This document shows, in pieces, positions 1 to 64,000 of a stretch of DNA of 64,000 bases. Under the pieces are notes generated by a model that saw only the letters and a program-made list of their open reading frames with translations, made no database searches and was not told where the DNA came from. This DNA comes from Acidobacteriaceae bacterium (GTDB lineage: Bacteria; Acidobacteriota; Terriglobia; Terriglobales; Acidobacteriaceae), in NCBI GenBank assembly GCA_030040425.1, contig JASHTS010000061.1, forward strand, positions 1 to 64,000, written 5' to 3'. Made by a program: the position numbers and the translations under genes. How positions within the stretch are numbered: position 1 is the stretch's first letter; each line of letters starts with the position of its first letter.

Positions 1-633
1 CATGGCCCAGGCGAGCGCGGTGATCGCGAGCACGCCGATGAGGATGGAGCCGCGCACTTTCTTCGCTTCGAGGGCGACCATGAAGATGAGGCCAAGGAGC
101 GCAAGATAAGCGGTCGGAGCCTTGATGTTGCCCATGCCGACGAGGGTGGCGGGGTCGCCCACCACCAGGCCCGCGTTCCGGAATCCGATGAACGCGATGA
201 AGAGCCCAATGCCGCCGGCAACCGCCGCGTACAGCTGATGCGGAATGGCGCGCAGGATCATTTGGCGGATGCCGGCAGCCGTGATGGCGAGGAAAAGGAT
301 GCCGGAGATAAAGACGGCGCCCAGCGCCGTCTGCCAGGGCACGTGCATCTTGAGGCAAACCGTGTACGTGAAGTAAGCGTTGAGTCCCATGCCGGGCGCA
401 AGCGCGATGGGATAACGGGCTACGATGCCCATCAGAATGGAACCGAAAGCGGCCGAAAGGCAGGTAGCCGCGGTAACCGCGGGCAGCGGCACGCCGGCGG
501 CGGCCAGGATCGCCGGATTGACCAGGATGATGTAGGCCATGGTCAGGAAGGTGGTTACACCGGCGAGGATTTCCGTGCGCCAGTTGGTCTCAAGGCGCGC
601 GAATTCGAAGTAGTTTTCGAGGCGTTTCAGCAT
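1..633 (-). CDS. NCS2/AzgA-type purine permease, 3' part cut by window edge
   Basis: Reading the minus strand from the ATG at 633 gives 211 codons with no stop before the window edge, so only the N-terminal half is present. The start MLKRLENYFEF, then a segment with LAGVTTFLTMAYIILVNP and further on APGMGLNAYFTY, matches the AzgA branch of the nucleobase:cation symporter 2 family (guanine/hypoxanthine permeases). At least five hydrophobic spans are visible, so the product is an inner-membrane transporter. Substrate is inferred from family only. The gene is transcribed away from the 818-2325 pair. Confidence 0.88.
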   Translation of the reverse strand, partial: MLKRLENYFEFARLETNWRTEILAGVTTFLTMAYIILVNPAILAAAGVPLPAVTAATCLSAAFGSILMGIVARYPIALAPGMGLNAYFTYTVCLKMHVPWQTALGAVFISGILFLAITAAGIRQMILRAIPHQLYAAVAGGIGLFIAFIGFRNAGLVVGDPATLVGMGNIKAPTAYLALLGLIFMVALEAKKVRGSILIGVLAITALAWAM

Positions 634-817
634 AGATCCGGGACCGCGTGATCGGCATTCCGCGCCTGCTCGACGCTCTCTCAACGCAAGTTCCGTTGAA
701 GGTCCACGGCTTTCCAGGCCACGCGGTCTCGCAGATAGGCGGGTTCTAGCTAGGAAAGCACACTCGCCATAAGAATCAAAGAAAGGAATTCAACCAACGG
801 AATCGGACGAGGAGAAC

Positions 818-1576
818 TCAGATCCCCGCGTACCAGGCGTAGCCATATTCGGGATCCACCGATCCGAGTCCCTTGCCGAATTTCTTGATGTCGTCGGTGG
901 CGGTGATATGCGTAACGTATTTCAGACTCTTGTAACCAAGCTGCCGGGGCACGCGCAGGCGCAGCGGACCGCCGAAAGGAACGGGAAGATCGCCGTCGTT
1001 CATGCCCAAGGTCAGCAGCGTGTCAGGATGCATGGCATCGGCCATGTCGATGCTCTCCCACAGTCCCTTCTCGATGGCGTAGTAGACGATGTAGCGGGTT
1101 TGCGGCAGAACGCCCACTTCGCGTAAAACTCCGGAGAGCGGCGTGCCGATCCATTCGGCGATGTACGACCACCCCTCCTCGCACGCGATCTCCGTGATCT
1201 GGCTGCGAATCGGCAGGCTCTTGAGATCGGCGAGCGAAAACGACGTGGGCCGCGCCACGGTGCCGTCCACTCCGAGCCGCCAGTCCCGGAAGCCGCCCGC
1301 CTGCAGGCGCTTGAACTCTTCCGTGGGAGGAGCCACCGCATTTGCAAACGGCTTCTTCGAGATCATGCTGCGCGCAAACTCGCGCGCCGGCGTGCGCACG
1401 GTGAGCAGGCGCTGGCAGGCGTAGGTGAGCGTCTCCCCGGGACCGAAGATGCCGCCGCCATCGGGTGGGACAAGAGCATAACGCCGAGCCAGGCGAGCGG
1501 CTTCCGTCACCCCCGACGCGCCGGCCGCAGTGGCCAGGCCCAAGGTGATCAGCTTGCGGCGGGAGATCCGGCTCAT
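818..1576 (-). CDS. Tat-exported molybdopterin-dependent oxidoreductase (sulfite oxidase/MsrP-like fold)
   Basis: 252 residues. The N terminus carries a twin-arginine signal (SRRKLITLG, residues 5-13) followed by a hydrophobic stretch, so export of a folded cofactor protein is expected. The central part has the molybdopterin-binding domain of the sulfite oxidase family, including a Cys followed by EEGWS that corresponds to the Mo-ligating Cys of that fold, and a C-terminal block GGPLRLRVPRQLGYKSLKYV typical of YedY/MsrP relatives. It overlaps the upstream membrane cytochrome gene by ATGA (1573-1576), so the two probably form an electron-transfer pair in the periplasm/inner membrane. Substrate is unknown: it could be a methionine-sulfoxide reductase or another oxidoreductase. 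Confidence 0.88.
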   Translation of the reverse strand: MSRISRRKLITLGLATAAGASGVTEAARLARRYALVPPDGGGIFGPGETLTYACQRLLTVRTPAREFARSMISKKPFANAVAPPTEEFKRLQAGGFRDWRLGVDGTVARPTSFSLADLKSLPIRSQITEIACEEGWSYIAEWIGTPLSGVLREVGVLPQTRYIVYYAIEKGLWESIDMADAMHPDTLLTLGMNDGDLPVPFGGPLRLRVPRQLGYKSLKYVTHITATDDIKKFGKGLGSVDPEYGYAWYAGI

Positions 1577-2325
1577 GGGCGCTCCTTGCGGAGTTCAGGT
1601 GTCGCTTCATTGTAGCCGGTAATCATGGCTCTCATGCGATTGCGGAAGCCCGAGAGGGTAATCATGGCGATGTGAACCAGGACGAAGAGCAGCAGGAGTC
1701 CGGAAAGGAGGAAATGGAGCGTGCGAGCCGATTGGCGCCCTCCCAGGAGCGCGGCGGTTGCAGGCACGGCGGACGTAAAGGAGGGCGACATGGCCAGTCC
1801 CGTCCAGATCATCAACGGAAACAAAACGAAGATGACGATCAGGTAAGCGGTGCGCTGCAGCACGTTATAGGAGCGGGATTCATCCCGGCCGGGCGGCTGG
1901 CGATGAAGATACTGCGCCAGGCGCGCCCAGTAGGCACGCCAGGTCCAGTCACGGCGCTCGGGTATCAGGTTCCTGCGAAAATGGCCGTTCAGGAGCCCGG
2001 CGATGCCGTAAACGAGGGCTGTTAAGACAAGCACCCATGCGGACTGGAAGTGGAGATAGCGGCTCCAGCCGTTCTGGTCGGGCATGACGTACTTGTAGCC
2101 GGTAGGCACGGTGGTGCGTGAAGCGGGAATGGGGAGGACGAAGAGCGGGCGCATGTTCACGTTGCCGGTTTCGCCCCAGTAGAAGCGCGGATGGGAGATG
2201 ACGATCTCGCCGCCGGTAATGAGCAGGGCTGCGAAGCTCAGAAAGGTGAGCCAATGGGTCACGCGCACCAGCGCGGAATGGCGGACGGCGCGGGTCTTGC
2301 GCGCGCCTATTTCGCGCGTATCCAT
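1573..2325 (-). CDS. membrane cytochrome b561-type protein, redox partner of the molybdopterin enzyme
   Basis: About 250 residues from the ATG at 2325 (MDTREIGARKTR). Four hydrophobic spans are visible, with His residues at the start of spans (RVTHWLTFLSF, LHFQSAWVLVL, LHFLLSGLLLLFVLVHIAM) as expected for b-type heme ligation in the Ni/Fe-hydrogenase cytochrome b / cytochrome b561 family. It likely passes quinol electrons to or from the downstream molybdopterin protein, as YedZ does for YedY, though this is not a YedZ homologue by sequence pattern. The frame stays open upstream to 2439, but that part would be built on a palindromic repeat, so the internal Met is preferred. An AGGA lies only about 4 bases before it. 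Confidence 0.82.
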   Translation of the reverse strand: MDTREIGARKTRAVRHSALVRVTHWLTFLSFAALLITGGEIVISHPRFYWGETGNVNMRPLFVLPIPASRTTVPTGYKYVMPDQNGWSRYLHFQSAWVLVLTALVYGIAGLLNGHFRRNLIPERRDWTWRAYWARLAQYLHRQPPGRDESRSYNVLQRTAYLIVIFVLFPLMIWTGLAMSPSFTSAVPATAALLGGRQSARTLHFLLSGLLLLFVLVHIAMITLSGFRNRMRAMITGYNEATPELRKERP

Positions 2326-2395
2326 TTTCCTCGTGTTGAGGGCAGTGGTCACGCGGCGAGGATAGCACGGATTGGCTTGTGCCGGGTTCCTGGGT

Positions 2396-2445
2396 GCGCC
2401 TCCACCGTTTCCGCAGAAAACGCGGAAAGAATGGGGCAACCGGCT
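2396..2445. repeat. REP-like palindromic element, copy 1
   Basis: Stem TTTCCGC (2408-2414), loop AGAAAAC, stem GCGGAAA (2422-2428), followed by GAATGGGGCAACC. The same architecture and the same tail recur at 5943-5977 with a different but compensating stem. The element lies right after the stop of the 2444-2896 gene on the minus strand and could also act as a terminator or mRNA stabiliser. Confidence 0.6.
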
Positions 2446-2896
2446 ACGGGACCGAACCCGAGGCAGGCGTGGCGGCGAGCGCGGCTTTGCAGGGGCCGTA
2501 GTCGCGGCTGATCTTCTGGATCATGAAGTCCTGGTCGCCCGCCGAGTCCTTCTGGTGCTTTTCCTTGTCGCCGTTCAGTTTCACGATATCGCCCACCTTG
2601 ACATTGGCAGTGACCCCGGTGAGCGCGTAGACCTTCTGATCGGTGTGAACCGTCAGGCCGTCGGGGCCGGCAAGGACGCAGCCTCTCACGGTGTGGTGGG
2701 ACTTGTGCACCTCGACCAGAACGATGGTGCCCACGGCGATGACCGCGCCGACGCCCACCGCGGCGCCCACGATTTGCCCCTTGCTGGGGCCGATATTGAA
2801 GTTCGAGCCGTTGCACCCTTGCGTTGTTGAGCCCGCTCCGGAGAGCAGAACGGAACCCAATACCGCAATGGCGGCAAGCCCTTTTCGACGCTGCAT
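2444..2896 (-). CDS. hypothetical exported protein with glycine-rich membrane span
   Basis: 150 residues, not assignable to a named family by eye. The N terminus (MQRRKGLAAIAVLGSVLLSG) looks like a signal peptide; a Cys at about residue 28 follows TTQG, which is not a standard lipobox. A second hydrophobic Gly/Val/Ala segment at about residues 41-61 is followed by a soluble part with VRGCVLAGPDGLTVHTDQKVY and a late Cys, so a disulfide between the two Cys is possible. The C-terminal part resembles small beta-barrel-like domains in which a property is described as maintained by a short structure, but no function can be stated. It is upstream of and co-directional with the cytochrome b561 gene. 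Confidence 0.7.
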   Translation of the reverse strand: MQRRKGLAAIAVLGSVLLSGAGSTTQGCNGSNFNIGPSKGQIVGAAVGVGAVIAVGTIVLVEVHKSHHTVRGCVLAGPDGLTVHTDQKVYALTGVTANVKVGDIVKLNGDKEKHQKDSAGDQDFMIQKISRDYGPCKAALAATPASGSVP

Positions 2897-3047
2897 CGGT
2901 GTACCTCGCGTGCGATCGATCTGACCGGGGCCTGAGTGCAGGTCGAAGGATGACCTGGATCGAAGGAATAGTTGAAGAGTTCCGGCTAGCGTTTCATACG
3001 GCCGAGGATGGCGTCAATGGAATTCGTTAGGCTGACGGGAGGGTTTG

Positions 3048-4037
3048 TCAGCGGAGCAGGCGGGCCGCGTCCTTGGCGAAGTAGGTGACGATAAAATCGG
3101 CGCCGGCGCGGCGGATGGAGACCAGCGACTCCATCATGGCGCGGTCGCCGTCGAGCCAGCCTTTTTCAAAGGCGGCGTGGAGCATGGAGTACTCGCCCGA
3201 GACCTGGTAGGCGCCCAGGGCCAGCCCGAAGCGCTCGCGCGCGGCGTGGATCACGTCGAGGTACGGCATGGCCGGCTTGATGAGGATCATGTCGGCGCCT
3301 TCCTCGATATCGAGCTCGATCTCGCGCAGGGCTTCGCGCCGATTGGCGCTGTCCATCTGATACGTCTTGCGGTCGCCGAACTGGGGCGCGGAGTCGGCGG
3401 CCTCGCGGAAAGGGCCGTAAAACGCCGAGGCAAACTTGGAGGCGTAACTGAGGATGGGTGTATTCAGGCAGCTTGCCTCATCGAGGGCCTGGCGGATGGC
3501 CCCGACGCGGCCGTCCATCATGTCGCTGGGCGCCACCACGTCGGCGCCGGCCCTGGCGAGGCTGACGGCGGTGCGGGCCAGCAGCGCGACCGAGGGATCG
3601 TTGTCGACAGCGAAGCTTTCGCCGTTGCGGACCACCACGCCGCAATGGCCGTGGCTGGTGTACTCGCACAGGCAGACGTCCGCAATGAGAACCAGCTTGT
3701 TTGCGGCGGCGGAGCTTTTCAGCGCGCGCAGGCCCTGCTGCACGATGCCGTTTTCCTCCCAGGCGCCGGAACCGGTGACGTCCTTGCTCTCCGGAAGGCC
3801 AAAGAGCAGCAGGCCGCCGAGCCCGAGCGCTGCAGCTTCTTCGGCTTCGCGCACCGCTTCATCCACAGAGAGATTGAAGACGCCGGGCATGGAACTCACC
3901 GGCCGGCGCACGCCCTCACCCGGGCAGAGAAAGAGCGGATAGATCAGGTCGCCGGGCGCGAGCGCCGTCTCGCGCACCAGCGCGCGCAGCGGCTCGCTCT
4001 GCCGCAGACGGCGCATGCGGACTTGCGGGAAGGCCAT
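3048..4037 (-). CDS. hemB: delta-aminolevulinic acid dehydratase (porphobilinogen synthase)
   Basis: 329 residues, the usual HemB length. It condenses two 5-aminolevulinate molecules to porphobilinogen in cytosolic tetrapyrrole synthesis. The zinc-type metal site is visible as Cys122, Cys124 and Cys132 in [14 protein letters not shown], and the two active-site lysines as Lys201 in [15 protein letters not shown] and Lys254 in [12 protein letters not shown]. The start [12 protein letters not shown] matches the family N terminus. Heme supply fits the large cytochrome operon further along, although the two are not in one transcript. Confidence 0.97.
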
Positions 4038-4067
4038 GTGGAGATTGTAGGGCAGGTGACATGGATC

Positions 4068-4102
4068 AGGGGTCAGGGGTCAGGGAATAGGGAATAGGGA
4101 AC
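4068..4102. repeat. tandem heptamer repeat, 5 units (AGGGRNY-like)
   Basis: Five contiguous 7-bp units: AGGGGTC, AGGGGTC, AGGGAAT, AGGGAAT, AGGGAAC. It lies between the start of hemB and the end of the 4191-4691 gene. Same family as the repeats at 13494, 15670, 23314, 29246 and 35134. Confidence 0.85.
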
Positions 4103-4156
4103 AAAAAGCATGGACGGTTATGCCGCAGCGCGCAATCATGCGGCTGCGTCGGAGTT

Positions 4157-4188
4157 TGAAACCTGAAACGTGACCCCTGAAACCTGCC
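4157..4188. repeat. tandem heptamer repeat, 4 units (TGAAACC-like)
   Basis: Units TGAAACC, TGAAACG, TGACCCC, TGAAACC on the plus strand; on the minus strand they read AGGTTTC, AGGGGTC, ACGTTTC, AGGTTTC. On that strand they start 5-8 bases after the stop codon of the 4191-4691 gene, the same position relative to a gene end as the other members of this family. Confidence 0.75.
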
Positions 4189-4190
4189 TT

Positions 4191-4691
4191 TCAGAGCTGT
4201 TCGTAGAGCGTGGCGTTGCGGTAGCCGAGCAGCATCACGAGCGTCCAGATGCCCAGCGCGGTGCCGAAGGGGAATTTGAGCAGGCTGAGGATGGCGGCGA
4301 CGATGGCCACGATTCTTCCCCACGAGGTGTGATCCATCAGGCCCCAGCCGGCGGCCAGGCCGAGGACGGCGCGGACGGCAAGCAACTCCCAGGCCAGATG
4401 AATGGCGAACGCGAGGAAACTCGGCGGCACCGGGCTGTTCCAGGGACCATGCGTCCAGGGCGCATGGGAGAGAAAGGCATGCGCGAAGGTCAATCCGGCA
4501 ATGCCGAGAAGCAGCGAGAGGCCCGCGTAAATGAACCAGAGAATGCTGAGAGTCTTTACCTTGCCGGAGTAGTTCGCGAGCTGAAACTGAAGGCCGGGAA
4601 CCGGGGGAATCGGCCCCGCTGCAGGCCGCCCGCAATGACCGCAAAAGGGCTGGCCGGCGGGGAGTTCCTGACCACATCCGCTGCAGAACAT
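4191..4691 (-). CDS. zinc-ribbon membrane protein of unknown function
   Basis: 166 residues from the ATG at 4691. That start is fixed by a perfect AGGAGG five bases upstream; a GTG six bases earlier overlaps this site and is unlikely. The N terminus is a zinc ribbon with two CxxC knuckles (MFCSGCGQ ... FCGHCGRP). Then come four hydrophobic spans (about residues 46-68, 85-105, 108-130, 135-155). Zinc-ribbon plus membrane proteins of this type are common in Acidobacteria, but no function is established. Divergent from the kinase gene across a 247-bp gap. Confidence 0.85.
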   Translation of the reverse strand: MFCSGCGQELPAGQPFCGHCGRPAAGPIPPVPGLQFQLANYSGKVKTLSILWFIYAGLSLLLGIAGLTFAHAFLSHAPWTHGPWNSPVPPSFLAFAIHLAWELLAVRAVLGLAAGWGLMDHTSWGRIVAIVAAILSLLKFPFGTALGIWTLVMLLGYRNATLYEQL

Positions 4692-4938
4692 GCTCACCTC
4701 CTGAGACGTTCCAACAAAGAAGTACGAAAATTGCGGCCTTCGTGTTCCGTTGGCAGGGAGGGCTTCCCGGGGTCGACGCAGGCGATCTGCGCAGACGACT
4801 TAGGCCATCGGAAGGTCGGGGCCTGTCCGGGATGCGGCCCGCCTGGAGCGCCGCCTCCAGACGCACATCAATCCTACTGATTTTCATGCATTTCCCTTGC
4901 ATTTTTCTTATGACTCGCGTGAAAGAGTCAAATTTGTT

Positions 4939-5919
4939 ATGCAATGGGTAATGGCCAACACGCTGGAAGCCGGGGACACTCTGGACCACTATCGCCTGGA
5001 AGCGCCCATCGCGCAGAGCCGGATGTCGACCCTTTATAAGGCGACGGACCTGCGCGACGGCAGGCTGGTGGCCATCAAGGTGCCGCTGCCGGAGCTCGAG
5101 GCCGACCCGGTTCTCGTGGAGCGATTTGAGCGCGAGCAGCAGATCGGGCAGGAGCTGGACCACCCCGGCATTGTGAAGACCTTTGACGGCGAGGCGCGCA
5201 GCCGGCTGTACATGGTCACGGAGTGGGTGGAGGGGCGGCTGCTGCGGGCAATCCTGAACGAAGAGCGCAAACTGCCGGTGGAGCGCGCCGTGGCCATCAC
5301 GCTGAGCATCTGCGAGGCGCTCGATTACATGCACAAGCACGGGGTGGTGCACCGGGACCTCAAGCCGGAAAACATCATGGTGCGTGCGGACGACTCGATC
5401 AAGCTGATCGATTTCGGCATCGCCATGAAGGAGGATGCGCGGCGGTTGACGTATACGGGGCTGTCGCCCGCCCTGGGCACGCCCGATTACATTGCGCCGG
5501 AGCAGGTGAAGGGGCAGCGCGGCGACCAGCGCAGCGATATCTATGCGCTGGGCGTGATGCTTTACGAGATGCTGGCCGGGCAGCCGCCGTTTGCGGGGCC
5601 GAATCCGCTGGCGGTGATGAACGAGCGCGTGATCAAGGACGCGGAGCCGATCCGAGGTCTGAATGCTCAAGTTTCGCCGCAGCTCGAAGAGATACTGTTT
5701 CGCGCCCTGGAGCGCGATCCGCGGCATCGCTATGCGACGGCTGCGGAGATGGCCTGGGATCTGGGACACCAGGAGCAGGTAGGCGTGGATGAGGGCGCAC
5801 GGCGGCCCAAGCCCGGCCGGCGTTTTTTGCCCGGCGGACGCAAGCTGCTTCTCTATGCGGGGCTGGCGCTGGCGCCCGTGGCGCTGTTCGTGATCATGCT
5901 GCTGCTGGCGCGGCGTTGA
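4939..5919 (+). CDS. Hanks-type serine/threonine protein kinase with C-terminal membrane anchor
   Basis: 326 residues from ATG 4939; ATG 4951 is an alternative, and GAAAGAG lies upstream. Conserved kinase elements are present: VAIK with Lys47, HRDLKPEN with Asp140 and Asn145, DFG with Asp158, and APE at 186-188. The glycine-rich ATP loop is degenerate (IAQSRMSTLYKA, no glycines), which is seen in a subset of bacterial kinases. A single hydrophobic segment near the C terminus (about 300-323) would place the kinase domain in the cytosol on a membrane anchor; no extracellular sensor domain follows it. It is alone in its transcription unit, convergent with the TPR gene. Confidence 0.92.
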   Translation: MQWVMANTLEAGDTLDHYRLEAPIAQSRMSTLYKATDLRDGRLVAIKVPLPELEADPVLVERFEREQQIGQELDHPGIVKTFDGEARSRLYMVTEWVEGRLLRAILNEERKLPVERAVAITLSICEALDYMHKHGVVHRDLKPENIMVRADDSIKLIDFGIAMKEDARRLTYTGLSPALGTPDYIAPEQVKGQRGDQRSDIYALGVMLYEMLAGQPPFAGPNPLAVMNERVIKDAEPIRGLNAQVSPQLEEILFRALERDPRHRYATAAEMAWDLGHQEQVGVDEGARRPKPGRRFLPGGRKLLLYAGLALAPVALFVIMLLLARR

Positions 5920-5932
5920 GTTGAGATTGGAG

Positions 5933-5978
5933 GGCTCCCACGCTTTCGCCAAAGAACGGCGAAAGGATGGGGCAACCG
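5933..5978. repeat. REP-like palindromic element, copy 2
   Basis: Perfect stem CTTTCGCC (5943-5950), loop AAAGAAC, stem GGCGAAAG (5958-5965), then GATGGGGCAACC. Weaker pairing of CCCACG upstream with the ATGGGG side lengthens the stem. It sits in the gap between two convergent genes (kinase and TPR gene) and could end both transcripts. Copy 1 is at 2396-2445. Confidence 0.65.
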
Positions 5979-6018
5979 TCGGATGCGTGCTTTGTAGGCG
6001 TGGGCCTGGGCCGGCGCT

Positions 6019-6750
6019 TCAGGCAGGCAGCTGCTTCAGCAATTCGCTGGCCCGCTGGAACCACGGGCGCTCGCGGCGGCGCAGATAGCTGGGCATGGTT
6101 CTCTCTTTATTCAGCACTTTTTGCGCCCACTGGCGCGCTTCGTCCACGCGGCCCTGCGAGGCCAGCAGGTCGGCAAAGTTCAGATAGGTTTCTGAAAGGG
6201 TTGACTGCACCACCGCCACGCGGAAGGCGGCTTCGGCTTTTTCTTTCTGCCCGGTTTGCGCGTAGGCATGGGCAAGCATGCCTTGGGCGCGATGGAAATC
6301 GTGCGCGGGATCGTCCTTGACCGCGCGCTCGAAATCGGGCAAGGCGGCCGCGGGATCGCCCAACTGGATGGCGCAGAGGCCCCGCCGGTAGAAAGTGTCG
6401 GTGGTGTTCGACCGGGCGGCGATGGCCTTGTCAAAGGCAGCCCGGGCGAGCGGCAGGTTGCCCTCATCCATGTAAAGCTCGCCCAGTTCTTCGAAGTTGC
6501 CCGCTGAGGGATTGTCTTCCACCATCACTTCCAGCGCGCCGATGCGCTTGCGCCGCGGCATGCCTCGAAACGAATTGTTGAGCAGGCCAAGATCGGGAAG
6601 CGCTACGACGAACAGATAAACGAGGCAGCCCACGGGGCCGAGAAAAACAATAATGTAAATCCAATAGGTATCTGGACGCCGCCGGATGAAATGGACAATC
6701 GCCAGGACCTCGAGGGCGAGGCCAAATGGATATAAGAGGTAGTTCAGCAT
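6019..6750 (-). CDS. membrane-anchored TPR protein
   Basis: 243 residues from the ATG at 6750 (MLNYLLYPFGLALEVLAIV). Two N-terminal hydrophobic spans with a short arginine-rich loop between them (FIRRRPDTYWIYIIVFLGPVG) resemble the phospholipase-D-nuclease N-terminal membrane module. The rest is a soluble helical domain of TPR-like repeats (for example ARAAFDKAIAARSN..., ALPDFERAVKDDP, AEAAFRVAVVQS, ARQWAQKVL). This suggests a scaffold at the cytoplasmic face of the membrane. No partner can be named. Confidence 0.85.
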   Translation of the reverse strand: MLNYLLYPFGLALEVLAIVHFIRRRPDTYWIYIIVFLGPVGCLVYLFVVALPDLGLLNNSFRGMPRRKRIGALEVMVEDNPSAGNFEELGELYMDEGNLPLARAAFDKAIAARSNTTDTFYRRGLCAIQLGDPAAALPDFERAVKDDPAHDFHRAQGMLAHAYAQTGQKEKAEAAFRVAVVQSTLSETYLNFADLLASQGRVDEARQWAQKVLNKERTMPSYLRRRERPWFQRASELLKQLPA

Positions 6751-6863
6751 GGTTCTGGGGGTCCTTGCCGCCAGATTATAGGGCTGAAAAGCCGCAGCCA
6801 CAATGAAACGAAAGTGGAACGAGGGAGTTGGAGCAATTTGGGAACGCGTGCCGCGTGAGGTAC

Positions 6864-8171
6864 TTACCGGTACGAATCGTCGCGGTGAATGACGAACTCG
6901 GGATAGGCGCCGCCGCCGAGCTCGTGCAGGTCCATGCCGATGCGCTCGCCGTCGGGATCGACCCGGAAAGGCACGATGCGGTTGAGGATGGCGAAGAGAA
7001 GATAGACGGCCGGGAAGACCAGGCCGAGCAGGGCGGCAATGCCCACCACTTGCGCCAGAAGCTGGCCGCTCTCCGGCGCAAAGAAGCCGGCAGCGAGGAT
7101 TCCCCAGAGGGCGGCGACGGCGTGCACGGCGATGGCCCCGGAGGGGTCGTCGATCGAGAGCGCCAGCTCAAGCATTTCCACCAGAAGCGGCGTAATGATG
7201 CCCGCGACCAGGCCAACGAACAAGGACTCGCCCGGGGTGAGCAGGGCGGCGCAAGCGCTCGAGGCCACCAGGCCGGCCAGCCAGCCGTTGGCGCACATGC
7301 TGGCGTCGGGCTTGCCGAAACGAAAGCGGGTGACGGCGAGCGTGGCGAGAAGAGCGGCGGAGGCGGAAAGGACCGTGTCGACGGCGTTGCGCGGCAGCGC
7401 GGTGAGCGGGGCATTGAGCCACAGGATGGCGCCGGCCAGGTTCCACGCCATCCAGCCGACAAGGCAGAGCAGGCAGCCGAAGAGCACGTAGACCACATGA
7501 TGGCCGGGCATGGCGGTGGAAAGGCCTTCGCGGGGGAACTTGCCGCGGCGCGGGCCGACGATCCAGACCAGGGCGAGAGCGCTGAGGCCGCCGAGCGCGT
7601 GCACCGGAGCGGCGCCTCCCGCATCGAGGAAGCCGGCGCCGAGCCCGAAATTCGCGCCCAGTGCGGCCAGCCAGCCGCCGCCCCAGATCCAGTGCGCCAC
7701 GAGTGGAAAGAAAAGCGCGGCCAGGAGAGCGGAAACGGCGCAGCCTGCGGCCAGGCGCAGGCGGTCCGCGCCCGATCCCCAGGGAATGAGTACGGCGAGC
7801 ATGACAGCGAGAAATTCAAAAAGGATCTCGAGCTGCCGCTGCACCGGCGCGGAGCTGAAGCCGTGCAGGAACAGCGGGCCGGCGCCGGTCCAGTTCCATG
7901 GCTTGCGGGCCAGATGCACGGCGTGGCTCAAGCCGGAGAGATTGCCGGCGAGCCCCGTGCCGACCAGGGCGAAGACGATGGCCGCGACCGCCACGATGGT
8001 GAGATTGCCGAGCAGCGCCTGCGCGGCCGAGCGCGAGCGCCCCAGGCCGGTGGTGATGAGGGCAAGGCCGGCGACGGAGAGCGGCGCGAGCAGCAGCAGA
8101 ACCAGGGTGAGCGCGATGGCGGTGTCGGTGAGAGGCGGCTCGAGCGGAGGAACTGGCACGATGGGATTCAT
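6864..8171 (-). CDS. amt: ammonium transporter, Amt/MEP/Rh family
   Basis: 435 residues with about eleven hydrophobic spans. The twin pore histidines of the family are present: His191 in GGAAPVHALGG and His350 in GAIAVHAVAALWG. The conserved Asp before the first (Asp183) is also kept. It moves ammonium/ammonia across the inner membrane. The sequence is divergent from E. coli AmtB in the pore vestibule, so selectivity is inferred. No glnK gene accompanies it; instead a 60-residue membrane protein gene overlaps its start by ATGA (8168-8171), which also fixes this start. Confidence 0.92.
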   Translation of the reverse strand: MNPIVPVPPLEPPLTDTAIALTLVLLLLAPLSVAGLALITTGLGRSRSAAQALLGNLTIVAVAAIVFALVGTGLAGNLSGLSHAVHLARKPWNWTGAGPLFLHGFSSAPVQRQLEILFEFLAVMLAVLIPWGSGADRLRLAAGCAVSALLAALFFPLVAHWIWGGGWLAALGANFGLGAGFLDAGGAAPVHALGGLSALALVWIVGPRRGKFPREGLSTAMPGHHVVYVLFGCLLCLVGWMAWNLAGAILWLNAPLTALPRNAVDTVLSASAALLATLAVTRFRFGKPDASMCANGWLAGLVASSACAALLTPGESLFVGLVAGIITPLLVEMLELALSIDDPSGAIAVHAVAALWGILAAGFFAPESGQLLAQVVGIAALLGLVFPAVYLLFAILNRIVPFRVDPDGERIGMDLHELGGGAYPEFVIHRDDSYR

Positions 8172-8350
8172 CGCCTGCTTTCCCCACGCGCGAGCATGTG
8201 CCCGCGCACGGCCACGCCCAGGCCGAGCGCCTCGACCGCCAGCCCGCAAACCACGAAGACTGCGCGTTGCGCGGAGCCGGGAAACAATACCAGCGCGGCG
8301 GCAGTGAGAAAGAACCCGGCGGGCATGACCAGCAATCCGGCGTATTTCAT
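8168..8350 (-). CDS. small membrane protein translationally coupled to amt
   Basis: 60 residues with two hydrophobic segments (about 3-24 and 30-49) separated by PGSAQR and a basic C terminus (RGHMLARGESRR). The stop overlaps the amt start as ATGA, so the two are almost certainly translated from one message with this gene first. No family recognised. It could be an accessory or assembly subunit of the transporter, but that is only a context inference. Confidence 0.7.
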   Translation of the reverse strand: MKYAGLLVMPAGFFLTAAALVLFPGSAQRAVFVVCGLAVEALGLGVAVRGHMLARGESRR

Positions 8351-8583
8351 TCATTTTCCTTGTGGCGGATTGCCGCCGAGAGCGCATCCGGCATGCTCGA
8401 GCAGAGCAATTTACGGGAGTCCCGCGCAGTGAATTGCGGGGAAAGCGATTATTACTTCCTTATGAATTCTAAAGCAAGCGATCCGCAGACGGTGGGTGCG
8501 GGTCTCCTCCGCATGCCGATTCGAAGTGCAGGGCAATCCGGGGTCTTTATATTTTCCTTTCGCATTGCGGAGAACAATGGCTT

Positions 8584-9030
8584 GTGAGCTCTCATCGGAA
8601 TTTGACACGCAGGCCTCTTCCCCTGATTCTCGGCGCGGCTACGCTTGCCCTTGTGGTTCTGCTGCTGGTTCAGGACGCGGCTCCGGGACTGTTCCCGGCG
8701 GGGAGCCATCGAATTCTCGCTGCATCTTCACTGGCGATGATCGCATGCGCCTGCGTGGCCTCTCAGGCTGCGCACCGTAAAGGCGCGATGGAACTTGCCA
8801 AGGCAATGGTGCTGGCAACCGCCTTTCTGTTCTGGTCGGCGAACCAACTGTGGCCCAAGCTGCCGCAGGCGTCGTTGTTCAATGATGTTGCCATCGGGCT
8901 CTTCGTTCTGGATGCCTTTCTGGCGATTGCGGGCCGGCCGCCGGCAGCGAGGGTCAGCTTCTTTCCCGAGAGCAGCCGCGGCGCGGGACGGTGCGGCGGC
9001 GGATGCGGCTGCGCCCGCTGCAATGGATGA
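8584..9030 (+). CDS. hypothetical membrane protein with Cys-rich tail
   Basis: 148 residues from a GTG start with GGAGAA about nine bases upstream. Four hydrophobic spans are visible (about 14-30, 44-60, 72-88, 98-115). The C terminus ends in a Gly/Cys-rich cluster (CGGGCGCARCNG) with four Cys in ten residues, which could bind a metal. Not recognised. It is divergent from the amt pair and lies upstream of the respiratory operon, with a terminator-like hairpin in between. Confidence 0.65.
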   Translation: MSSHRNLTRRPLPLILGAATLALVVLLLVQDAAPGLFPAGSHRILAASSLAMIACACVASQAAHRKGAMELAKAMVLATAFLFWSANQLWPKLPQASLFNDVAIGLFVLDAFLAIAGRPPAARVSFFPESSRGAGRCGGGCGCARCNG

Positions 9031-9147
9031 GCTCCCGATGGAGCGCCGGCCAAAAGAAGAATTCTGCAAGCGGCGCGCGGCAAGCGCGGGCGAGTCTCAA
9101 TTTCTGGTACGCATAACCGAGTGAGCGCGGCCGCGCGAATGGCTTGC

Positions 9148-9197
9148 ATGCGCAAGGAGCCAGCCTTTTCGCGCATATGCATGCGGCTTCCTTTTTT
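9148..9197 (+). terminator. candidate intrinsic terminator after the 8584 gene
   Basis: Inverted repeat ATGCGC-AAGG (9148-9157) / CCTT-ttc-GCGCAT (9164-9176) with a short loop, then GCATGCGGCTTCC and a run of six T at 9192-9197. The T run is set back from the hairpin by about 15 bases, so efficiency is uncertain. The rest of the 9031-9374 gap holds the promoter described next and no gene. Confidence 0.4.
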
Positions 9198-9231
9198 GCA
9201 CCTGAATTTCCTCGTTTCAACCGTGCGCCCC

Positions 9232-9259
9232 TTGCACGCCGACTCCGGACTGTTATATT
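9232..9259 (+). promoter_or_regulatory. sigma-70-like promoter of the ACIII/oxidase operon
   Basis: TTGCAC at 9232-9237 and TATATT at 9254-9259 with a 16-bp spacer, giving a start near 9266 and a leader of about 110 bases before actA. This is the only good promoter match between the upstream terminator-like hairpin and actA. Confidence 0.6.
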
Positions 9260-9374
9260 GAATTTTCGGGCTCTACCGCCGCGCAAGTGTGGCTTGTTTT
9301 TGAGCAGTCCTTGTACGTAACCTGTGTGACCGCCGGCATAGCGGCCGCATGCAGACACTCAAGCAGGGTACAAA

Positions 9375-10253
9375 ATGCCTCAAATCTTCGACCGCAGCTC
9401 CAATGCACTGGCTCGCATGGCCCTGGTGCTGACGGGGCTGATCGTGATCGCCCTGGGGTACACGCTCGACCAGCTGCAGCGCTCGCCCTGGGTCACACGG
9501 CAGGGGCAGCGCGCAGATCAGCCGGTTCCGTTCAGCCACAAACATCACGTGCAGGGTCTGGGGCTGCAGTGCCAGTACTGCCACACGACGGTGGAGAAAT
9601 CGAGCTACGCCGGCATTCCGCCCACGCGCACCTGCATGAACTGCCACGCGCAGATCTGGACCAACGCGCAGCTGCTGGAGCCGGTGCGCAACAGCTGGTA
9701 CACGGGCCAGTCGATCGTGTGGACTAAGGTGCACGACCTGCCCGATTTCGTCTACTTCAATCACGAGATTCACGTCAACAAAGGCATCGGATGCGAGACC
9801 TGTCACGGCCGCGTGGACGAGATGCCGCTCATGTATGAAGAGAACACGCTGCAGATGGAGTGGTGCCTGAACTGCCATCGCAACCCGGCGAAGAATCTGC
9901 GTCCGACGAGCGAGATTTACAACATGGCGTGGGAGGAGCCGGCGGACGACAGGCCGGTGTGGTGCGCGGCGGTGCCGGACCAGCCGGGAGTGCCCACGGC
10001 GCAGTCGGTGCGCTGCACCACCACCGATCCAGAGAACAACGCAGCCGTGCAGTCATCGCTCAAGCCGCTGGCGCTGTTCCGCCCCGCCGCTTTGACTGCG
10101 GGCTCCGGCGCCAATGCCGCCGCGTTGAGCCAGGACGCGGGTCTTTCCTACGCAAAGTTCACCAGCCAGGATGCGCTGGGGCATTTCCTCCTCGTGCATT
10201 ACAACATCCGCACCCCGAAGGACCTGACCAGCTGCGAGGTTTGCCACCGATGA
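9375..10253 (+). CDS. actA: Alternative Complex III subunit ActA, pentaheme cytochrome c
   Basis: 292 residues with one N-terminal membrane span (about 13-31) and five CxxCH heme sites: 66-70, 87-91, 140-144, 164-168 and 287-291. That matches the pentaheme ActA subunit of the Alternative Complex III, the quinol:cytochrome c oxidoreductase that replaces the bc1 complex. The heme domain is on the periplasmic side. It is the first gene of the operon, and its stop overlaps the actB start as ATGA at 10250-10253. Confidence 0.95.
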   Translation: MPQIFDRSSNALARMALVLTGLIVIALGYTLDQLQRSPWVTRQGQRADQPVPFSHKHHVQGLGLQCQYCHTTVEKSSYAGIPPTRTCMNCHAQIWTNAQLLEPVRNSWYTGQSIVWTKVHDLPDFVYFNHEIHVNKGIGCETCHGRVDEMPLMYEENTLQMEWCLNCHRNPAKNLRPTSEIYNMAWEEPADDRPVWCAAVPDQPGVPTAQSVRCTTTDPENNAAVQSSLKPLALFRPAALTAGSGANAAALSQDAGLSYAKFTSQDALGHFLLVHYNIRTPKDLTSCEVCHR

Positions 10254-13200
10254 GCAGCCGAGATATCAACAGAGAGAAAGACGCGGCGATGGCGCGGATG
10301 GAGGACGAGCTCCTTTCGGGGGCGGAAGCGCGCGGCGATGGCGGGACCGCATCCGCGCAGGGGAATTCGTGCTGCGGCACTTCTTGCTCTTGCGGGGGCA
10401 GTTCTTCTCGAGACGCGGCTGTCGAGGGTTCGTCCGAGCCCATGACGCTGGCCGCGGTGCGCGCGGAACTGAAGGGTGTGAAGGGGAAAAGATTGTGGCG
10501 CTCGCTCGACGAGCTCGCCGATACGCCGGAGTTTCGCGCGGCGGTCGAGCGCGAGTTCCCCGGCTCGGCGCAGGAGTGGATCGATCCCGTCTCGCGGCGC
10601 GGCTTCCTCAAATTGATGGGCGCCTCAATGGCGCTGGCCGGGCTGGCCGGCTGCACCAAGCAGCCCGACGAGCCGATCTATCCCTACGTCAAGGCGCCGG
10701 AGGACCTGGTTCTCGGCAAGCCCATGTACTTCGCCACCGCGCACCCATTTCCCACCGGCGCGGTGCCGCTGCTGGTTAAAAGCAGCGAGTTCCGGCCGAT
10801 CAAGGTAGACGGCAATCCGGAGCACCAGTACAACCACGGCGGTTCGGACCCGTACTCGCAGGGGACACTGCTCGGGCTTTACGATCCGGACCGCTCGCAG
10901 CGCCCGCTCTACCGCGGCGAGGAGCGCGGGTGGGAGGAGTTTGCCGAGGCCTTCCGCAACAAGGTGGCTTCGACGCACGATGGCACGGGAATCTGTTTCC
11001 TGAGCGCAACCATCACCTCGCCCACGCTGGCGCGGCAATGGCAGGCGGTCCAGAAGGCGTACCCGAAGGCGAGGCTGGTGCAGTACGACGCGGCCGTGGC
11101 GGGAACGGCGCTCGAAAAAGGGATCAACATCCAGTACGACCTGAGCCAGGCTGACGTGCTGGTCTCGCTCGACGCCGATTTTATTTCGAGCGCGGACTAT
11201 CCCGGCTTCCACAAGCTGGTGCGCGACTATGCCGACCGCCGCAAGCAGCCGGAGAACGGCGTCAACCGGCTCTACACCATCGAGAGCACGCCGACCACGA
11301 CAGGCTTCAAGGCGGAGCACCGGCTGGGGCTGCGGGCGAGCGAGATTCCTGCGTTTGCGGCGGCGCTGGCTGCCGCCGTGGGCGTTCCGGGCGTGAGCGC
11401 TCCGGCTTACGCGTGGAGCGATGACCAACAGAGATTTCTCGCGGCGCTGGCCAAGGATCTGAAGGCGAACGCGGGCAAGAGCGCGGTGATTCCGGGCATC
11501 TATCAGGATCCGTCGGTGACGGAGCTCGCCGTTGCCATCAACAATCAGCTCGGCAACATCGGCAAGACGGTCACCGTCTCCGCCGAGCCGGCCATTCCGC
11601 TGCCCAGCGACCAGTGGGGCGACCTGAAGGCTCTGATTGCCGATCTGAACGCAGGCAGGGTGGACTGGCTGGTAATCCTGAACGCCAACCCCATCTACGA
11701 TGCGCCCGCCGACCTCGATTTTCCGACCGCGTTCAACAAAGCGAATATCGTGGCGCATCTCGGCTCGCATGTGGACGAGACCGGGCAGATCTCTCACTGG
11801 CACATCCCCGCGGCGCACTATCTTGAGTGCTGGTCCGATGCGCGCGCCTACGACGGCACGGTTTCCGTGGTGCAGCCGTTGATCGACCCGCTCTATGGCG
11901 GCCGCACCGCGCACGACTTCTTCCAGACGCTGCTCGACGATCCCATGGTGAGCTCCTACGACGCGGTGCGCGCCACCTGGAAAGATGCGATCGCCAAGTC
12001 GGCGGAGAATGGGGATTTCGAGAAAGGCTGGCGCAAGGCGCTGCACGACGGATGGATCGCGAATACGGCATACGGCAAGGGCGAGGCGGGCGGCGTGAAG
12101 CTCCCGAAATCGATTCCCGCACCCACGCCCAAAGATGCGCTCGAAGTGATCTACCGTCCCGATCCGACCGTCTACGACGGCCGCTTCTCGAACGTGGGCT
12201 GGCTGCAGGAGCTGCCCAAGCCGGTGACCAACCTGAGCTGGGACAACGCGGCGCTGATGAGCGGCGCCCTGCTGACGAAGTTGAACCTCGAAGAAGACGA
12301 CATTGTCGAGATCAGCGTGGGCAACGGCCGCGTGAAGGCGCCGGTGGTGGTGGCTCCCGGGCATCCGGAGAACTCGGTCACGGTCTATCTCGGCTACGGG
12401 CGCGAGTTCGCCGGTCGCGTAGGCTCGGGGCAGGGATTCAACGCCAGCGCGGTCCGCAACAGCTGGGCGCCGCTTTATGCAACGGGCGCCATCCGCAAGC
12501 TCGAGGGCAAGTGGGGCGTGGCGATCACCAAGAGCCACTACCAGGATCATCGCGCGAAGTTTCTGCTGGGTCAGGGTACGGGCGACAACTCGCTCGAAGG
12601 GGATGAGGCGCTCGGTCCGCGCGGCATCGTCCGCTACGCCACGCTGGAGGAGTTCAAGGCCAACCCGAACTTCGCCCACGAAGGCGAACGGTACGATACG
12701 CCGGATAAAAACACGTCGCTGTTCCCCAACTGGGGGTACAGCGAATCCTATGCGTGGGCCCTGTCTGTGGACATGAACAGCTGCACGGGTTGCAATGCGT
12801 GCATCGTGAGCTGTTATGCGGAAAACAACATCGCCGTGGTGGGCAAGCAGCAGGTGCGCATCGGCCGCGACATGCAGTGGCTGCGCATTGACACCTACTT
12901 CGAGGGCGACCTGGCCACACCGCGGGCGCACTTCCAGCCCATGAACTGCCAGCAGTGCGAGAACGCGCCCTGCGAGCAGGTATGCCCGGTGGGCGCTACC
13001 ATTCACACGCCCGAAGGCCTCAACATGATGATCTACAACCGCTGCGTGGGCACGCGCTACTGCTCGAACAATTGTCCTTACAAGGTGCGGCGGTTCAACT
13101 TCCTGCTCTACTCCGATTACGAGACGCCAAGCCTGGCGCTGATGCGCAATCCCGACGTTACGGTGCGCTCGCGCGGCGTGATGGAGAAGTGCACCTACTG

Positions 13201-13489
13201 CGTGCAGCGGATCGAAGAAGCGAAGATCGAGGCCGACAAGGAAAACCGGCTGGTGGGCGACGGCGAGGTCGTCACCGCGTGCCAGCAGGCCTGCCCGGCC
13301 CACGCCATCGTCTTCGGCAATAAGAACGATAAACAGAGCCGTGTCTCCAAGCTGCGCGCGCAGCCGCGCAGCTACCAGGTGATTGCCGACATCAATACGC
13401 GCCCGCGCACCACCTACGTGGCGGAAGTTCTGAATCCGAACCCCGATCTCGAAGACACGCCGGCGGCGATTGTGCCCGCCCAGGGGTAA
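10250..13489 (+). CDS. actB: Alternative Complex III subunit ActB, iron-sulfur/molybdopterin-fold subunit
   Basis: 1079 residues. The ATGA overlap with actA fixes the start; the frame stays open further upstream but antiparallel to nothing useful and inside actA. A Tat-like signal lies internally (RRGFLKLMG at 116-124) and ends in a lipobox-like LAGC with Cys135. The middle is a molybdopterin-oxidoreductase fold that in this family carries no cofactor. The C-terminal part, about residues 845-1015, has four ferredoxin-type Cys clusters ([41 protein letters not shown]...CQQACP), for three 4Fe-4S and one 3Fe-4S clusters. Odd: a Cys-rich CCGTSCSC at residues 41-48 ahead of the Tat motif. Confidence 0.95.
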
Positions 13490-13493
13490 AAGC

Positions 13494-13543
13494 AGGGAGC
13501 AAGGGAGCAAGGGAACAAGGGAGCAAGGCAGCAAGGGAACAAG
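13494..13543. repeat. tandem octamer repeat, 6 units (AGGGARCA)
   Basis: Units AGGGAGCA, AGGGAGCA, AGGGAACA, AGGGAGCA, AGGCAGCA, AGGGAACA, starting five bases after the actB stop and ending eight bases before the actC start. It fills the whole actB-actC gap in an operon whose other genes mostly overlap. Confidence 0.9.
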
Positions 13544-13550
13544 AGTAGCC

Positions 13551-14969
13551 ATGGCAACGAGCGAACTGAGACCCAAAGATCCTGGCGTCGATCCCGCAAC
13601 CGGAGAATTCCGGGTTATCGGGCAGGGCCAGACGTTCCGTTCCATCACCGAGAAGATCTCGCGCATCGTGCTCACGCCGCGCACGCCGCTGGGCTGGTTT
13701 GCGTATTTTGCCGTTGCCGGGGCGGGGGTCACCATGCTGCTGGTGGCGCTCACCTGGCTGTTCCTCAAAGGCGTGGGCATCTGGGCCATCGCGCAGCCGG
13801 TGGCCTGGGGATTCGCCATCATCAACTTTGTGTGGTGGATCGGCATCGGCCATGCGGGAACGTTGATCTCGGCGATTCTTCTGCTGTTCAAGCAGCAATG
13901 GCGCAACGCCATCAGCCGCTTTGCCGAGGCCATGACCATCTTTGCCGTGATGTGCGCGGCCCTGTTTCCTGTGATTCACGTGGGCCGTCCGTGGCTGGGG
14001 TACTGGCTGCTGCCGCTGCCCTTCACCATGGACGTGTGGCCGCAGTTCCGCTCGCCGCTGATGTGGGACACCTTCGCGGTTTCAACCTACGCGACTATCT
14101 CGGTGGTCTTCTGGTATGTGGGCATGATCCCGGATTTGGGCACTTTCCGGGACCGCGCCGACTCGAAGATCGCCAAGTATTTTTACGGCGTGCTTTCCTG
14201 GGGATGGCGAGGCTCGGTGCGCCACTGGGTGCAGTATGAGACCGCCTCGCTGCTGCTGGCAGGGCTGGCCACGCCGCTGGTGCTTTCGGTGCACACCGTC
14301 ATCAGCTTCGATTTCGCCGTGGCCGTGCTGCCCGGCTGGCACACCACCATCTTTCCGCCGTATTTTGTGGCCGGCGCCATCTATTCCGGTTTTGCCATGG
14401 TGCTCACCCTGGCCATACCGCTGCGCAAGTACTACCACCTGGAGCAGCTGGTGACCGAGCGGCATATCGACAACTGCGGCAAGCTCATGCTGACCACCGG
14501 GTTCATCGTGGCCTACGGCTATGGAATGGAAGCCTTCATGGCCTGGTACTCGGCCGATCATTGGGAGGCGTTTACCTTCTGGAATCGCGCCTTCGGGCCG
14601 ATGTACTGGTCGTACTGGCTGCTCATTACCTGCAACCTGGTCATCCCCCTGACGACCCTGTGGTCGCGCAAGCTGCGCACCAATATTGCGTTCATGTTCG
14701 TGATCTCGATCGTCGTAAACACGGGCATGTGGTTCGAGCGTTTTGTCATTATCGTGACCAGTCTGACGCGCGATTTTCTGCCCTCGGCCTGGGGCACGTA
14801 CCGGGCGACGAAGTGGGATTACATGACGTTCTTCGGCACGGTGTCGTTCTTCCTGTTCATGTTCCTGCTGTTTGTGCGTTTCCTGCCCATGATTCCCATG
14901 AATGAAATCCGCTTGCTGCTGCCGCAATCCAAAATCAAGCCCAAGGTGACAGCGGAGGCTGGTGACTGA
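13551..14969 (+). CDS. actC: Alternative Complex III subunit ActC, NrfD-like quinol-oxidising membrane protein
   Basis: 472 residues from ATG 13551; an upstream open frame would run through the tandem repeat and is rejected. About ten hydrophobic spans, with the NrfD/PsrC-family loop ARG-poor start and signature IGIGHAGTLISAILLLF, WRNAISRFAEAMTIFAV and HVGRPWLGYWLLP. ActC and ActF are the two NrfD-like membrane subunits that bind quinol in ACIII. The stop overlaps the ATG of a 38-codon ORF (TGATG). Confidence 0.94.
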   Translation: MATSELRPKDPGVDPATGEFRVIGQGQTFRSITEKISRIVLTPRTPLGWFAYFAVAGAGVTMLLVALTWLFLKGVGIWAIAQPVAWGFAIINFVWWIGIGHAGTLISAILLLFKQQWRNAISRFAEAMTIFAVMCAALFPVIHVGRPWLGYWLLPLPFTMDVWPQFRSPLMWDTFAVSTYATISVVFWYVGMIPDLGTFRDRADSKIAKYFYGVLSWGWRGSVRHWVQYETASLLLAGLATPLVLSVHTVISFDFAVAVLPGWHTTIFPPYFVAGAIYSGFAMVLTLAIPLRKYYHLEQLVTERHIDNCGKLMLTTGFIVAYGYGMEAFMAWYSADHWEAFTFWNRAFGPMYWSYWLLITCNLVIPLTTLWSRKLRTNIAFMFVISIVVNTGMWFERFVIIVTSLTRDFLPSAWGTYRATKWDYMTFFGTVSFFLFMFLLFVRFLPMIPMNEIRLLLPQSKIKPKVTAEAGD

Positions 14970-15085
14970 TGCGCTTTCCCGACTACCTCAACCCGAAACC
15001 GCGAACTTCATGGGTTGTTTCCCTCAGGAAAACAACCCCCGTGACACTGCCGGAAAGGGCAAGTGAATCGGAGGAAGCGCACTGA
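14969..15085 (+). CDS. possible 38-residue small protein between actC and actD
   Basis: ATG at 14969 shares a base with the actC stop (TGATG), and the stop TGA at 15083-15085 is followed after one base by the actD ATG at 15087. The product would begin MRFPDYLNPKPRTSWVVSL and end ESEEAH; it has no membrane span or cysteine. Tight spacing at both ends argues for translation; the absence of a recognised family and the strong hairpin inside it argue for caution. It may be a coupling leader rather than a functional protein. Confidence 0.4.
   Translation: MRFPDYLNPKPRTSWVVSLRKTTPVTLPERASESEEAH
15012..15038 (+). promoter_or_regulatory. strong hairpin inside the ACIII operon, between actC and actD
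   Basis: GGGTTGTTTCC (15012-15022) pairs with GGAAAACAACCC (15027-15038) with one bulged A and loop CTCA. There is no T run after it, so it is not an intrinsic terminator. It could set subunit stoichiometry by mRNA processing or protection, or by slowing ribosomes. Confidence 0.55.
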
Positions 15086-15086
15086 T

Positions 15087-15629
15087 ATGCCCGCACGCGA
15101 AGGAATCTACGGACTTCTGGCCGAGTTCGAAACGCCTGGCGATCTGGTGCGCGCCGCCCGGCAGTCCTATCAGGACGGATGGCGGCGCCTGGACTGCTAC
15201 ACCCCGTTTCCTCTGGAAGAGGCGGCCGAAGCCATCGGCTTCCATCGGGACAAGGTCCCGCTGCTCTGTCTGCTGGGCGGCCTGCTGGGTGGGGCAGCCA
15301 TGTTCGGGCTGGAGACCTGGATTTCGGTGATTGCGTTTCCCATCAACGTGGCCGGCCGTCCCACCTATTCCTGGCCGGCGTTCATCGTGCCCGCTTACGA
15401 GTGGACGATTCTGTGGGCCGGGCTTTCGGCCGCGTTCGGCATGCTCGCCCTGTGCGGTCTGCCCTCTCTCTATCACCCGCTCTTTAACGCGCCCAATTTC
15501 CGCGACGGAGCGACTACGGACAAGTTCTTCCTGTGCCTGGAGGCGCTCGATCCCAAATTCGATGTGGCTGAAGCGCGGGCGTATCTCGAGACGATGGGGC
15601 CTGTATCCGTGGTGGAGGTGGAGTACTGA
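15087..15629 (+). CDS. actD: Alternative Complex III subunit ActD (DUF3341)
   Basis: 180 residues. The start MPAREGIYGLLAEFETPGDL and the block RLDCYTPFPLEEAAEAIGF match the DUF3341 family, which is the ActD subunit. Two membrane spans at about 58-82 and 104-126 form the hairpin that packs against ActF/ActC; the N-terminal domain is cytoplasmic in known ACIII structures. The longer frame from 15063 is less likely because MPARE is the conserved start and lies directly after the small ORF. Confidence 0.93.
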   Translation: MPAREGIYGLLAEFETPGDLVRAARQSYQDGWRRLDCYTPFPLEEAAEAIGFHRDKVPLLCLLGGLLGGAAMFGLETWISVIAFPINVAGRPTYSWPAFIVPAYEWTILWAGLSAAFGMLALCGLPSLYHPLFNAPNFRDGATTDKFFLCLEALDPKFDVAEARAYLETMGPVSVVEVEY

Positions 15630-15669
15630 TGGCCAGGGATCGGAGAACAGGGTTCTGGGATCGGCGTCC

Positions 15670-15704
15670 AGTGATCAGTGATCCGTGGTCAGCGGGCAGT
15701 GGTC
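15670..15704. repeat. tandem heptamer repeat, 5 units (AGTGRTC)
   Basis: Units AGTGATC, AGTGATC, CGTGGTC, AGCGGGC, AGTGGTC. They follow more degenerate AGGGATC/AGGGTTC copies that begin a few bases after the actD stop, so the whole actD-actE gap appears built from this repeat type. Confidence 0.75.
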
Positions 15705-15715
15705 GGAATGCCCGG

Positions 15716-16510
15716 GTGCGGGCGCCCCTGGTCTCGCTTTTGAGACCGGGGTCACGGGTTTCACTGGCGTTGATGGCCTGCGCTTTCCTCGTGGCCGGAT
15801 GCCGGCAGGATATGCAAAACGAGCCCAAAATGATTCCGCAGCGGGGATCGAGCTTCTTTGCCGATGGGCGCGGCGCGCGCCCGCAGGTGGTGAACACGGT
15901 GGCGCGCGGACAACTGCACCAGGACGGCTACTTCTATACCGGCCTGGTCGAGGGAGCGAACGGCTATCGCGAGGAGCAGGACCTGATGCCGTCTGAAGAG
16001 CCGGCAACGATGCAAGTGCTGCTGCGCGGCCAGGAGCGCTTCAATATTTACTGCACCCCATGCCACTCGCGCGTTGGCAACGGTCTGGGGGAGATCGTGG
16101 ACCGGGGCTACAAGCCGGCCGCCAACCTCAACGACCAGGTGCGGCGGGCGCAGCCGATCTCGCACTACTTCTGGGTGATGACCAACGGCTATGGCGCCAT
16201 GCCGGACTACTCGGCGCAACTGACGCCTTCCGATCGCTGGGCGGTAGCGGCCTATATCCGGGCCCTGCAGTTGAGCCAGGCAGCTCCGGTGAGCGATGTG
16301 CCCTCGGGCGTGCAGATCCGGAGTCTCAAGAGCCTTGCGGAAGAAGAGGGGCACCCCGAATACGCGCAGCCCTGGGCGCTGCCGGATACGGCGATTCAGG
16401 CCTATAAGCCCGTGGCCAGCGAAGGAACGCCGGCCATGGCTCCGGGTTATCCGGCGGACCCGAAGATTTCGATTCCCGCAAGCAAACCGGCCGCGCAGGC
16501 CGCTCACTAA
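15716..16510 (+). CDS. actE: Alternative Complex III subunit ActE, monoheme cytochrome c lipoprotein
   Basis: 264 residues from GTG 15716. This start gives a compact lipoprotein signal peptide (two Arg, hydrophobic core, lipobox LVAGC with Cys29). An ATG at 15629 overlapping the actD stop is in frame, but its first 29 codons would be translated heptamer repeat, so it is less convincing; a clear ribosome site is missing for both. One heme site CTPCH at 113-117 and a likely Met ligand in NGYGAMPDYS. ActE is the lipid-anchored cytochrome that hands electrons onward to the oxidase. Confidence 0.88.
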   Translation: MRAPLVSLLRPGSRVSLALMACAFLVAGCRQDMQNEPKMIPQRGSSFFADGRGARPQVVNTVARGQLHQDGYFYTGLVEGANGYREEQDLMPSEEPATMQVLLRGQERFNIYCTPCHSRVGNGLGEIVDRGYKPAANLNDQVRRAQPISHYFWVMTNGYGAMPDYSAQLTPSDRWAVAAYIRALQLSQAAPVSDVPSGVQIRSLKSLAEEEGHPEYAQPWALPDTAIQAYKPVASEGTPAMAPGYPADPKISIPASKPAAQAAH

Positions 16511-16522
16511 GGATTGAACGGA

Positions 16523-17818
16523 ATGGCTTACGACGCACATGGCAAAGGCCTCCCCGCCGATCTCGGGGCGCCGGCCTTTGTGGACGGCTGGAGAAACCGC
16601 GCCATCCTTGTCGGCCTGATCTTCTCGGCGATTGCGGTGGTTCTGGCCTTCATGGGCCAGTCGCTCGACCCCGAGCATCTGGGCTGGGATCATTTTCTGC
16701 GCGCCTGGGTGCTGGGCCTGATGCTGACCTTCGGCTTTGCCGTCGGCGGGCAGGCTCTGCTGATGGTGCAGTACTGCTCCGGCGGAAAGTATGGGCTTCT
16801 GCTGCGCCGGCCCCTCGAGGCCATGAGCGGCACGCTGCTGCTGGTGGTTCTCTACTGGCTGGTGCCTGTCATTTTCATGAGGCGGCTCTACCTGTGGGCG
16901 AAATTCAGCGATGCCGAGGCGGCGTTCAAAGCCGGGCTGATTACGCAAATGCAGGAGCACTGCATTGAGTTCAAGCGGCCCATGCTCAATCCGGCCGACT
17001 ACATCTGGGTCAGCCTGGTCTGCTTTGCCATCTGGGCGTATTACGCGTGGCGGCTGAACGCGCTCAGCCTGAAACGCGACGCCGAAGGATCGGAAAGAAC
17101 GCCTTACTGGATCAAGAAATTCGAGAACATTTCGGGCATCGGCATTGTGATTTACGCGCTTACCATGACCGCGGTGTCCATTTACTGGGTCATGTCGATG
17201 GACGTGACCTGGTTCTCGACCGTCTATGGGCTGCTCTACCTGGTGGAGCAGGGCTTCCAGGTGCTGGCGTTCGCCATCATCGTCGCCATCGCGCTCTCCA
17301 AGGCCGAGCCGTTCAAGACCCTCCTGCGCCAGAGGGAACAGCACGATCTGGGCAAGCTGGCGTTTGCCTTCGTCATGCTGAATATTTACCTGAACTTCGG
17401 GCAGTTCCTCATCATCTGGTCCGGCAACCTGCCCAACGAGATCAACTGGTATCTGGACCGCATCCGCGGCCACTGGGGCGTGATCATCACCCTCGACTTC
17501 ATCTTCCACTGGCTGGTTCCGTTTACCATGCTGCTCTCGCGCGACATCAAGCGCAACAAGAAGCGGCTGACGCGCGTGTGCCAGTTCATGGTCTTTGCCG
17601 TGGCCTTCAACCAGTTCTGGCTCATCGAGCCGAACTTCAAGGACGCGGCGCGCAATCTGCACTTCAGCTGGGGAATCCTGGAGTACGCGGCCGTGCCGGT
17701 GGCGATGACCGCTTTCTGGGTGGCGTACTTCTGCATCAAGCTCAGGAGCCGCCCGCTGGTTCAAGTGAACGATCCGCATCTCAAGGAGATTCTGGAGCCT
17801 GAACATGCCCACGCATAA
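16523..17818 (+). CDS. actF: Alternative Complex III subunit ActF, NrfD-like membrane protein
   Basis: 431 residues from ATG 16523 with about ten membrane spans. It resembles ActC in overall plan but lacks the same quinol-site residues, as expected for the second NrfD-like subunit. Recognisable blocks include WDHFLRAWVLGLMLTFGFAV and NPADYIWVSLVCFAIWAYY. The stop lies inside the next gene (14-bp overlap), so both are translated together. Confidence 0.92.
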   Translation: MAYDAHGKGLPADLGAPAFVDGWRNRAILVGLIFSAIAVVLAFMGQSLDPEHLGWDHFLRAWVLGLMLTFGFAVGGQALLMVQYCSGGKYGLLLRRPLEAMSGTLLLVVLYWLVPVIFMRRLYLWAKFSDAEAAFKAGLITQMQEHCIEFKRPMLNPADYIWVSLVCFAIWAYYAWRLNALSLKRDAEGSERTPYWIKKFENISGIGIVIYALTMTAVSIYWVMSMDVTWFSTVYGLLYLVEQGFQVLAFAIIVAIALSKAEPFKTLLRQREQHDLGKLAFAFVMLNIYLNFGQFLIIWSGNLPNEINWYLDRIRGHWGVIITLDFIFHWLVPFTMLLSRDIKRNKKRLTRVCQFMVFAVAFNQFWLIEPNFKDAARNLHFSWGILEYAAVPVAMTAFWVAYFCIKLRSRPLVQVNDPHLKEILEPEHAHA

Positions 17819-18446
17819 CCCACACGATCCGGATGCCCGCAAGACGGAAAAGATAGACGCGTCGCTGGGCTACGAGCCGAGCGACGTCAAAGTCAACGGC
17901 ATCCTGGTGTTCCTGGTGGCGATGGGCATTTTTGTCGCGGTGACCGCGCTGACCTGCTACGGCATCGGCGATCTGCTGAATGCGCATTTGAACAAGGAAG
18001 ACGGGCCCAACAACAAATGGACCAAGACGGTGGATATCCGCCAGCTGGGCGACATGCCGTCGAATCCGGAGATGCAGAACAAAATTGCCGAGATCACCCA
18101 GAGCTTTCCCACACCGCGGCTGCAACTGGATAACGGCGAAGAGGACGTTGCCGACCTGCATGCGCGCGAGGACATTCTGCTCGACAACTACACCTGGGTC
18201 GATCAGTCGAAGGGAACGGTGAGGATCCCGATTCGGCAGGCGATGGAGATCATCGCGCAGAAGGGATTGCCGGTGGCGCCGGCGGTGGAGACGCAGCCGC
18301 CCATGATGGGCGACATCCGCCCGGTGGTGACCATGCCGCTGACCGATGGATTTGCGCGCACCTCGTACGAGCAGAATCGGGAGGCAATGGAGTCGACCAT
18401 GGCCGGGCGTTCGGAGCCCGCACACGCGCCGCCGGCGCCGCAGTAA
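17805..18446 (+). CDS. single-span membrane protein of the ACIII/oxidase operon, function unknown
   Basis: 213 residues. One membrane span at about 30-54 (VNGILVFLVAMGIFVAVTALT) follows a short hydrophilic N terminus; the remainder is a periplasmic domain with two conspicuous parts, PRLQLDNGEEDVADLHARED and VDQSKGTVRIPIRQAMEII. The VDQ...GTVRIPI...AM block resembles proteins found beside ACIII or cytochrome oxidase genes in Acidobacteria and relatives. Position between actF and sco suggests an assembly factor or extra subunit linking the two complexes. No cofactor-binding motif is visible. Confidence 0.85.
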   Translation: MPTHNPHDPDARKTEKIDASLGYEPSDVKVNGILVFLVAMGIFVAVTALTCYGIGDLLNAHLNKEDGPNNKWTKTVDIRQLGDMPSNPEMQNKIAEITQSFPTPRLQLDNGEEDVADLHAREDILLDNYTWVDQSKGTVRIPIRQAMEIIAQKGLPVAPAVETQPPMMGDIRPVVTMPLTDGFARTSYEQNREAMESTMAGRSEPAHAPPAPQ

Positions 18447-18496
18447 AAATCCCGGATGGCGGGCGATTTTCGGTGCGGGGAAGAAGGAACGGGGAG

Positions 18497-19426
18497 ATGC
18501 AATGCAGGGAGACAATCCGGGGAATCTGGCCAGGCGCGGCGATTGCCGCAGCGGGCGTCCTTCTGGTTTGTTTTGCTGCGCCGCCATCCCTCTGCGCACA
18601 GGTTTCGAGCTACGGCGATAAATCGGAGGGCCCGGCCAACACCGAGCCCTCCGTGTTGAACGGCGTGGGCATCGATCAACATCTGAATACGCAACTGCCG
18701 CTCAACCTGGTCTTCACCGACGATAGCGGCCACCAGGTTCCGCTGGGCGCCTATTTCGGCAGGAAGCCGGCGATCCTGGCGCTGGTCTACTACCAGTGTC
18801 CGATGCTCTGCTCCGAGGAGCTCGACGGGCTTACCAGCGCGCTGGAGATGGTGCGATTCGTTCCCGGCAAGGACTTCAACATCATCGTGGTCAGCATCGA
18901 TCCCACGGAAGGCACGGCGCTGGCGGCGGCCCGGAAACAGACCTACCTGAAACGATATGGCCGCCCGGAGACCGCGAACGGCTGGCATTTCCTGACCGGA
19001 ACGCAGGCCAATATCGATGCCCTGACGCGCGCGGTGGGCTTCCGCTACGTGAAGATACCCGCGCCAGACGGCAAGCTGACGCAGTTTGCGCACGCCAGTT
19101 CCATCCAGATTGTCACTCCGGAGGGCAAGCTGGCGCAGTACTACATGGGCGTGGAATATTCACCCAAGGATCTGCTGCTGGGACTGGACGAGGCTTCCTC
19201 GAACCGCATCGGCTCGCCGGTGGACAACATTCTCACGTACTGCTATCACTACGATCCCAAAACCAACACGCATTCGCTGATCGTGGCGCGCGTGGTGCAG
19301 CTCGGCGGGCTATTTACGATGCTGATTCTGGGAGGATTCATGACGGTCATGTTCCGCCGCGATTACCTGCAGGAACACGCGGCCGGCGCGGAGAACAGAC
19401 GGGACAGGGAAAAGGTGAACGGATAA
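18497..19426 (+). CDS. SCO1/SenC copper chaperone for cytochrome oxidase CuA
   Basis: 309 residues from ATG 18497, with AGGA eight bases upstream. A signal peptide is followed by a thioredoxin-fold domain carrying the SCO copper site: CPMLC (Cys101, Cys105) and the distal His199 in FAHASSIQIV. A C-terminal membrane span at about 270-290 anchors it in the inner membrane, which is a feature of the SCO variants in such operons. It inserts copper into subunit II, encoded immediately downstream. Confidence 0.93.
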   Translation: MQCRETIRGIWPGAAIAAAGVLLVCFAAPPSLCAQVSSYGDKSEGPANTEPSVLNGVGIDQHLNTQLPLNLVFTDDSGHQVPLGAYFGRKPAILALVYYQCPMLCSEELDGLTSALEMVRFVPGKDFNIIVVSIDPTEGTALAAARKQTYLKRYGRPETANGWHFLTGTQANIDALTRAVGFRYVKIPAPDGKLTQFAHASSIQIVTPEGKLAQYYMGVEYSPKDLLLGLDEASSNRIGSPVDNILTYCYHYDPKTNTHSLIVARVVQLGGLFTMLILGGFMTVMFRRDYLQEHAAGAENRRDREKVNG

Positions 19427-19430
19427 AGGA

Positions 19431-20507
19431 ATGAGCCATATCAGCCCAGTACTTTGGCAATTTCTCGTCAAGTGGTTGACGAACTTCTCGCTGTTTCCTC
19501 CTGAGGCGTCGAAGGTGGCGCCGCAGATGGATGCCCTGTATTTCTTCATGGTGCTGATCAGCCTGGTGGGGCTGACGGTGGTGATTCTGCTGATCGTCAG
19601 CTTTTCCGTTCTCTACAACAAGAAGCGTCATCCCGTAGCCGTCCAGATCGAAGGATCGACGCTGCTCGAAGCCACCTGGACCATCATTCCGCTGGGACTG
19701 TTTCTGATTACCTTTGTCTGGGGTGCGCTGCTCTATTTCCGCATCTACACGCCGCCCGCCAACGCCATGAACATCTACGTCGTGGGCAAGCAGTGGATGT
19801 GGAAGATCGAGCATCCCGGCGGGCAGCATGAGATCGATGCGCTCCACGTACCCATCGGCCGGCCGGTGCAATTGACCATCATCTCGCAGGATGTCTTTCA
19901 TAGCTTTTCCATCCCCGCGTTTCGCGTCAAGCGCGAAGCCATTCCCGGCCGTTACACGTCGGTGTGGTTCGAGGCCACCGTGCCGGGCACGTATCATCTT
20001 TTCTGCACGCAATACTGCGGCACCAACCACTCGCAGATGATCGGCGAAGTGGTCGCCATGAAGCCCGATGACTTCCGGCAGTGGCTGCAGGGCTCAACCA
20101 GCGGCAACTCGCTGGCGCAGGACGGCGAACGGCTGTTTGCCAGCCTGAGCTGCAACGCGTGCCACAATCCGCGCCCCGACTCGCGCGGTCCCAACCTGGT
20201 GGGCATCTACGGCTCGCATCTGACCCTGGCGTCGGGTGAGACGGTCACGGTGGACGACGCCTTTCTGCGCCAGGCAATCCTGAATCCCTCGGAGCACGTC
20301 ACGCCCGGCTACGCGCCCATTATGCCCACTTATCAAGGCCAAATCAGCGAGGAGGGAGTCTTCGCGCTGGTTGAATATCTGAAGCATCTCGACTCCGATT
20401 ATCGTATTCAACAAACTCTGAACACCACCGTATTGCCCGCAGACAACGAGGGCAGTCCGGCGCCGGGAGCCAAAGGGTCCAAAGCGCCGGGGGAGGTTAA
20501 ACAATGA
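19431..20507 (+). CDS. ctaC: cytochrome c oxidase subunit II with fused cytochrome c (caa3 type)
   Basis: 358 residues. Two membrane spans (about 36-62 and 82-104) are followed by the cupredoxin domain with a complete CuA site: His157, Cys192, Cys196, His200 and Met203. A C-terminal cytochrome c domain has CNACH at 241-245 and a likely Met ligand in PIMPTY. The fused heme domain makes this a caa3 oxidase that can take electrons directly from ACIII without a soluble cytochrome c. Stop overlaps ctaD by ATGA. Confidence 0.96.
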
Positions 20508-22168
20508 GCGCCGCCACGATTGTGACTCTTCCCGATCAGGCCACGGCCCGGATCCCGAAGATGAACTTCCTGACCAAAGAGAATGGTCTGCTGAGCTGGC
20601 TGCTGACCGGGGACCATAAGCGGATTGCCACACTTTATCTCATCTCGATTACCTTCTTCTTCTTTATTGGAGGAGCTCTCGCCGGGCTGATCCGCCTGGA
20701 GCTGCTGACGCCGCAAAACGATCTGGTGGCCGCCGATACCTATAACAAGCTGTTCTCCATGCACGGCCTCATCATGGTGTTCTTCTTTCTTGTGCCCAGC
20801 GTGCCGGCCACCATCGGAAACTTCCTGATGCCCATGATGGTGGGGGCCAAGGACCTGGCGCTGCCCAAGATCAACCTGCTCAGCTGGTACCTCTACGTGA
20901 TCGGCGGGCTGATGATGCTCTGGACCATGTGCGTGGGCGGCGTGGATACCGGCTGGACCTTCACCACACCGCTCTCCACGCATTATCTGAACACGCACGT
21001 GGTCTCCGCCGCCATGTCGGTGTTCGTGGCCGGGTTCAGCTCCATTCTCACCGGGCTGAATTTTATCGTGACCATTCACAAGATGCGCTGCCCCGGCATG
21101 ACCTGGTTCCGGCTGCCGCTGTTCGTCTGGTCGAACTATGCGGCATCGATCCTCATGGTGCTGGGCACGCCGGTGCTGGCCATCACGCTGACCCTGGTTG
21201 CTCTGGAACGCATCTTCCACATCGGCGTCTTCGATCCGGCCTTCGGCGGCGATCCGCTGCTGTTCCAGCATTTGTTCTGGTTTTATTCGCATCCGGCCGT
21301 CTACATCATGATTCTGCCCGGTTTCGGCGTCATCTCCGAGGTGATCTCCACCTTCAGCCGCAAACGCGTCTTCGGCTATACGGCGGTTGCGTTTTCTTCC
21401 GTGGCCATCGCCGTTTTCGGCTTCTTCGTCTGGGCTCACCACATGTTCATCATGGGCATCTCGAACTACTCGGCGCTGGTGTTCTCGCTGCTCACCATGC
21501 TGGTTGCGGTGCCCTCGGCCATCAAAATCTACAACTGGGCCTTCACCCTCTATAAAGGCTCCATCACCTTCGAAACGCCGATGCTCTACGCCATCGGCTT
21601 CATGGGCCTGTTTACCATCGGCGGGCTCACCGGCGTTTTCCTGGGCGCCACGGGCACCGATATTCACCTCACCGAGACCTATTTCGTGGTGGCGCACTTC
21701 CACTTCGTGATGGTGGGCGGCATGCTGATGTCGTTCCTTGCGGGCATTCACTTCTGGTGGCCCAAATGGACCGGCCGCATGTATCCCGAGAAGATATCGC
21801 AACTGGCCGCGCTGACCACCTTCATCGGATTCAATCTCACCTTCTTCCCGCAGTTCATCCTGGGCACCCTGGGTATGCCGCGGCGCTATGCGGCCTACCC
21901 GCCGGAGTTCCAGGTGCTCAACGTCTTCTCGACCGCGGGCGCCACGGTGCTGGGCATCGGCTATCTGCTGCCCATTCTCTACCTGACGTGGAGCCTCAAA
22001 TATGGCGCCATTGCCGGAGACAATCCCTGGCACGCGACCGGTCTCGAATGGCAGACGCAGTCGCCTCCGTTGACCGAAAACTTTCCCGAGATTCCTATCA
22101 TGGATCACGAAGCGTACGACTACGAGTGGCTGGAACGCATGGAACGGAAAGAGGTAGCCAGTGTCTGA
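20504..22168 (+). CDS. ctaD: cytochrome c oxidase subunit I, A2-type heme-copper oxygen reductase
   Basis: 554 residues with twelve membrane spans. Heme and CuB ligands are present: His87, His263, His312, His313, His398 and His400. In the motif usually written HPEVY the Glu is replaced by Ala (HPAVY, Ala265), but the two residues before HP are Tyr261-Ser262. The YSHP motif defines A2-type proton-pumping oxidases such as the Rhodothermus marinus caa3 enzyme, so the change is a class mark and not damage. N106 and D117 in the [13 protein letters not shown] stretch belong to the D-channel entrance region. Confidence 0.97.
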
Positions 22169-22922
22169 TAGCACGGCAATCGCGCAAGGCGCCTCGGCCG
22201 GAGCGGCCCCGCACGGGGAGCACCCGTCCTACCAGCGCCATCACTTCGAAACCGTGGGCCAGCAGTTCGACGCCACCAACTTCGCCATGTGGATCTTCCT
22301 GCTCACCGAAGTGATGTTCTTCGGCGGCCTCTTCACCTCGTACCTGATCATGCGCAACTGGTACTATCGGGCCTTTGTCGAAGGCTCGCATCAGTTGAGC
22401 ATCTTGTGGGGCACCGCCAACACCACGGTCCTCATCATTTCCAGCTTCACCATGGCCATGGCCGTATGGTCGGCGCAGATGCGGCGCAAAGGGGCGCTGC
22501 TTCTCTTTCTCGGCCTCACCTTTCTGCTGGGCATAGCCTTCCTGGGCATCAAGGGCATCGAGTGGCACGAGAAATGGGTGAAGCATCACGTGCCTGGAAT
22601 CCACCAGTACAGCGAGCAGGCCTTCCTGAACCCGGCATCCGATCCGGAGGTATTCAAGGAGTATCACGACAAGCCCTTATCGCCGGGAATGGCGCAGAAG
22701 ACCGAGGAGTATTTCTTTCTCTATTTCGCTATGACCGGCATGCACGCGCTGCACATGGTCATCGGCGTCTGCCTGCTGGTGTACATTTTCATCCGCGCCC
22801 GAACCGGCGCTTACACCAACGGGCATTTTACTTTCGTTGAGAACTTCGGGCTTTACTGGCACTTCGTCGACATCATCTGGATATTCCTGTACCCGCTGCT
22901 TTACCTGATCAGCCGTTATTGA
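22161..22922 (+). CDS. ctaE: cytochrome c oxidase subunit III
   Basis: 253 residues, GTG start inside the end of ctaD (8-bp overlap) with AAAGAGG upstream. Five membrane spans, with the family segments [18 protein letters not shown] and the C-terminal [16 protein letters not shown]. It stabilises subunit I. A 60-residue hydrophilic insertion (about 125-180) lies between spans 3 and 4. Confidence 0.95.
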
Positions 22923-22934
22923 AGGGATAAGGGC

Positions 22935-23315
22935 ATGAGCGAACCGAACGCACACAACGAGCAGGGCGCAGAGCACGAGCCGCACATTGTCAGCCCCGGC
23001 ACCTACGCCATCATTCTCCTGGTCCTGCTCGTGGCCACCGCGACCACTTGCGGTATGTCGTATATCGACCTGGGCGAATGGCATATCGCGATCAATCTCT
23101 TTGGCTGGCACGTCGGCACCACTCTCTTCTGGAATCCCGTGGTTGCTCTCGCCATCGCCTGCACCAAGATGACCCTGGTGGTGCTGTTTTTCATGCACAT
23201 CAAGTACAGCTCCAAGTTGACCAAGCTCACCGTAATCAGCGGCTTCTTCATCTTTCTTGGACTGATCAGCATGACGCTGGCCGACTACGTGAGCCGCGCC
23301 TGGGGACGGTGGTAG
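22935..23315 (+). CDS. ctaF: cytochrome c oxidase subunit IV (prokaryotic type)
   Basis: 126 residues with three hydrophobic spans (about 23-43, 59-84 and 91-113). The segment KMTLVVLFFMHIKYSSKLTKL matches prokaryotic COX4/CtaF. Last gene of the operon, thirteen bases after ctaE, and followed by a strong terminator. Confidence 0.92.
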   Translation: MSEPNAHNEQGAEHEPHIVSPGTYAIILLVLLVATATTCGMSYIDLGEWHIAINLFGWHVGTTLFWNPVVALAIACTKMTLVVLFFMHIKYSSKLTKLTVISGFFIFLGLISMTLADYVSRAWGRW

Positions 23316-23330
23316 GGAGGCAGGGGTCAG
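23314..23330. repeat. short tandem repeat beginning in the ctaF stop codon
   Basis: AGGGAGGC then AGGGGTC then AG, the first A being the second base of the TAG stop. Short member of the same family as the repeats at 29246 and 35134, which also begin inside a TAG stop. Confidence 0.55.
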
Positions 23331-23339
23331 TGAACAGCC

Positions 23340-23364
23340 AAGGCCGCCGGCGGGCGGCCTTTTT
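23340..23364 (+). terminator. intrinsic terminator of the ACIII/oxidase operon
   Basis: AGGCCGCC (23341-23348), loop GGCG, GGCGGCCT (23353-23360), then TTTT. Perfect 8-bp GC stem followed at once by a T run, 25 bases after the last oxidase gene. Confidence 0.92.
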
Positions 23365-23411
23365 CGTTCCTCTTGGTGGCAGGATGAATTCCGGCTTGAA
23401 CTTACGCGAAT

Positions 23412-23627
23412 CTACCGGATGGAGGCGGCGTCCAGCGGCCGAGGGCGAAAGATGAGCCATGCGATCAAGCCCCAGGGAAAGAAGAGCACGGCCGCCAGCA
23501 CCACCCACACCGGAGATTTCCCGCGGCGCCGCGCATCTCTCACGCAGAATCGGACATACGCAATCAGCGCCAACAAGAGCGCGCCCACGATCGCGACGAG
23601 TAAGAAACCACCCACTAAGCCATTCAT
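23412..23627 (-). CDS. small two-span membrane protein (PLD-nuclease N-terminal-like)
   Basis: 71 residues from the ATG at 23627 (MNGLVGGFLLVAIVGALLL). Two hydrophobic spans are joined by a basic loop with RDARRRGKSPVW; the end is FFPWGLIAWLIFRPRP. That two-span plan with a basic loop and aromatic second helix is like the cardiolipin-synthase N-terminal module. No catalytic domain is attached. The open frame runs upstream but that part is not convincing. Confidence 0.7.
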   Translation of the reverse strand: MNGLVGGFLLVAIVGALLLALIAYVRFCVRDARRRGKSPVWVVLAAVLFFPWGLIAWLIFRPRPLDAASIR

Positions 23628-23898
23628 CAGGGTCCATCCTCGATGGATTAGATTATGCCTGAGATATCCGGCGCCCCACCGAACCATTTCGGGCGGGGCC
23701 CGGTCGCGGCGGGGACGCTCGATCGGATTGTGCCCGTGGCCCGCGAGTTCGATAAAAGAAAACTTATTCTCCGGTGTCAAAAGCTGTCCTATAATGGGTC
23801 ACAATTTCAATCCCGGAAACTGATGCCTTTCTCTTAGCGAAATCCTGTCGATTCCGCGGCGCTCCCCATTGGAAGATTTTCATGAACGATCTTCATGA

Positions 23899-26800
23899 AT
23901 GGGGAAGGCCGGTTTCGGGATGCGGACGCGCGCGGCCATTGCGGCACGGAAAACAGTTGCGAGCCGGCCGGTGCGGCTGGAGCGCGGGAGGCGCGAGGGC
24001 CGCAAGCGCCGGCGAGGCGCTTCCCTGGCCATTCCGCTGACGTTGGCGTTCATCGCAGCAGAGCTTGTGCCGGTCTCTCCGCACCTGGCGGCGCAGGCGA
24101 AAGCAGCGCTCTCTTCGGCTCAACCGGCAGCGGCGCAAAACCAGGCCGCCGTTCCGCCGCGCGTGGCCGCGGCCCAGCGGTTCCTGACGGAGCGAGGCTG
24201 GAAACCGGGGCGGCGGCCGGCGACGCGGCGTGCGCGTGCCGAGGGAACCGCGATGCCGGCGCAGACCGGTGGCACGGCCAGCTGGCAGCCATTGGGGCCG
24301 GCGGCGGTGCTTACGCCAAGTTATGGACTCGTCACCGGGCGCGTGGCCGCGCTGGCGCTCGATCCTTCGGATGCAACCGGCAACCATCTCTTTCTGGGAA
24401 CCACGGGCGGCGGCGTGTGGGCGGCAAGCAATGCCGCGGCGTCCGATCCGTCGACCGTTGTCTTTGCCCCGCTCACCGACGAGGTGAATGCGCTCTCCGG
24501 CGCCTTTGACGCCTCCATCAGTATCGGCGCGCTCACCGTTCAGCCCGGAGGCACGGGCGTGATCCTGGCCGGTACGGGCGATCCCAACGACATTCTCGAC
24601 TCCTACTACGGAGCAGGCATTCTGCGCTCGACCGACGGCGGCGCCACCTGGACGCTGATCCAGGAGACCCGCGATGCCGAAGACGGCCTGAGCCTGCAGG
24701 ATTGGAGCTTCGTCGGTGAGGGTTTCGCCGGGTTCGCGTGGAGCACGGCGAGCCCGTCGATCGTGGTGGCCGCTGTCTCCCAGGCCTACGAAGGCACGCT
24801 GGTGAACGCGGACCAGCCCAATCTGAGCTACGAAGGGCTCTATTACTCGACCGACAGCGGCGCCACCTGGCACCTGGCCACCATTACCGATGGAAGCGGA
24901 GAGGATGTGCAGGGTCCGCTCGACGCGTTCGCTGAGCCGGACGGCAATGCGGCCACGGCTGTCGTGTGGAACCCGGTGCGCCAGCTATTTGTGGCCGCAG
25001 TGCGCTACCACGGCTACTATAGCTCGCCTGACGGCGTCACCTGGACGCGCCTGGCATCGCAACCCGGCGCGGGTTTGAGCGCGCAGCTCTGCCCCAACAA
25101 CCTGGGCGCTACGGGGTCGATCGCCTGCCCCATCTTTCGCGGCGCGCTGGCCGTGAATCCCGTTACCGGCGATACCTTTGCGTGGACGGTGGACCTCAAC
25201 AACCAGGATCAGGGCCTTTGGCAGGACCTGTGCAGCCTGAGCGGAAGCGCGTGCGGCAACGCGGCCATCACCTTTGCGCAGCAGTGGAGCACTGCGGCAC
25301 TTGAGGTAAGCACGCTTCAGGGAGCGGTGACCATCCCCGACGGCAATTACAATCTCACGCTGGCAGCTGTTCCTTCGGCCCAGGACACCCTGGTGCTGGC
25401 CGGCGACAACGATCTGTGGAAGTGCAGCCTGGCCGCAGGCTGCGCCTGGCGCAACACCACCAACGCCGCCACCTGCATGAGCGCCCAGGTGGGCGCCTAC
25501 CAGCATGCCCTGGCGTGGAACGCAGCCAACCCACTCGAAGTCTTCCTGGGCAACGACAGCGGGCTGTGGCGATCGCTCGACGCGATCGGAGAAACGGGAG
25601 AGCCCTGTGCGTCCACTGACTCCGCGCACTTTGAGAACCTGAACGGCGGCCTCGGCTCGCTGGCCGAGGTGGTGAGCCTTTCTCCCGTGCCGTCGACGCC
25701 GTACACGTTGATGGCCGGCCTGGGCGTGAATGGAACCGCCGGCGTGAAGAGTGGCGCGGCCACAGCCGACTGGCCCCAGATCCTGGGCGGTTACGGAGGC
25801 CCGGTCGCGATCGACCCCAGCAACAGCAACAACTGGTACGTGAACGCGGAAGCCGGCGTCTCGATTTACCTTTGTGCGCAAACCGCGGCGTGCGCGCCGT
25901 CCGATTTCGGGTCGAGCCCGGTGGTGACCGATGCGGACGTGAACCTGCCGCCCGGCGAAATGCCCGTGCCCGCTCCGTTTCTCGTCGACCCGCTCGACTC
26001 CACGAAACTGCTCATCGCTACCTGCCAGCTATGGCGCGGTCCCGCGAACGGCGTGGGGTGGAGCGCGAGCAACGCAATGACGCCAATCCTCGACAGCGGC
26101 GCGACCGATGCGCAGTGCAGCGGAGACGCCCTGATCCGCTCCATCTCCGCGGTGCCGCTTGCCGGCGGAGCCGAAATTGTTTACCTGGGAATGTACGGGG
26201 TCGACGACGGCGGATCGATTCTGCCCGGCCATGTGCTGAGCGTGCTCATTAACCCCTCCAGCAGCGCTGCGCCGGTGGTGACCGATCTGACACTCGATCC
26301 GGTGGTGAATGCGGCGCAATCGCTGAACTACTACGGGCTCGATATCTCGAGCGTGTATGCCGATCCGCACGATACGACAGGCAATACCGTCTACGTAACC
26401 GTGGAAGGCATCGCCGACACGGCCGAAGACGTGCAGACCGTCTATCAGTCGACCGATGGCGGCGCGCACTGGACCGACATCGTGGCCAACCTTCCCCTGG
26501 CGCCCGCGAACAGCCTGGTCGTCGATCCCGGAAACGCCGGCGTTGTTTATGTGGCCACGGACCTGGGAGTCTACTTTACGACCAATGTGTCGAGCTGTGG
26601 CTCGGCGCCCTACGTCTGCTGGTCGCCGTTCGGGGCCGGGCTGCCGGAAGCACCGGCAGTTGGGCTGAGCGCGACGCCGGCCAGTGCAACGGCGCAGGTG
26701 CTCCTGGCCGCGACCTATGGACGCGGCATCTGGCAGACACCGCTGTGGAGCGCGGGCACGGGCGTGACGACGGCGACGGCGACGCCCGCTTCTCTCACCT

Positions 26801-28836
26801 TCTTGAGCCAACCGGTGGGGACCGCGAGCGCGGCGCAAACCATAACCCTTGAAAATACCGGCGCCGTCGCGCTTGTGCCCACGTCGATTTCAGTTACTGG
26901 GAACTTCAGCGAGGTGGACAACTGCGCCGGCGCGTCTGTGCCCGTGAATGGAAGCTGCGCGATCCAGGTCTCATTCGAGCCGGCGGAGGAAGGCCCGCAA
27001 TCGGGAGAGATCTCCATCGATGCCAACGTCTCCGGAGGGCAGATTACGGTTAACCTGAGCGGAAGTGCCACGGCTGCGACTGTAGTGACCGTTAGCCCGG
27101 ACGAACTCAGCTTCGATTCTGAAGCCGTGGGCGCAACCTCAGCGCCGCTCGCGGTCACCGTCGCCAACAGCAGCAGCGTGGCGATTCCCATCGGCAGCGT
27201 GACGGTCTCTGCGCCGTTTTTCCTGGCGAGCAACGCCTGCGGAACGGCGACACTGGCCCCCGATGCCGACTGCCAGATTCAGGTTGAGTTCACGCCTGCG
27301 CAGCCGGGAGCGGCCGCGGGAACGCTCACGCTCACCGACGGCGCAGGCACGCAAACCGTGGCGCTCGCGGGCACGGGACTCTCCGCGCCCACAGACATGC
27401 TCAGCGCAACCTCGCTTACCTTTCCGGCCACAGCGGCCGGCCAGTTGTCGGCGGCGCAGTCCGTGATCCTGACCAACTCCGGCGGGGAGCCGCTCGAGTC
27501 GATCGCAGTTTCTGTCAGCAGCGGTTTCACCCAGACGAATGGCTGCACCACGCAACTGGGCGCGGACTCCTCGTGCGCCATTACGGTCGTATTTGCACCC
27601 GCCCAGATCGGCAGCGTGAGCGGCACGCTCACGGTGACGGATGCTTTGCGCACGCAAACGGTTTCGCTCTCCGGAACCGGGGCTGCTCCGGCTGCCATCA
27701 GTGCCAAGCCTTCGAGTCTGATATTCGCTAACCAGCAGCCCGGGGTTCCCAGCACGCCGCAAACGGTGACGGTGACCAACAGCGGAGGTGTGGCGATGGC
27801 CAATGTCGGCTTTACGATCACCGGCCCTGCGGCAGCGAGCTATTCCATCGCCGGCACAACCTGCGGCGCAACGCTGAATGCGCAGGCGAGCTGCGCGGTC
27901 CAGGTCGTCCTTACGCCGGCCCTTGCGGGACCGATCGCGGCAACGCTCGCGATTTCCTCGTCGACGCAGGGCGTGGCGGCGGTTCAAGTGCCGCTCAACG
28001 GTGCGGGCCAGCTGGCAACGGGATTGACAACCACTCCGGCGCAGCTGCTGTTCGCCAATCCCGTCGCCGTGGGGCAGGCAAGTGCGCCGCAAACGGTGGC
28101 GATTACGAATGCCAGCAATTATTCCATCGCCTCGCTGAAGGTTGCCGCCAGCGGGCCGTTCTCGCTCTCCGCGAACACCTGCACGAACGCGCTGGCCGCG
28201 GGCGCAAGCTGCAGCGCAGCGGTTGTCTTTGCGCCCGCGGCAACCGGGACAGCCGCCGGCGCGTTGACCATCACCTCCACCGACGTGGCCGCGCCGGCGA
28301 CCGTGCTGCTTTCGGCAACGGGCTTCGCTTTCACGGTTGCAGCCTCCGGCGCCGCCGGCCTGACCGTGGCCAGCGGCCAGACTGCGGATTTTCCCCTGGT
28401 CATCAATCCGAGCGGAGCCGAGGTCACGTTCGGCTTTGCCTGCGGAGCGCTGCCCGCGAATACGAGCTGCAGCTTCAATCCGAGTACGGAAACTCTCAAT
28501 CCCGGCGTAGAGGGCAACGTAACCGTCGAAATTGCAACCGGCAAAGCATCGGCTGCCGCGCGCAACCGCGACTGGGGCGCGTTGCCGCTGCTGGGCGGGC
28601 TGCTTCTTCTCCCGTCTGCGCTTGCGAGGCGCCGAAAGGCCTTTCTTGCTGTTCTCCTGCTGGTGCTGCTGGCAAGCGGAGTTTCGAGCTGCACCTCTTC
28701 GAGCGGAGGCACGGGCGGAATTCCGCCGGCTGGGCAAAGCAGCTCGCACACACCGCCGGGGACCTACACCATCCCGGTTACGGTCACCGCAGACGGGGCA
28801 TCGCAGGCCATCGATCTGACTTTGACAGTGGATTGA
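23899..28836 (+). CDS. giant exported protein: beta-propeller, five choice-of-anchor-D repeats, C-terminal two-helix module
   Basis: 1645 residues (ATG 23920 is an alternative start). A basic N terminus and a hydrophobic segment at about 42-60 act as signal or anchor. Residues about 120-960 hold sortilin/BNR-type propeller blades with repeated STDGGATW, STDSGATW, STDGGAHW Asp-box motifs. Residues about 960-1480 carry five repeats of about 100 residues of the HYDIN/choice-of-anchor-D type, each with one N-terminal-half Cys and an SCxIxVxFxP block. Then two hydrophobic helices (about 1555-1595), a Cys followed by a Ser/Gly linker, and a last beta segment (GTYTIPVTVTADG). Likely surface exposed; ligand unknown. 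Confidence 0.9.
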   Translation: MGKAGFGMRTRAAIAARKTVASRPVRLERGRREGRKRRRGASLAIPLTLAFIAAELVPVSPHLAAQAKAALSSAQPAAAQNQAAVPPRVAAAQRFLTERGWKPGRRPATRRARAEGTAMPAQTGGTASWQPLGPAAVLTPSYGLVTGRVAALALDPSDATGNHLFLGTTGGGVWAASNAAASDPSTVVFAPLTDEVNALSGAFDASISIGALTVQPGGTGVILAGTGDPNDILDSYYGAGILRSTDGGATWTLIQETRDAEDGLSLQDWSFVGEGFAGFAWSTASPSIVVAAVSQAYEGTLVNADQPNLSYEGLYYSTDSGATWHLATITDGSGEDVQGPLDAFAEPDGNAATAVVWNPVRQLFVAAVRYHGYYSSPDGVTWTRLASQPGAGLSAQLCPNNLGATGSIACPIFRGALAVNPVTGDTFAWTVDLNNQDQGLWQDLCSLSGSACGNAAITFAQQWSTAALEVSTLQGAVTIPDGNYNLTLAAVPSAQDTLVLAGDNDLWKCSLAAGCAWRNTTNAATCMSAQVGAYQHALAWNAANPLEVFLGNDSGLWRSLDAIGETGEPCASTDSAHFENLNGGLGSLAEVVSLSPVPSTPYTLMAGLGVNGTAGVKSGAATADWPQILGGYGGPVAIDPSNSNNWYVNAEAGVSIYLCAQTAACAPSDFGSSPVVTDADVNLPPGEMPVPAPFLVDPLDSTKLLIATCQLWRGPANGVGWSASNAMTPILDSGATDAQCSGDALIRSISAVPLAGGAEIVYLGMYGVDDGGSILPGHVLSVLINPSSSAAPVVTDLTLDPVVNAAQSLNYYGLDISSVYADPHDTTGNTVYVTVEGIADTAEDVQTVYQSTDGGAHWTDIVANLPLAPANSLVVDPGNAGVVYVATDLGVYFTTNVSSCGSAPYVCWSPFGAGLPEAPAVGLSATPASATAQVLLAATYGRGIWQTPLWSAGTGVTTATATPASLTFLSQPVGTASAAQTITLENTGAVALVPTSISVTGNFSEVDNCAGASVPVNGSCAIQVSFEPAEEGPQSGEISIDANVSGGQITVNLSGSATAATVVTVSPDELSFDSEAVGATSAPLAVTVANSSSVAIPIGSVTVSAPFFLASNACGTATLAPDADCQIQVEFTPAQPGAAAGTLTLTDGAGTQTVALAGTGLSAPTDMLSATSLTFPATAAGQLSAAQSVILTNSGGEPLESIAVSVSSGFTQTNGCTTQLGADSSCAITVVFAPAQIGSVSGTLTVTDALRTQTVSLSGTGAAPAAISAKPSSLIFANQQPGVPSTPQTVTVTNSGGVAMANVGFTITGPAAASYSIAGTTCGATLNAQASCAVQVVLTPALAGPIAATLAISSSTQGVAAVQVPLNGAGQLATGLTTTPAQLLFANPVAVGQASAPQTVAITNASNYSIASLKVAASGPFSLSANTCTNALAAGASCSAAVVFAPAATGTAAGALTITSTDVAAPATVLLSATGFAFTVAASGAAGLTVASGQTADFPLVINPSGAEVTFGFACGALPANTSCSFNPSTETLNPGVEGNVTVEIATGKASAAARNRDWGALPLLGGLLLLPSALARRRKAFLAVLLLVLLASGVSSCTSSSGGTGGIPPAGQSSSHTPPGTYTIPVTVTADGASQAIDLTLTVD

Positions 28837-28941
28837 AGCCAGCGCTCGAGCTGCGCCGCGCGCCATCTATACTTGAGATTCGGAGCGCGTGCGGAAGCCG
28901 GCCACAGACATGGCCGGTGCGCGCGGACGGGTACTCGAAAA

Positions 28942-29247
28942 ATGGCGGAAAAAGTCACAGTCGAAGACGTGGAGCGCGTGGCCGAGCTGGCGCGGTTGAA
29001 GCTGGCGCCGGACGAAGTGCCGCGCATGAGCAATGACCTGAATGCCATCCTCGCTTACATAAGCGAACTCAACGAACTCGATACAGCTCGCGTGGCGCCG
29101 CTCGAGCAGGTGAGCGAACTGGCCGATTTTTCGAGCGAGCTGCGGCCGGATGTGCTGGTCCCTTCGCTTGAGCGTGCCGAGGTGATGCGCGAGGCGCCTG
29201 AGTCCGACGGGAGTTTCTTCAAGGTTCCCAAGGTGATTGAGAGGTAG
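28942..29247 (+). CDS. gatC: Asp/Glu-tRNA amidotransferase subunit C
   Basis: 101 residues, standard GatC length. The start MAEKVTVEDVERVAELARL and the end REAPESDGSFFKVPKVI are diagnostic. GatC stabilises the GatAB amidotransferase that converts Asp-tRNA(Asn) and Glu-tRNA(Gln) to their amidated forms. gatA follows after a 122-bp repeat element; gatB is not in this window. Confidence 0.96.
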   Translation: MAEKVTVEDVERVAELARLKLAPDEVPRMSNDLNAILAYISELNELDTARVAPLEQVSELADFSSELRPDVLVPSLERAEVMREAPESDGSFFKVPKVIER

Positions 29248-29269
29248 GGAACCAGGGAACTAGGGATCT
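29246..29269. repeat. tandem octamer repeat beginning in the gatC stop codon
   Basis: Units AGGGAACC, AGGGAACT, AGGGATCT; the first A is the second base of the gatC TAG stop. Similar degenerate units (AGGGAGCG, AGGGAACA) resume at 29403-29420 on the other side of the MITE-like element, so the element may have inserted into a longer tract. Confidence 0.8.
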
Positions 29270-29275
29270 AGAACG

Positions 29276-29397
29276 GGTTGCATAAATGGCATTGTAAAAG
29301 GGCACGGCTTTAGCCGGGCCGCGAGAAACCGCACAAACATTGGGGCTTTACCCCCTGTGGGATGTTTCCATCTCGTCTTCGGACCATTTATGCAACC
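29276..29397. mobile_element. MITE-like element between gatC and gatA
   Basis: A 122-bp unit bounded by perfect 14-bp inverted repeats, GGTTGCATAAATGG (29276-29289) and CCATTTATGCAACC (29384-29397). Inside are two smaller palindromes, CGGCTTTAGCCG near 29304 and GGGGCTTTACCCC near 29342. It has no coding capacity. No clean target duplication can be seen, but the flanks are both AGGGA-type repeats (TCTAGAAC before, AACTCTAG after), which may hide one. The GC-rich inner palindromes look like a repeat common in Acidobacteria genomes. Confidence 0.75.
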
Positions 29398-29454
29398 AAC
29401 TCTAGGGAGCGAGGGAACAGTGGCCAGAGAGGCGCCAGGGAAGAGGCAGGAAGA

Positions 29455-30921
29455 TTGGCGAGCGTGACCAAATCTGCGGAAATTCTGGCGGAGAAGCCGA
29501 AAGAGCTCGCGGCTCTGCGCGCGGAGATCACCGAAAGCCGCAGGAAAGCTTCGGAACTCGCATCGGAGTATTACCGGCGCATCGAGAGAAAGAACCCGCA
29601 GCTCAATGCTTTCCTGAGCTTGACCCGGGAACGCGCGCTCGCGCAGGCGGCGCGCATTGACGCGCTCACGGCCAGGGGCGATCCGCTGCCTCTTCTCGCC
29701 GGCATTCCCTTTGCCATTAAAGATGTGCTGGTAATGAGGGGCGCGGCGTCGACGGCGGGATCGAAGATCCTTCAAGGCTACCGGCCTCCTTATGACGCGA
29801 CCGTTGTCACGCGGCTCGAATCTGCCGGGGCGATCCTCCTGGGCAAGACCAATTGCGACGAGTTCGCCATGGGCTCGTCGAATGAAAACTCCGCATACGG
29901 GCCGGTGCGCAACCCCTGGGACACGGAGCGGGTTCCCGGCGGCTCGAGCGGCGGCTCAGCCGCGGCGGTTGCGGCCAATTTGGCCGTGGCCGCGCTGGGA
30001 ACCGATACCGGCGGATCGATCCGGCAGCCGGCCAGCTTTTGCGGAGTGGTGGGCGTAATGCCGACGTACGGCCGCGTCTCGCGGTATGGGCTCATCGCCT
30101 TTGCTTCTTCCCTCGACCGCATCGGTCCCTTTGCCGGCAACGTGCGCGACGCAGCCACCGTGCTGAGCGTGATAGCCGGGCACGATCCCTGCGACGCCAC
30201 CAGCCTGCGTGCGCCGGTTGAGGATTACGCCGCCGCAAGCGACCAGCCCGCCGAAGGCCTGCGCATCGGTGTTCCGGGCGAGTACTTCGCCGAGGGTCTC
30301 GACGACGAGGTGCGCGCTGCCGTCGAGCGTGGCATCGCGGCGCTCAGAGCAGCCGGCTGCACCGTCAAGCCGGTGCATCTGCCGCACACCAGGTACGCGG
30401 TGCCCACGTACTATCTGATCGCTACGGCAGAGGCGAGCGCCAATCTGGCGCGCTTTGACGGCGTGCGCTATGGCTACCGCTCTCCGCGGTCGGAGACCTT
30501 GTCTGCGATGTACAGCCACTCGCGGGACGAGGGCTTCGGCGCCGAGGTCAAGCGGCGCATCCTGCTGGGCACTTACGCGCTTTCCGCCGGCTACTACGAA
30601 GCCTATTACCGCAAGGCGCAACAGGTGCGGCGAATCCTTGCCGATGAGTTTCTGCGCGCGTTTGCCCAGGTGGACGCGATCGTCACGCCTACCTCGCCCG
30701 TGCCGGCATTCAAGCTGGGCGAGAAGACCGACGATCCGCTGTCCATGTATCTCGCCGATATTTACACGGTGACCGCGAGTCTGGCCGGCATCTGCGGAGT
30801 TTCGGTTCCCTGCGGCACAACGCGGGCCGGATTGCCTGTGGGCATGCAGGTGCTGGCCACGCACCTCGGCGAAAGCACGGCCTTTCGCGTGGCGCGCGCA
30901 GTGGAAGCGGCGGGAATTTAG
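29455..30921 (+). CDS. gatA: Asp/Glu-tRNA amidotransferase subunit A
   Basis: 488 residues from TTG 29455, which has GAGG eight bases upstream; GTG 29464 is the alternative. No ATG is available near the start, and the open frame further upstream enters the MITE-like element, so that element may have displaced the original start region. The amidase catalytic triad is intact: Lys89 in FAIKD, Ser164 in GGSSGGSA and the nucleophile Ser188 in TGGSIRQPASFCG. GatA hydrolyses glutamine to supply ammonia to GatB. Confidence 0.95.
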   Translation: MASVTKSAEILAEKPKELAALRAEITESRRKASELASEYYRRIERKNPQLNAFLSLTRERALAQAARIDALTARGDPLPLLAGIPFAIKDVLVMRGAASTAGSKILQGYRPPYDATVVTRLESAGAILLGKTNCDEFAMGSSNENSAYGPVRNPWDTERVPGGSSGGSAAAVAANLAVAALGTDTGGSIRQPASFCGVVGVMPTYGRVSRYGLIAFASSLDRIGPFAGNVRDAATVLSVIAGHDPCDATSLRAPVEDYAAASDQPAEGLRIGVPGEYFAEGLDDEVRAAVERGIAALRAAGCTVKPVHLPHTRYAVPTYYLIATAEASANLARFDGVRYGYRSPRSETLSAMYSHSRDEGFGAEVKRRILLGTYALSAGYYEAYYRKAQQVRRILADEFLRAFAQVDAIVTPTSPVPAFKLGEKTDDPLSMYLADIYTVTASLAGICGVSVPCGTTRAGLPVGMQVLATHLGESTAFRVARAVEAAGI

Positions 30922-31070
30922 CCCCGCGGGGCCACGTCCTCAGAATCGGTCCGGCTGGCGGGCTTACCATCGAACAGTTTTTGGAGTTACTATAAGGACA
31001 AATTCCAAACAATCGAGCGTCCCCCAGGCTGGCGTCCCCCAACGGCTTTTGCTTGAGAAACGAGCAGGCG

Positions 31071-31793
31071 ATGGGCAGGATCGCGCGGCTTTCGATTGTG
31101 GCGTCGGTTTCGTTTCTGGCTGCACCCTGGCTTGCGGGCGCCGCTCCCCGCAAAGGCCACTCCGTGGTGCTGGGCGGGGTGAGGACCGTGCCGTATTCCA
31201 AAGAGGGCGACCCGGCAGGCGCGGCTGCGGGCGAGGACGCGCTGAAGATTCGCGCGCTGCTGGTGGATGGCCTGCTCAAGGAATGGACCACCGGCGACGC
31301 GCACGACGTAACCGATCGCAGCTTTGTCGTCCGGCGCGTGATCCGGCTCAATGACACGCTGCCGGGCGACAAGCCGGGGAAGTGGGTGTGGCAGCGGGGA
31401 CCGTGGCTGCTGGTGGATCGCGTGACCGGGCGCGTGACGCCGCTCAAGCTGCCGGACTACGATCCGGGAGTGAGCGAGGTAAGCTGGTTCCGCGACTACG
31501 GCGCCTATTGCGGCGTGACTGCAAGCGGCAAGAGCCTCTACGCGGTGGTTGCGCAGGTAGAGGCGCGCAAGCCGGTGCTGGCGAAGAAACTCTCGGCCTT
31601 CGACGCGGAAAATCACCCCGACCCGGAGTGCGGGCAAACGGAGTGGCAGCGCGAGCCGCTTCGCGTCACCTTTCATCCCGCGGGTCAGAGTGAAGTAAGT
31701 TACGACATCGCTCCGGGATCGGCAGTCCTGGTGGAAGATAACGAAGACGAACCGGAGACGCCGGACGCAGCGACGGCATCGAAGCCGAAGTAA
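31071..31793 (+). CDS. hypothetical exported protein
   Basis: 240 residues from ATG 31071 with AGCAGG upstream. Signal peptide MGRIARLSIVASVSFLAAPWLAGAAP with a plausible AxA cleavage site. The mature part contains GGVRTVPYSKEGD, WTTGDAHDVTDRSFVVRRVIRLND and a WQRGPWLLVDRVTGRV segment, with one Cys each in YCGVTASGKS and PECGQTEWQR that could pair. It ends in an acidic, Pro-rich tail. Not recognised. Lies between gatA and the FmdE-like gene without tight coupling. Confidence 0.75.
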   Translation: MGRIARLSIVASVSFLAAPWLAGAAPRKGHSVVLGGVRTVPYSKEGDPAGAAAGEDALKIRALLVDGLLKEWTTGDAHDVTDRSFVVRRVIRLNDTLPGDKPGKWVWQRGPWLLVDRVTGRVTPLKLPDYDPGVSEVSWFRDYGAYCGVTASGKSLYAVVAQVEARKPVLAKKLSAFDAENHPDPECGQTEWQREPLRVTFHPAGQSEVSYDIAPGSAVLVEDNEDEPETPDAATASKPK

Positions 31794-31890
31794 CAGGCGA
31801 GCAAAACGGCGAGCCGGCGGGTCTTGCGGCGTTGCAATACAAGGTGCGAGCGAACTGCTAAGCTCGAACTGCCGGTCCGAAGACTCAGAA

Positions 31891-32478
31891 ATGGATTCTC
31901 TCGACGAACTTCTCAAGCAGGCCGAAGCGGCGCATGGTCACCTGTGCGCCGGCCAGATTCTGGGCGTGCGCATGGCGCTTCTGGGCCTCGAGCGGCTGGG
32001 CATTGCCGACCCGCGGGGAGCGGACCGCAAGCGCCTGGTGACGTATGTCGAAATCGATCGCTGCGCTACCGATGCGATTGCGCTCGTGACCGGCTGCCGG
32101 CTGGGCAAGCGCGCGCTCAAGTTCCGCGACTGGGGCAAGATGGCGGCCACCTTTGTCGATCTCGAATCCGGGCGGGCCGTGCGCATCGTGGCCCGCGAAG
32201 ACTCGCGCCAGCTGGCCCGGCGCCTCTATCCGCATCTCGAGAGCCCCAACCGGCAGCAGATGCAGACTTACCGGGAGCAGCCCGATGCGGATCTTTTTCG
32301 CGAGCAATGGGTGCGCGTAACCGTGGATGCCGCCGATCTGCCCGGATACAAAGCGGAGCGGGTGGCGTGCGCGCGCTGCGGCGAAGGCGTCAACTTCGGG
32401 CGATTCGCTCTTCTCGATGGCCAGAAGGTGTGTCTCTCCTGCGCACGCCCGGAGCTGCGTTACTGGGAGCCGGAGTAA
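31891..32478 (+). CDS. FmdE-like protein with C-terminal zinc ribbon
   Basis: 195 residues. The N-terminal domain has the FmdE/FwdE hallmarks AHGHLCAGQILGVRMALLGL and DRCATDAIALVTGCRLGKR, in which the His, the two single Cys and the VTGC-xxGKR segment form a metal site in the family. A C-terminal zinc ribbon follows (CARCGE ... CLSCA, about 165-187). The family is named for a subunit of formylmethanofuran dehydrogenase, but stand-alone members in non-methanogens have no established reaction; a metal or cofactor handling role is possible. Confidence 0.85.
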   Translation: MDSLDELLKQAEAAHGHLCAGQILGVRMALLGLERLGIADPRGADRKRLVTYVEIDRCATDAIALVTGCRLGKRALKFRDWGKMAATFVDLESGRAVRIVAREDSRQLARRLYPHLESPNRQQMQTYREQPDADLFREQWVRVTVDAADLPGYKAERVACARCGEGVNFGRFALLDGQKVCLSCARPELRYWEPE

Positions 32479-32485
32479 GGCGCAA

Positions 32486-32590
32486 TCAGCGGTGCTCGTC
32501 CCGCCAGAAGCTCCACAGGACCCACACAAGGAAGCTTACCGACAGAATGACGGGAATGAGCCAAAGAGCGCCAGGGTGGGTGATTTCCAT
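32486..32590 (-). CDS. possible 34-residue single-span membrane protein
   Basis: From the ATG at 32590: MEITHPGALWLIPVILSVS then a span to about residue 27 and a WRDEHR end. In-frame Met codons at 32632 and 32713 would give 48 or 75 residues; none has a good ribosome site. Convergent with the FmdE-like gene, eight bases apart. It is like the small single-span proteins of oxidase or CcmD type in size, but no assignment is possible. Confidence 0.4.
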   Translation of the reverse strand: MEITHPGALWLIPVILSVSFLVWVLWSFWRDEHR

Positions 32591-32809
32591 AAGCCGCCAG
32601 CTTTTGGCAGGAGCCTTGCGGCGCGGAAACATGGCTCCGGATGGAAGCGCCCGCTGCCGCAAAACTTCGCTAAATTGAGAGAACTCCTTTTGCGGTAAAG
32701 AAGGGGTAGGCATTCCGTAAGAGGTTTATAAGCGCCGAAATCGCGCCGGCGGGCCGGAAGAGGGAGCGCAAAGCCGGGTTCTGGGGTAAGGACCGGTGCG
32801 GACGCATCC

Positions 32810-32837
32810 TTGACACGCTGCGGGCCGCGCGTATCTT
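32810..32837 (+). promoter_or_regulatory. sigma-70-like promoter upstream of the yajC-secDF unit
   Basis: Perfect TTGACA at 32810-32815 and TATCTT at 32832-32837, 16-bp spacer. A start near 32845 would give a leader of about 314 bases before yajC, far longer than needed. Confidence 0.7.
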
Positions 32838-32844
32838 ATCTATC

Positions 32845-33075
32845 CAGGGACTCTTTCAGGTATCCGAAGGGTGGATGCGGCGCCTTGGATGGCCGGCCTC
32901 CGCAACCGGAGACCGGAAGGATTGCGCGCTTCAAGAGGAAGCAGACGGCGGTAGGGTCTTGGCAGTAGGGGGAAGCGGAAGGAAAGGAATTTCTCCGCCG
33001 ACCTGGCCCTCCTTCCTGATCCTGGGCCGGGAAGTACGCGCCGCCCAGGAATGTTCCCGGAGACAAATTTTCTTG
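32845..33075 (+). ncRNA. candidate structured leader or small RNA upstream of yajC
   Basis: Several nested stems can be drawn. CCGG-c-CTCCG / CGGAG-a-CCGG closes on loop CAAC (about 32888-32911) and is extended outward by CCTT/AAGG. GGAAGGA (around 32978) pairs with TCCTTCC (around 33011). A 3' hairpin CCGGGAA / TTCCCGG (about 33029-33062) is followed by AGACAAATTTTCTT, which is terminator-like. No open frame of note lies here. It does not match SRP RNA, tmRNA or RNase P landmarks; 6S RNA or a cis-acting leader remain possible. Together with the promoter and the small minus-strand ORF it accounts for the 32591-33158 gap. Confidence 0.4.
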
Positions 33076-33158
33076 GAATCAGGCGCTCGCTCCGGTGAGC
33101 CTACCTGTTCCCTGGATGGCGCGTGCCAAAGGCGCTGCCGGAGGAGCAAAGGATAAGC

Positions 33159-33485
33159 GTGGAAACGAGTTTCGCATTCCTGGCGGCGACGCCAAGCCCG
33201 GCAGCCGGGGAGCTGACCATGCTTCCCATGTTGCTGGTTTTATTTTTCATTCTCTATTTCCTGATGATCCGGCCGCAGCACAAGCGGCAAAAACAATGGC
33301 AGAGCATGATGGCCGCAATCAAAGCAGGCGACCGCGTGACCACCGCGGGAGGAATCCGCGGCACGATTCTCTCCATCAAGGACGAAGCGGTCATCATTCG
33401 TGTTGCGCCCGACAACCTTAAACTCGAGATTGCGAAGAACGCGATCGCCTCGGTTACCACGCAGGAGAGCTCATCCGGTTCTTAG
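33159..33485 (+). CDS. yajC: preprotein translocase accessory subunit YajC
   Basis: 108 residues from GTG 33159, chosen because AAAGGA lies five bases upstream. One membrane span (about 22-41) is followed by the family block YFLMIRPQHKRQKQWQSMM and KAGDRVTTAGGIRGTI. YajC joins SecD and SecF at the SecYEG translocon; the secD gene follows. Confidence 0.95.
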   Translation: METSFAFLAATPSPAAGELTMLPMLLVLFFILYFLMIRPQHKRQKQWQSMMAAIKAGDRVTTAGGIRGTILSIKDEAVIIRVAPDNLKLEIAKNAIASVTTQESSSGS

Positions 33486-33515
33486 GCTTGCTTGAAGAAC
33501 CGGCCGATTCGAACT

Positions 33516-35135
33516 ATGAAAATGAATCTCAAGAACAGGATTGCTCTGATCATTGCCGTCCTGCTGGTTTGCCTGTACGGCATCTTCGGCGTGCCGTCGG
33601 GGATCACCGGAAAGGACCTTGCAGCCGCGCTGACCAAGCGGATTCACCTGGGGCTGGATTTGCAGGGAGGCGCGCACCTGATTCTGCAGGCGCAGGTTTC
33701 CGATGCTGTGAACGCGGAGACCGACAACTCCGTCCAGGACATCGAGCAGGACTTGAACAAGAGCAACCTGACTTTTTCCCAGGTGTACAAGCCCGATCCC
33801 AACAAGCCGGAGGTGATCCGGGTCGAGGGCACTTCGCCGGCCCAGTCGAGCGAGGTGAGCACGCTTCTCGAGGGCACAAAGTATGCCGAGGAGTACGACG
33901 TCTCCCAGGGCGTCAACAACACCTGGACGCTGACCATGAAGCCGCTCTTCGAATCGGACCTGGAAAAGCGCACCGTGCAGCAGGCCATTGAGACCATCCG
34001 CGACCGGGTGGATTCGCTGGGCGTGAGCGAGCCGGTGATCCAGGAGTACGGCCTGGGCGCCAACCAGATCCTAGTAGAGCTGCCCGGGGTGAGCGACCTG
34101 GATCAGGTGAAGACCATCCTCAACTCTACGGCTCGGCTTGAGATCCACGCCGTAGAGGGTGGCCCGTTCAACGACCGCCAGGCTGCGCTCGAGAGCGTGG
34201 GGGGCGATCTTCCGCCCAACGACGAGATCCTGCCGGCGACCGGGGAACTTGCCGGTGCAGCGGGCAACGGCAGCTTCTACATTCTGCAGCGTCTGGCCAT
34301 TGTGGAGGGCAGCGACTTCCGTTCCGCCGTCCCCACCACCAATTCCAACACCGGACAGAGGGAAGTCACTTTCACCCTGACCGACGAGGCCGGAGACAAG
34401 TTCTGGAACTACACCAGCGCCAACGTGGGGAAAAGCATGGCGGTGGTGATGGGCGGCACGGTCCGCGAAGTGGCCGTGATCCAGAGCGGCATCCACGATA
34501 CGGGCGAGATTACGGGCAGCTTCTCACCCGATGAAGTGATGATGCTTTCCAAGCTCCTGCGCACCGGCGCGCTGCCTGCTTCGCTGAACTACATCGAGGA
34601 GAGCACCGTGGGCGCGACATTGGGAGCCGACTCGATTCGCGAAGGCGTAACGGCCGCGGTTGCGGGCGTGCTGGTGGTGTGGATCTTCATGCTGATTTAT
34701 TACAAGGGTTCGGGAATCAACGCCGATCTGGCGCTGTTTCTGAACCTGGTGATCCTGCTCGGCTTCATGGGTTTCTCCCAGGCCGCGCTCACGCTCCCCG
34801 GGATTGCCGGCGTGATTCTCACCATCGGCATGGGCGTCGACTCCAACGTGCTGATCTTCGAGCGCATCCGCGAGGAGATTCGCGCCGGCAAAGCGGCGTC
34901 GGCCGCCGTCGATCAGGGTTTCGCTCATGCCTGGGTGACCATTCTCGATACGCACGTAACCACGATCGTCTCGGCGGCCATTCTTTTCATTTTCGGCACC
35001 GGTCCGGTGAGGGGCTTTGCAACCACGCTGACCTTCGGTCTTTTGGCCAACCTCTTCACCGCCGTCTTTGTCTCGCGCGTGATCTTTGAGGCGCATTTGA
35101 ACAAACTCAAGCCGGGGGAGATGGTCTCTATCTAG
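33516..35135 (+). CDS. secD: protein translocase subunit SecD
   Basis: 539 residues from ATG 33516; ATG 33522 is an equal alternative. N-terminal span, then the GLDLQGGAHLIL motif, a periplasmic P1 region of about 300 residues, and five C-terminal spans with GVDSNVLIFERIREEIRAGK. It uses the proton gradient to help pull exported proteins through SecYEG. The TAG stop is the first part of a tandem repeat that separates it from secF. Confidence 0.96.
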   Translation: MKMNLKNRIALIIAVLLVCLYGIFGVPSGITGKDLAAALTKRIHLGLDLQGGAHLILQAQVSDAVNAETDNSVQDIEQDLNKSNLTFSQVYKPDPNKPEVIRVEGTSPAQSSEVSTLLEGTKYAEEYDVSQGVNNTWTLTMKPLFESDLEKRTVQQAIETIRDRVDSLGVSEPVIQEYGLGANQILVELPGVSDLDQVKTILNSTARLEIHAVEGGPFNDRQAALESVGGDLPPNDEILPATGELAGAAGNGSFYILQRLAIVEGSDFRSAVPTTNSNTGQREVTFTLTDEAGDKFWNYTSANVGKSMAVVMGGTVREVAVIQSGIHDTGEITGSFSPDEVMMLSKLLRTGALPASLNYIEESTVGATLGADSIREGVTAAVAGVLVVWIFMLIYYKGSGINADLALFLNLVILLGFMGFSQAALTLPGIAGVILTIGMGVDSNVLIFERIREEIRAGKAASAAVDQGFAHAWVTILDTHVTTIVSAAILFIFGTGPVRGFATTLTFGLLANLFTAVFVSRVIFEAHLNKLKPGEMVSI

Positions 35136-35193
35136 GGACTAGGGACTAGGGAAGCAGAAGCTGAGAGCTGATGGCCGAGAGCTGAGAGCTCAC
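35134..35193. repeat. two consecutive tandem heptamer arrays between secD and secF
   Basis: First array AGGGACT, AGGGACT, AGGGAAG (35134-35154), starting at the second base of the secD stop. Second array AGCTGAG, AGCTGAT, GGCCGAG, AGCTGAG, AGCTCAC (35159-35193). Both have period seven but different cores, back to back. Confidence 0.88.
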
Positions 35194-35212
35194 GAGAAGG
35201 GAAATAGAACCA

Positions 35213-36184
35213 GTGGAATTTTTTCACAACCCAAGGGTGAACTGGCTGGGATGGAAGTGGTATTTCCTCGCCTTTTCCCTGATTTTCAGCGTCGCAGGCA
35301 TCACCAAGATGGCCTGGAACTGGACGCATACCGTGGAGGGCATCAAGAGCCCGGTGCCCCTGGGCGTGGATTTTCGCGGCGGGACCCAGGTCGAGGTTCA
35401 GTTCCAGCAGACACCGGACCTGACCCGCATCCGGCAGGCCATCGATGCGGCCGGGATCAAGGATGCCGACATCTCCCTCTTCGGCGCGGCGGCCAACGAC
35501 GTGCTCATCAGCCTTCCGGAGCAGCTGAACGAGACGGCCCTCGATACCGGCCGGGCGCAGGTGGAAAGCGCGCTGAAGGCGCACTATACCAGCAACTTCG
35601 TCGTGCGCAGCGTGCAGGTGGTGGGGCCCACCGTGGGTCGCCAGCTTGAGAAGCAGGCCACGCTGGCTACGCTTTACTCGATGCTGGGCATGCTGATTTA
35701 TCTCTGGTTCCGGTTCCAGCTCATCTACGGAGTGGCCGCGGTAGTGGCCTGCTTCCACGACACGCTGATCACCGTGGGCGCCTTCGCCCTGACCGGCCAG
35801 GAGATCAGCCTCACAGTGATTGCCGCCATCCTCACCCTGGTCGGTTACTCGATGAACGACACCATCGTCGTCTTCGACCGAATCCGGGAGAACCTCCGCA
35901 TCAGCCGCCGCGAGCCTCTGCCCAACCTGGTCAACCGGAGCATCAACCAGACGCTCAGCCGGACAGTGCTGACCTCCGGTCTGACCTTCCTCACCGTGCT
36001 CTCCCTGTACATTTATGGGGGCCAGGTATTGAAAGGCTTTTCATTTGCGCTGGTGGTGGGTATTCTAATCGGGACATATTCGTCGATTGCGGTCGCGTCG
36101 CCAATGCTGGTGGCGTGGCAGGAGTGGCGCGCAAAAAAAGGCAAAACCACGACTCTCCCGGCGGCAAAGCGCTCCAGAGTCTGA
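35213..36184 (+). CDS. secF: protein translocase subunit SecF
   Basis: 323 residues, GTG start with AAGGG about twelve bases upstream. N-terminal span, the VDFRGGTQVEV motif near residue 50, and five C-terminal spans with SMNDTIVVFDRIRENLR, the SecF signature. Partner of SecD in the translocon. Confidence 0.96.
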   Translation: MEFFHNPRVNWLGWKWYFLAFSLIFSVAGITKMAWNWTHTVEGIKSPVPLGVDFRGGTQVEVQFQQTPDLTRIRQAIDAAGIKDADISLFGAAANDVLISLPEQLNETALDTGRAQVESALKAHYTSNFVVRSVQVVGPTVGRQLEKQATLATLYSMLGMLIYLWFRFQLIYGVAAVVACFHDTLITVGAFALTGQEISLTVIAAILTLVGYSMNDTIVVFDRIRENLRISRREPLPNLVNRSINQTLSRTVLTSGLTFLTVLSLYIYGGQVLKGFSFALVVGILIGTYSSIAVASPMLVAWQEWRAKKGKTTTLPAAKRSRV

Positions 36185-36330
36185 GCATCTAACCTAACCG
36201 GCAAGGGAGGAACGCCTGCTGGGGATTTGGCAACGTTTTCGAGTGCAAAATCAGCGGATTGGACCGAGCCGGGGGCTGGCGGTCCGGAGCCGGGAAAGAC
36301 CGGACGTTTGCACCGAAAATGCAGCAAATT

Positions 36331-36359
36331 TTGCACTGGAAGCATGGTTCTGATAAGGT
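36331..36359 (+). promoter_or_regulatory. weak candidate promoter in the secF-tonB gap
   Basis: TTGCAC at 36331-36336 and TAAGGT at 36354-36359 with 17-bp spacing. A second TTGACA at 36359-36364 has no -10 partner at the right distance. Apart from this the 309-bp gap (36185-36493) shows no gene. Confidence 0.3.
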
Positions 36360-36493
36360 TGACACGCTTCTATGGGACCGGCTGGGCGCACGGGAACATT
36401 CGTACTGGGCGCGGTGTCTAAAGTTGAAGGGACCTGATCGCAGGCCGGCGCGGGCGCCGTGAGCCAAAAGGCCTGGATGGACGGGGGTACGGT

Positions 36494-37489
36494 ATGGACA
36501 GTGAATCACTGGTTCTTCGATGGATGATAAGTGTTGTTGTCTTCCTCGTACTGCTGAGAATCCTCAGTTATGTGGCTCGGCGGGACAAGCTCGCGGGGTG
36601 GTTGTTCACCCTGGAGTGGGGAGCCCTGGTGGTATTTGGGAGCATCGGGCTCGCCCAGGAGGGCGAGATTCCCATGTGGGGCGCGGCCGTCAGCATCGCC
36701 GTCTGGCTGGTCGGTGTCTGGATCGCTTTGAGCCTGGCATGGAAGCGCAAGACGGAGCCGGAATTCGCCGGTATGTTCGCGGACTCGACCTTTGAGTCCA
36801 GCGGCAGAGTGGAGAACAAGAAGGTCTTCCGTTGGATGTTCGCAACCCTTCAGTGCTGCTCCCTGGTGCTGATCTCCCTGGTATTGATTCCTCTCATCTA
36901 TCCTGAGGCGCTGCCCAGGGCGGCCATGCTGACGGTTCTCACCACCCCACCGCCTCCGCCGCCTCCGCCGCCTCCGCCCCCGCCTCCTGAAGTCCACGTT
37001 GTCCATGTGCAGTCGGAGATGATGAACAATCAGCTCACGGCGCCGACAAAGATCCCCAAGAACATCGAGATGGTGACCGAGAAGGAAGCTCCGCCGAGCA
37101 ACTTTGGCGTGGCGGGCGGTCTCGATGGCGGCGCCAACGGCGGCGTGATGGGCAGCATCTTCGGCAGCGGTGGGCCGCAGGTGAAGGCTGCTCCGCCCAA
37201 GAAGGTGAACATCTCGGCTGGCGTTGCGGTTGGCATGTTGATCCAGAAGACCATGCCGGTTTATCCGCCCATTGCCAAAGCGGCCCGTGTATCCGGAACG
37301 GTGGTGCTGCAGGCGGAGATCTCGAAGCAGGGCACCATCCAGGATTTGCGCGTTGTCAGCGGTCCGGCAATGCTGCAGCAGGCGGCTTTGGAAGCCGTTC
37401 GGCAATGGCGCTACCGGCCTTACCTGCTCAACAATGAGCCCGTCGAAGTGGAAACCACGGTCAACGTGATTTTCACCCTCGGCGGTTGA
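36494..37489 (+). CDS. tonB: energy transducer TonB with extra N-terminal membrane spans
   Basis: 331 residues. The C-terminal TonB domain (about 240-331) has the usual PPIAKAARVSGTVVLQAEI, ALEAVRQWRYRPYL and VEVETTVNVIFTL. A run of fourteen prolines (about 153-166) follows a span at about 119-140, as in typical acidobacterial TonBs, which usually begin near MFADSTFESSGRV (Met94 here, position 36773). Ahead of that Met, in the same frame and without stop, are 93 residues with three more spans. It couples the ExbB/ExbD motor to outer-membrane receptors or related outputs. The extension is either a real fusion or a mis-chosen start. Confidence 0.88.
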   Translation: MDSESLVLRWMISVVVFLVLLRILSYVARRDKLAGWLFTLEWGALVVFGSIGLAQEGEIPMWGAAVSIAVWLVGVWIALSLAWKRKTEPEFAGMFADSTFESSGRVENKKVFRWMFATLQCCSLVLISLVLIPLIYPEALPRAAMLTVLTTPPPPPPPPPPPPPPEVHVVHVQSEMMNNQLTAPTKIPKNIEMVTEKEAPPSNFGVAGGLDGGANGGVMGSIFGSGGPQVKAAPPKKVNISAGVAVGMLIQKTMPVYPPIAKAARVSGTVVLQAEISKQGTIQDLRVVSGPAMLQQAALEAVRQWRYRPYLLNNEPVEVETTVNVIFTLGG

Positions 37490-37500
37490 AACAATTGACG

Positions 37501-37533
37501 GCTCTCTGCCGCGTGAAGCTGCCGAGAGCTTTT
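37501..37533 (+). terminator. candidate intrinsic terminator after tonB
   Basis: GCTCTC (37501-37506) pairs with GAGAGC (37524-37529), followed directly by TTTT. Short stem with a large imperfect loop, so it may only partly stop transcription into exbB. Confidence 0.5.
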
Positions 37534-37634
37534 CCATTTGACCTGAATGCGATGTCCCAAAGAGCCGCATTCCTTTAACGTCCGCTTTGCGGGCCGCCTC
37601 AAATCACCAACAACTCCTTAGGAGGAAAGATTCA

Positions 37635-38378
37635 GTGATTCTCGCTCAGCTCACTCATTTCGCTTCCCATACCGTCAACTCCCTGGCCATGTTCCAGGAC
37701 GAGGGGCAGACGGTCGGCTTCAGCCCGCTGCAACTTTGGGGCCACATGGGCTGGCTTGCCAAAGGCGTGGCCATTGTTCTGTTCATCGAGTCGGTCTGGT
37801 CGCTGGCTGTGATGATCGACCGCTATCTCTACTACTCCGCGGCGCGGAAGCAGTCGCGCGAATTCGCGCCCAAGGTTGCGGGCGCGCTGAAGGACAGCAA
37901 GCTTGAAGAAGCCATCAAGATTGCCGACCGCAGCAAGAAGTCGCATTTGGCCGAGGTAGTAACCGCCGGGCTGCAGGAGTTCCGCGCTTCTGCCGGCGTG
38001 GCCACGCCGGAGACCATCGAGAGCTCAGGCCGCGCGCTGGAGCGGGCCGAGGCCATCGTACACGCCAAGCTGAAGAGAGGCCTGGGCGTTCTGGCCACCA
38101 TCGGAGCGACGGCGCCGTTCGTGGGGCTGTTCGGCACCGTGGTCGGCATTTTGCACGCGTTTGACGCCATTGCCACGCAGAAGAGCTCGGGCATCGGCGC
38201 CGTGGCCGGCGGTATCGCCGAAGCGCTGGTTACCACGGCCTTCGGTCTGCTGGTCGCCATCCCTGCCGTGATGGCGTTCAATTATTTCACCGGACGTGTC
38301 GAGGCCTTCGACGTGGAGATGGACAACTCCTCGAGCGAACTGCTCGACTATTTCATCAAGCAGAGCCACAAGCGGTAG
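37635..38378 (+). CDS. exbB: ExbB/TolQ/MotA-family proton channel protein
   Basis: 247 residues from GTG 37635, fixed by AGGAGG nine bases upstream. Three membrane spans, with the family segment LGVLATIGATAPFVGLFGTVVGIL and ATTAFGLLVAIPA-like TTAFGLLVAIPAVMAFNYF. Forms the proton channel with the ExbD proteins downstream and powers TonB. Confidence 0.94.
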   Translation: MILAQLTHFASHTVNSLAMFQDEGQTVGFSPLQLWGHMGWLAKGVAIVLFIESVWSLAVMIDRYLYYSAARKQSREFAPKVAGALKDSKLEEAIKIADRSKKSHLAEVVTAGLQEFRASAGVATPETIESSGRALERAEAIVHAKLKRGLGVLATIGATAPFVGLFGTVVGILHAFDAIATQKSSGIGAVAGGIAEALVTTAFGLLVAIPAVMAFNYFTGRVEAFDVEMDNSSSELLDYFIKQSHKR

Positions 38379-38405
38379 TGCGGCTTTGGCCAGGCGAGAA
38401 TCTGC

Positions 38406-38444
38406 GCTGGCCGGGTGGACAGAAAATCCCGGCCGGCGATTTTT
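38406..38444 (+). terminator. intrinsic terminator between exbB and the exbD array
   Basis: GCTGGCCGGG (38406-38415) pairs with CCCGGCCGGC (38428-38437) with one G-T pair, followed by GATTTTTC. A strong hairpin with a T run in the middle of a functional cluster, so the exbD genes may be partly or separately controlled. Confidence 0.8.
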
Positions 38445-38500
38445 CACTTCTTCTGGCAGCTTGAACAGGACATAGGGCGGGCCGGGGTCCGCCGATCGAT

Positions 38501-38527
38501 TTAACCGTCAATTCCGTTAACCGTCAA
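38501..38527. repeat. direct repeats TTAACCGTCAA upstream of the exbD array
   Basis: Two exact 11-bp copies at 38501-38511 and 38517-38527, 16 bp apart, and a degenerate third (GAGACGTCAAT) near 38531. Placed between the terminator and the first exbD, 45-70 bases before its ATG, like a regulator binding site. Confidence 0.55.
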
Positions 38528-38571
38528 ATTGAGACGTCAATCGGCAATTCAGCCGCACGGAGCCCACTTCC

Positions 38572-39012
38572 ATGGGAATTGTAGTTCGCAACGAAGGAAG
38601 AAAGGTAAATTCCAACATCAACGTCACCCCCATGGTGGACGTGATGCTGGTGCTGCTCATCATTTTCATGGTGATCACGCCCATGCTGCAGAACAAGGTG
38701 CAGATCGACATGGCCAAGGTCGAGAATCCCACGGCCATGCCGGATGCCGACAAGGATGACGCGATCGTGGTGGCGGTTACGCGCGATGGCGGAGTGTTCC
38801 TGGGTCAGAACCGGGTTGACCCCAGTGAGCTGGGCAGCCTGGTGCGCGACAAACTCGCCGACAAGACCGACAAGACGATTTTCGTCCGTGCCGATGCGCG
38901 CGCCCAGTACCGCGCTGTGGAAGACGCCATTGACGATGTGCGCACGGCGGGCGTGGAAGAAGTAGGCCTGCTTACGCAAAAGCGCGAAGGCAATCTGGCG
39001 GGCGGCGAGTAA
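38572..39012 (+). CDS. exbD: ExbD/TolR-family protein, first of three
   Basis: 146 residues. One span near the N terminus with the signature INVTPMVDVMLVLLIIFMVI, whose Asp is the proton-carrying residue of ExbD. The periplasmic domain ends RTAGVEEVGLLTQ. Functional partner of ExbB. Confidence 0.93.
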   Translation: MGIVVRNEGRKVNSNINVTPMVDVMLVLLIIFMVITPMLQNKVQIDMAKVENPTAMPDADKDDAIVVAVTRDGGVFLGQNRVDPSELGSLVRDKLADKTDKTIFVRADARAQYRAVEDAIDDVRTAGVEEVGLLTQKREGNLAGGE

Positions 39013-39069
39013 GCTGCGCCTGCGTGGCTCGGAGCAGAGATTCTGGATTTGAAACGAGGAGTTTAAGCC

Positions 39070-39501
39070 ATGGCATTTTCAATGGGCGGCAGCGGCAGCA
39101 TGGCCGATATCAACGTCACCCCGATGATCGATATTCTTCTGGTGCTGCTGATCATCTTCATGGTGATTGTGCCGGTGACCCCCAAGGGTCTTGACGCGCT
39201 GGTGCCGCAGCCGCCGAAGAATCCGCAGCAGCAGCAGCCGAACGACCGCACCATTGTGGTCCAGGTCCTGTATCGCCCCGGCCAGGCCCCGGCGTACAAG
39301 ATCAACGACACCGATGTGACCCATGCCGAGCTGCAGTCGAAACTGACCGATATTTACGCCAACCGCGCCGAGCGCGTGATGTTCGTGAGGGGCGATGACG
39401 ACGTTAACTTCCAGTACATCGCGGACGTGATCGACATCGGCAAGGCAGCCAACGTGGATCACATCGGACTGATGACGCCGAAGATTCAAGAAGGACAGTA
39501 G
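39070..39501 (+). CDS. ExbD/TolR-family protein, second of three
   Basis: 143 residues, with GAGGAG upstream of the ATG. Signature INVTPMIDILLVLLIIFMVI with the conserved Asp, then a Gln/Pro-rich linker (PPKNPQQQQPND) and the periplasmic domain ending ANVDHIGLMTPKI. Confidence 0.93.
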   Translation: MAFSMGGSGSMADINVTPMIDILLVLLIIFMVIVPVTPKGLDALVPQPPKNPQQQQPNDRTIVVQVLYRPGQAPAYKINDTDVTHAELQSKLTDIYANRAERVMFVRGDDDVNFQYIADVIDIGKAANVDHIGLMTPKIQEGQ

Positions 39502-39536
39502 CGCCGGGCGAGTGGCAACTGCCGGGGCGGAGGGCG

Positions 39537-39995
39537 ATGCCGATGGCCACGTCAATGGGCGAGTCTGGAGGCGAATCGGGAGGATCGGGCGGCCAGCTTA
39601 CCCAGATCAACGTAACGCCGATGATCGACATCCTGCTCGTGCTCCTGATCCTGTTCATGGTGATGGTGCCGGCAATGCCGCGGGGGTTGTCGGCAGTTCT
39701 GCCGCAGCCGCCGAAACCCGGAATGCAGACCGGTCGCGAGAATGCTGTTGTGATTCAGGTGGTCGGCCATCCCGGCGTCCCGCTTTCGTACCGGATCGAC
39801 GGTGCAGTCGTGGCGCATGACGCAATTCCGGCGAGACTGGCTGCGATTTACGCCAATCGCGCCAACCGGGTTCTGTTTGTCGAAGGCGACGGCCAGGTGA
39901 AATTTGCCGACGTGGCGGACCTGATCGATATCGGCGAGGCCGCAAATGTGGACCGCATCGGGCTGATGACGCCCGGAAGCCGGCCGGTGGAGTAG
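39537..39995 (+). CDS. ExbD/TolR-family protein, third of three
   Basis: 152 residues from ATG 39537; ATG 39543 has the better distance from GGAGG. Signature INVTPMIDILLVLLILFMVM with the Asp retained. Closest to the second copy (both end ANVDxIGLMTP), suggesting a local duplication. Confidence 0.92.
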   Translation: MPMATSMGESGGESGGSGGQLTQINVTPMIDILLVLLILFMVMVPAMPRGLSAVLPQPPKPGMQTGRENAVVIQVVGHPGVPLSYRIDGAVVAHDAIPARLAAIYANRANRVLFVEGDGQVKFADVADLIDIGEAANVDRIGLMTPGSRPVE

Positions 39996-40127
39996 GTGCG
40001 AAGAGCGCTCGCAGCCGGCGGGAGTACAATTCTTTCTTATCTCTGGTTTCGGTTGCGCCCGTCCGCTGCCAGCTGCGATACTCACGGGCGCGACTGAAGC
40101 TTTTGCCTGAAGGAGAAGAAGACAGAC

Positions 40128-40994
40128 ATGAATCGACCCGCACGTTTATGGGCGCTCGGGATCACCTTGGCCGGCATGGTGCTATATATGAACGGTTGCG
40201 CCCAGCTCGAAGCCCGCGACCAGCTCAATAAGGGTGTTGATGCCTATAGGAACGCTCACTATGAAGAGGCCATCGACCATTTCCAGCGGGCTACCCAGCT
40301 CGATCCCACGCTGCCCACGGCCAAGGAGTATCTGGCCACGGCGCTGGCACAGAATGTGGCGCCGGGGCTCGACACCCCCGAAAACCTGAAGACCGCCAAG
40401 GAATCGATCAAGATTTTCGAGGAAGTCCTGGCCAAGGACCCCAACGACGTCAACAGCATGAAACAGATCGCGGGTATTTATTTCAACATCGCCAACCGCA
40501 ACAACCCGCAGCAGTGGGAGGAGGACCTGGACAACGCCGAGGATTGGCAGAAGAAGGTTCTCGCGGTCGATCCCAAAGACCCGGAAGCGGCCTATACGGT
40601 TGGCGTCATCAACTGGACCAAGGCGCATGAAAACCTGCTGAAGGCTCTGCAGGACGCCGGGCTGAACGACGACGGCAAGGGCAATACCAAGGCTCCGAAA
40701 AAGGTCATGGAGCCGCTGGCCAAAGAGAACGCTCCGCTAGTGGAAGAGAGTTTGAAGTATCTCAACCAGGCGGTTCAAAACCGTTCCAACTACGACGACG
40801 CGATGCAGTACCTGAACCTGATTTATCGCGCCAAGGCCGATGTGGATTATGGCAATGCCGACGCGGTCAAGGAAGATATGGCCGAGGCGCAGGACTGGAC
40901 ATCGAAGGCCATGAGCACCCGCAAAGCCAACGAGGCGGCCAAGAACGCGGGCCCCCAGGGCATTACCATGGACAACAGCGGCAATCTGAAGTAG
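40128..40994 (+). CDS. TPR-containing lipoprotein
   Basis: 288 residues with a lipoprotein signal ending in YMNGC (Cys24) and a good GAAGGAG ribosome site. The mature protein has TPR-like helices (LNKGVDAYRNAHYEEAIDHF, QRATQLDPTLPTAKEYLA and later SLKYLNQAVQNRSNYDDAMQYL). Likely faces the periplasm as a scaffold near the TonB/Exb system; function not known. It is followed by a bidirectional terminator. Confidence 0.87.
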   Translation: MNRPARLWALGITLAGMVLYMNGCAQLEARDQLNKGVDAYRNAHYEEAIDHFQRATQLDPTLPTAKEYLATALAQNVAPGLDTPENLKTAKESIKIFEEVLAKDPNDVNSMKQIAGIYFNIANRNNPQQWEEDLDNAEDWQKKVLAVDPKDPEAAYTVGVINWTKAHENLLKALQDAGLNDDGKGNTKAPKKVMEPLAKENAPLVEESLKYLNQAVQNRSNYDDAMQYLNLIYRAKADVDYGNADAVKEDMAEAQDWTSKAMSTRKANEAAKNAGPQGITMDNSGNLK

Positions 40995-41017
40995 CGGCGC
41001 AACTGCTCATTGAAGAG

Positions 41018-41051
41018 AAGCGGCCTCCGCCCTGGGCGAGGCCGCTTTTCA
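41018..41051. terminator. bidirectional intrinsic terminator between convergent genes
   Basis: AAGCGGCCTC (41018-41027) pairs perfectly with GAGGCCGCTT (41038-41047), then TTTTC on the plus strand; an AA-rich left side serves the minus strand less well. It separates the TPR lipoprotein from the PPIase gene. Confidence 0.9.
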
Positions 41052-41091
41052 TTTGCAATCGATGAAGTTCTTGCAGCCCGTGGCCGCGGGC

Positions 41092-42168
41092 TCAGGGCGC
41101 GCCCTGCTTGAGAATCTGCTCGGCAAAATAGTTGCGCACCTTGGCATCGTCCTGCAAGGTTTCGTAGTAGGCGTTCTGCAAAAGCTGCTTCTGGCTGTCA
41201 TGCAGCAATTGATGGATGGCCTGCTGAACGCGCGGATCGTTGAGCTCCCGCTGCCCCGCGGGCTCCCGCGCAATGAGCTTGTAGATGGCGTAACCGACCA
41301 CCTTATGGCCCGGTCCGGCCGAGTCGTAGACAGGCAGCACATCGGTGAACTGATCGGGCTTCAATTTGCTGATGGCATCGTAGACTTCGGGGTCGGCGCG
41401 CAGCTGCGACTCGGGGAACATGCCCATGTCGCCGCCGTTCGACGCAGTGTTGGGATCTTCTGAAAAATTCATGGCCAAAGAACCGAAGTCGTCGCCGCTC
41501 TCGAGGCGGACGTGCAGAGCATCGATCTTCTTTTTCGCGTCGGCGTCGCTGGTGGCCTTGCTGTTCTGCAGGTTGCCCGCCTGAGGCGAGGGCGTGGTGG
41601 TGACCGCGATGCGCGCCAGATGATACTCGGGCTCAATGAGGTCGAAGTCCGACTTGTGCGCATTGTAATAGTCGCGAATCTCGGCGTCGGTAATGTCGAT
41701 CTTCGATTCGATCTCCTTGTTGAGAAGCTTGGTGGTCGTCAGTTCGCGGCGGATGTCGCGCTTGAAGTCATCCAGGGTAAGGTTCTTTTCTTTGAGCTTG
41801 TTGTCGAATTCCTCCTGGGTATAAGGCGCCTTGTACTCCGTCAGCCGCGCATTCACATCTTCATCCGTAGCTTCCAGGTTCATTTTGGCCGCGGCCTGCT
41901 GCATGATTTCGTCCTGAATCATCTGGTGCAGCACCTGCAAGCGGCGCATATCGGCTTCGACCGGCGAGGGTTTCTGCGGGCTGTCGCCCAGGCTCTCCTG
42001 GTAGTAGCGGTCAAGATCCGATCGCAGAATTTCCTTGCCGTTCACGGTGGCGACCACGTCTGCCGGAGTTGCGCGGTGACAGGCTGAAAGGGCGGGCAAA
42101 AGCACGACGCCCAGCAGAAGCAGGACCGGAGAGCGGCGACGCGTCCGCAAAATCGATTGGACTTGCAA
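41092..42168 (-). CDS. SurA/PrsA-like peptidyl-prolyl isomerase lipoprotein
   Basis: 358 residues from TTG 42168, preferred because GGAG lies eight bases upstream and it gives a clean lipoprotein signal (RTRRRSPVLLLLGVVLLP then LSAC). A SurA N-terminal-like helical domain (VATVNGKEILRSDLDRYYQE ...) is followed by a parvulin-type domain (EYHLARIAVTTTP ... GGDMGMFPESQL) and a C-terminal helix. Periplasmic chaperone/isomerase for outer-membrane proteins, consistent with lptD two genes upstream on the same strand. Confidence 0.9.
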   Translation of the reverse strand: MQVQSILRTRRRSPVLLLLGVVLLPALSACHRATPADVVATVNGKEILRSDLDRYYQESLGDSPQKPSPVEADMRRLQVLHQMIQDEIMQQAAAKMNLEATDEDVNARLTEYKAPYTQEEFDNKLKEKNLTLDDFKRDIRRELTTTKLLNKEIESKIDITDAEIRDYYNAHKSDFDLIEPEYHLARIAVTTTPSPQAGNLQNSKATSDADAKKKIDALHVRLESGDDFGSLAMNFSEDPNTASNGGDMGMFPESQLRADPEVYDAISKLKPDQFTDVLPVYDSAGPGHKVVGYAIYKLIAREPAGQRELNDPRVQQAIHQLLHDSQKQLLQNAYYETLQDDAKVRNYFAEQILKQGAP

Positions 42169-42254
42169 CGTGATTACTCCTGCGGGACAGGTCGAGAGTC
42201 CCGGCATTCAAGGATAAATCTCCGCGCCCGCTGCGCAAAGACTTCCCCTCGGTC

Positions 42255-43256
42255 TCATTTGCTGCCTGCCGCGGGAGCCGGCGCATTCGCCGCGGCCGGC
42301 GCGGGCACTTGCGCCGCCGGCGCAGCCACTTGAGAAGACGGAGACGCGGGAGGCTGCTCACCTTCGGCAATCAGCGCGCGATCGATCGCCGCCCACAGCT
42401 CATCTTCGGGCACCGCGCCTCCATTTACCTTTTCGCCATCGACAAAGACGGCGGGCGTTCCATTAATTCCCAGCGCGTCCGCTTCTTTGGCCTCGGCGCG
42501 CACCTGAGTTTCGTCCTGCTTGGCGATGCAGGCGCTGAGCTGGTCGTCATTGAGCTTGCCCAGCGTCCCCTCCTGGCGCGCGATGCGATCGAGCGCGGCA
42601 TAGCTCTTCTGCAAGTCCCGGCCGTCGCCGCTGACCTCGTCGACGTGCGTGTGAAGGTAGTCCACGTAATTCCAATAGACTGAGGCGCTCTGCGCCGCAA
42701 GGCAATTCGCGTTTACGGCCGCGTGCATGGCCCAGGGATGCAGATCGGTCAGCGGGTCGTCCTTGTACACGAACCGCACCTTGTCCCCGTAGCGCGCCAT
42801 GGTGGCCGGAAACAGTTCTTTGTGCATGCGGGCGCAGTAGGGGCATTCGAGGTCGTCGAAGTTGACCACCGTGACCTTGGCTGCCGCGTTGCCGCGAATC
42901 GGCCGGCCGGCGATATCGATGGCGTCGGCGGGGTCCTTGGTCAGATCCATGGTGTCCATGTGCACCAGCTTGGAGTTGTCATCGGAGATGAGGAAGTCGA
43001 TCTCCTGGGTCTTTGAGCCATGGGAGAGAATCACCGGAAGTGTCTGATAACCCGTGATTTGGCTGGGCTTCCGCGCGCCCAGGCGCACGTTCACGTCGGC
43101 AGGCAATTCGAACTCCGAGCGGACCTGGACTTCCACGCGCCGGGCGAGGGAGGGATCGAGGGATGCACCGGCTGCTGAAGGTGGGTTGGTTTGAGCTTTG
43201 CAGCCCAGGGCGAGGCCGAGAGCCATCAATCCAGCCAGAAAACGGATTCGCAACAA
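42255..43256 (-). CDS. DsbA/DsbG-like thioredoxin-fold lipoprotein
   Basis: 333 residues, TTG start with AAGGGG nine bases upstream. Short lipoprotein signal ending ALGC (Cys19). A thioredoxin-fold domain has CPYC in NFDDLECPYCARMHKELFP and the cis-Pro loop in GINGTPAVFVDGE. The about 110 residues before it form a separate domain with no recognised family. An Ala/Pro-rich tail closes the protein. It probably oxidises or isomerises disulfides in the periplasm. Confidence 0.9.
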   Translation of the reverse strand: MLRIRFLAGLMALGLALGCKAQTNPPSAAGASLDPSLARRVEVQVRSEFELPADVNVRLGARKPSQITGYQTLPVILSHGSKTQEIDFLISDDNSKLVHMDTMDLTKDPADAIDIAGRPIRGNAAAKVTVVNFDDLECPYCARMHKELFPATMARYGDKVRFVYKDDPLTDLHPWAMHAAVNANCLAAQSASVYWNYVDYLHTHVDEVSGDGRDLQKSYAALDRIARQEGTLGKLNDDQLSACIAKQDETQVRAEAKEADALGINGTPAVFVDGEKVNGGAVPEDELWAAIDRALIAEGEQPPASPSSQVAAPAAQVPAPAAANAPAPAAGSK

Positions 43257-43392
43257 GACAGTTTCCCCTTGAGGAAAGAATACTCCAGCAGCCCTTTCGG
43301 GATGCGGCGCCTCCGCTCAGCCTCCATGCCGAATGGACGCGCGGCCCGGGAAAAGGCAATCGGGCGGCGCTTCAAGGCTTTGATCCAAAGTG

Positions 43393-45915
43393 CTAATAAA
43401 CGGGAGGCAGCGTGGGATCGTGAAAGACCGATGTGGCGCGGCGGATGTCGCCGACGGAGCCGAAATTGGCCAGGGTGAAGCTGTAGAGCCACTCGTGCTC
43501 GTTGCGTCCCACGCCCTCCACGTTGCCCAGCTCGAACCGCCGGTAGCCCACGGACAGTCCGCAGCAATCCCAGTTGTAAACCGCCTCGACGCCGCCATAT
43601 TGCAGCTCGCCGGCGACGAAGTCGTAGCTTCCGTTGGCTGCCAGGTTCAATCCGGCGCCGTTCGGCTTGCCGAACTCGAGAAACGGCTGGACGATCTGGC
43701 TCTTGAGCGTGGGCGAGGCAGTGCCGGGATTCTCATCGACGGCGTTCAGCATGGCGTGGCCCACGCCCACCGTGGTGCGGCCAAAACTGTAGCCGGCAAA
43801 GAGATTGTCCGCGTCGATCTGCCCGCGCTTGGGATCGTAGTCCAGGTCCCACTGAATGCGCAGGTTGTTAATCGCATCAAAGCGCAGGCGCGAGATGACG
43901 GGGGAAAGATTGCGCGGCGAAGTGAGGAACGCGTCGGCGGTGAGATCGAGCGTGGAGGCGAAGACGTTGCGCCGTCCCGGGATCACCGCTCCGCCGAAGT
44001 TGGGATCGAGGTAGAACTCCTGCGCAATTTGCCAGCTTGCCCACTCGCGCGGCGCGGCCGGGCAGAGCGCGTTTGCCGGATCCTGTGCGCCCGATTGCGT
44101 GCCGTCGTCGTCTGTGGAGCAGGATGCGGGCTGGAGGGGGCGCAGGTAGAGGCGCTGCGTGAGCGAGAATCCGGCCTGGTTGGTGTCCGTGGCCACGTCG
44201 GTGGTATCGAATAACAGAACGTTGCGCGCACTCGGCCCGATTCCCCCCACATAGCGGTAAGTCAGCTCGGGCTCGATTACATGGCGCAGCTCGCGATTCC
44301 AGAAGGGCAGCCTGAAGTCGCGCTCCAGCGCGGGAGGACGTACGTCCACTGAGGCTTCCAGATCGTAGCGGTTGATCGGATCGTGGCTGATGGTGGGGAT
44401 TCCGTCATTGGAACCGGTGAGGTCGGGGTACTGGCTCTTGGTGTAGAAGGTGTCGCGAAGCCCGGCTTCGGAAACCACGCTCCAGCCGCCGGCCGAAAAC
44501 GGCAGCGAGAGATGCGGATAGAAGTCCATGCGCCCGATGTTGCGCACGTGAAAGTCGGGCTCGGAGCGGTTCAGGTAACTCAAAGACGAATGGAATCCCC
44601 ACTCGAGGGGCGATGCGTCCAGCGGCCGGTCGAGCACATCGTAGCGCACCGTGGGCAGGTGAAGAATCTTAGCCTCGTCGCCGTTCGCGGTGCTGGCGAA
44701 GGTCTGAAAGCGATCCAGCGAAACTGAGGGAATCAATCCATTGTGTGCGTGAATGAATCCCAGGTCGCTCGAAACCTCGGAGCTGGTGGCCACGGAATAG
44801 TTGTCGTCGAAGACGAGACGGTAGACATAGCTCGAGAGGTACTCCACCACGCCGGAGATGCGCGTCTGCGGCGACAGATCCTTGCGCCCCTGCGCAACCA
44901 CGTCCACGCCGCCCTGGTTGGTCAGCTCTTCCGTGGCGGTGCCGGGAACGGGCACCTCGATGCCGCGATCCAAGAGCGCGTTCCAGCGCGCGAGCAAATG
45001 ATCCTGCCCGGGCCCGCGATAACGGAAATCGCCGTTGGGCGCCCATCCGCGTTTGCTGTAGTATTCGGCCCCCAGCACCATGTCCATGCTGCGGCTGATG
45101 GCCCAATATACCTGCTCGCCGATGGTGTAGCCCTTGATCGACGAGTTGCTGGCTACCGGCGTGAGAAAGCCGCTCACGCGCCCCGTTTCGCTGGCCGGAT
45201 GATGCAGGTACGGAAGATAAAAAATGGGAATGCCGAGAAACTCGAACCCCGCATTGGTGGTGGAAGCATTGCCGTTTTCGAGCCTGATGGAGCGGGCGAT
45301 AATGCGCCAGTCCGGATGGGGAAGGCGGCAGTTGGTGATCGATCCGTCGACGATGCGGTAGCTGCCTTCGCCGGTTTCGAGCAGCACGCGGCCGGAAAAC
45401 AACAGCGGATTGGCGGTTGAGTACACAATGGTGTGGCCGGCGTGGCGCACGCCCTGCGAGCCGCTCACGTTGTAGAAGCGCGCCGTGTGCATGTTCAAGC
45501 GCATGTCGCCGTGCGAGGCGTTGATGAGCACGTCGTCGGGGCCGCCGGAAAGCTGCAGACGCCCGTCGGCCTCTATCTCGGCGGTGGATTGGTTATACGT
45601 GACCTTGTCTGCGAGCAAAATGTAGTCGCGGTAGTGGACCTGGACGTCGCCGGTGAGCGTCCACACATCGCCCACGCGGGTTTGGCTTTCGGCTTTCCAT
45701 TCGATGGGAGTTCCGCCAGGATTCTGCGGCTCCGGCTTTGCGATGGGCACCAGTTCCTGGCCGGGATCGTCGGGTAGCGCGGACGGCGTTCCGGTCTGCA
45801 GAGCACCCGCCATTCCCTGCTGGCCGGGAGGTAACCCGTTGGTTAACTCCTGTCCCGCGACGCGCAGGTGACAGGCAGCCAGCAGCATGATAATTACTAA
45901 GGTACGAGGACGCAT
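43393..45915 (-). CDS. lptD: LPS-assembly protein LptD (OstA/imp)
   Basis: 840 residues from ATG 45915 (MRPRTLVIIMLLAACHLRVAG signal). The OstA N-terminal beta-jellyroll (WTLTGDVQVHYRDYILLADK and YNQSTAEIEADG) is followed by the LptD beta-barrel with many aromatic-ended strands and final VFHDPTLPPVY. Inserts LPS into the outer leaflet, together with LptE. Confirms a Gram-negative, LPS-bearing envelope. No LptD-type N-terminal Cys pair is obvious. Confidence 0.94.
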   Translation of the reverse strand: MRPRTLVIIMLLAACHLRVAGQELTNGLPPGQQGMAGALQTGTPSALPDDPGQELVPIAKPEPQNPGGTPIEWKAESQTRVGDVWTLTGDVQVHYRDYILLADKVTYNQSTAEIEADGRLQLSGGPDDVLINASHGDMRLNMHTARFYNVSGSQGVRHAGHTIVYSTANPLLFSGRVLLETGEGSYRIVDGSITNCRLPHPDWRIIARSIRLENGNASTTNAGFEFLGIPIFYLPYLHHPASETGRVSGFLTPVASNSSIKGYTIGEQVYWAISRSMDMVLGAEYYSKRGWAPNGDFRYRGPGQDHLLARWNALLDRGIEVPVPGTATEELTNQGGVDVVAQGRKDLSPQTRISGVVEYLSSYVYRLVFDDNYSVATSSEVSSDLGFIHAHNGLIPSVSLDRFQTFASTANGDEAKILHLPTVRYDVLDRPLDASPLEWGFHSSLSYLNRSEPDFHVRNIGRMDFYPHLSLPFSAGGWSVVSEAGLRDTFYTKSQYPDLTGSNDGIPTISHDPINRYDLEASVDVRPPALERDFRLPFWNRELRHVIEPELTYRYVGGIGPSARNVLLFDTTDVATDTNQAGFSLTQRLYLRPLQPASCSTDDDGTQSGAQDPANALCPAAPREWASWQIAQEFYLDPNFGGAVIPGRRNVFASTLDLTADAFLTSPRNLSPVISRLRFDAINNLRIQWDLDYDPKRGQIDADNLFAGYSFGRTTVGVGHAMLNAVDENPGTASPTLKSQIVQPFLEFGKPNGAGLNLAANGSYDFVAGELQYGGVEAVYNWDCCGLSVGYRRFELGNVEGVGRNEHEWLYSFTLANFGSVGDIRRATSVFHDPTLPPVY

Positions 45916-46202
45916 CCTGAGACCAAGATTGACGTAAGGCTCAGCATAGCAAAGCCGAGTCGGTCTTAGATGGGACGCGCACCGCGTGGCTCTGGCAGCA
46001 AAGAAAACTCGGTTCGACTCTGGTGACCTGCGCATTGCAACCTCGGCCGCGCCTCGCTTTCTCCGCGACTCTCCACCTCACAATTCATCAGCGGCGCCCG
46101 CGGAGTGCGAACCGGCCACGGCCGGCAGCTTCCGCGAGCGCCAACGGCGGCGAGCGGATTCTGCACCGCGGGACGCTACTGCACTGAAGGGGCACAGATA
46201 CC

Positions 46203-47543
46203 TTGAGCACATCGATCCATTCCGTTGATTACGCTGACCTGGACTCTTCCTGGAAGCAGGAAGTGAACCGGCGCGTGGCTGAGCACAAGAAGAGCAAGCA
46301 CTCGTACGCGGCGGGACGCGAACTGGTGCGCGAACACCGGAACGATCCTGCCAGCCGCGCCGCACAGGCCGCGGCGCGCGTTGCGGCGCGTTACGCCAAC
46401 GCGCCCAGCTACAGCGAAGTGCTGGCTGGCGAGGCCCGTGCCGCGATGCTGGCCGCCGAGGCCGCTTCGCGGGCTGCCCTTGCCGCGCAAGCTGCCGCAC
46501 AGTCGGTTCTCAACAGCCTGCAGGCAGCGGCGTCTACGGAATCGACAGCTGGGAATGCAAACCGCCGAACCGGCGACGGGAGCGGCACAGAGTTAACGGC
46601 GTATGCCGGCGGGCCGGCGGCAGAGCCAGCGGCGTACGAAGCCTCTGCGCTGTCAGATTCGGAACAAGATGGGGAGCACGCCTACGCGATCCACTGGGAG
46701 CCCGAGCTGCCCGTGCGGCATCCGGCGCCTGTTCCCCTGCGCGCCATTCAGTTACCGGGCCTGTTTGATTCGGGCGTGCAGGACTGGCCCGAGCCGGGGT
46801 CGCCGGAAGGAGACCTCGAGCTGATTGAGCCCACGCAGCCGATCTACGGCAACCTCATTGAGTTTCCACGCCAGCTTGTGGCTACCCGCAAGGTGCGCCC
46901 GCGGCGGGTGGAAGGACCCCTGGCAGCGGATGCGAGCGAAGCGCAGTTGAGCATCTTCGAAGTCGATCCGGGCGCGATCGCCATCGAACCGGAGACTCCG
47001 CAGCCGGTTCACGAGACTTCTCTGCCTGAATGGACGGGACCTGAGTGGTCGGGAATGCAACTCGGCTCGCACCCCGAGGTGGAGGAAGAAGCGCACGAGC
47101 ACGAGCCGTCACCTGAGTGCGCCGCTGCGCCGGCGCTCCATCTTGCCTCGGCAAGCCGCCGGTTGTTGGCAGTGGTTGTGGATGGCTCGCTGGTGGCCGG
47201 AGCCTTCCTGCTGCTGGCATTGCTGGTTGCCGGCAGGATGACGGCGGTCCCCGGACCGCGCGCGATCGAGATCGGAAGCGCATTTTGCCTGCTGATCGCA
47301 GGCGCACTCTACGAAATGCTCTTTTTCATGCTGGCGCAACCCACGCCCGGGATGTACTATGCGCGGCTCCGCCTCTGCACCTTCGAGGGGGACGCGCCCA
47401 CGCGCACACAGCGCAACGCACGCCTGGTCGCGCTCCTGCTTTCGGCTCTGCCCCTAGGCTTGGGGCTGGTGTGGGCCATCTTTGACGAAGAGCATCTTGC
47501 CTGGCACGACCGGCTCTCGCACACCTACCTGCGCCGCTGCTGA
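46203..47543 (+). CDS. RDD-family membrane protein with long alanine-rich region
   Basis: 446 residues, TTG start with AAGGGG about eleven bases upstream. Residues about 50-110 are Ala-rich and helical; about 110-310 are acidic, Pro/Glu-rich and probably disordered. Only the last 130 residues carry the RDD domain (ASASRRLLAVVVDGSLVAG ... PGMYYARLRLCT ... HLAWHDRLSHTYLRR) with three spans. RDD proteins are often transport or envelope associated; specific role unknown. Divergent from lptD. Confidence 0.85.
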   Translation: MSTSIHSVDYADLDSSWKQEVNRRVAEHKKSKHSYAAGRELVREHRNDPASRAAQAAARVAARYANAPSYSEVLAGEARAAMLAAEAASRAALAAQAAAQSVLNSLQAAASTESTAGNANRRTGDGSGTELTAYAGGPAAEPAAYEASALSDSEQDGEHAYAIHWEPELPVRHPAPVPLRAIQLPGLFDSGVQDWPEPGSPEGDLELIEPTQPIYGNLIEFPRQLVATRKVRPRRVEGPLAADASEAQLSIFEVDPGAIAIEPETPQPVHETSLPEWTGPEWSGMQLGSHPEVEEEAHEHEPSPECAAAPALHLASASRRLLAVVVDGSLVAGAFLLLALLVAGRMTAVPGPRAIEIGSAFCLLIAGALYEMLFFMLAQPTPGMYYARLRLCTFEGDAPTRTQRNARLVALLLSALPLGLGLVWAIFDEEHLAWHDRLSHTYLRRC

Positions 47544-47572
47544 GGGACTGGCCCGGACGGTACGGCGGTGGT

Positions 47573-49204
47573 TCAATCCACGGTGACCGCATCCGGCGGT
47601 GCGCCGCCGACAAGGCTGGTCGCCTGCTGTCCCGGTTGAAGTGTGTCTTCCGTCAGCTTGATGCCGGATGAATCCGGGCCGCTCACCTGCGCCAGAACCC
47701 GGCTTCCGGCCGGAGCCTCCATGCCGGTGATGAGAACCCGCTGCGCATCTCTCAAATCGAAGACCGGCGCTCGGCCTGCGGGCGCGCTGAGGCTCAGCCC
47801 GGAAAATGTCACGTCCTGAACGTCGTCGCAGACAACGGCCGGCCGTTCATCCCGCTCGTCGGCGATGCACGTGACATCGCGCAGCTCAATCTGGTCCGCG
47901 TGACGCATGTAAAAGCCGTAGGACGGGAGCCGTCCCATCATCCACGCTTCCGGATACTTGTCGGCGTCTTCGGGAATCTCGCGGCTTGCCCAGTCTGCGC
48001 GGCCCTGTCCGGCGGTGTGAATGTGGCTGTTTGCAATTGTGACGCCGGAGGGCCGCGGGCCGGGTACGCCCGTGATCGAACTAGTGACAATCGCGCCTTC
48101 GGCTTCAATTCCTTCCATGTGCACATTGCGCAGGAAGGAATTCTCACCCGGGCTTCGCTGCTCGAGCCGCACGAAGATGGGCGCGCGAACGTACTGCATG
48201 CGGATCGCGGACACCACCACGTCCTCGATGCTGCCGCCATCGGCCACCTCGATGCTCACGCCGCCGATGACCCGCTGATTCAGCGGCCCCGCGGGATCGC
48301 TGTACACCACCGAATCGGTGAAGCGGATGTGGCGGAAGATGCCGCGCGTCTCCGTGCCGATCTTGAATCCATTGCAGGAGGTAGTCAGCCGGCAGTGGGA
48401 GACGGTGATGTTTTCGGTCGGCAGCGTGTCGCCGTAAGGGCTCGGGCTCTTGAGGCAGATGGCATCGTCCCCGGTGGCGATATCGCAATTCGAAACTGAA
48501 ACATTGCGCGAGGCCACGATGTCAATTCCGTCCGTGTTGATCCCAAAGGGCGCGTTGCGGATGCGAATGCCGTCGATGGTGACCGTGTCGCAGGCCAGCG
48601 GCTGCAGCGTCCGGCCCGATGAGTTGCTGAGCGTGATTCCGTTCACGTGCACGTTGCGGCACTGCTCGAACTGCACCATGGGCGAGGGGCGGCCGCCTTT
48701 TTTCACCTGCGTGGAGTGCGTGGCCACATCCTTCCACGCATTGTCGGGTGTGGCCGGCGGCCGGTCCGAGCGCTCCCAATACGCCGGACCCTGGCCGTCG
48801 ATGGTGCCTTGTCCGGCGAGCGTGATGTCTTCGGCATCCTTCGCGAAGACCACATGATGGGAATCTCGATAATCTTCGATGGAGGCGCTGCCCACCAGCG
48901 TGCAGCCTCCATCGAGGTGAAGGGTCACGCGGCTTTTGAGCTCCAGTCCGGCGATGAGAAACCTGCCCGCGGGCGCCAGGACCACGCCTCCGCCGGCGCC
49001 CGAGGCCTCGTCGATGGCACGCTGAATGGCCTTTGTGCTTAGGGATCTGCCGTCGGGCCTCGCGCCGTAGTCGAGGATGTTCTTCGCGCCCTGGAGGGAT
49101 ACGTCCGATTGCTCCATAAGAGGCGATGAGCGGAGGCCGAGCCGGGCGAGTGACGCCCAACCAGCCCACTTGGGCGTTGCGATAAGAAAGTCTCTTCTCA
49201 GCAT
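47573..49204 (-). CDS. glycoside hydrolase family 28 (polygalacturonase-type) enzyme
   Basis: 543 residues with a Tat-like start ([13 protein letters not shown]). The right-handed beta-helix carries the GH28 catalytic set: NTDGIDI (about residue 224), GDDAICLK (about 245) and the third motif [13 protein letters not shown] in place of the usual GHG-x-SIGS. The Asn-Gly-Phe variant is seen in rhamnogalacturonidase-like GH28 members. It probably cleaves pectin-type polysaccharide after export. Substrate not predictable from this alone. Confidence 0.9.
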
Positions 49205-49312
49205 AAAAACCGTTCAGACCCGCGCAGAAATCCTTGCAAAGAAAAGGGAAGCCTTCTTTCACTTTGAGATGACCGTTGGCCATGGAAAGCTGTCCTCGAA
49301 AACGATGAGACT

Positions 49313-49338
49313 TTGGCATATACTTAGTTATATGCCAA
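49313..49338 (+). promoter_or_regulatory. VapB operator palindrome overlapping the vapBC -10
   Basis: TTGGCATATA (49313-49322) and TATATGCCAA (49329-49338), a perfect 10-bp inverted repeat with spacer CTTAGT. The left arm contains TATACT, a strong -10, so binding would block the promoter. The antitoxin ATG is only 15 bases downstream. Confidence 0.75.
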
Positions 49339-49352
49339 GCCGGAGGGCGATT

Positions 49353-49580
49353 ATGCCGCGCAGAGCCAAGCTCTTTATGAATAACCGCTGCCAGGCGGTG
49401 CGGATTCCAAAAGAGTTCCGATTCTCCACTTCCGAGGTGCACATCCGGAAGGAAGGAGACGAGGTGATCCTCTCGCCCCGGCCAGCCGACTGGTCCGAAT
49501 ATCTTAGGCCGCATCCGGTGGCATCCGAAGAATTCATGACGAACGTTGAGGAGTTGCCGTTCGAGGAGCGTTCCTTCTGA
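49353..49580 (+). CDS. vapB: VapB-type antitoxin
   Basis: 75 residues. ATG at 49353 with GGAGG six bases upstream. [22 protein letters not shown] is the AbrB/VapB swapped-hairpin DNA-binding N terminus. The C-terminal acidic part neutralises VapC. Its stop overlaps the vapC start (TGATG), and the operator above provides autoregulation. Confidence 0.93.
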
Positions 49581-49981
49581 TGCCGGCATATATGCTCGAT
49601 ACCGGAATCTCCTCTTACATCATGAAGGGCTCGGCTCCAGCCGTTTTGCGCAAGTTGACCACGATGCCCACAACTGCGGTGTGCATCTCCGCAATCACCC
49701 AGTCCGAGCTCGAGTTCGGCGTCGAGATCTCACCGCGACCGGAAAAAGACCGCGCTGCGCTCGAGCTGTTCCTGCGGCACATCGAGGCATTGGATTATCC
49801 GGCGGGCGCAGCGGCATTCTATGGGAGGATTCGGGCCGATCTCCAATCGCACGGAGCCTTGATCGGCCCGAACGACACGCTCATTGCCGCACATGCGCTT
49901 TTTTTAGGGTTGACCCTGGTGACCAACAATACGCGCGAGTTCGCGCGCGTGCCGGAGCTGAAGTTCGAGAACTGGGCATAA
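49580..49981 (+). CDS. vapC: VapC-type PIN-domain ribonuclease toxin
   Basis: 133 residues. PIN active-site acids at Asp7 (MLDTGISS), Glu43 or Glu45 (SELEFG) and Asp99 (GPNDTLIAAHA); the last loop reads TNNTREF as is usual in this branch. It cleaves RNA, commonly tRNA, in an Mg-dependent reaction. Confidence 0.94.
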   Translation: MPAYMLDTGISSYIMKGSAPAVLRKLTTMPTTAVCISAITQSELEFGVEISPRPEKDRAALELFLRHIEALDYPAGAAAFYGRIRADLQSHGALIGPNDTLIAAHALFLGLTLVTNNTREFARVPELKFENWA

Positions 49982-50003
49982 TTCGTCGCAGCGATGAAAT
50001 AGT

Positions 50004-50903
50004 TTATCCGGCCACCGTGCGCAACGCGCTCACCCCTGCGCCCAGCAACGCGGTCTCATCGGAGGGGGGCAGAACTTCCAGCGAGAAGCTCTGCAGAGGG
50101 CTCATTCTGACCATGGTTTCCAAATGGCTGCGCAGCAGCGGCAGCTCGAGGAAATGCACATTGTGTCCGGTGAAGTAGAACTTCCCCGGTCCGGCGAGAT
50201 GAATAAAGGAGGCGGTCGCCGCAGCCAGGGCGCGGTGCCACAGATCGACAAAATCGCGACAGCGCTGGTCGCCCTTCTTCGCGTTCGAAAAAATTTCTTC
50301 CGGCTCCAGATCGAGGAAACGCATGCGCATGGCGCGCGAACCCATGATGCCTTCAAGATGCCCCACGCCGCCGCAACCGCAATAGCGTTCTTTGGGATCG
50401 AGAGTGACGGTGATGTGTCCGCCCTCCCAGACTCCTTCCACGTAGGGCCAGCGCCCGTAGCCGATTCCGTTGCCGATGGTCCATACACGCGTAAGCTTGT
50501 TGAACCGCCCATGCGTGGCGGCTACGCTGGCGGCGATGGCGTCGGCATCGTTGACCACATGCACGGGGGTTTGGATTCCGCGCGAGGCAATCTCCCGGGT
50601 CATCTCTTCAGCCAGCCGCATGCCCTTGATCTGGGGAAGGTTGGGAGAGTCCTCCACCACGCCGTGGCGCACAATCCCGGGCACGGCCACGCCGATGGCA
50701 TCGAGCGGACCGGCTGCGGCCGCAGCGAGTGTGGCCACGCGCGAAGCCATGATCTGCACCAGCTCGCCCCTGGGAATTGCGGTCAGCGCGTCCTCGGAAC
50801 TCGCGTCACTCGGGTAGCGCAGAACTTCACCGACGATTTGCTGTTCCTCGAGCCTTCCGGCGACAAGATGTTCGGTGATCACGATTCCGATAGCGCGTGT
50901 CAT
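50004..50903 (-). CDS. ROK-family sugar kinase-like protein with degenerate ATP site
   Basis: 299 residues, ATG 50903 with GGAGGGG five bases upstream. The C-terminal ROK zinc region reads CGCGGVGHLEGIMGSRAM, with His in place of the usual third Cys. The catalytic Asp119 in VVNDADAIAAS is kept. The usual N-terminal DxGGT phosphate loop is not present: the N terminus is MTRAIGIVITEHLVAGRL. It may not phosphorylate sugars with ATP. Convergent with vapC and co-directional with sthA. Confidence 0.82.
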   Translation of the reverse strand: MTRAIGIVITEHLVAGRLEEQQIVGEVLRYPSDASSEDALTAIPRGELVQIMASRVATLAAAAAGPLDAIGVAVPGIVRHGVVEDSPNLPQIKGMRLAEEMTREIASRGIQTPVHVVNDADAIAASVAATHGRFNKLTRVWTIGNGIGYGRWPYVEGVWEGGHITVTLDPKERYCGCGGVGHLEGIMGSRAMRMRFLDLEPEEIFSNAKKGDQRCRDFVDLWHRALAAATASFIHLAGPGKFYFTGHNVHFLELPLLRSHLETMVRMSPLQSFSLEVLPPSDETALLGAGVSALRTVAG

Positions 50904-50991
50904 GGAAGCCCCTCCTTGGGGATGCGGGTGTTTGTGCGCGGCTACGCGGCTCGGCGCCCACTCCCCGCGTCTGGCCACCGGCGAGGAAAAC

Positions 50992-52401
50992 TCAGCTTGA
51001 TCCCTGATACCGTTGCAACCGCCCCAGCCCATTGAACGCTGCCACCTTGTAGCACTCGGCGAGCGTGGGGTAGTTGAACACGGTGTCAATGAAGTAGTTC
51101 ACCGTGCCGCCCAGGGTCATGACGGCCTGGCCGATGTGCACCAGCTCCGCGGCGCCTTCCCCGATGATGTGAACGCCCAGAACCTTGCGCGTCTCGCGAT
51201 GGAAGATCAGCTTCAGGCGTCCGGTGGTGTCGCCGCGAATCTGGCCGCGCGCCACCTCGCGATAATAGGCCATGCCCACCTCATAAGGGACGTCCTCGTC
51301 GGTGAGCTGCTCCTCTGTCTTGCCGATAAAACTGATCTCCGGAATTGTATAAATTCCATAGGGATAGAAACCCGGACAGGTTGTCGCGGCGCGGTCGCTG
51401 AACGCCCAGGAAGCAGCAATCCGTCCCTGTTCCATGGAAACCGACGCCAGCGAGGGAAAGCCCACAACGTCGCCGGCGGCGAAGATGTGCTCAACCTTGG
51501 TCTGGTATTGCTCGTTCACCGCGATGCGGCCGCGATTGTCCGCTTCGAGACCGGCCGCGGCCAGGTTGAGATCGTCAACGGCGCCCTGGCGGCCGATGGC
51601 ATAGAGCAGCGCGTCGCCGGAGACTTTTTTCTTGCTCATCAGGTTGGCCACCACGGTGCCCGGCGTGGGCTCCTCCACGCTTTCGAGCTCCTCGCCCAGG
51701 CGCATGGTCACCCGGCTGTCGCGGAGATGGTAGCTGAGCGCCTCAATGATCTCGCGGTCGGCGAATTCGAGCAGGCGATCGCGCTTTTCAATCAGCGTGA
51801 CGCGCACACCGAGAACCGCGAACATGCAGGTGTATTCGACGCCGATCACCCCGCCGCCGACCACGATCAACGTGCGCGGCAGCTCGGGAAGATCGAGGAC
51901 CTGATCGCTGTTGATGATGGTGCGGCCGTTGATGGGAACCTTGGGCGAGGAGGCAGGCCGCGTGCCCACGGCGATGACGATGTGGTCGGACTCGAGCGTG
52001 GAATCGCCCAACGGGCCCTCGACATGTACCTTGTGCGGGTCGATGAATCGCGCGATGCCGTGCACCACGTCCACGCCGTTGCGCGAGAGCTGGGCCTCGG
52101 TGACGTCGACTTCGGTTTTGATCACCGCTTGCACGCGGAAGGCCAGGTCCGCCATGGTGATCTTCTCTTTGACGCGGTAGTTAATCCCGTAAAGCGAGCG
52201 GTAGTTATAGCCGGAGAGGTGCAGGACGGCTTCACGCATGGTTTTGGAGGGGATGGTGCCGGTGTTGATGCAGACGCCTCCCACCACGGAGCGCGCCTCC
52301 ACTACGGCCACGCGCTTGTTCATTTTGGCCGCGGCCACGGCTGCACGCTGACCGGCGGGTCCGGAGCCGATGACAACCAGGTCATATTTCACGGCGCTCA
52401 T
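50992..52401 (-). CDS. sthA: soluble pyridine nucleotide transhydrogenase (Si-specific)
   Basis: 469 residues from ATG 52401, close to E. coli SthA (466). FAD-binding GSGPAG at 12-17, and NAD-binding VVGGGVIGVEY near residue 180. The first Cys of the usual CxxxxC pair is kept (Cys44) but the second is Gly (CINTGTIPSKT), which separates SthA from lipoamide dehydrogenase. It exchanges reducing equivalents between NADPH and NAD+ in the cytosol. Confidence 0.93.
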   Translation of the reverse strand: MSAVKYDLVVIGSGPAGQRAAVAAAKMNKRVAVVEARSVVGGVCINTGTIPSKTMREAVLHLSGYNYRSLYGINYRVKEKITMADLAFRVQAVIKTEVDVTEAQLSRNGVDVVHGIARFIDPHKVHVEGPLGDSTLESDHIVIAVGTRPASSPKVPINGRTIINSDQVLDLPELPRTLIVVGGGVIGVEYTCMFAVLGVRVTLIEKRDRLLEFADREIIEALSYHLRDSRVTMRLGEELESVEEPTPGTVVANLMSKKKVSGDALLYAIGRQGAVDDLNLAAAGLEADNRGRIAVNEQYQTKVEHIFAAGDVVGFPSLASVSMEQGRIAASWAFSDRAATTCPGFYPYGIYTIPEISFIGKTEEQLTDEDVPYEVGMAYYREVARGQIRGDTTGRLKLIFHRETRKVLGVHIIGEGAAELVHIGQAVMTLGGTVNYFIDTVFNYPTLAECYKVAAFNGLGRLQRYQGSS

Positions 52402-52689
52402 GACGAGTCTCTCTCCCAACGTGGTCGTGGATTTCAAACGGCGGCGGCAACTTGGTCTTGTGACGCGTTGCAGATGTTTCGGGGTCCGCGCCGCGAGCCG
52501 GGAACGTCTCTAATCGGAGGCTACCATAGCAGCCGGAAGCGGCATACCCAGCGGGCAAGCGGGAGAGGTAACAAAGAGAAAAAGCGCGGACGGCCGAAGT
52601 TCGCCCCGCAGACGTGAGTATGCCGCCGGGTTATCGAAGGCGCAGGCAGACACGGTTGACCGGTGGAATCGATTGGGAAAAAACGGCAC

Positions 52690-54402
52690 TCAGGAATGCG
52701 CGGCGTGCAGGCGCTGCCGCGCTCCAGTTCGCGCCTTGCCCGCAATTTTCGCACCCGGCTGGTCTTTTTCTTCGAGCCGGAACTCGTGGATCATCTCGTC
52801 CAGGTCGTTGGCCAGCGAAGCCAGGTTCTTCAACAGCTCCACGGCTTCTTCGGTTGCCTGCGTGCTTTCGTTGGCGAGCTGGGAGATCTGGCTTGCGGAC
52901 TCGCTCACCTCGCCGGCGGCCGCGGCCTGTTCGGTTGCGGCGGTGGCGATCAGGTTGATCTGCTGCTCCACCTGCTTTGACGCGGCGATGGTCGCCTCCA
53001 GGCTGGCTCGCGCGTTCGCCGTCTCCTTCATGCCGTTTTCCACCGCCGCGCGGCTCTCGTGCATCACCTGCATGGTCTCCCGCGTTTCGTCCTGGATGCG
53101 GCGGATGGTTCCGGCGATCTCCTCGGTTGCGATCTTGGTCCGCTCGGCAAGCCGGCGCACTTCGCCGGCCACCACGGCAAAGCCGCGGCCATGCTCGCCG
53201 GCGCGCGCCGCTTCAATGGCCGCGTTCAGCGCCAGCAGGTTCGTTTGCTCGCTGATCTCCTGAATCACATTCACCACCTTGCCGATTTCTTCCGAACGGG
53301 AAGCGAGCGAAGCCATCTTTTCCGAAACGGTGCTGGTGGCGGCCGAGACCTTTTCCATCGTAGACGCTGCCGCGTGCATCACGGCTCCGCCCTGCTGGGC
53401 GGTTTCCGCGGAGCTGCGGCTGGCTTCCGTCGCTCTTGCCGCGTTGTGGCTGATCTCGCCGATGGTCGCCGTCATCTCCTGCGCCGCGGCGGCAATCTGG
53501 TTGATCTTGCTGGTCTCGGTTCTTGCGTTGCCGGCGCTCTGCACAGCGCGTGTGCTCACGTCCGATGCGCCTTGCGAGAGGGTTGCGGCTGACGCGGCGA
53601 TCCCTTCCATCAGCGCGCGCAGCGAGCGCACGCAATCATTCAATGCATCGCCCATGCGGCCGATCTCGTCCGTTCCCGTCACCACCACCTGGGTGGTGAG
53701 GTCCTTTTCGGCCAGCTTTTCCAGAGCATTTGTCACCACTTTGACCCTGGGGGCGGTCACCTTGGTCAGTTCGAATCCCAGGAGCGCGCATAGCCCGATG
53801 AGCAGCAGGTTGATCGCGACATTGGCCCAGGTGGTGCGCCGGCTCGCCTCGGTGGCGCCGTCCGCGCTCTCCATGCCGTGTTTGACGTTTAGCTGAATGT
53901 CAGCGTTGATGGCGGCCAAAGCAGTGTTGAAGATCTCAATGGTCGAGTCCGACGAGAGGACGTCCAGCGCGTCGGCCAGCTTGCCCGCAATCGACAGCGC
54001 ATCGCCACGGTCGCTCGCTTCCTTGTACTGCGCGAAGGTCTGCTGAATCTTCTCGTAAAGCTCTCTTTCCCCCGGGTAGTTCACCAGCGGCGCGTACTTC
54101 TCGATGGCTGCCTGATAGTCTTCGAGGGCTTTCTGCCGGTTCTGCCAGTGAGAGTTGAGGCAAGTCGGATTCTGGCACAGCATCAGGTCCAGGTCTTCCC
54201 TGCGCATCACGTTCATGGCTCCGCGCGCATCCGATAACACGGCCACACCAGGGAGAAAATCTCCGCTCACTTCGGTGCTCTTCAGCGCAATTGAGCGCAG
54301 CGAAAAATAGGTGAACAAGCCGAGCATTGCGGAAAGCCCGCAGATGGCAGTGAAGGTGTATTTGAACTTTTGCGAGATGGGAAGATTTCTGGACCAGGAC
54401 AT
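52690..54402 (-). CDS. methyl-accepting chemotaxis protein with 4HB sensor
   Basis: 570 residues from ATG 54402 ([18 protein letters not shown]). Two spans at about 15-33 and 188-208 enclose a periplasmic four-helix-bundle sensor; a HAMP domain follows, and the signalling tip has the canonical [33 protein letters not shown]-type block. Two Cys in [12 protein letters not shown] in the sensor could pair or bind a ligand. No C-terminal receptor pentapeptide is seen. Confidence 0.93.
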
Positions 54403-54576
54403 GCCGAGACGCCTTTCGCAGAGGGTTGCAGGCTGTATCGGCTCAGTGGAGTCAATCTTGAACCCGAATGGCGAGTGCCAGGCGGCTTCGATGTTCAACT
54501 TCGTTCAGGTACAACTCGGCGATTCTTTGTCGTTACTCATGAAGATCGGCTCATCTCCGCCGCTTTGCGGCGGGCG

Positions 54577-56031
54577 CTATTTACCCGTATTCACCACGCG
54601 CCACACGCTGCGCGAGCCGTCATCGGTGACGTAGAGCGCGCCGTCCTGGCCAATGGCCACGCCCACGGGCCGGCCCCACACCTGGCCGTCGGACGTCACA
54701 AAGCCGGTGAGAAAATCTTCGTAGGCTCCCGTGGCCTTGCCGTCCTGCATGGGAATCATGATCACTTCATACCCGCCGCGGTTCTTGCGATTCCACGATC
54801 CGTGCTCCGCGACAAAGGCGTCTCCATCGAATTCCGCGGGAAAGCTGTTCCCATGCGCGGGATAAAAGGTCAAGTCCAGCGAAGCCATGTGCGGCTGCAC
54901 CAGCACGTCGGGCACGATGACCTTTGACGCAAGATCGACGTGCTTGCAACTCATGGCCTGGAGCATGGTGAGCGGAGCGCTCGACTGCGGATTGGCGCCG
55001 GTTCCATCGGCGCACGGCTCGGGCAGGCGCGGATCCTTGTGGTCGCCGATGTAATACCAGGGCCAGCCGTAAAATCCGCCTTCCTCAATATGCGTGACGT
55101 AGTCGGGTGGCAAATTGTTGCCCAGCTCGTCGCGCTCATTGGTGGAGCACCACAGCTCTCCGGTGGTGGGATTGATGGCTTCTCCCACGCAGTTGCGGAT
55201 GCCGTGAGCGTACACCTCCACGAATTTGCCTTCGGGCGTGTATTCGAGCACGTCGGCGCGATGAAATTCGCGCGGATGCGTGTCCGGATTGTCGATGTTC
55301 GATGCGCTTCCGACCGAAACGAGCATGTAACGGTCGTCGGCCGAGAAGACCACGTCGCGCGTCCAGTGACCTCCGCCGCGCAACTGCGCGTAGCCGGGAA
55401 TGTTGGGAACGACGATCTGCGGCGAGCTTACCTCCGACTTCAGCTCGCCCGTCTTATAAGGGAAGCGCACAATTTGCGTGGCGGTGCCAATGTAAATCCA
55501 CTTGGGATCGCTCCCGGATGGATAGAAAGCGATGCCGAATGGGTGGTCGAGTCCGCTCGCAAATTCGCTCACGGTCCTGGCGCGACCCTCCGCTGTTACG
55601 CCGCGCAGAACGAAGATCGAGCCGGCCTGCGAGTCGGCTACGAACAGATCGCCATTGGGCGCCAGGCGAATCACGCGCGGCATCACGAAGGTTCCCGAGC
55701 TGGGTCCGTAGGTGGCGCGCACATCGTCTGAGCGCTGCATGGGCGTTGCCGCGTTGCCGCCCGCGTACAGCTCTACCTTGAAGCCGGGAGGCGCGATGGG
55801 CCAGGCGTCCTTGGGCCGCTCGATGACTGTCGGGCCGTTATCGACGGATTCGGTAGCGAACGGCGCGGGCAGATCGGCAACGGTAATCTTCCGCATCACG
55901 CCCGGCTTTTGCTGGCTCCAGTCGGCGTAGGCTGCGGGTCCGGTAATGATGCCCTGCGCGACGGCCTGGGGCGCCGGAAAAATGCTGCAAACGAACGCGG
56001 CCAGGAAAACGAGCGATCCACGAAGTTTCAT
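54577..56031 (-). CDS. PQQ-dependent sorbosone/glucose dehydrogenase-like exported protein
   Basis: 484 residues with a signal peptide (MKLRGSLVFLAAFVCSIFPAPQAVAQ). Beta-propeller segments of the sugar dehydrogenase family: PRVIRLAPNGDLFVADSQAG, SGLDHPFGIAFYPSG, HGIRNCVGEAINPTTGELW and FVAEHGSWNR. Likely a periplasmic oxidase of aldose-type sugars, or a cell-surface relative; cofactor is inferred from the family. Confidence 0.88.
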   Translation of the reverse strand: MKLRGSLVFLAAFVCSIFPAPQAVAQGIITGPAAYADWSQQKPGVMRKITVADLPAPFATESVDNGPTVIERPKDAWPIAPPGFKVELYAGGNAATPMQRSDDVRATYGPSSGTFVMPRVIRLAPNGDLFVADSQAGSIFVLRGVTAEGRARTVSEFASGLDHPFGIAFYPSGSDPKWIYIGTATQIVRFPYKTGELKSEVSSPQIVVPNIPGYAQLRGGGHWTRDVVFSADDRYMLVSVGSASNIDNPDTHPREFHRADVLEYTPEGKFVEVYAHGIRNCVGEAINPTTGELWCSTNERDELGNNLPPDYVTHIEEGGFYGWPWYYIGDHKDPRLPEPCADGTGANPQSSAPLTMLQAMSCKHVDLASKVIVPDVLVQPHMASLDLTFYPAHGNSFPAEFDGDAFVAEHGSWNRKNRGGYEVIMIPMQDGKATGAYEDFLTGFVTSDGQVWGRPVGVAIGQDGALYVTDDGSRSVWRVVNTGK

Positions 56032-56158
56032 TTGAGAATGCCTCGGCGCTGAGAGATTTTCGAGCGAAAAGGAGGGCCCTCAAACCGATCATACCGGATA
56101 GGATCCGGTTCCCGGCGGCGAGGGTTCCTGCTCAGCTCGAGCTCTTAGGCGGCGCAAA

Positions 56159-56980
56159 TCACGCCGAGAGCTCTTCGTTGGCGGGCATTTCGTAGTTGGC
56201 GCGCGTATGCCGGTAGATGGCGATCCACTCTTCGGTCGAGCGCGGGCTGGAAATTCCCAGACAGGAGGTGAAGGTATCGGACAGCAGGTGCAAATCGGAG
56301 CGGAACGTTGCCTTGGATATATAGTCCAGATCGATCCACGCCTTGCTCGGTTTCACCACTTCCTGATAGAAGGCATCGAGTTCCTGCGCAGGCACCCCGG
56401 CCAGGACTTCCTCTTCCTGTCGAAACGCAAGGGTCGCCGGGCCGGTGATGCCGGGACGCACGCGCAGATACAAGGCCTCATGCTGGGACAGCTTGGGCCG
56501 CGGCCCCACCAGGCTCATGTCGCCTTTCAGTACATTCCAGAATTGCGGCAGCTCGTCGAGTTTATAGCGGCGCAGCAGAGCGCCCACGCGGGTAATGCGC
56601 GCATCCCCAACCACAGTGATGGGAGAACCGGAGGCAGCCGAAGCGCGCATGGAGCGGAATTTATATAAAGTAAATTCCATGCCATGGCGTCCCATGCGGC
56701 GCTGGCGAAAGAAAATGGGGCCTGGAGAGGTGAGGAAAACCAGCAGCGCCAGCAGCAGAAGCACAGGCGCCAACGCCAGCAGCGCGGCAAAGGCGACGAG
56801 CAGATCGAAGGCCCGCCGCCGGCGTGAATTCATCCACCCCGCTGCGTCGTGGGGGTGCGGCTCGTGCCTGGGGAAATGAAGCAGCGCCTTCTGCGCCCTG
56901 TCCATTTCGATGATGGGGTGGGAACGGTCCGTGCGGAGGTGTGGTTTCTTAGCAGTCTGCTCGCATTGCAGTGCACTCAT
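56159..56980 (-). CDS. undecaprenyl-phosphate sugar phosphotransferase (bacterial sugar transferase)
   Basis: 273 residues. One hydrophobic segment at about 58-82 is followed by the WcaJ/EpsL-type catalytic domain: LYKFRSMRA, DELPQFWNVLKGDMSLVGPRPKL and the Arg-rich RRYKLDELPQ. It starts exopolysaccharide repeat-unit synthesis by placing the first sugar phosphate on the lipid carrier. The start at 56980 is not secure: Met at 56905 or 56833 could be used instead. Divergent from the wzz-wzx genes. Confidence 0.93.
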   Translation of the reverse strand: MSALQCEQTAKKPHLRTDRSHPIIEMDRAQKALLHFPRHEPHPHDAAGWMNSRRRRAFDLLVAFAALLALAPVLLLLALLVFLTSPGPIFFRQRRMGRHGMEFTLYKFRSMRASAASGSPITVVGDARITRVGALLRRYKLDELPQFWNVLKGDMSLVGPRPKLSQHEALYLRVRPGITGPATLAFRQEEEVLAGVPAQELDAFYQEVVKPSKAWIDLDYISKATFRSDLHLLSDTFTSCLGISSPRSTEEWIAIYRHTRANYEMPANEELSA

Positions 56981-57032
56981 CGGTGAAAATCCCCGTGTTG
57001 ATTGCGCCCAGTGGAGCTAAGCGGCTAACCGA

Positions 57033-57058
57033 GAAAAGATGGCGATATTAATCTTTTC
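57033..57058. promoter_or_regulatory. inverted repeat in the divergent exopolysaccharide gap
   Basis: GAAAAGAT (57033-57040) and ATCTTTTC (57051-57058), 10-bp spacer GGCGATATTA. A second pair GCAGAT / ATCTGC lies at 57142-57160. Both are in the AT-richer 456-bp gap 56981-57436 between the sugar transferase and wzz genes, which has no other gene; they may bind a regulator of the locus. Confidence 0.4.
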
Positions 57059-57436
57059 GAATCAGATGCTTTCCAGCGTCTGAAGAAAACTCTTCACGCG
57101 ATCAACTAATCCGTACCGTTTCTCATCAAAACAAGAGACAGGCAGATCAACAAAATCTGCACTTCGCATTGGGATGCGCCATCGCCCACTCGGGTTTGCC
57201 TTTCGCGGCGCACGCGGTCGAGGGCATCTAAATCAATGAAAGCTTGGAAGAAGAAACCGCGGCGGATGCGTCAAATCACGGAGAAAATGCTTCTTACTTC
57301 AAGGAGCGTGGGGAAAGCGCGCGCCGGTCGATTCCGGAATTTTCATTAGAGATTCATTCGTCGCGCAATGGCCGCTTCGGTAACCCTTGCGGCCCAAAGC
57401 ACGTGGCAACACCTGGACGACGGCAACTGAAATCGT

Positions 57437-58717
57437 ATGTCTACGCTGAAAAGTGTTTCGATGCCCATCGATCCGGCAGGCGCTCGCCGGGATGAGAGCA
57501 GGGACGAGATTTCTGTTCTCGACCTGCTCGTGATCCTGACTGCGCACCGCTGGCTCATTTTGAAAACCGCGGCTTTCTTCGCCGTTGCCGCCGTGGTGCT
57601 GGCGTTGCTGCTCCCCAAGCGGTTCACCGCCAAGACCACGATCCTGCCGCCGCAGCAGGGGAATTCGTTCGCTTCCGCCCTGAGCTCGCAGCTTTCCGGT
57701 CTCGGCGGACTGGCGGCCTTAGCCGGCAGCGCGCTCGGCAGAAGCCCGAACGAAATGTATGTGGCGATGATGAAAAGCCAGGTGGTGGAAGACGCGATGA
57801 TCCATCGCTACGGCTTGATGAAAGAGTACAAGTGCAGATATCTCTCGCAGGCGCGCAAGGTCTTTGAAAGCCATTTCAACGTGGAGGGAAATGGAAAGGA
57901 CGAGCTGATTCACATCTCGGTCGACGACCCGGATCCGAAGCGCGCGGCCGAAATGGCCAACGGCTACGTGGATGAATTTCGCACGCTGTCGCAGGGACTG
58001 GCGATCACCGAGGCTGCGCAGCGCGTGGTCTTCTTTGAGCAACAGGTGGATTCAACCAAGGAGAAACTGGCCGAGGCCGAGGAGGCGCTGAAGGAGACCG
58101 AGCAGAAGACGGGGATGCTCCAGCTCGACAGCCAGGCTCGCGCTCTCATCGAATCGGCGGCCATGCTGCGCGCGCAGATCGAGGCTAAGGAAGTCCAGAT
58201 TCAGATGATGCGCACCTATGCCGGCGACCAGAATGCAAATCTGATTGAAGCCGAGCAGGGCCTGGATGGTTTGCGGGCGCAGCTCCAGAAGCTGGGCGGC
58301 AGCGAAGACGACGACACGGCGGGATTGATCCAGCCCAAAGGATTGGTGCCGCAGTCGGGGCTTGAATACATCCGCAAGTATCGCGACGCAAAATATTACG
58401 AGACCATCTACGAATTTCTAGCGCGCCAGCTCGAATTGGCCAAGCTCGACCAGGCCAAAGAGGGCGCGCTGATCCAGACCGTCGATCCGGCGATCGTCCC
58501 TGACCACAAATCGTTTCCGCCGCGCGCCTTGATCGTCGTCATCGGAACTTTCCTGGGATTGCTGGTCGGCGTCTGCCTTGCTCTCCTCAAAACCTCTATT
58601 GCGCGGATGCACAGAGATCCGGAAGCGCACGCCAAGCTCAGGTTTCTGCGGCAGACTTTTTCCTTCAACGCGGCGCGGAGGCGAACCGGACGGGAGTCGT
58701 ATGTGCAGGAGGACTAG
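57437..58717 (+). CDS. Wzz/GNVR-type polysaccharide chain-length protein
   Basis: 426 residues. First membrane span at about 38-56, second at about 357-378, with a long coiled periplasmic part between them and the Wzz signature near the second span (DPAIVPDHKSFPPRALIVV). The cytoplasmic tail is basic and short, with no BY-kinase domain. It sets polymer length in the Wzx/Wzy pathway. Its stop overlaps the next gene by 17 bases. Confidence 0.93.
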   Translation: MSTLKSVSMPIDPAGARRDESRDEISVLDLLVILTAHRWLILKTAAFFAVAAVVLALLLPKRFTAKTTILPPQQGNSFASALSSQLSGLGGLAALAGSALGRSPNEMYVAMMKSQVVEDAMIHRYGLMKEYKCRYLSQARKVFESHFNVEGNGKDELIHISVDDPDPKRAAEMANGYVDEFRTLSQGLAITEAAQRVVFFEQQVDSTKEKLAEAEEALKETEQKTGMLQLDSQARALIESAAMLRAQIEAKEVQIQMMRTYAGDQNANLIEAEQGLDGLRAQLQKLGGSEDDDTAGLIQPKGLVPQSGLEYIRKYRDAKYYETIYEFLARQLELAKLDQAKEGALIQTVDPAIVPDHKSFPPRALIVVIGTFLGLLVGVCLALLKTSIARMHRDPEAHAKLRFLRQTFSFNAARRRTGRESYVQED

Positions 58718-60338
58718 CCCGGCTGTTGAAAGTCCCTCGCCCCGGCAAAGAGCATCGCAGGATACGGCTTCGAAGGCGCGCGCAAGCGATCCCCGGGTGC
58801 GGCTTGCCGTTCTGGCCAAGAACTCGGTCGCGAACCTCTGGCGGTTGGGAACAAGCTGGATCATCGTGCTTGTCGTTCCTCCGCTGCTGGTCCGTCTTCT
58901 CGATCCGGCTTCCTACGGAACCTGGATGCTGGTGCTGCAGATCGGAGCCTACGCCACCCTCTTCGATGGCGGATTGCAGCTCGCCATCGGCCGCTTTGTT
59001 GCCCGCGCAGAACACCACGCCGACCGCCATTACCTGGGCATCGTCCTCAGCAGTTCAACGGCCTTCCTCGCGGCAGTGGCCACCGCGCTGTGCGTGCTTG
59101 CGGCTGCGGTGTCGTTCCATCTGGGAAGCCTCTTTCGCTCCATTCCTGCGCCCATCCTCGGGCAGGCGCAGGTGGCGCTCCTGCTGGTTGGCGGCTCGCT
59201 CGGCCTGGTCATTTCCACCTCGGCTTTTGCGGGACTCTGCCTCGGCCTTGAGAAGAACGAGATCAATGCCGCAGCCGTGAGTGTCTCCAAACTTGCAGGG
59301 GCTGCGGGAGCGCTGTGGGCGGCCTTTCATTATCAGGGATTGATGTGGATGGCGCTCTGGACCGCGGCCGGCACTTTGATGCAGCCGGTCATTTTCTTTC
59401 TTGCTATCAGGGTTCACGGAGCCGCCGCGCATTTCAAGCTGCGCCTGGTCAAGCTTTCCATGGTCCGGCAGTTTGCGCGCTTCTGCGGCGCAACGCTCGC
59501 TTCGCAGCTCAGCTCGCTGCTCATCTCGGGGCTCGACCTGCCCATCGTGGCGGCCTTCGACTTCCCCAACGCGGGCTATTACGCCTTGGCGGCCACCGCG
59601 AGCAATCTCATTTCCGTTCTGCACGGACCCGTGCTTTCCACGCTCGTTCCCATGATGTCGAGCCTGAGCGCAGGCGAAGACGCGCAGCGCATGGGCAAAG
59701 TGCTGGTGCGCACTTCGCGGCTGGCCACGGCGCTGCTTCTGCTCACCGCGGTGCCCTTCATGCTGGGAATGCCGGTGCTGCTGCACCTGTGGGTGGGCCG
59801 GAATTATGCGGTGCATGCGCTGGTGTTCGCGGAGATCCTGATGGGCGCGCAACTGGTGCGCCTCACGCTCTTACCGTACAGCATCATCGGTTTCAGCGCC
59901 GGCGAGCAGAGCCGCATGCTGGTTTCGCCCACCGTCGAGGCGGTGGTCAATGTGGCCTGCAGCCTGGTTCTGGTGCGTTCCATGGGCGCGGCGGGAGTGG
60001 CCGTGGGAACCCTCATTGGCGCCTTTGTAGGCGTCACCCTGCACTTCCTCGTCAGTATGCGGAGAACACGGTCCATGGCGTTCGGCAGGATGCAGCTGCT
60101 TTGGCAGGGGATTCTCCGGCCGCTCGGATGGGCCGCTGTTCCTGCCGCCCTCCTGGCTCTGGGCCTGCATTGGCTTATCGACCCCGCCATCCAGATTTCG
60201 CTGCTGGCGGCTTCTGCGGTGCTGCTGGCTGTCGTCTTCTGGTATGGCCATCTCGACGCAGGCGAACGCAACGTGATTCACGGTGCAGGCACGCATCTGT
60301 GGGCGGCGCGGTTTCGCCCCTCGGCCATTGGAGTTTGA
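58701..60338 (+). CDS. Wzx-type oligosaccharide flippase (MOP superfamily)
   Basis: 545 residues from ATG 58701, with GGGAG four bases upstream. Twelve to fourteen hydrophobic spans; the N-terminal VAWLWRLGTSW-like start and LLVRLLDPASYGTWMLVLQIG fit the MOP polysaccharide transporters. It moves lipid-linked repeat units to the periplasmic face. Confidence 0.92.
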   Translation: MCRRTSPAVESPSPRQRASQDTASKARASDPRVRLAVLAKNSVANLWRLGTSWIIVLVVPPLLVRLLDPASYGTWMLVLQIGAYATLFDGGLQLAIGRFVARAEHHADRHYLGIVLSSSTAFLAAVATALCVLAAAVSFHLGSLFRSIPAPILGQAQVALLLVGGSLGLVISTSAFAGLCLGLEKNEINAAAVSVSKLAGAAGALWAAFHYQGLMWMALWTAAGTLMQPVIFFLAIRVHGAAAHFKLRLVKLSMVRQFARFCGATLASQLSSLLISGLDLPIVAAFDFPNAGYYALAATASNLISVLHGPVLSTLVPMMSSLSAGEDAQRMGKVLVRTSRLATALLLLTAVPFMLGMPVLLHLWVGRNYAVHALVFAEILMGAQLVRLTLLPYSIIGFSAGEQSRMLVSPTVEAVVNVACSLVLVRSMGAAGVAVGTLIGAFVGVTLHFLVSMRRTRSMAFGRMQLLWQGILRPLGWAAVPAALLALGLHWLIDPAIQISLLAASAVLLAVVFWYGHLDAGERNVIHGAGTHLWAARFRPSAIGV

Positions 60339-60340
60339 GC

Positions 60341-61258
60341 ATGGGGATTCTTGCAGTCATGGTTCGTTACCGGACGCCTCTTGAGCAGTCGCGTACCTAT
60401 GAGGGGCTGCGCGGCGCGCTCGCCTCCGATGCCGAGCTCGCCGGCTCCTACACGGTGATGATCTGGGACAACACGCCCGACCCGCTTGCCGATCCGCAAC
60501 TTCCTCCCGCGTTTCTCTATCGCCATTCGAACGCCAACCTCGGTCCCTCGGGAGCTTACAACGAAGCGCTGGGCTACGCGCGCGCGCACGGTCACGCATG
60601 GATGCTTCTGCTCGATCAGGACATGGAAATCCGCGCGGATTTTCTGCACGCCCTGTTGCGCCATCGCCGCCGGTTGGAAAGCCAATCTGAAATTGCAGCG
60701 ATTGTGCCTACTGTGCGTGTAGGTGATGTTGTCGCCTCGCCGTACCGTCAACGGTTCAATCGGGTGATCCCCTATCCGCAAGGCGAGCCGGGCGTCCTGC
60801 CCGGCGAAGCGATCGCCGTCAACAGCGGCTCCCTGGTGCGCATTTCCTCGGTGGAGCAGATCGGCGGATTCAGCCGCGATTTCTGGCTCGATTACTCCGA
60901 CATGGACCTGTTCCATCGTTTCCACCTCCACGGCATGCGCGTGTGGCGTGCAACCGATACCGAACTGCAGCACGAGATTTCGATTATGGATTACGACCGG
61001 CTCATGACTCCCTGGCGATACCGGAATTTTTCTTATGCGGAGAACGCGTTCAACGATCTTTACAAGGGCCCTTTGGAAAATGCGGTGCAGACGCTGCGCA
61101 TGTTGGTGCGGTCGCTCAAACAGCGGAAGAAATACAAAAATCGCGAGTTCTCCCGGATTACCTGGAAACAATGGACGTACCGGCTGACCACTTCGAGAAA
61201 ACAGCGGCTGCTGGATTGGAGAGCGGACTCGGAAAGAAGGCAGTCGACGCTGGCATGA
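60341..61258 (+). CDS. GT2-family glycosyltransferase (rhamnosyltransferase-like)
   Basis: 305 residues from ATG 60341, with GGAG seven bases upstream. GT-A fold with NANLGPSGAYNEALGYA, the DxD-like LLLDQDME and, near the middle, GSLVRISSVEQIGGF and DYSDMDLFHRF. Adds a sugar to the lipid-linked repeat unit. The open frame extends back through the flippase gene in another reading, which is not real. Confidence 0.93.
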   Translation: MGILAVMVRYRTPLEQSRTYEGLRGALASDAELAGSYTVMIWDNTPDPLADPQLPPAFLYRHSNANLGPSGAYNEALGYARAHGHAWMLLLDQDMEIRADFLHALLRHRRRLESQSEIAAIVPTVRVGDVVASPYRQRFNRVIPYPQGEPGVLPGEAIAVNSGSLVRISSVEQIGGFSRDFWLDYSDMDLFHRFHLHGMRVWRATDTELQHEISIMDYDRLMTPWRYRNFSYAENAFNDLYKGPLENAVQTLRMLVRSLKQRKKYKNREFSRITWKQWTYRLTTSRKQRLLDWRADSERRQSTLA

Positions 61259-61320
61259 AGCAGGGAATCTTTAGCTTCGGGTTTTCAGTAATGCGAAGTG
61301 ACCGGCGAAGGGGTTTCAGC

Positions 61321-62142
61321 ATGAGAGTGTTGTCCAAATCGCCGTTACACAAGATTGCGACTGCGACCAGGATAGCCATGAATGGGCCCCTTCGCTGTCG
61401 CAAGTTGGCTTTTTCGCTTGTCGCTGGTCGCACGGGAATTGAAATTGGTGGCCCGAGCGTTGTATTCAGGAAACCCTGGTATCTGCCCATTTATGACAGG
61501 GTGCATTCGCTTGACAACTGCGACTTCCGGAGGGATACGACGTGGGCCTCCCACAACGATAGCTACTGCTTCAACAAACGCACCCCGCCTGGCAGGACCT
61601 ATTTCTGCGAGGGTTCCGAGCTGAAAGAAATCCCGGATGGCAAATACGATTTCGTGCTATCCAGCCATAACCTTGAGCACATTGCAAACCCTGTGAAGGC
61701 GCTCAGGGAATGGCAGCGCGTGGTGAGGCCGGGCGGTCATTTACTGCTGGTTCTGCCGTATTACCGCTGGACTTTTGATCGCGCTAGGACCCCTACGGCC
61801 CTGGAACACATGCTGGAGGATTACCGCCGAGGAATCGGCGAAAACGATCTCACGCACGTCGAGGAAATCTGTAAAGCGCGCGTGGATGGTTCGCCCGGAT
61901 CGGATGCCGACTTCCGCAATACGCTTAGGAACAATCTTAGCCATCGGATGATACATCACCACGTGTTTGACGCGAGCAACAGCGAGGAACTGCTGGAGGC
62001 GTCTGGGTTCAGCGTGCTTACCGTGGAACTCTACCCTCCGATCCACATCTTTTTGATAGCGCAGTCGGGATCTTCCCGAGCGCCCAGCGCTTTATCTGCC
62101 GCCGACTCGAGAAAGGGAATCGGTGCGATGGGGGCAGAGTGA
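61321..62142 (+). CDS. SAM-dependent methyltransferase (class I, type 11)
   Basis: 273 residues from ATG 61321, which has AAGGGG seven bases upstream. An ATG at 61255 overlapping the previous stop (ATGA) is the alternative and would add 22 residues. Motif I region GIEIGGPS, then DFVLSSHNLEHIANPVKALRE and RPGGHLLLVLPY are those of type-11 methyltransferases. Likely modifies a sugar in the repeat unit. Base composition is less GC-rich than the neighbours, which hints at transfer. Confidence 0.88.
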   Translation: MRVLSKSPLHKIATATRIAMNGPLRCRKLAFSLVAGRTGIEIGGPSVVFRKPWYLPIYDRVHSLDNCDFRRDTTWASHNDSYCFNKRTPPGRTYFCEGSELKEIPDGKYDFVLSSHNLEHIANPVKALREWQRVVRPGGHLLLVLPYYRWTFDRARTPTALEHMLEDYRRGIGENDLTHVEEICKARVDGSPGSDADFRNTLRNNLSHRMIHHHVFDASNSEELLEASGFSVLTVELYPPIHIFLIAQSGSSRAPSALSAADSRKGIGAMGAE

Positions 62143-62155
62143 CTGCCGAGTGACT

Positions 62156-63361
62156 ATGCGCACAAGACGATTGCGATTTCGACTTTCCGGCTCTTTCTTC
62201 ACCCGGCCCTCGCTCCCCACCGGCGCCAGTTTCTTGAACTGGCACGCGCCCCTGGAGAGCTGGCTGCGCCTGATGCTGCTCATCGGCTTTCTGGGATTAT
62301 GTTTCTACGTCTTCTTCACGATCGAACTGCCCATCCGGCTTTATCAAAGCGATCTGCGGCTCGGCGCCGACTCGCACACCTACTTCGCCTTTGCGGAAGC
62401 GCTGCGCCGCACCGGAGCGCATCACGTCGAGTTCCTTGGGCTGGGAGCCAATTTCATCGGCCCCATCCTGATGGCCCTGCTTCTCAAGACGCCCTTCTGG
62501 GTCATGATCGGCAACATGGCTCTGTTCCTGTTCGCCATTGCCATGTGTTCGCCCATCCACAATCTGAGCCGGACCACGCTTGCCTTGCTGCTCGCCTTGA
62601 ACGCCACCACCCTGGTGAGCCTGGTGACGCTCAACAAGGAGATCTTCGCTCTGGTGGCCAGCTTGCTTTTGTGCCGCTATCTCTACACCGAGAGCAAGTC
62701 AAAGCTGCTGCTCGCCGCCATTCTGGTGATCGGTCTCATGGCGCGCTGGGAGCAATCCGCCATCACTTTGCTGTTTCTGTTTTTCCGGCGGGAAGGCTCG
62801 TTCTTCCGCCGCCATCCTTACGCTGCAATCCTGCTTCTGATCGCGGTGATCAGCGTCGCCTACCCCCTCGTGCTCAAGGGCGTGGATCTCTCGGCGTTCA
62901 CTGATCAGGCCCAGTCCGCCAACAGGGTCCCCCTGGTCGATCAGGTGCAGTCGCACTACGGCTTTGCGCTGGTGGTGATACCCAAGGCGCTCTTGTCGCT
63001 CTTTGGCGTCATTCTTACGCCCACTTACTTCCTGACCAACTATCTGCACCAGGATTTCACCGATCTGGCCAACCAATACATCATTCACCTGCACTGCCTC
63101 GCCATGCTGATCCTATTCGTCATCGCGCTTTGCCGTGGCCGGCTGAGAATGAGCAGGCCGTTGCCGTTCTTCATGGTCCTCTATCTCATCATCACCTCGG
63201 CCAATCCGTTCACGCAGCCGCGCTACGAATATCCCATTTACGTTTTGCTTTGTTTCGAACTGGCGCTGCGGGAGTGGACGCCGGGCCTCTTCCACGCGCG
63301 CGGCCGGTTGAGTCCATTGCCCGCGGAGACCGGTTCGCTTGGATATGCCGAAGAAGGTTGA
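62156..63361 (+). CDS. Wzy-like polysaccharide polymerase or related membrane protein
   Basis: 401 residues from ATG 62156. About ten hydrophobic spans, with a larger loop near YLHQDFTDLANQYIIHLHC. Wzy proteins share little sequence, so the call rests on the membrane plan and the place in the locus between the methyltransferase and a glycosyltransferase; an O-acetyltransferase or glycosyltransferase of GT-C type is also possible. Confidence 0.7.
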   Translation: MRTRRLRFRLSGSFFTRPSLPTGASFLNWHAPLESWLRLMLLIGFLGLCFYVFFTIELPIRLYQSDLRLGADSHTYFAFAEALRRTGAHHVEFLGLGANFIGPILMALLLKTPFWVMIGNMALFLFAIAMCSPIHNLSRTTLALLLALNATTLVSLVTLNKEIFALVASLLLCRYLYTESKSKLLLAAILVIGLMARWEQSAITLLFLFFRREGSFFRRHPYAAILLLIAVISVAYPLVLKGVDLSAFTDQAQSANRVPLVDQVQSHYGFALVVIPKALLSLFGVILTPTYFLTNYLHQDFTDLANQYIIHLHCLAMLILFVIALCRGRLRMSRPLPFFMVLYLIITSANPFTQPRYEYPIYVLLCFELALREWTPGLFHARGRLSPLPAETGSLGYAEEG

Positions 63362-63370
63362 TTCTTATTT

Positions 63371-64000
63371 ATGGATAATGAAGTTTCCCCGCGAGTGACC
63401 GCAAGCATTGTCCTTTATCGGCACAGTGTCCGGGAGGTGCGTCCGCTCTTCGAAGCTCTGGCGCACGATCGGGCGCTCGCCGCCTGGACCGTCGTCAACA
63501 ATGGCGGAGCGGACCATGCGTGCGCCCTGGCTTCCTCGCTCGGCGGCCGTTGCCTGCATCCCCGGCGCAACCTCGGTTATGGCGCCGCGCACAACCTTGC
63601 CTGGCAGGAGCTTTCCGCCGCGGATGAGCCTTTCCACGTGATCCTGAATCCCGACATTTCTCTCCGAAACGGCACGCTCTCTGAGCTTGCCCGGATCATG
63701 GCCCATCTGCCGCGAGCGGGGTTGCTCATGCCGCGGATCGTCTATCCGGATGGAAGCGAGCAGCGGCTCTGCAAGCTGCTGCCCACCCCGTTCGACCTCT
63801 TCCTGCGCCGCTTTCTGGGTAAATTCGGGAGCGCGTTTTTCAGGAATCGCTTCGAACAATACGAGCTGCGCAGCCTGGATATGAGCATCCCCCGCGAAGT
63901 GCCGTGTCTTTCCGGGTGCTTCATGTTTCTTCGCGCCACTGTGCTCCGGGAAGTGGGTTTGTTCGACGAGCGCTATTTCATGTACATGGAGGACGTGGAT
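63371..64000 (+). CDS. GT2-family glycosyltransferase, 3' part cut by window edge
   Basis: 210 codons from ATG 63371 run in frame to the last base, no stop. SIVLYRHSVREVRPLFEAL, then HPRRNLGYGAAHNLAW and the DxD motif in VILNPDISLRNGTL, and later LSGCFMFLRATVLREVGLFD, are standard for rhamnosyl/glycosyl transferases of the GT2 type (WbbL-like). Part of the exopolysaccharide locus. Confidence 0.92.
   Translation, partial: MDNEVSPRVTASIVLYRHSVREVRPLFEALAHDRALAAWTVVNNGGADHACALASSLGGRCLHPRRNLGYGAAHNLAWQELSAADEPFHVILNPDISLRNGTLSELARIMAHLPRAGLLMPRIVYPDGSEQRLCKLLPTPFDLFLRRFLGKFGSAFFRNRFEQYELRSLDMSIPREVPCLSGCFMFLRATVLREVGLFDERYFMYMEDVD

Follow-up and report, generated by a model that had tools for sequence, protein, structure and literature searches.

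Period-7 and period-8 tandem arrays at gene borders of Acidobacteriota share a placement rule that looks independent of the repeat unit

Heptamer arrays of the STRR type have been known for decades, and to our knowledge none has been assigned a function. The cyanobacterial STRRs are 7-bp repeats with hairpin potential that also occupy operon gaps, for example between hupS and hupL, and have no known function (PMC2670836). The GGGNATC heptamers of Xanthomonas and Nostoc follow the same placement rule as the tracts described below, again with function unassigned (Rehm et al. 2015; PMC4692102). Like these tracts, they have a period of 7, are mostly intergenic and rare between divergent genes, lie on the sense strand no more than 50 bp from stops or on the antisense strand ahead of starts, vary in copy number at conserved positions, and form convergent inverted pairs (70–75 cases per Xanthomonas genome; PMC4692102). 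The TAACTGA direct repeats are found in Beggiatoaceae, Cyanobacteria and Bacteroidetes (MacGregor 2015; PMC4679880), and resemble our arrays in being intergenic heptamers whose orientation to genes is fixed and which sometimes overlap stops; there, however, a single unit is used, and in Beggiatoaceae it mostly lies, in the forward sense, directly before start codons. Our arrays have other units, and their main anchor is the stop codon. A search of the openly licensed literature gave no description of such arrays for Acidobacteria.

The window, the whole stretch of 64,000 nucleotides analysed here, corresponds to contig C127 of a draft genome (4.56 Mb in 312 contigs, about 75% complete). A sequence-only reading had picked out seven tracts of contiguous 7- or 8-bp units in it; all are present where that reading placed them, a tandem-repeat finder recovers most of them, and six are individually significant. 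The tracts at 4068–4102, 4157–4188, 13494–13541, 15670–15704 and 29246–29269 and both blocks of 35134–35193 reach the floor of a test against shuffles of their own bases (p=0.0005), and only 23314–23330, taken alone, is indistinguishable from such shuffles (p=0.46). The tracts sit outside reading frames, at housekeeping genes, and the names proposed for their neighbours (ActB/ActC/ActD, caa3 subunit IV, GatC/GatA and SecD/SecF) are correct; the assertion that most other neighbours overlap is overstated, as only about 3 of 25 codirectional junctions do so. Rfam returns no match within the window.

The period-8 tract AGGGAGCA at 13494–13543 (plus strand) begins 4 nt past the actB stop and ends 7 nt ahead of actC, and it also holds a 24-bp higher-order repeat, a duplication of three units. 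At 15670–15704 the five units reported earlier are present, but the extent was underestimated: ten in-register heptamers fill 15634–15704 on the plus strand, starting 4 nt past the actD stop at 15629 and reading CAGGGAT, CGGAGAA, CAGGGTT, CTGGGAT, CGGCGTC, CAGTGAT, CAGTGAT, CCGTGGT, CAGCGGG and CAGTGGT. The first half is degenerate, and self-matching reaches 40 of 64 at period 7, with none of the other periods between 4 and 12 exceeding 16. The two tracts near 4 kb were likewise seen, but not that they are the arms of an inverted pair between minus-strand genes. The first arm, a plus-strand period-7 tract of AGGGGTC/AGGGAAT units at 4060–4102, is antisense to the flanking genes and 22 nt from the start of the gene at 3048–4037 (minus strand), while the second, of minus-strand CAGGTTT/CAGGGGT heptamers at 4157–4188, begins 4 nt past the stop of the gene at 4191–4691 (minus strand) and is sense to it. 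As had been stated, the TAG stops at 23313, 29245 and 35133 supply the first AG of three plus-strand tracts, those of ctaF, gatC and secD. The first is a short, decayed period-7 tract at 23314–23333, directly before an intrinsic terminator stem-loop on the same strand (23340–23361), and a longer tract lies at the matching ctaF position in the related genome G360. The second is a period-8 tract at 29246–29271; the third is a period-7 tract of CTAGGGA units over the secD stop (35132–35153), with a second period-7 block of AGCTGAG units (35159–35193, plus strand) in the secD–secF gap.

Our statistics rest on sampled stretches of this genome and its relatives, in which coding and intergenic DNA were separated by a home-made gene finder. 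The intergenic DNA sampled from the genus (185 kb) holds 44 period-7 arrays where dinucleotide-model shuffles of each region give 0.4, 15 period-8 arrays where they give 0.65, and nine period-14 arrays against 0.5, with no remaining period above eight; in these stretches the repeats thus pass the comparison with shuffled sequence that had been suggested for them. Noncoding DNA in 1.2 Mb of the own genome and its congeners holds 53 arrays of period 7, 19 of period 8 and ten of period 14 (others nine or fewer), and coding DNA in the same sample holds three each of periods 7 and 8, such that 72 of the 78 period-7/8 arrays are noncoding. A set of stretches of the own genome picked without regard to matches (271 kb) contains five period-7/8 arrays that reach score 12. 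Some other stretches were picked knowing that they held matches, so that their densities do not represent the genome as a whole; the effect on positions and orientations is smaller.

Placement relative to gene ends is non-random in the sampled stretches. Among tracts that are sense to the upstream gene, 24 of 35 in the genus and 28 of 56 in the phylum (here Acidobacteriota) begin no more than 12 nt from its stop, compared with 5.9 and 8.2 when tracts are slid at random inside their own regions; the proposed enrichment at gene 3′ ends and the filling of operon gaps are both borne out. For 129 of 178 tracts the strand that carries the AG phase points away from the nearest gene (129 versus 49, p=1.7e-9), and the split is 121 versus 57 when the strand is set by G–C skew alone, although these counts are not fully independent because several tracts may share one region. 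Tract density falls from 0.95 per kb in codirectional regions to 0.60 in convergent and 0.31 in divergent ones, and the drop toward divergent regions is expected if promoters exclude tracts. The sequence-only reading missed the antisense arms upstream of starts. Nor is there a special link to TAG stops: those near tracts (15 TGA, 9 TAG and 2 TAA) match overall usage (417, 256 and 178; p=0.67), and with TAG not enriched, a TAG stop as the obligatory seed is ruled out.

Comparison of orthologous junctions shows that the position of a tract outlives its sequence, since tracts are kept while copy number, unit and period change. The actB–actC gap is short and has no tract in most of 30 congeners; the window's genome has a 48-bp octamer tract there, G341 (95% ActC identity) a short degenerate one, and G360 (94% ActC identity) a long heptamer tract. 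Both blocks between secD and secF, AGGGA and AGCTGAG, are common to the window's genome, G360 and G346 with differing copy numbers, three further genomes (G351, G342 and G023) have an inverted AGCTNNT pair in that gap, and the others have a plain hairpin or nothing. We note that many relatives without the tract have a compact hairpin, for example of the GCTGGAGCC...GGCTCCAGC type, in its place ahead of secF, as at the junctions in L284, L290, L294, L301 and L302. Period-7 arrays with drifting units occur at actD–actE from the window's genome to G349. Tracts recur at the same junctions 26 times against a null of 7.3, a value reached in none of 5000 permutations, and eight times against 2.0 (p=0.001) when the two closest relatives are left out; the degenerate actD–actE tract of the window's genome, being below threshold, did not enter this test. 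Shared descent may explain the excess. The earlier proposals that this is one phenomenon, with the period kept while the core varies between tracts, and that it is not one copied element, agree with these findings.

The arrays extend across the phylum, which the sequence-only reading also missed. Of 297 phylum genomes, 161 contain a pattern of YAG every 7 bp, repeated five times, and the units are specific to lineages, among them TAGACGT, TAGGGTC, CAGGAGT, CAGGGTT, CAGTAGT and TAGCGAA; the own genome has 205 matches, compared with 45 for the reversed control. That control outnumbers the YAG pattern in many phylum genomes, which implies that other period-7 units exist, and GAATTGA, GGATGCA and similar units are indeed seen. 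In four genomes (G051, G297, G226 and G042) the reversed control, GAY every 7 bp, lies far above the forward pattern, and these carry heptamer arrays built on another constant dinucleotide. Even inside the genus the AGGGA octamer pattern is patchy. Units within one tract grade into each other, as in the actD–actE tract of G360 (CAGGTTT, CAGGGGT, CAGCGAT, CAGTGAT, CAGTGGT). In a scan of the 297 phylum genomes, the model of SbcD, a hairpin nuclease, matched nothing in the window's genome or in most of the family members listed; however, array-rich genomes with a full SbcD exist (G103 with 1246 pattern matches, G280 with 508 and G210 with 557), so that there is no clean link between the two, and absence of SbcD as a permissive cause is rejected.

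The arrays are a real feature, common in the phylum and of a known class. As in the STRRs, heterogeneous 7-bp tandem units (with period 8 a minority) are dispersed, mainly between genes and also inside operons, and have hairpin potential; the phylum and the units are different, and the likeness to STRR units is one of architecture only, the units being too short and too fast-changing for descent to be compared. The view that the STRR parallel is unrelated is nevertheless not supported, as the architecture matches both the cyanobacterial and the Xanthomonas heptamers and AGGGAAT units resemble the GGGNATC class. Outward orientation and nearness to sense stops agree with the GGGNATC repeats, as does convergent pairing: among 62 adjacent tract pairs in the same region, 31 are convergent, six divergent and 25 tandem, most of them from the phylum sample and few from the genus. 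Unlike the GGGNATC repeats, which have one G-rich unit type per lineage, our arrays have many units per genome, include period 8, change units between orthologous junctions and mostly lack the four G-runs of a quadruplex; AGGGAAT and AGGGGTC come close to GGGNATC or GGGGAYT, but most units do not. What looks new is that the placement rule is independent of the unit, and that positions stay fixed while unit and period are replaced. One rule of placement and orientation serves many unrelated units across one phylum, and it therefore cannot rest on one motif such as a quadruplex or a stop codon; the question narrows to what sets the period of 7 bp and what sets the orientation.

We consider it probable that these are arrays of the STRR or long-SSR class, grown by slippage and tolerated just outside translated DNA. 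Strand slippage would duplicate a 7-bp, less often an 8-bp, stretch of weakly constrained DNA directly past a stop codon or directly ahead of a ribosome-binding site, and further slippage by whole units would add or remove copies with the register preserved. Point mutations would make units drift, such that every tract comes to have its own; some intergenic regions would gain an inverted copy, the matched arms being convergent pairs able to fold into long hairpins, with templating of one arm by the other as the likely route; and tracts would survive where protein, initiation region and terminator all stay unbroken. The near absence of 7/8-bp arrays from coding DNA and their abundance in intergenic DNA support this reading, as do the grading of neighbouring units into each other, the higher-order duplication at 13494, the turnover at actB–actC, the recurrence of tracts at the same junctions and the fall in density from codirectional to divergent regions. 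Arm matching supports it too: an inverted partner scoring at least 15 is present in 34 of 168 cases and in none of the shuffled or mirror controls, and the arms of a pair match each other while other regions of the same genome use other units. At L231:13800–13940, a near-perfect inverted pair of CAGATCG/CAGATGG heptamers, the arms match down to the variant unit, which suggests arm-to-arm templating. In Acidobacterium capsulatum more than 26% of spontaneous mutations are indels, an unusually high share (PMC8717266), which is compatible with slippage but supports it weakly because the SSRs of that species are mostly coding (PMC8717266). We infer that slippage is the generator, that arms template each other and that no function is required of most tracts; a generator of 7-bp repeats fits all tracts, with structure as a by-product or secondary use, and no single function does. 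Plain slippage leaves unexplained the preference for 7 bp over 5, 6, 9 or 10, the AG-rich strand outward and the excess of convergent over divergent pairs, and recurrence at the same junctions is equally expected from a function.

It is possible, though we think it rather unlikely, that RNA structure is what is selected, with the hairpins of paired arrays at mRNA 3′ ends and in operon gaps stopping RNA polymerase or blocking exonucleases, and with single tracts as half-built or decayed forms. Convergent pairs make up 31 of the 62 noted above. Minus-strand RNA across the window's inverted pair (4192–4050) folds at −55.6 kcal/mol (z −5.7), the L231 pair at −87.4 kcal/mol (z −11.8) and L281 at z −3.7, and regions with a tract fold slightly better than those without in the genus (median z −0.60 versus −0.15, p=0.037) and the phylum (−1.63 versus −0.74, p=0.007). 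STRR hairpins between cyanobacterial genes such as hupS–hupL offer a precedent (PMC2670836). However, the difference in folding is driven by the minority of tract regions with z below −3 (9% in the genus, 32% in the phylum), and hairpins as a general explanation are set aside as fitting only that 9% of genus regions. Codirectional regions of the genus have mostly single tracts (18 in one orientation and 17 in the other, against four convergent), the operon tracts at 13494 and 35130–35212 are no more strongly folded than shuffled sequence (z 0.66 and 0.35), and actB–actC lacks a tract in most congeners. Paired arrays share with REP/BIME palindromes and intrinsic terminators the capacity to form long hairpins 3′ of stops, but they are tandem heptamers and not one conserved palindrome. 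The GC stem-loop and U-run of an intrinsic terminator are not found, in that single operon tracts do not fold and no U-run was seen 3′ of the arms inspected; the ctaF tract is flanked by the stop on one side and by a separate, ordinary terminator on the other.

The geometry might instead come from a dedicated, unit-independent process making 7-bp repeats at Acidobacteriota gene borders, such as a polymerase that slips in steps of 7 nt where DNA is stalled or looped, combined with arm templating; we regard this as improbable. If it were true, the 7-bp register, the outward AG strand and the convergent pairs, and not the sequence, would be what is selected or generated, and the cyanobacterial and Xanthomonas repeats would be products of the same process.

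Strong periodicity, a near-constant AG and fixed orientation to genes could also indicate an array of binding sites, read in DNA or RNA at 7-nt intervals by a translation regulator or nucleoid protein, and a translational role has been proposed for the Beggiatoaceae TAACTGA arrays (PMC4679880). We doubt this strongly, since units vary from tract to tract within a genome and from species to species, with periods 8 and 7 mixed, which leaves little for a sequence-specific reader. G-quadruplex elements, as proposed for the Xanthomonas and Nostoc repeats, are very unlikely: four or more GGG runs separated by short loops do occur in the tracts at 13494–13541 and 4068–4102, and Rehm et al. showed that GGGNATC-type oligonucleotides fold (PMC4692102), but no more than 10 of 67 genus tracts could form a quadruplex, too few for a general explanation, and CAGTGAT, AGCTGAG, CAGTTGT and GAATTGA units obey the same placement rule. 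Still less credible is a mobile element with heptamer ends that inserts beside stop codons; convergent arms around a spacer resemble terminal inverted repeats and orthologous junctions without a tract exist, but the units are not constant, either among the regions of a single genome or among orthologous copies, there are many single tracts and no shared core is seen. Safety stops, in which a period that is not a multiple of three places stop codons in all frames 3′ of a gene, are the least credible, as this effect, pointed out by MacGregor for TAACTGA (PMC4679880) and real in CTAGGGA or CAGTGAT arrays, is found on the AG strand of only 16 of 67 genus tracts (29 on the other strand), so that it fails as a general explanation, while AGGGAGCA has no such stops and TAG stops are not enriched.

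The gatC–gatA tract also contains a MITE-like element of 122 bp (29276–29397) with the inverted ends GGTTGCATAAATGGC, on the far side of which the repeat units resume. Sites resembling its ends number 63 in the draft genome compared with seven in the control, many of them as inverted pairs; at least three adjoin AGGGA tracts (on C127, C110 and C114), and G341 has one such element inside a tract.
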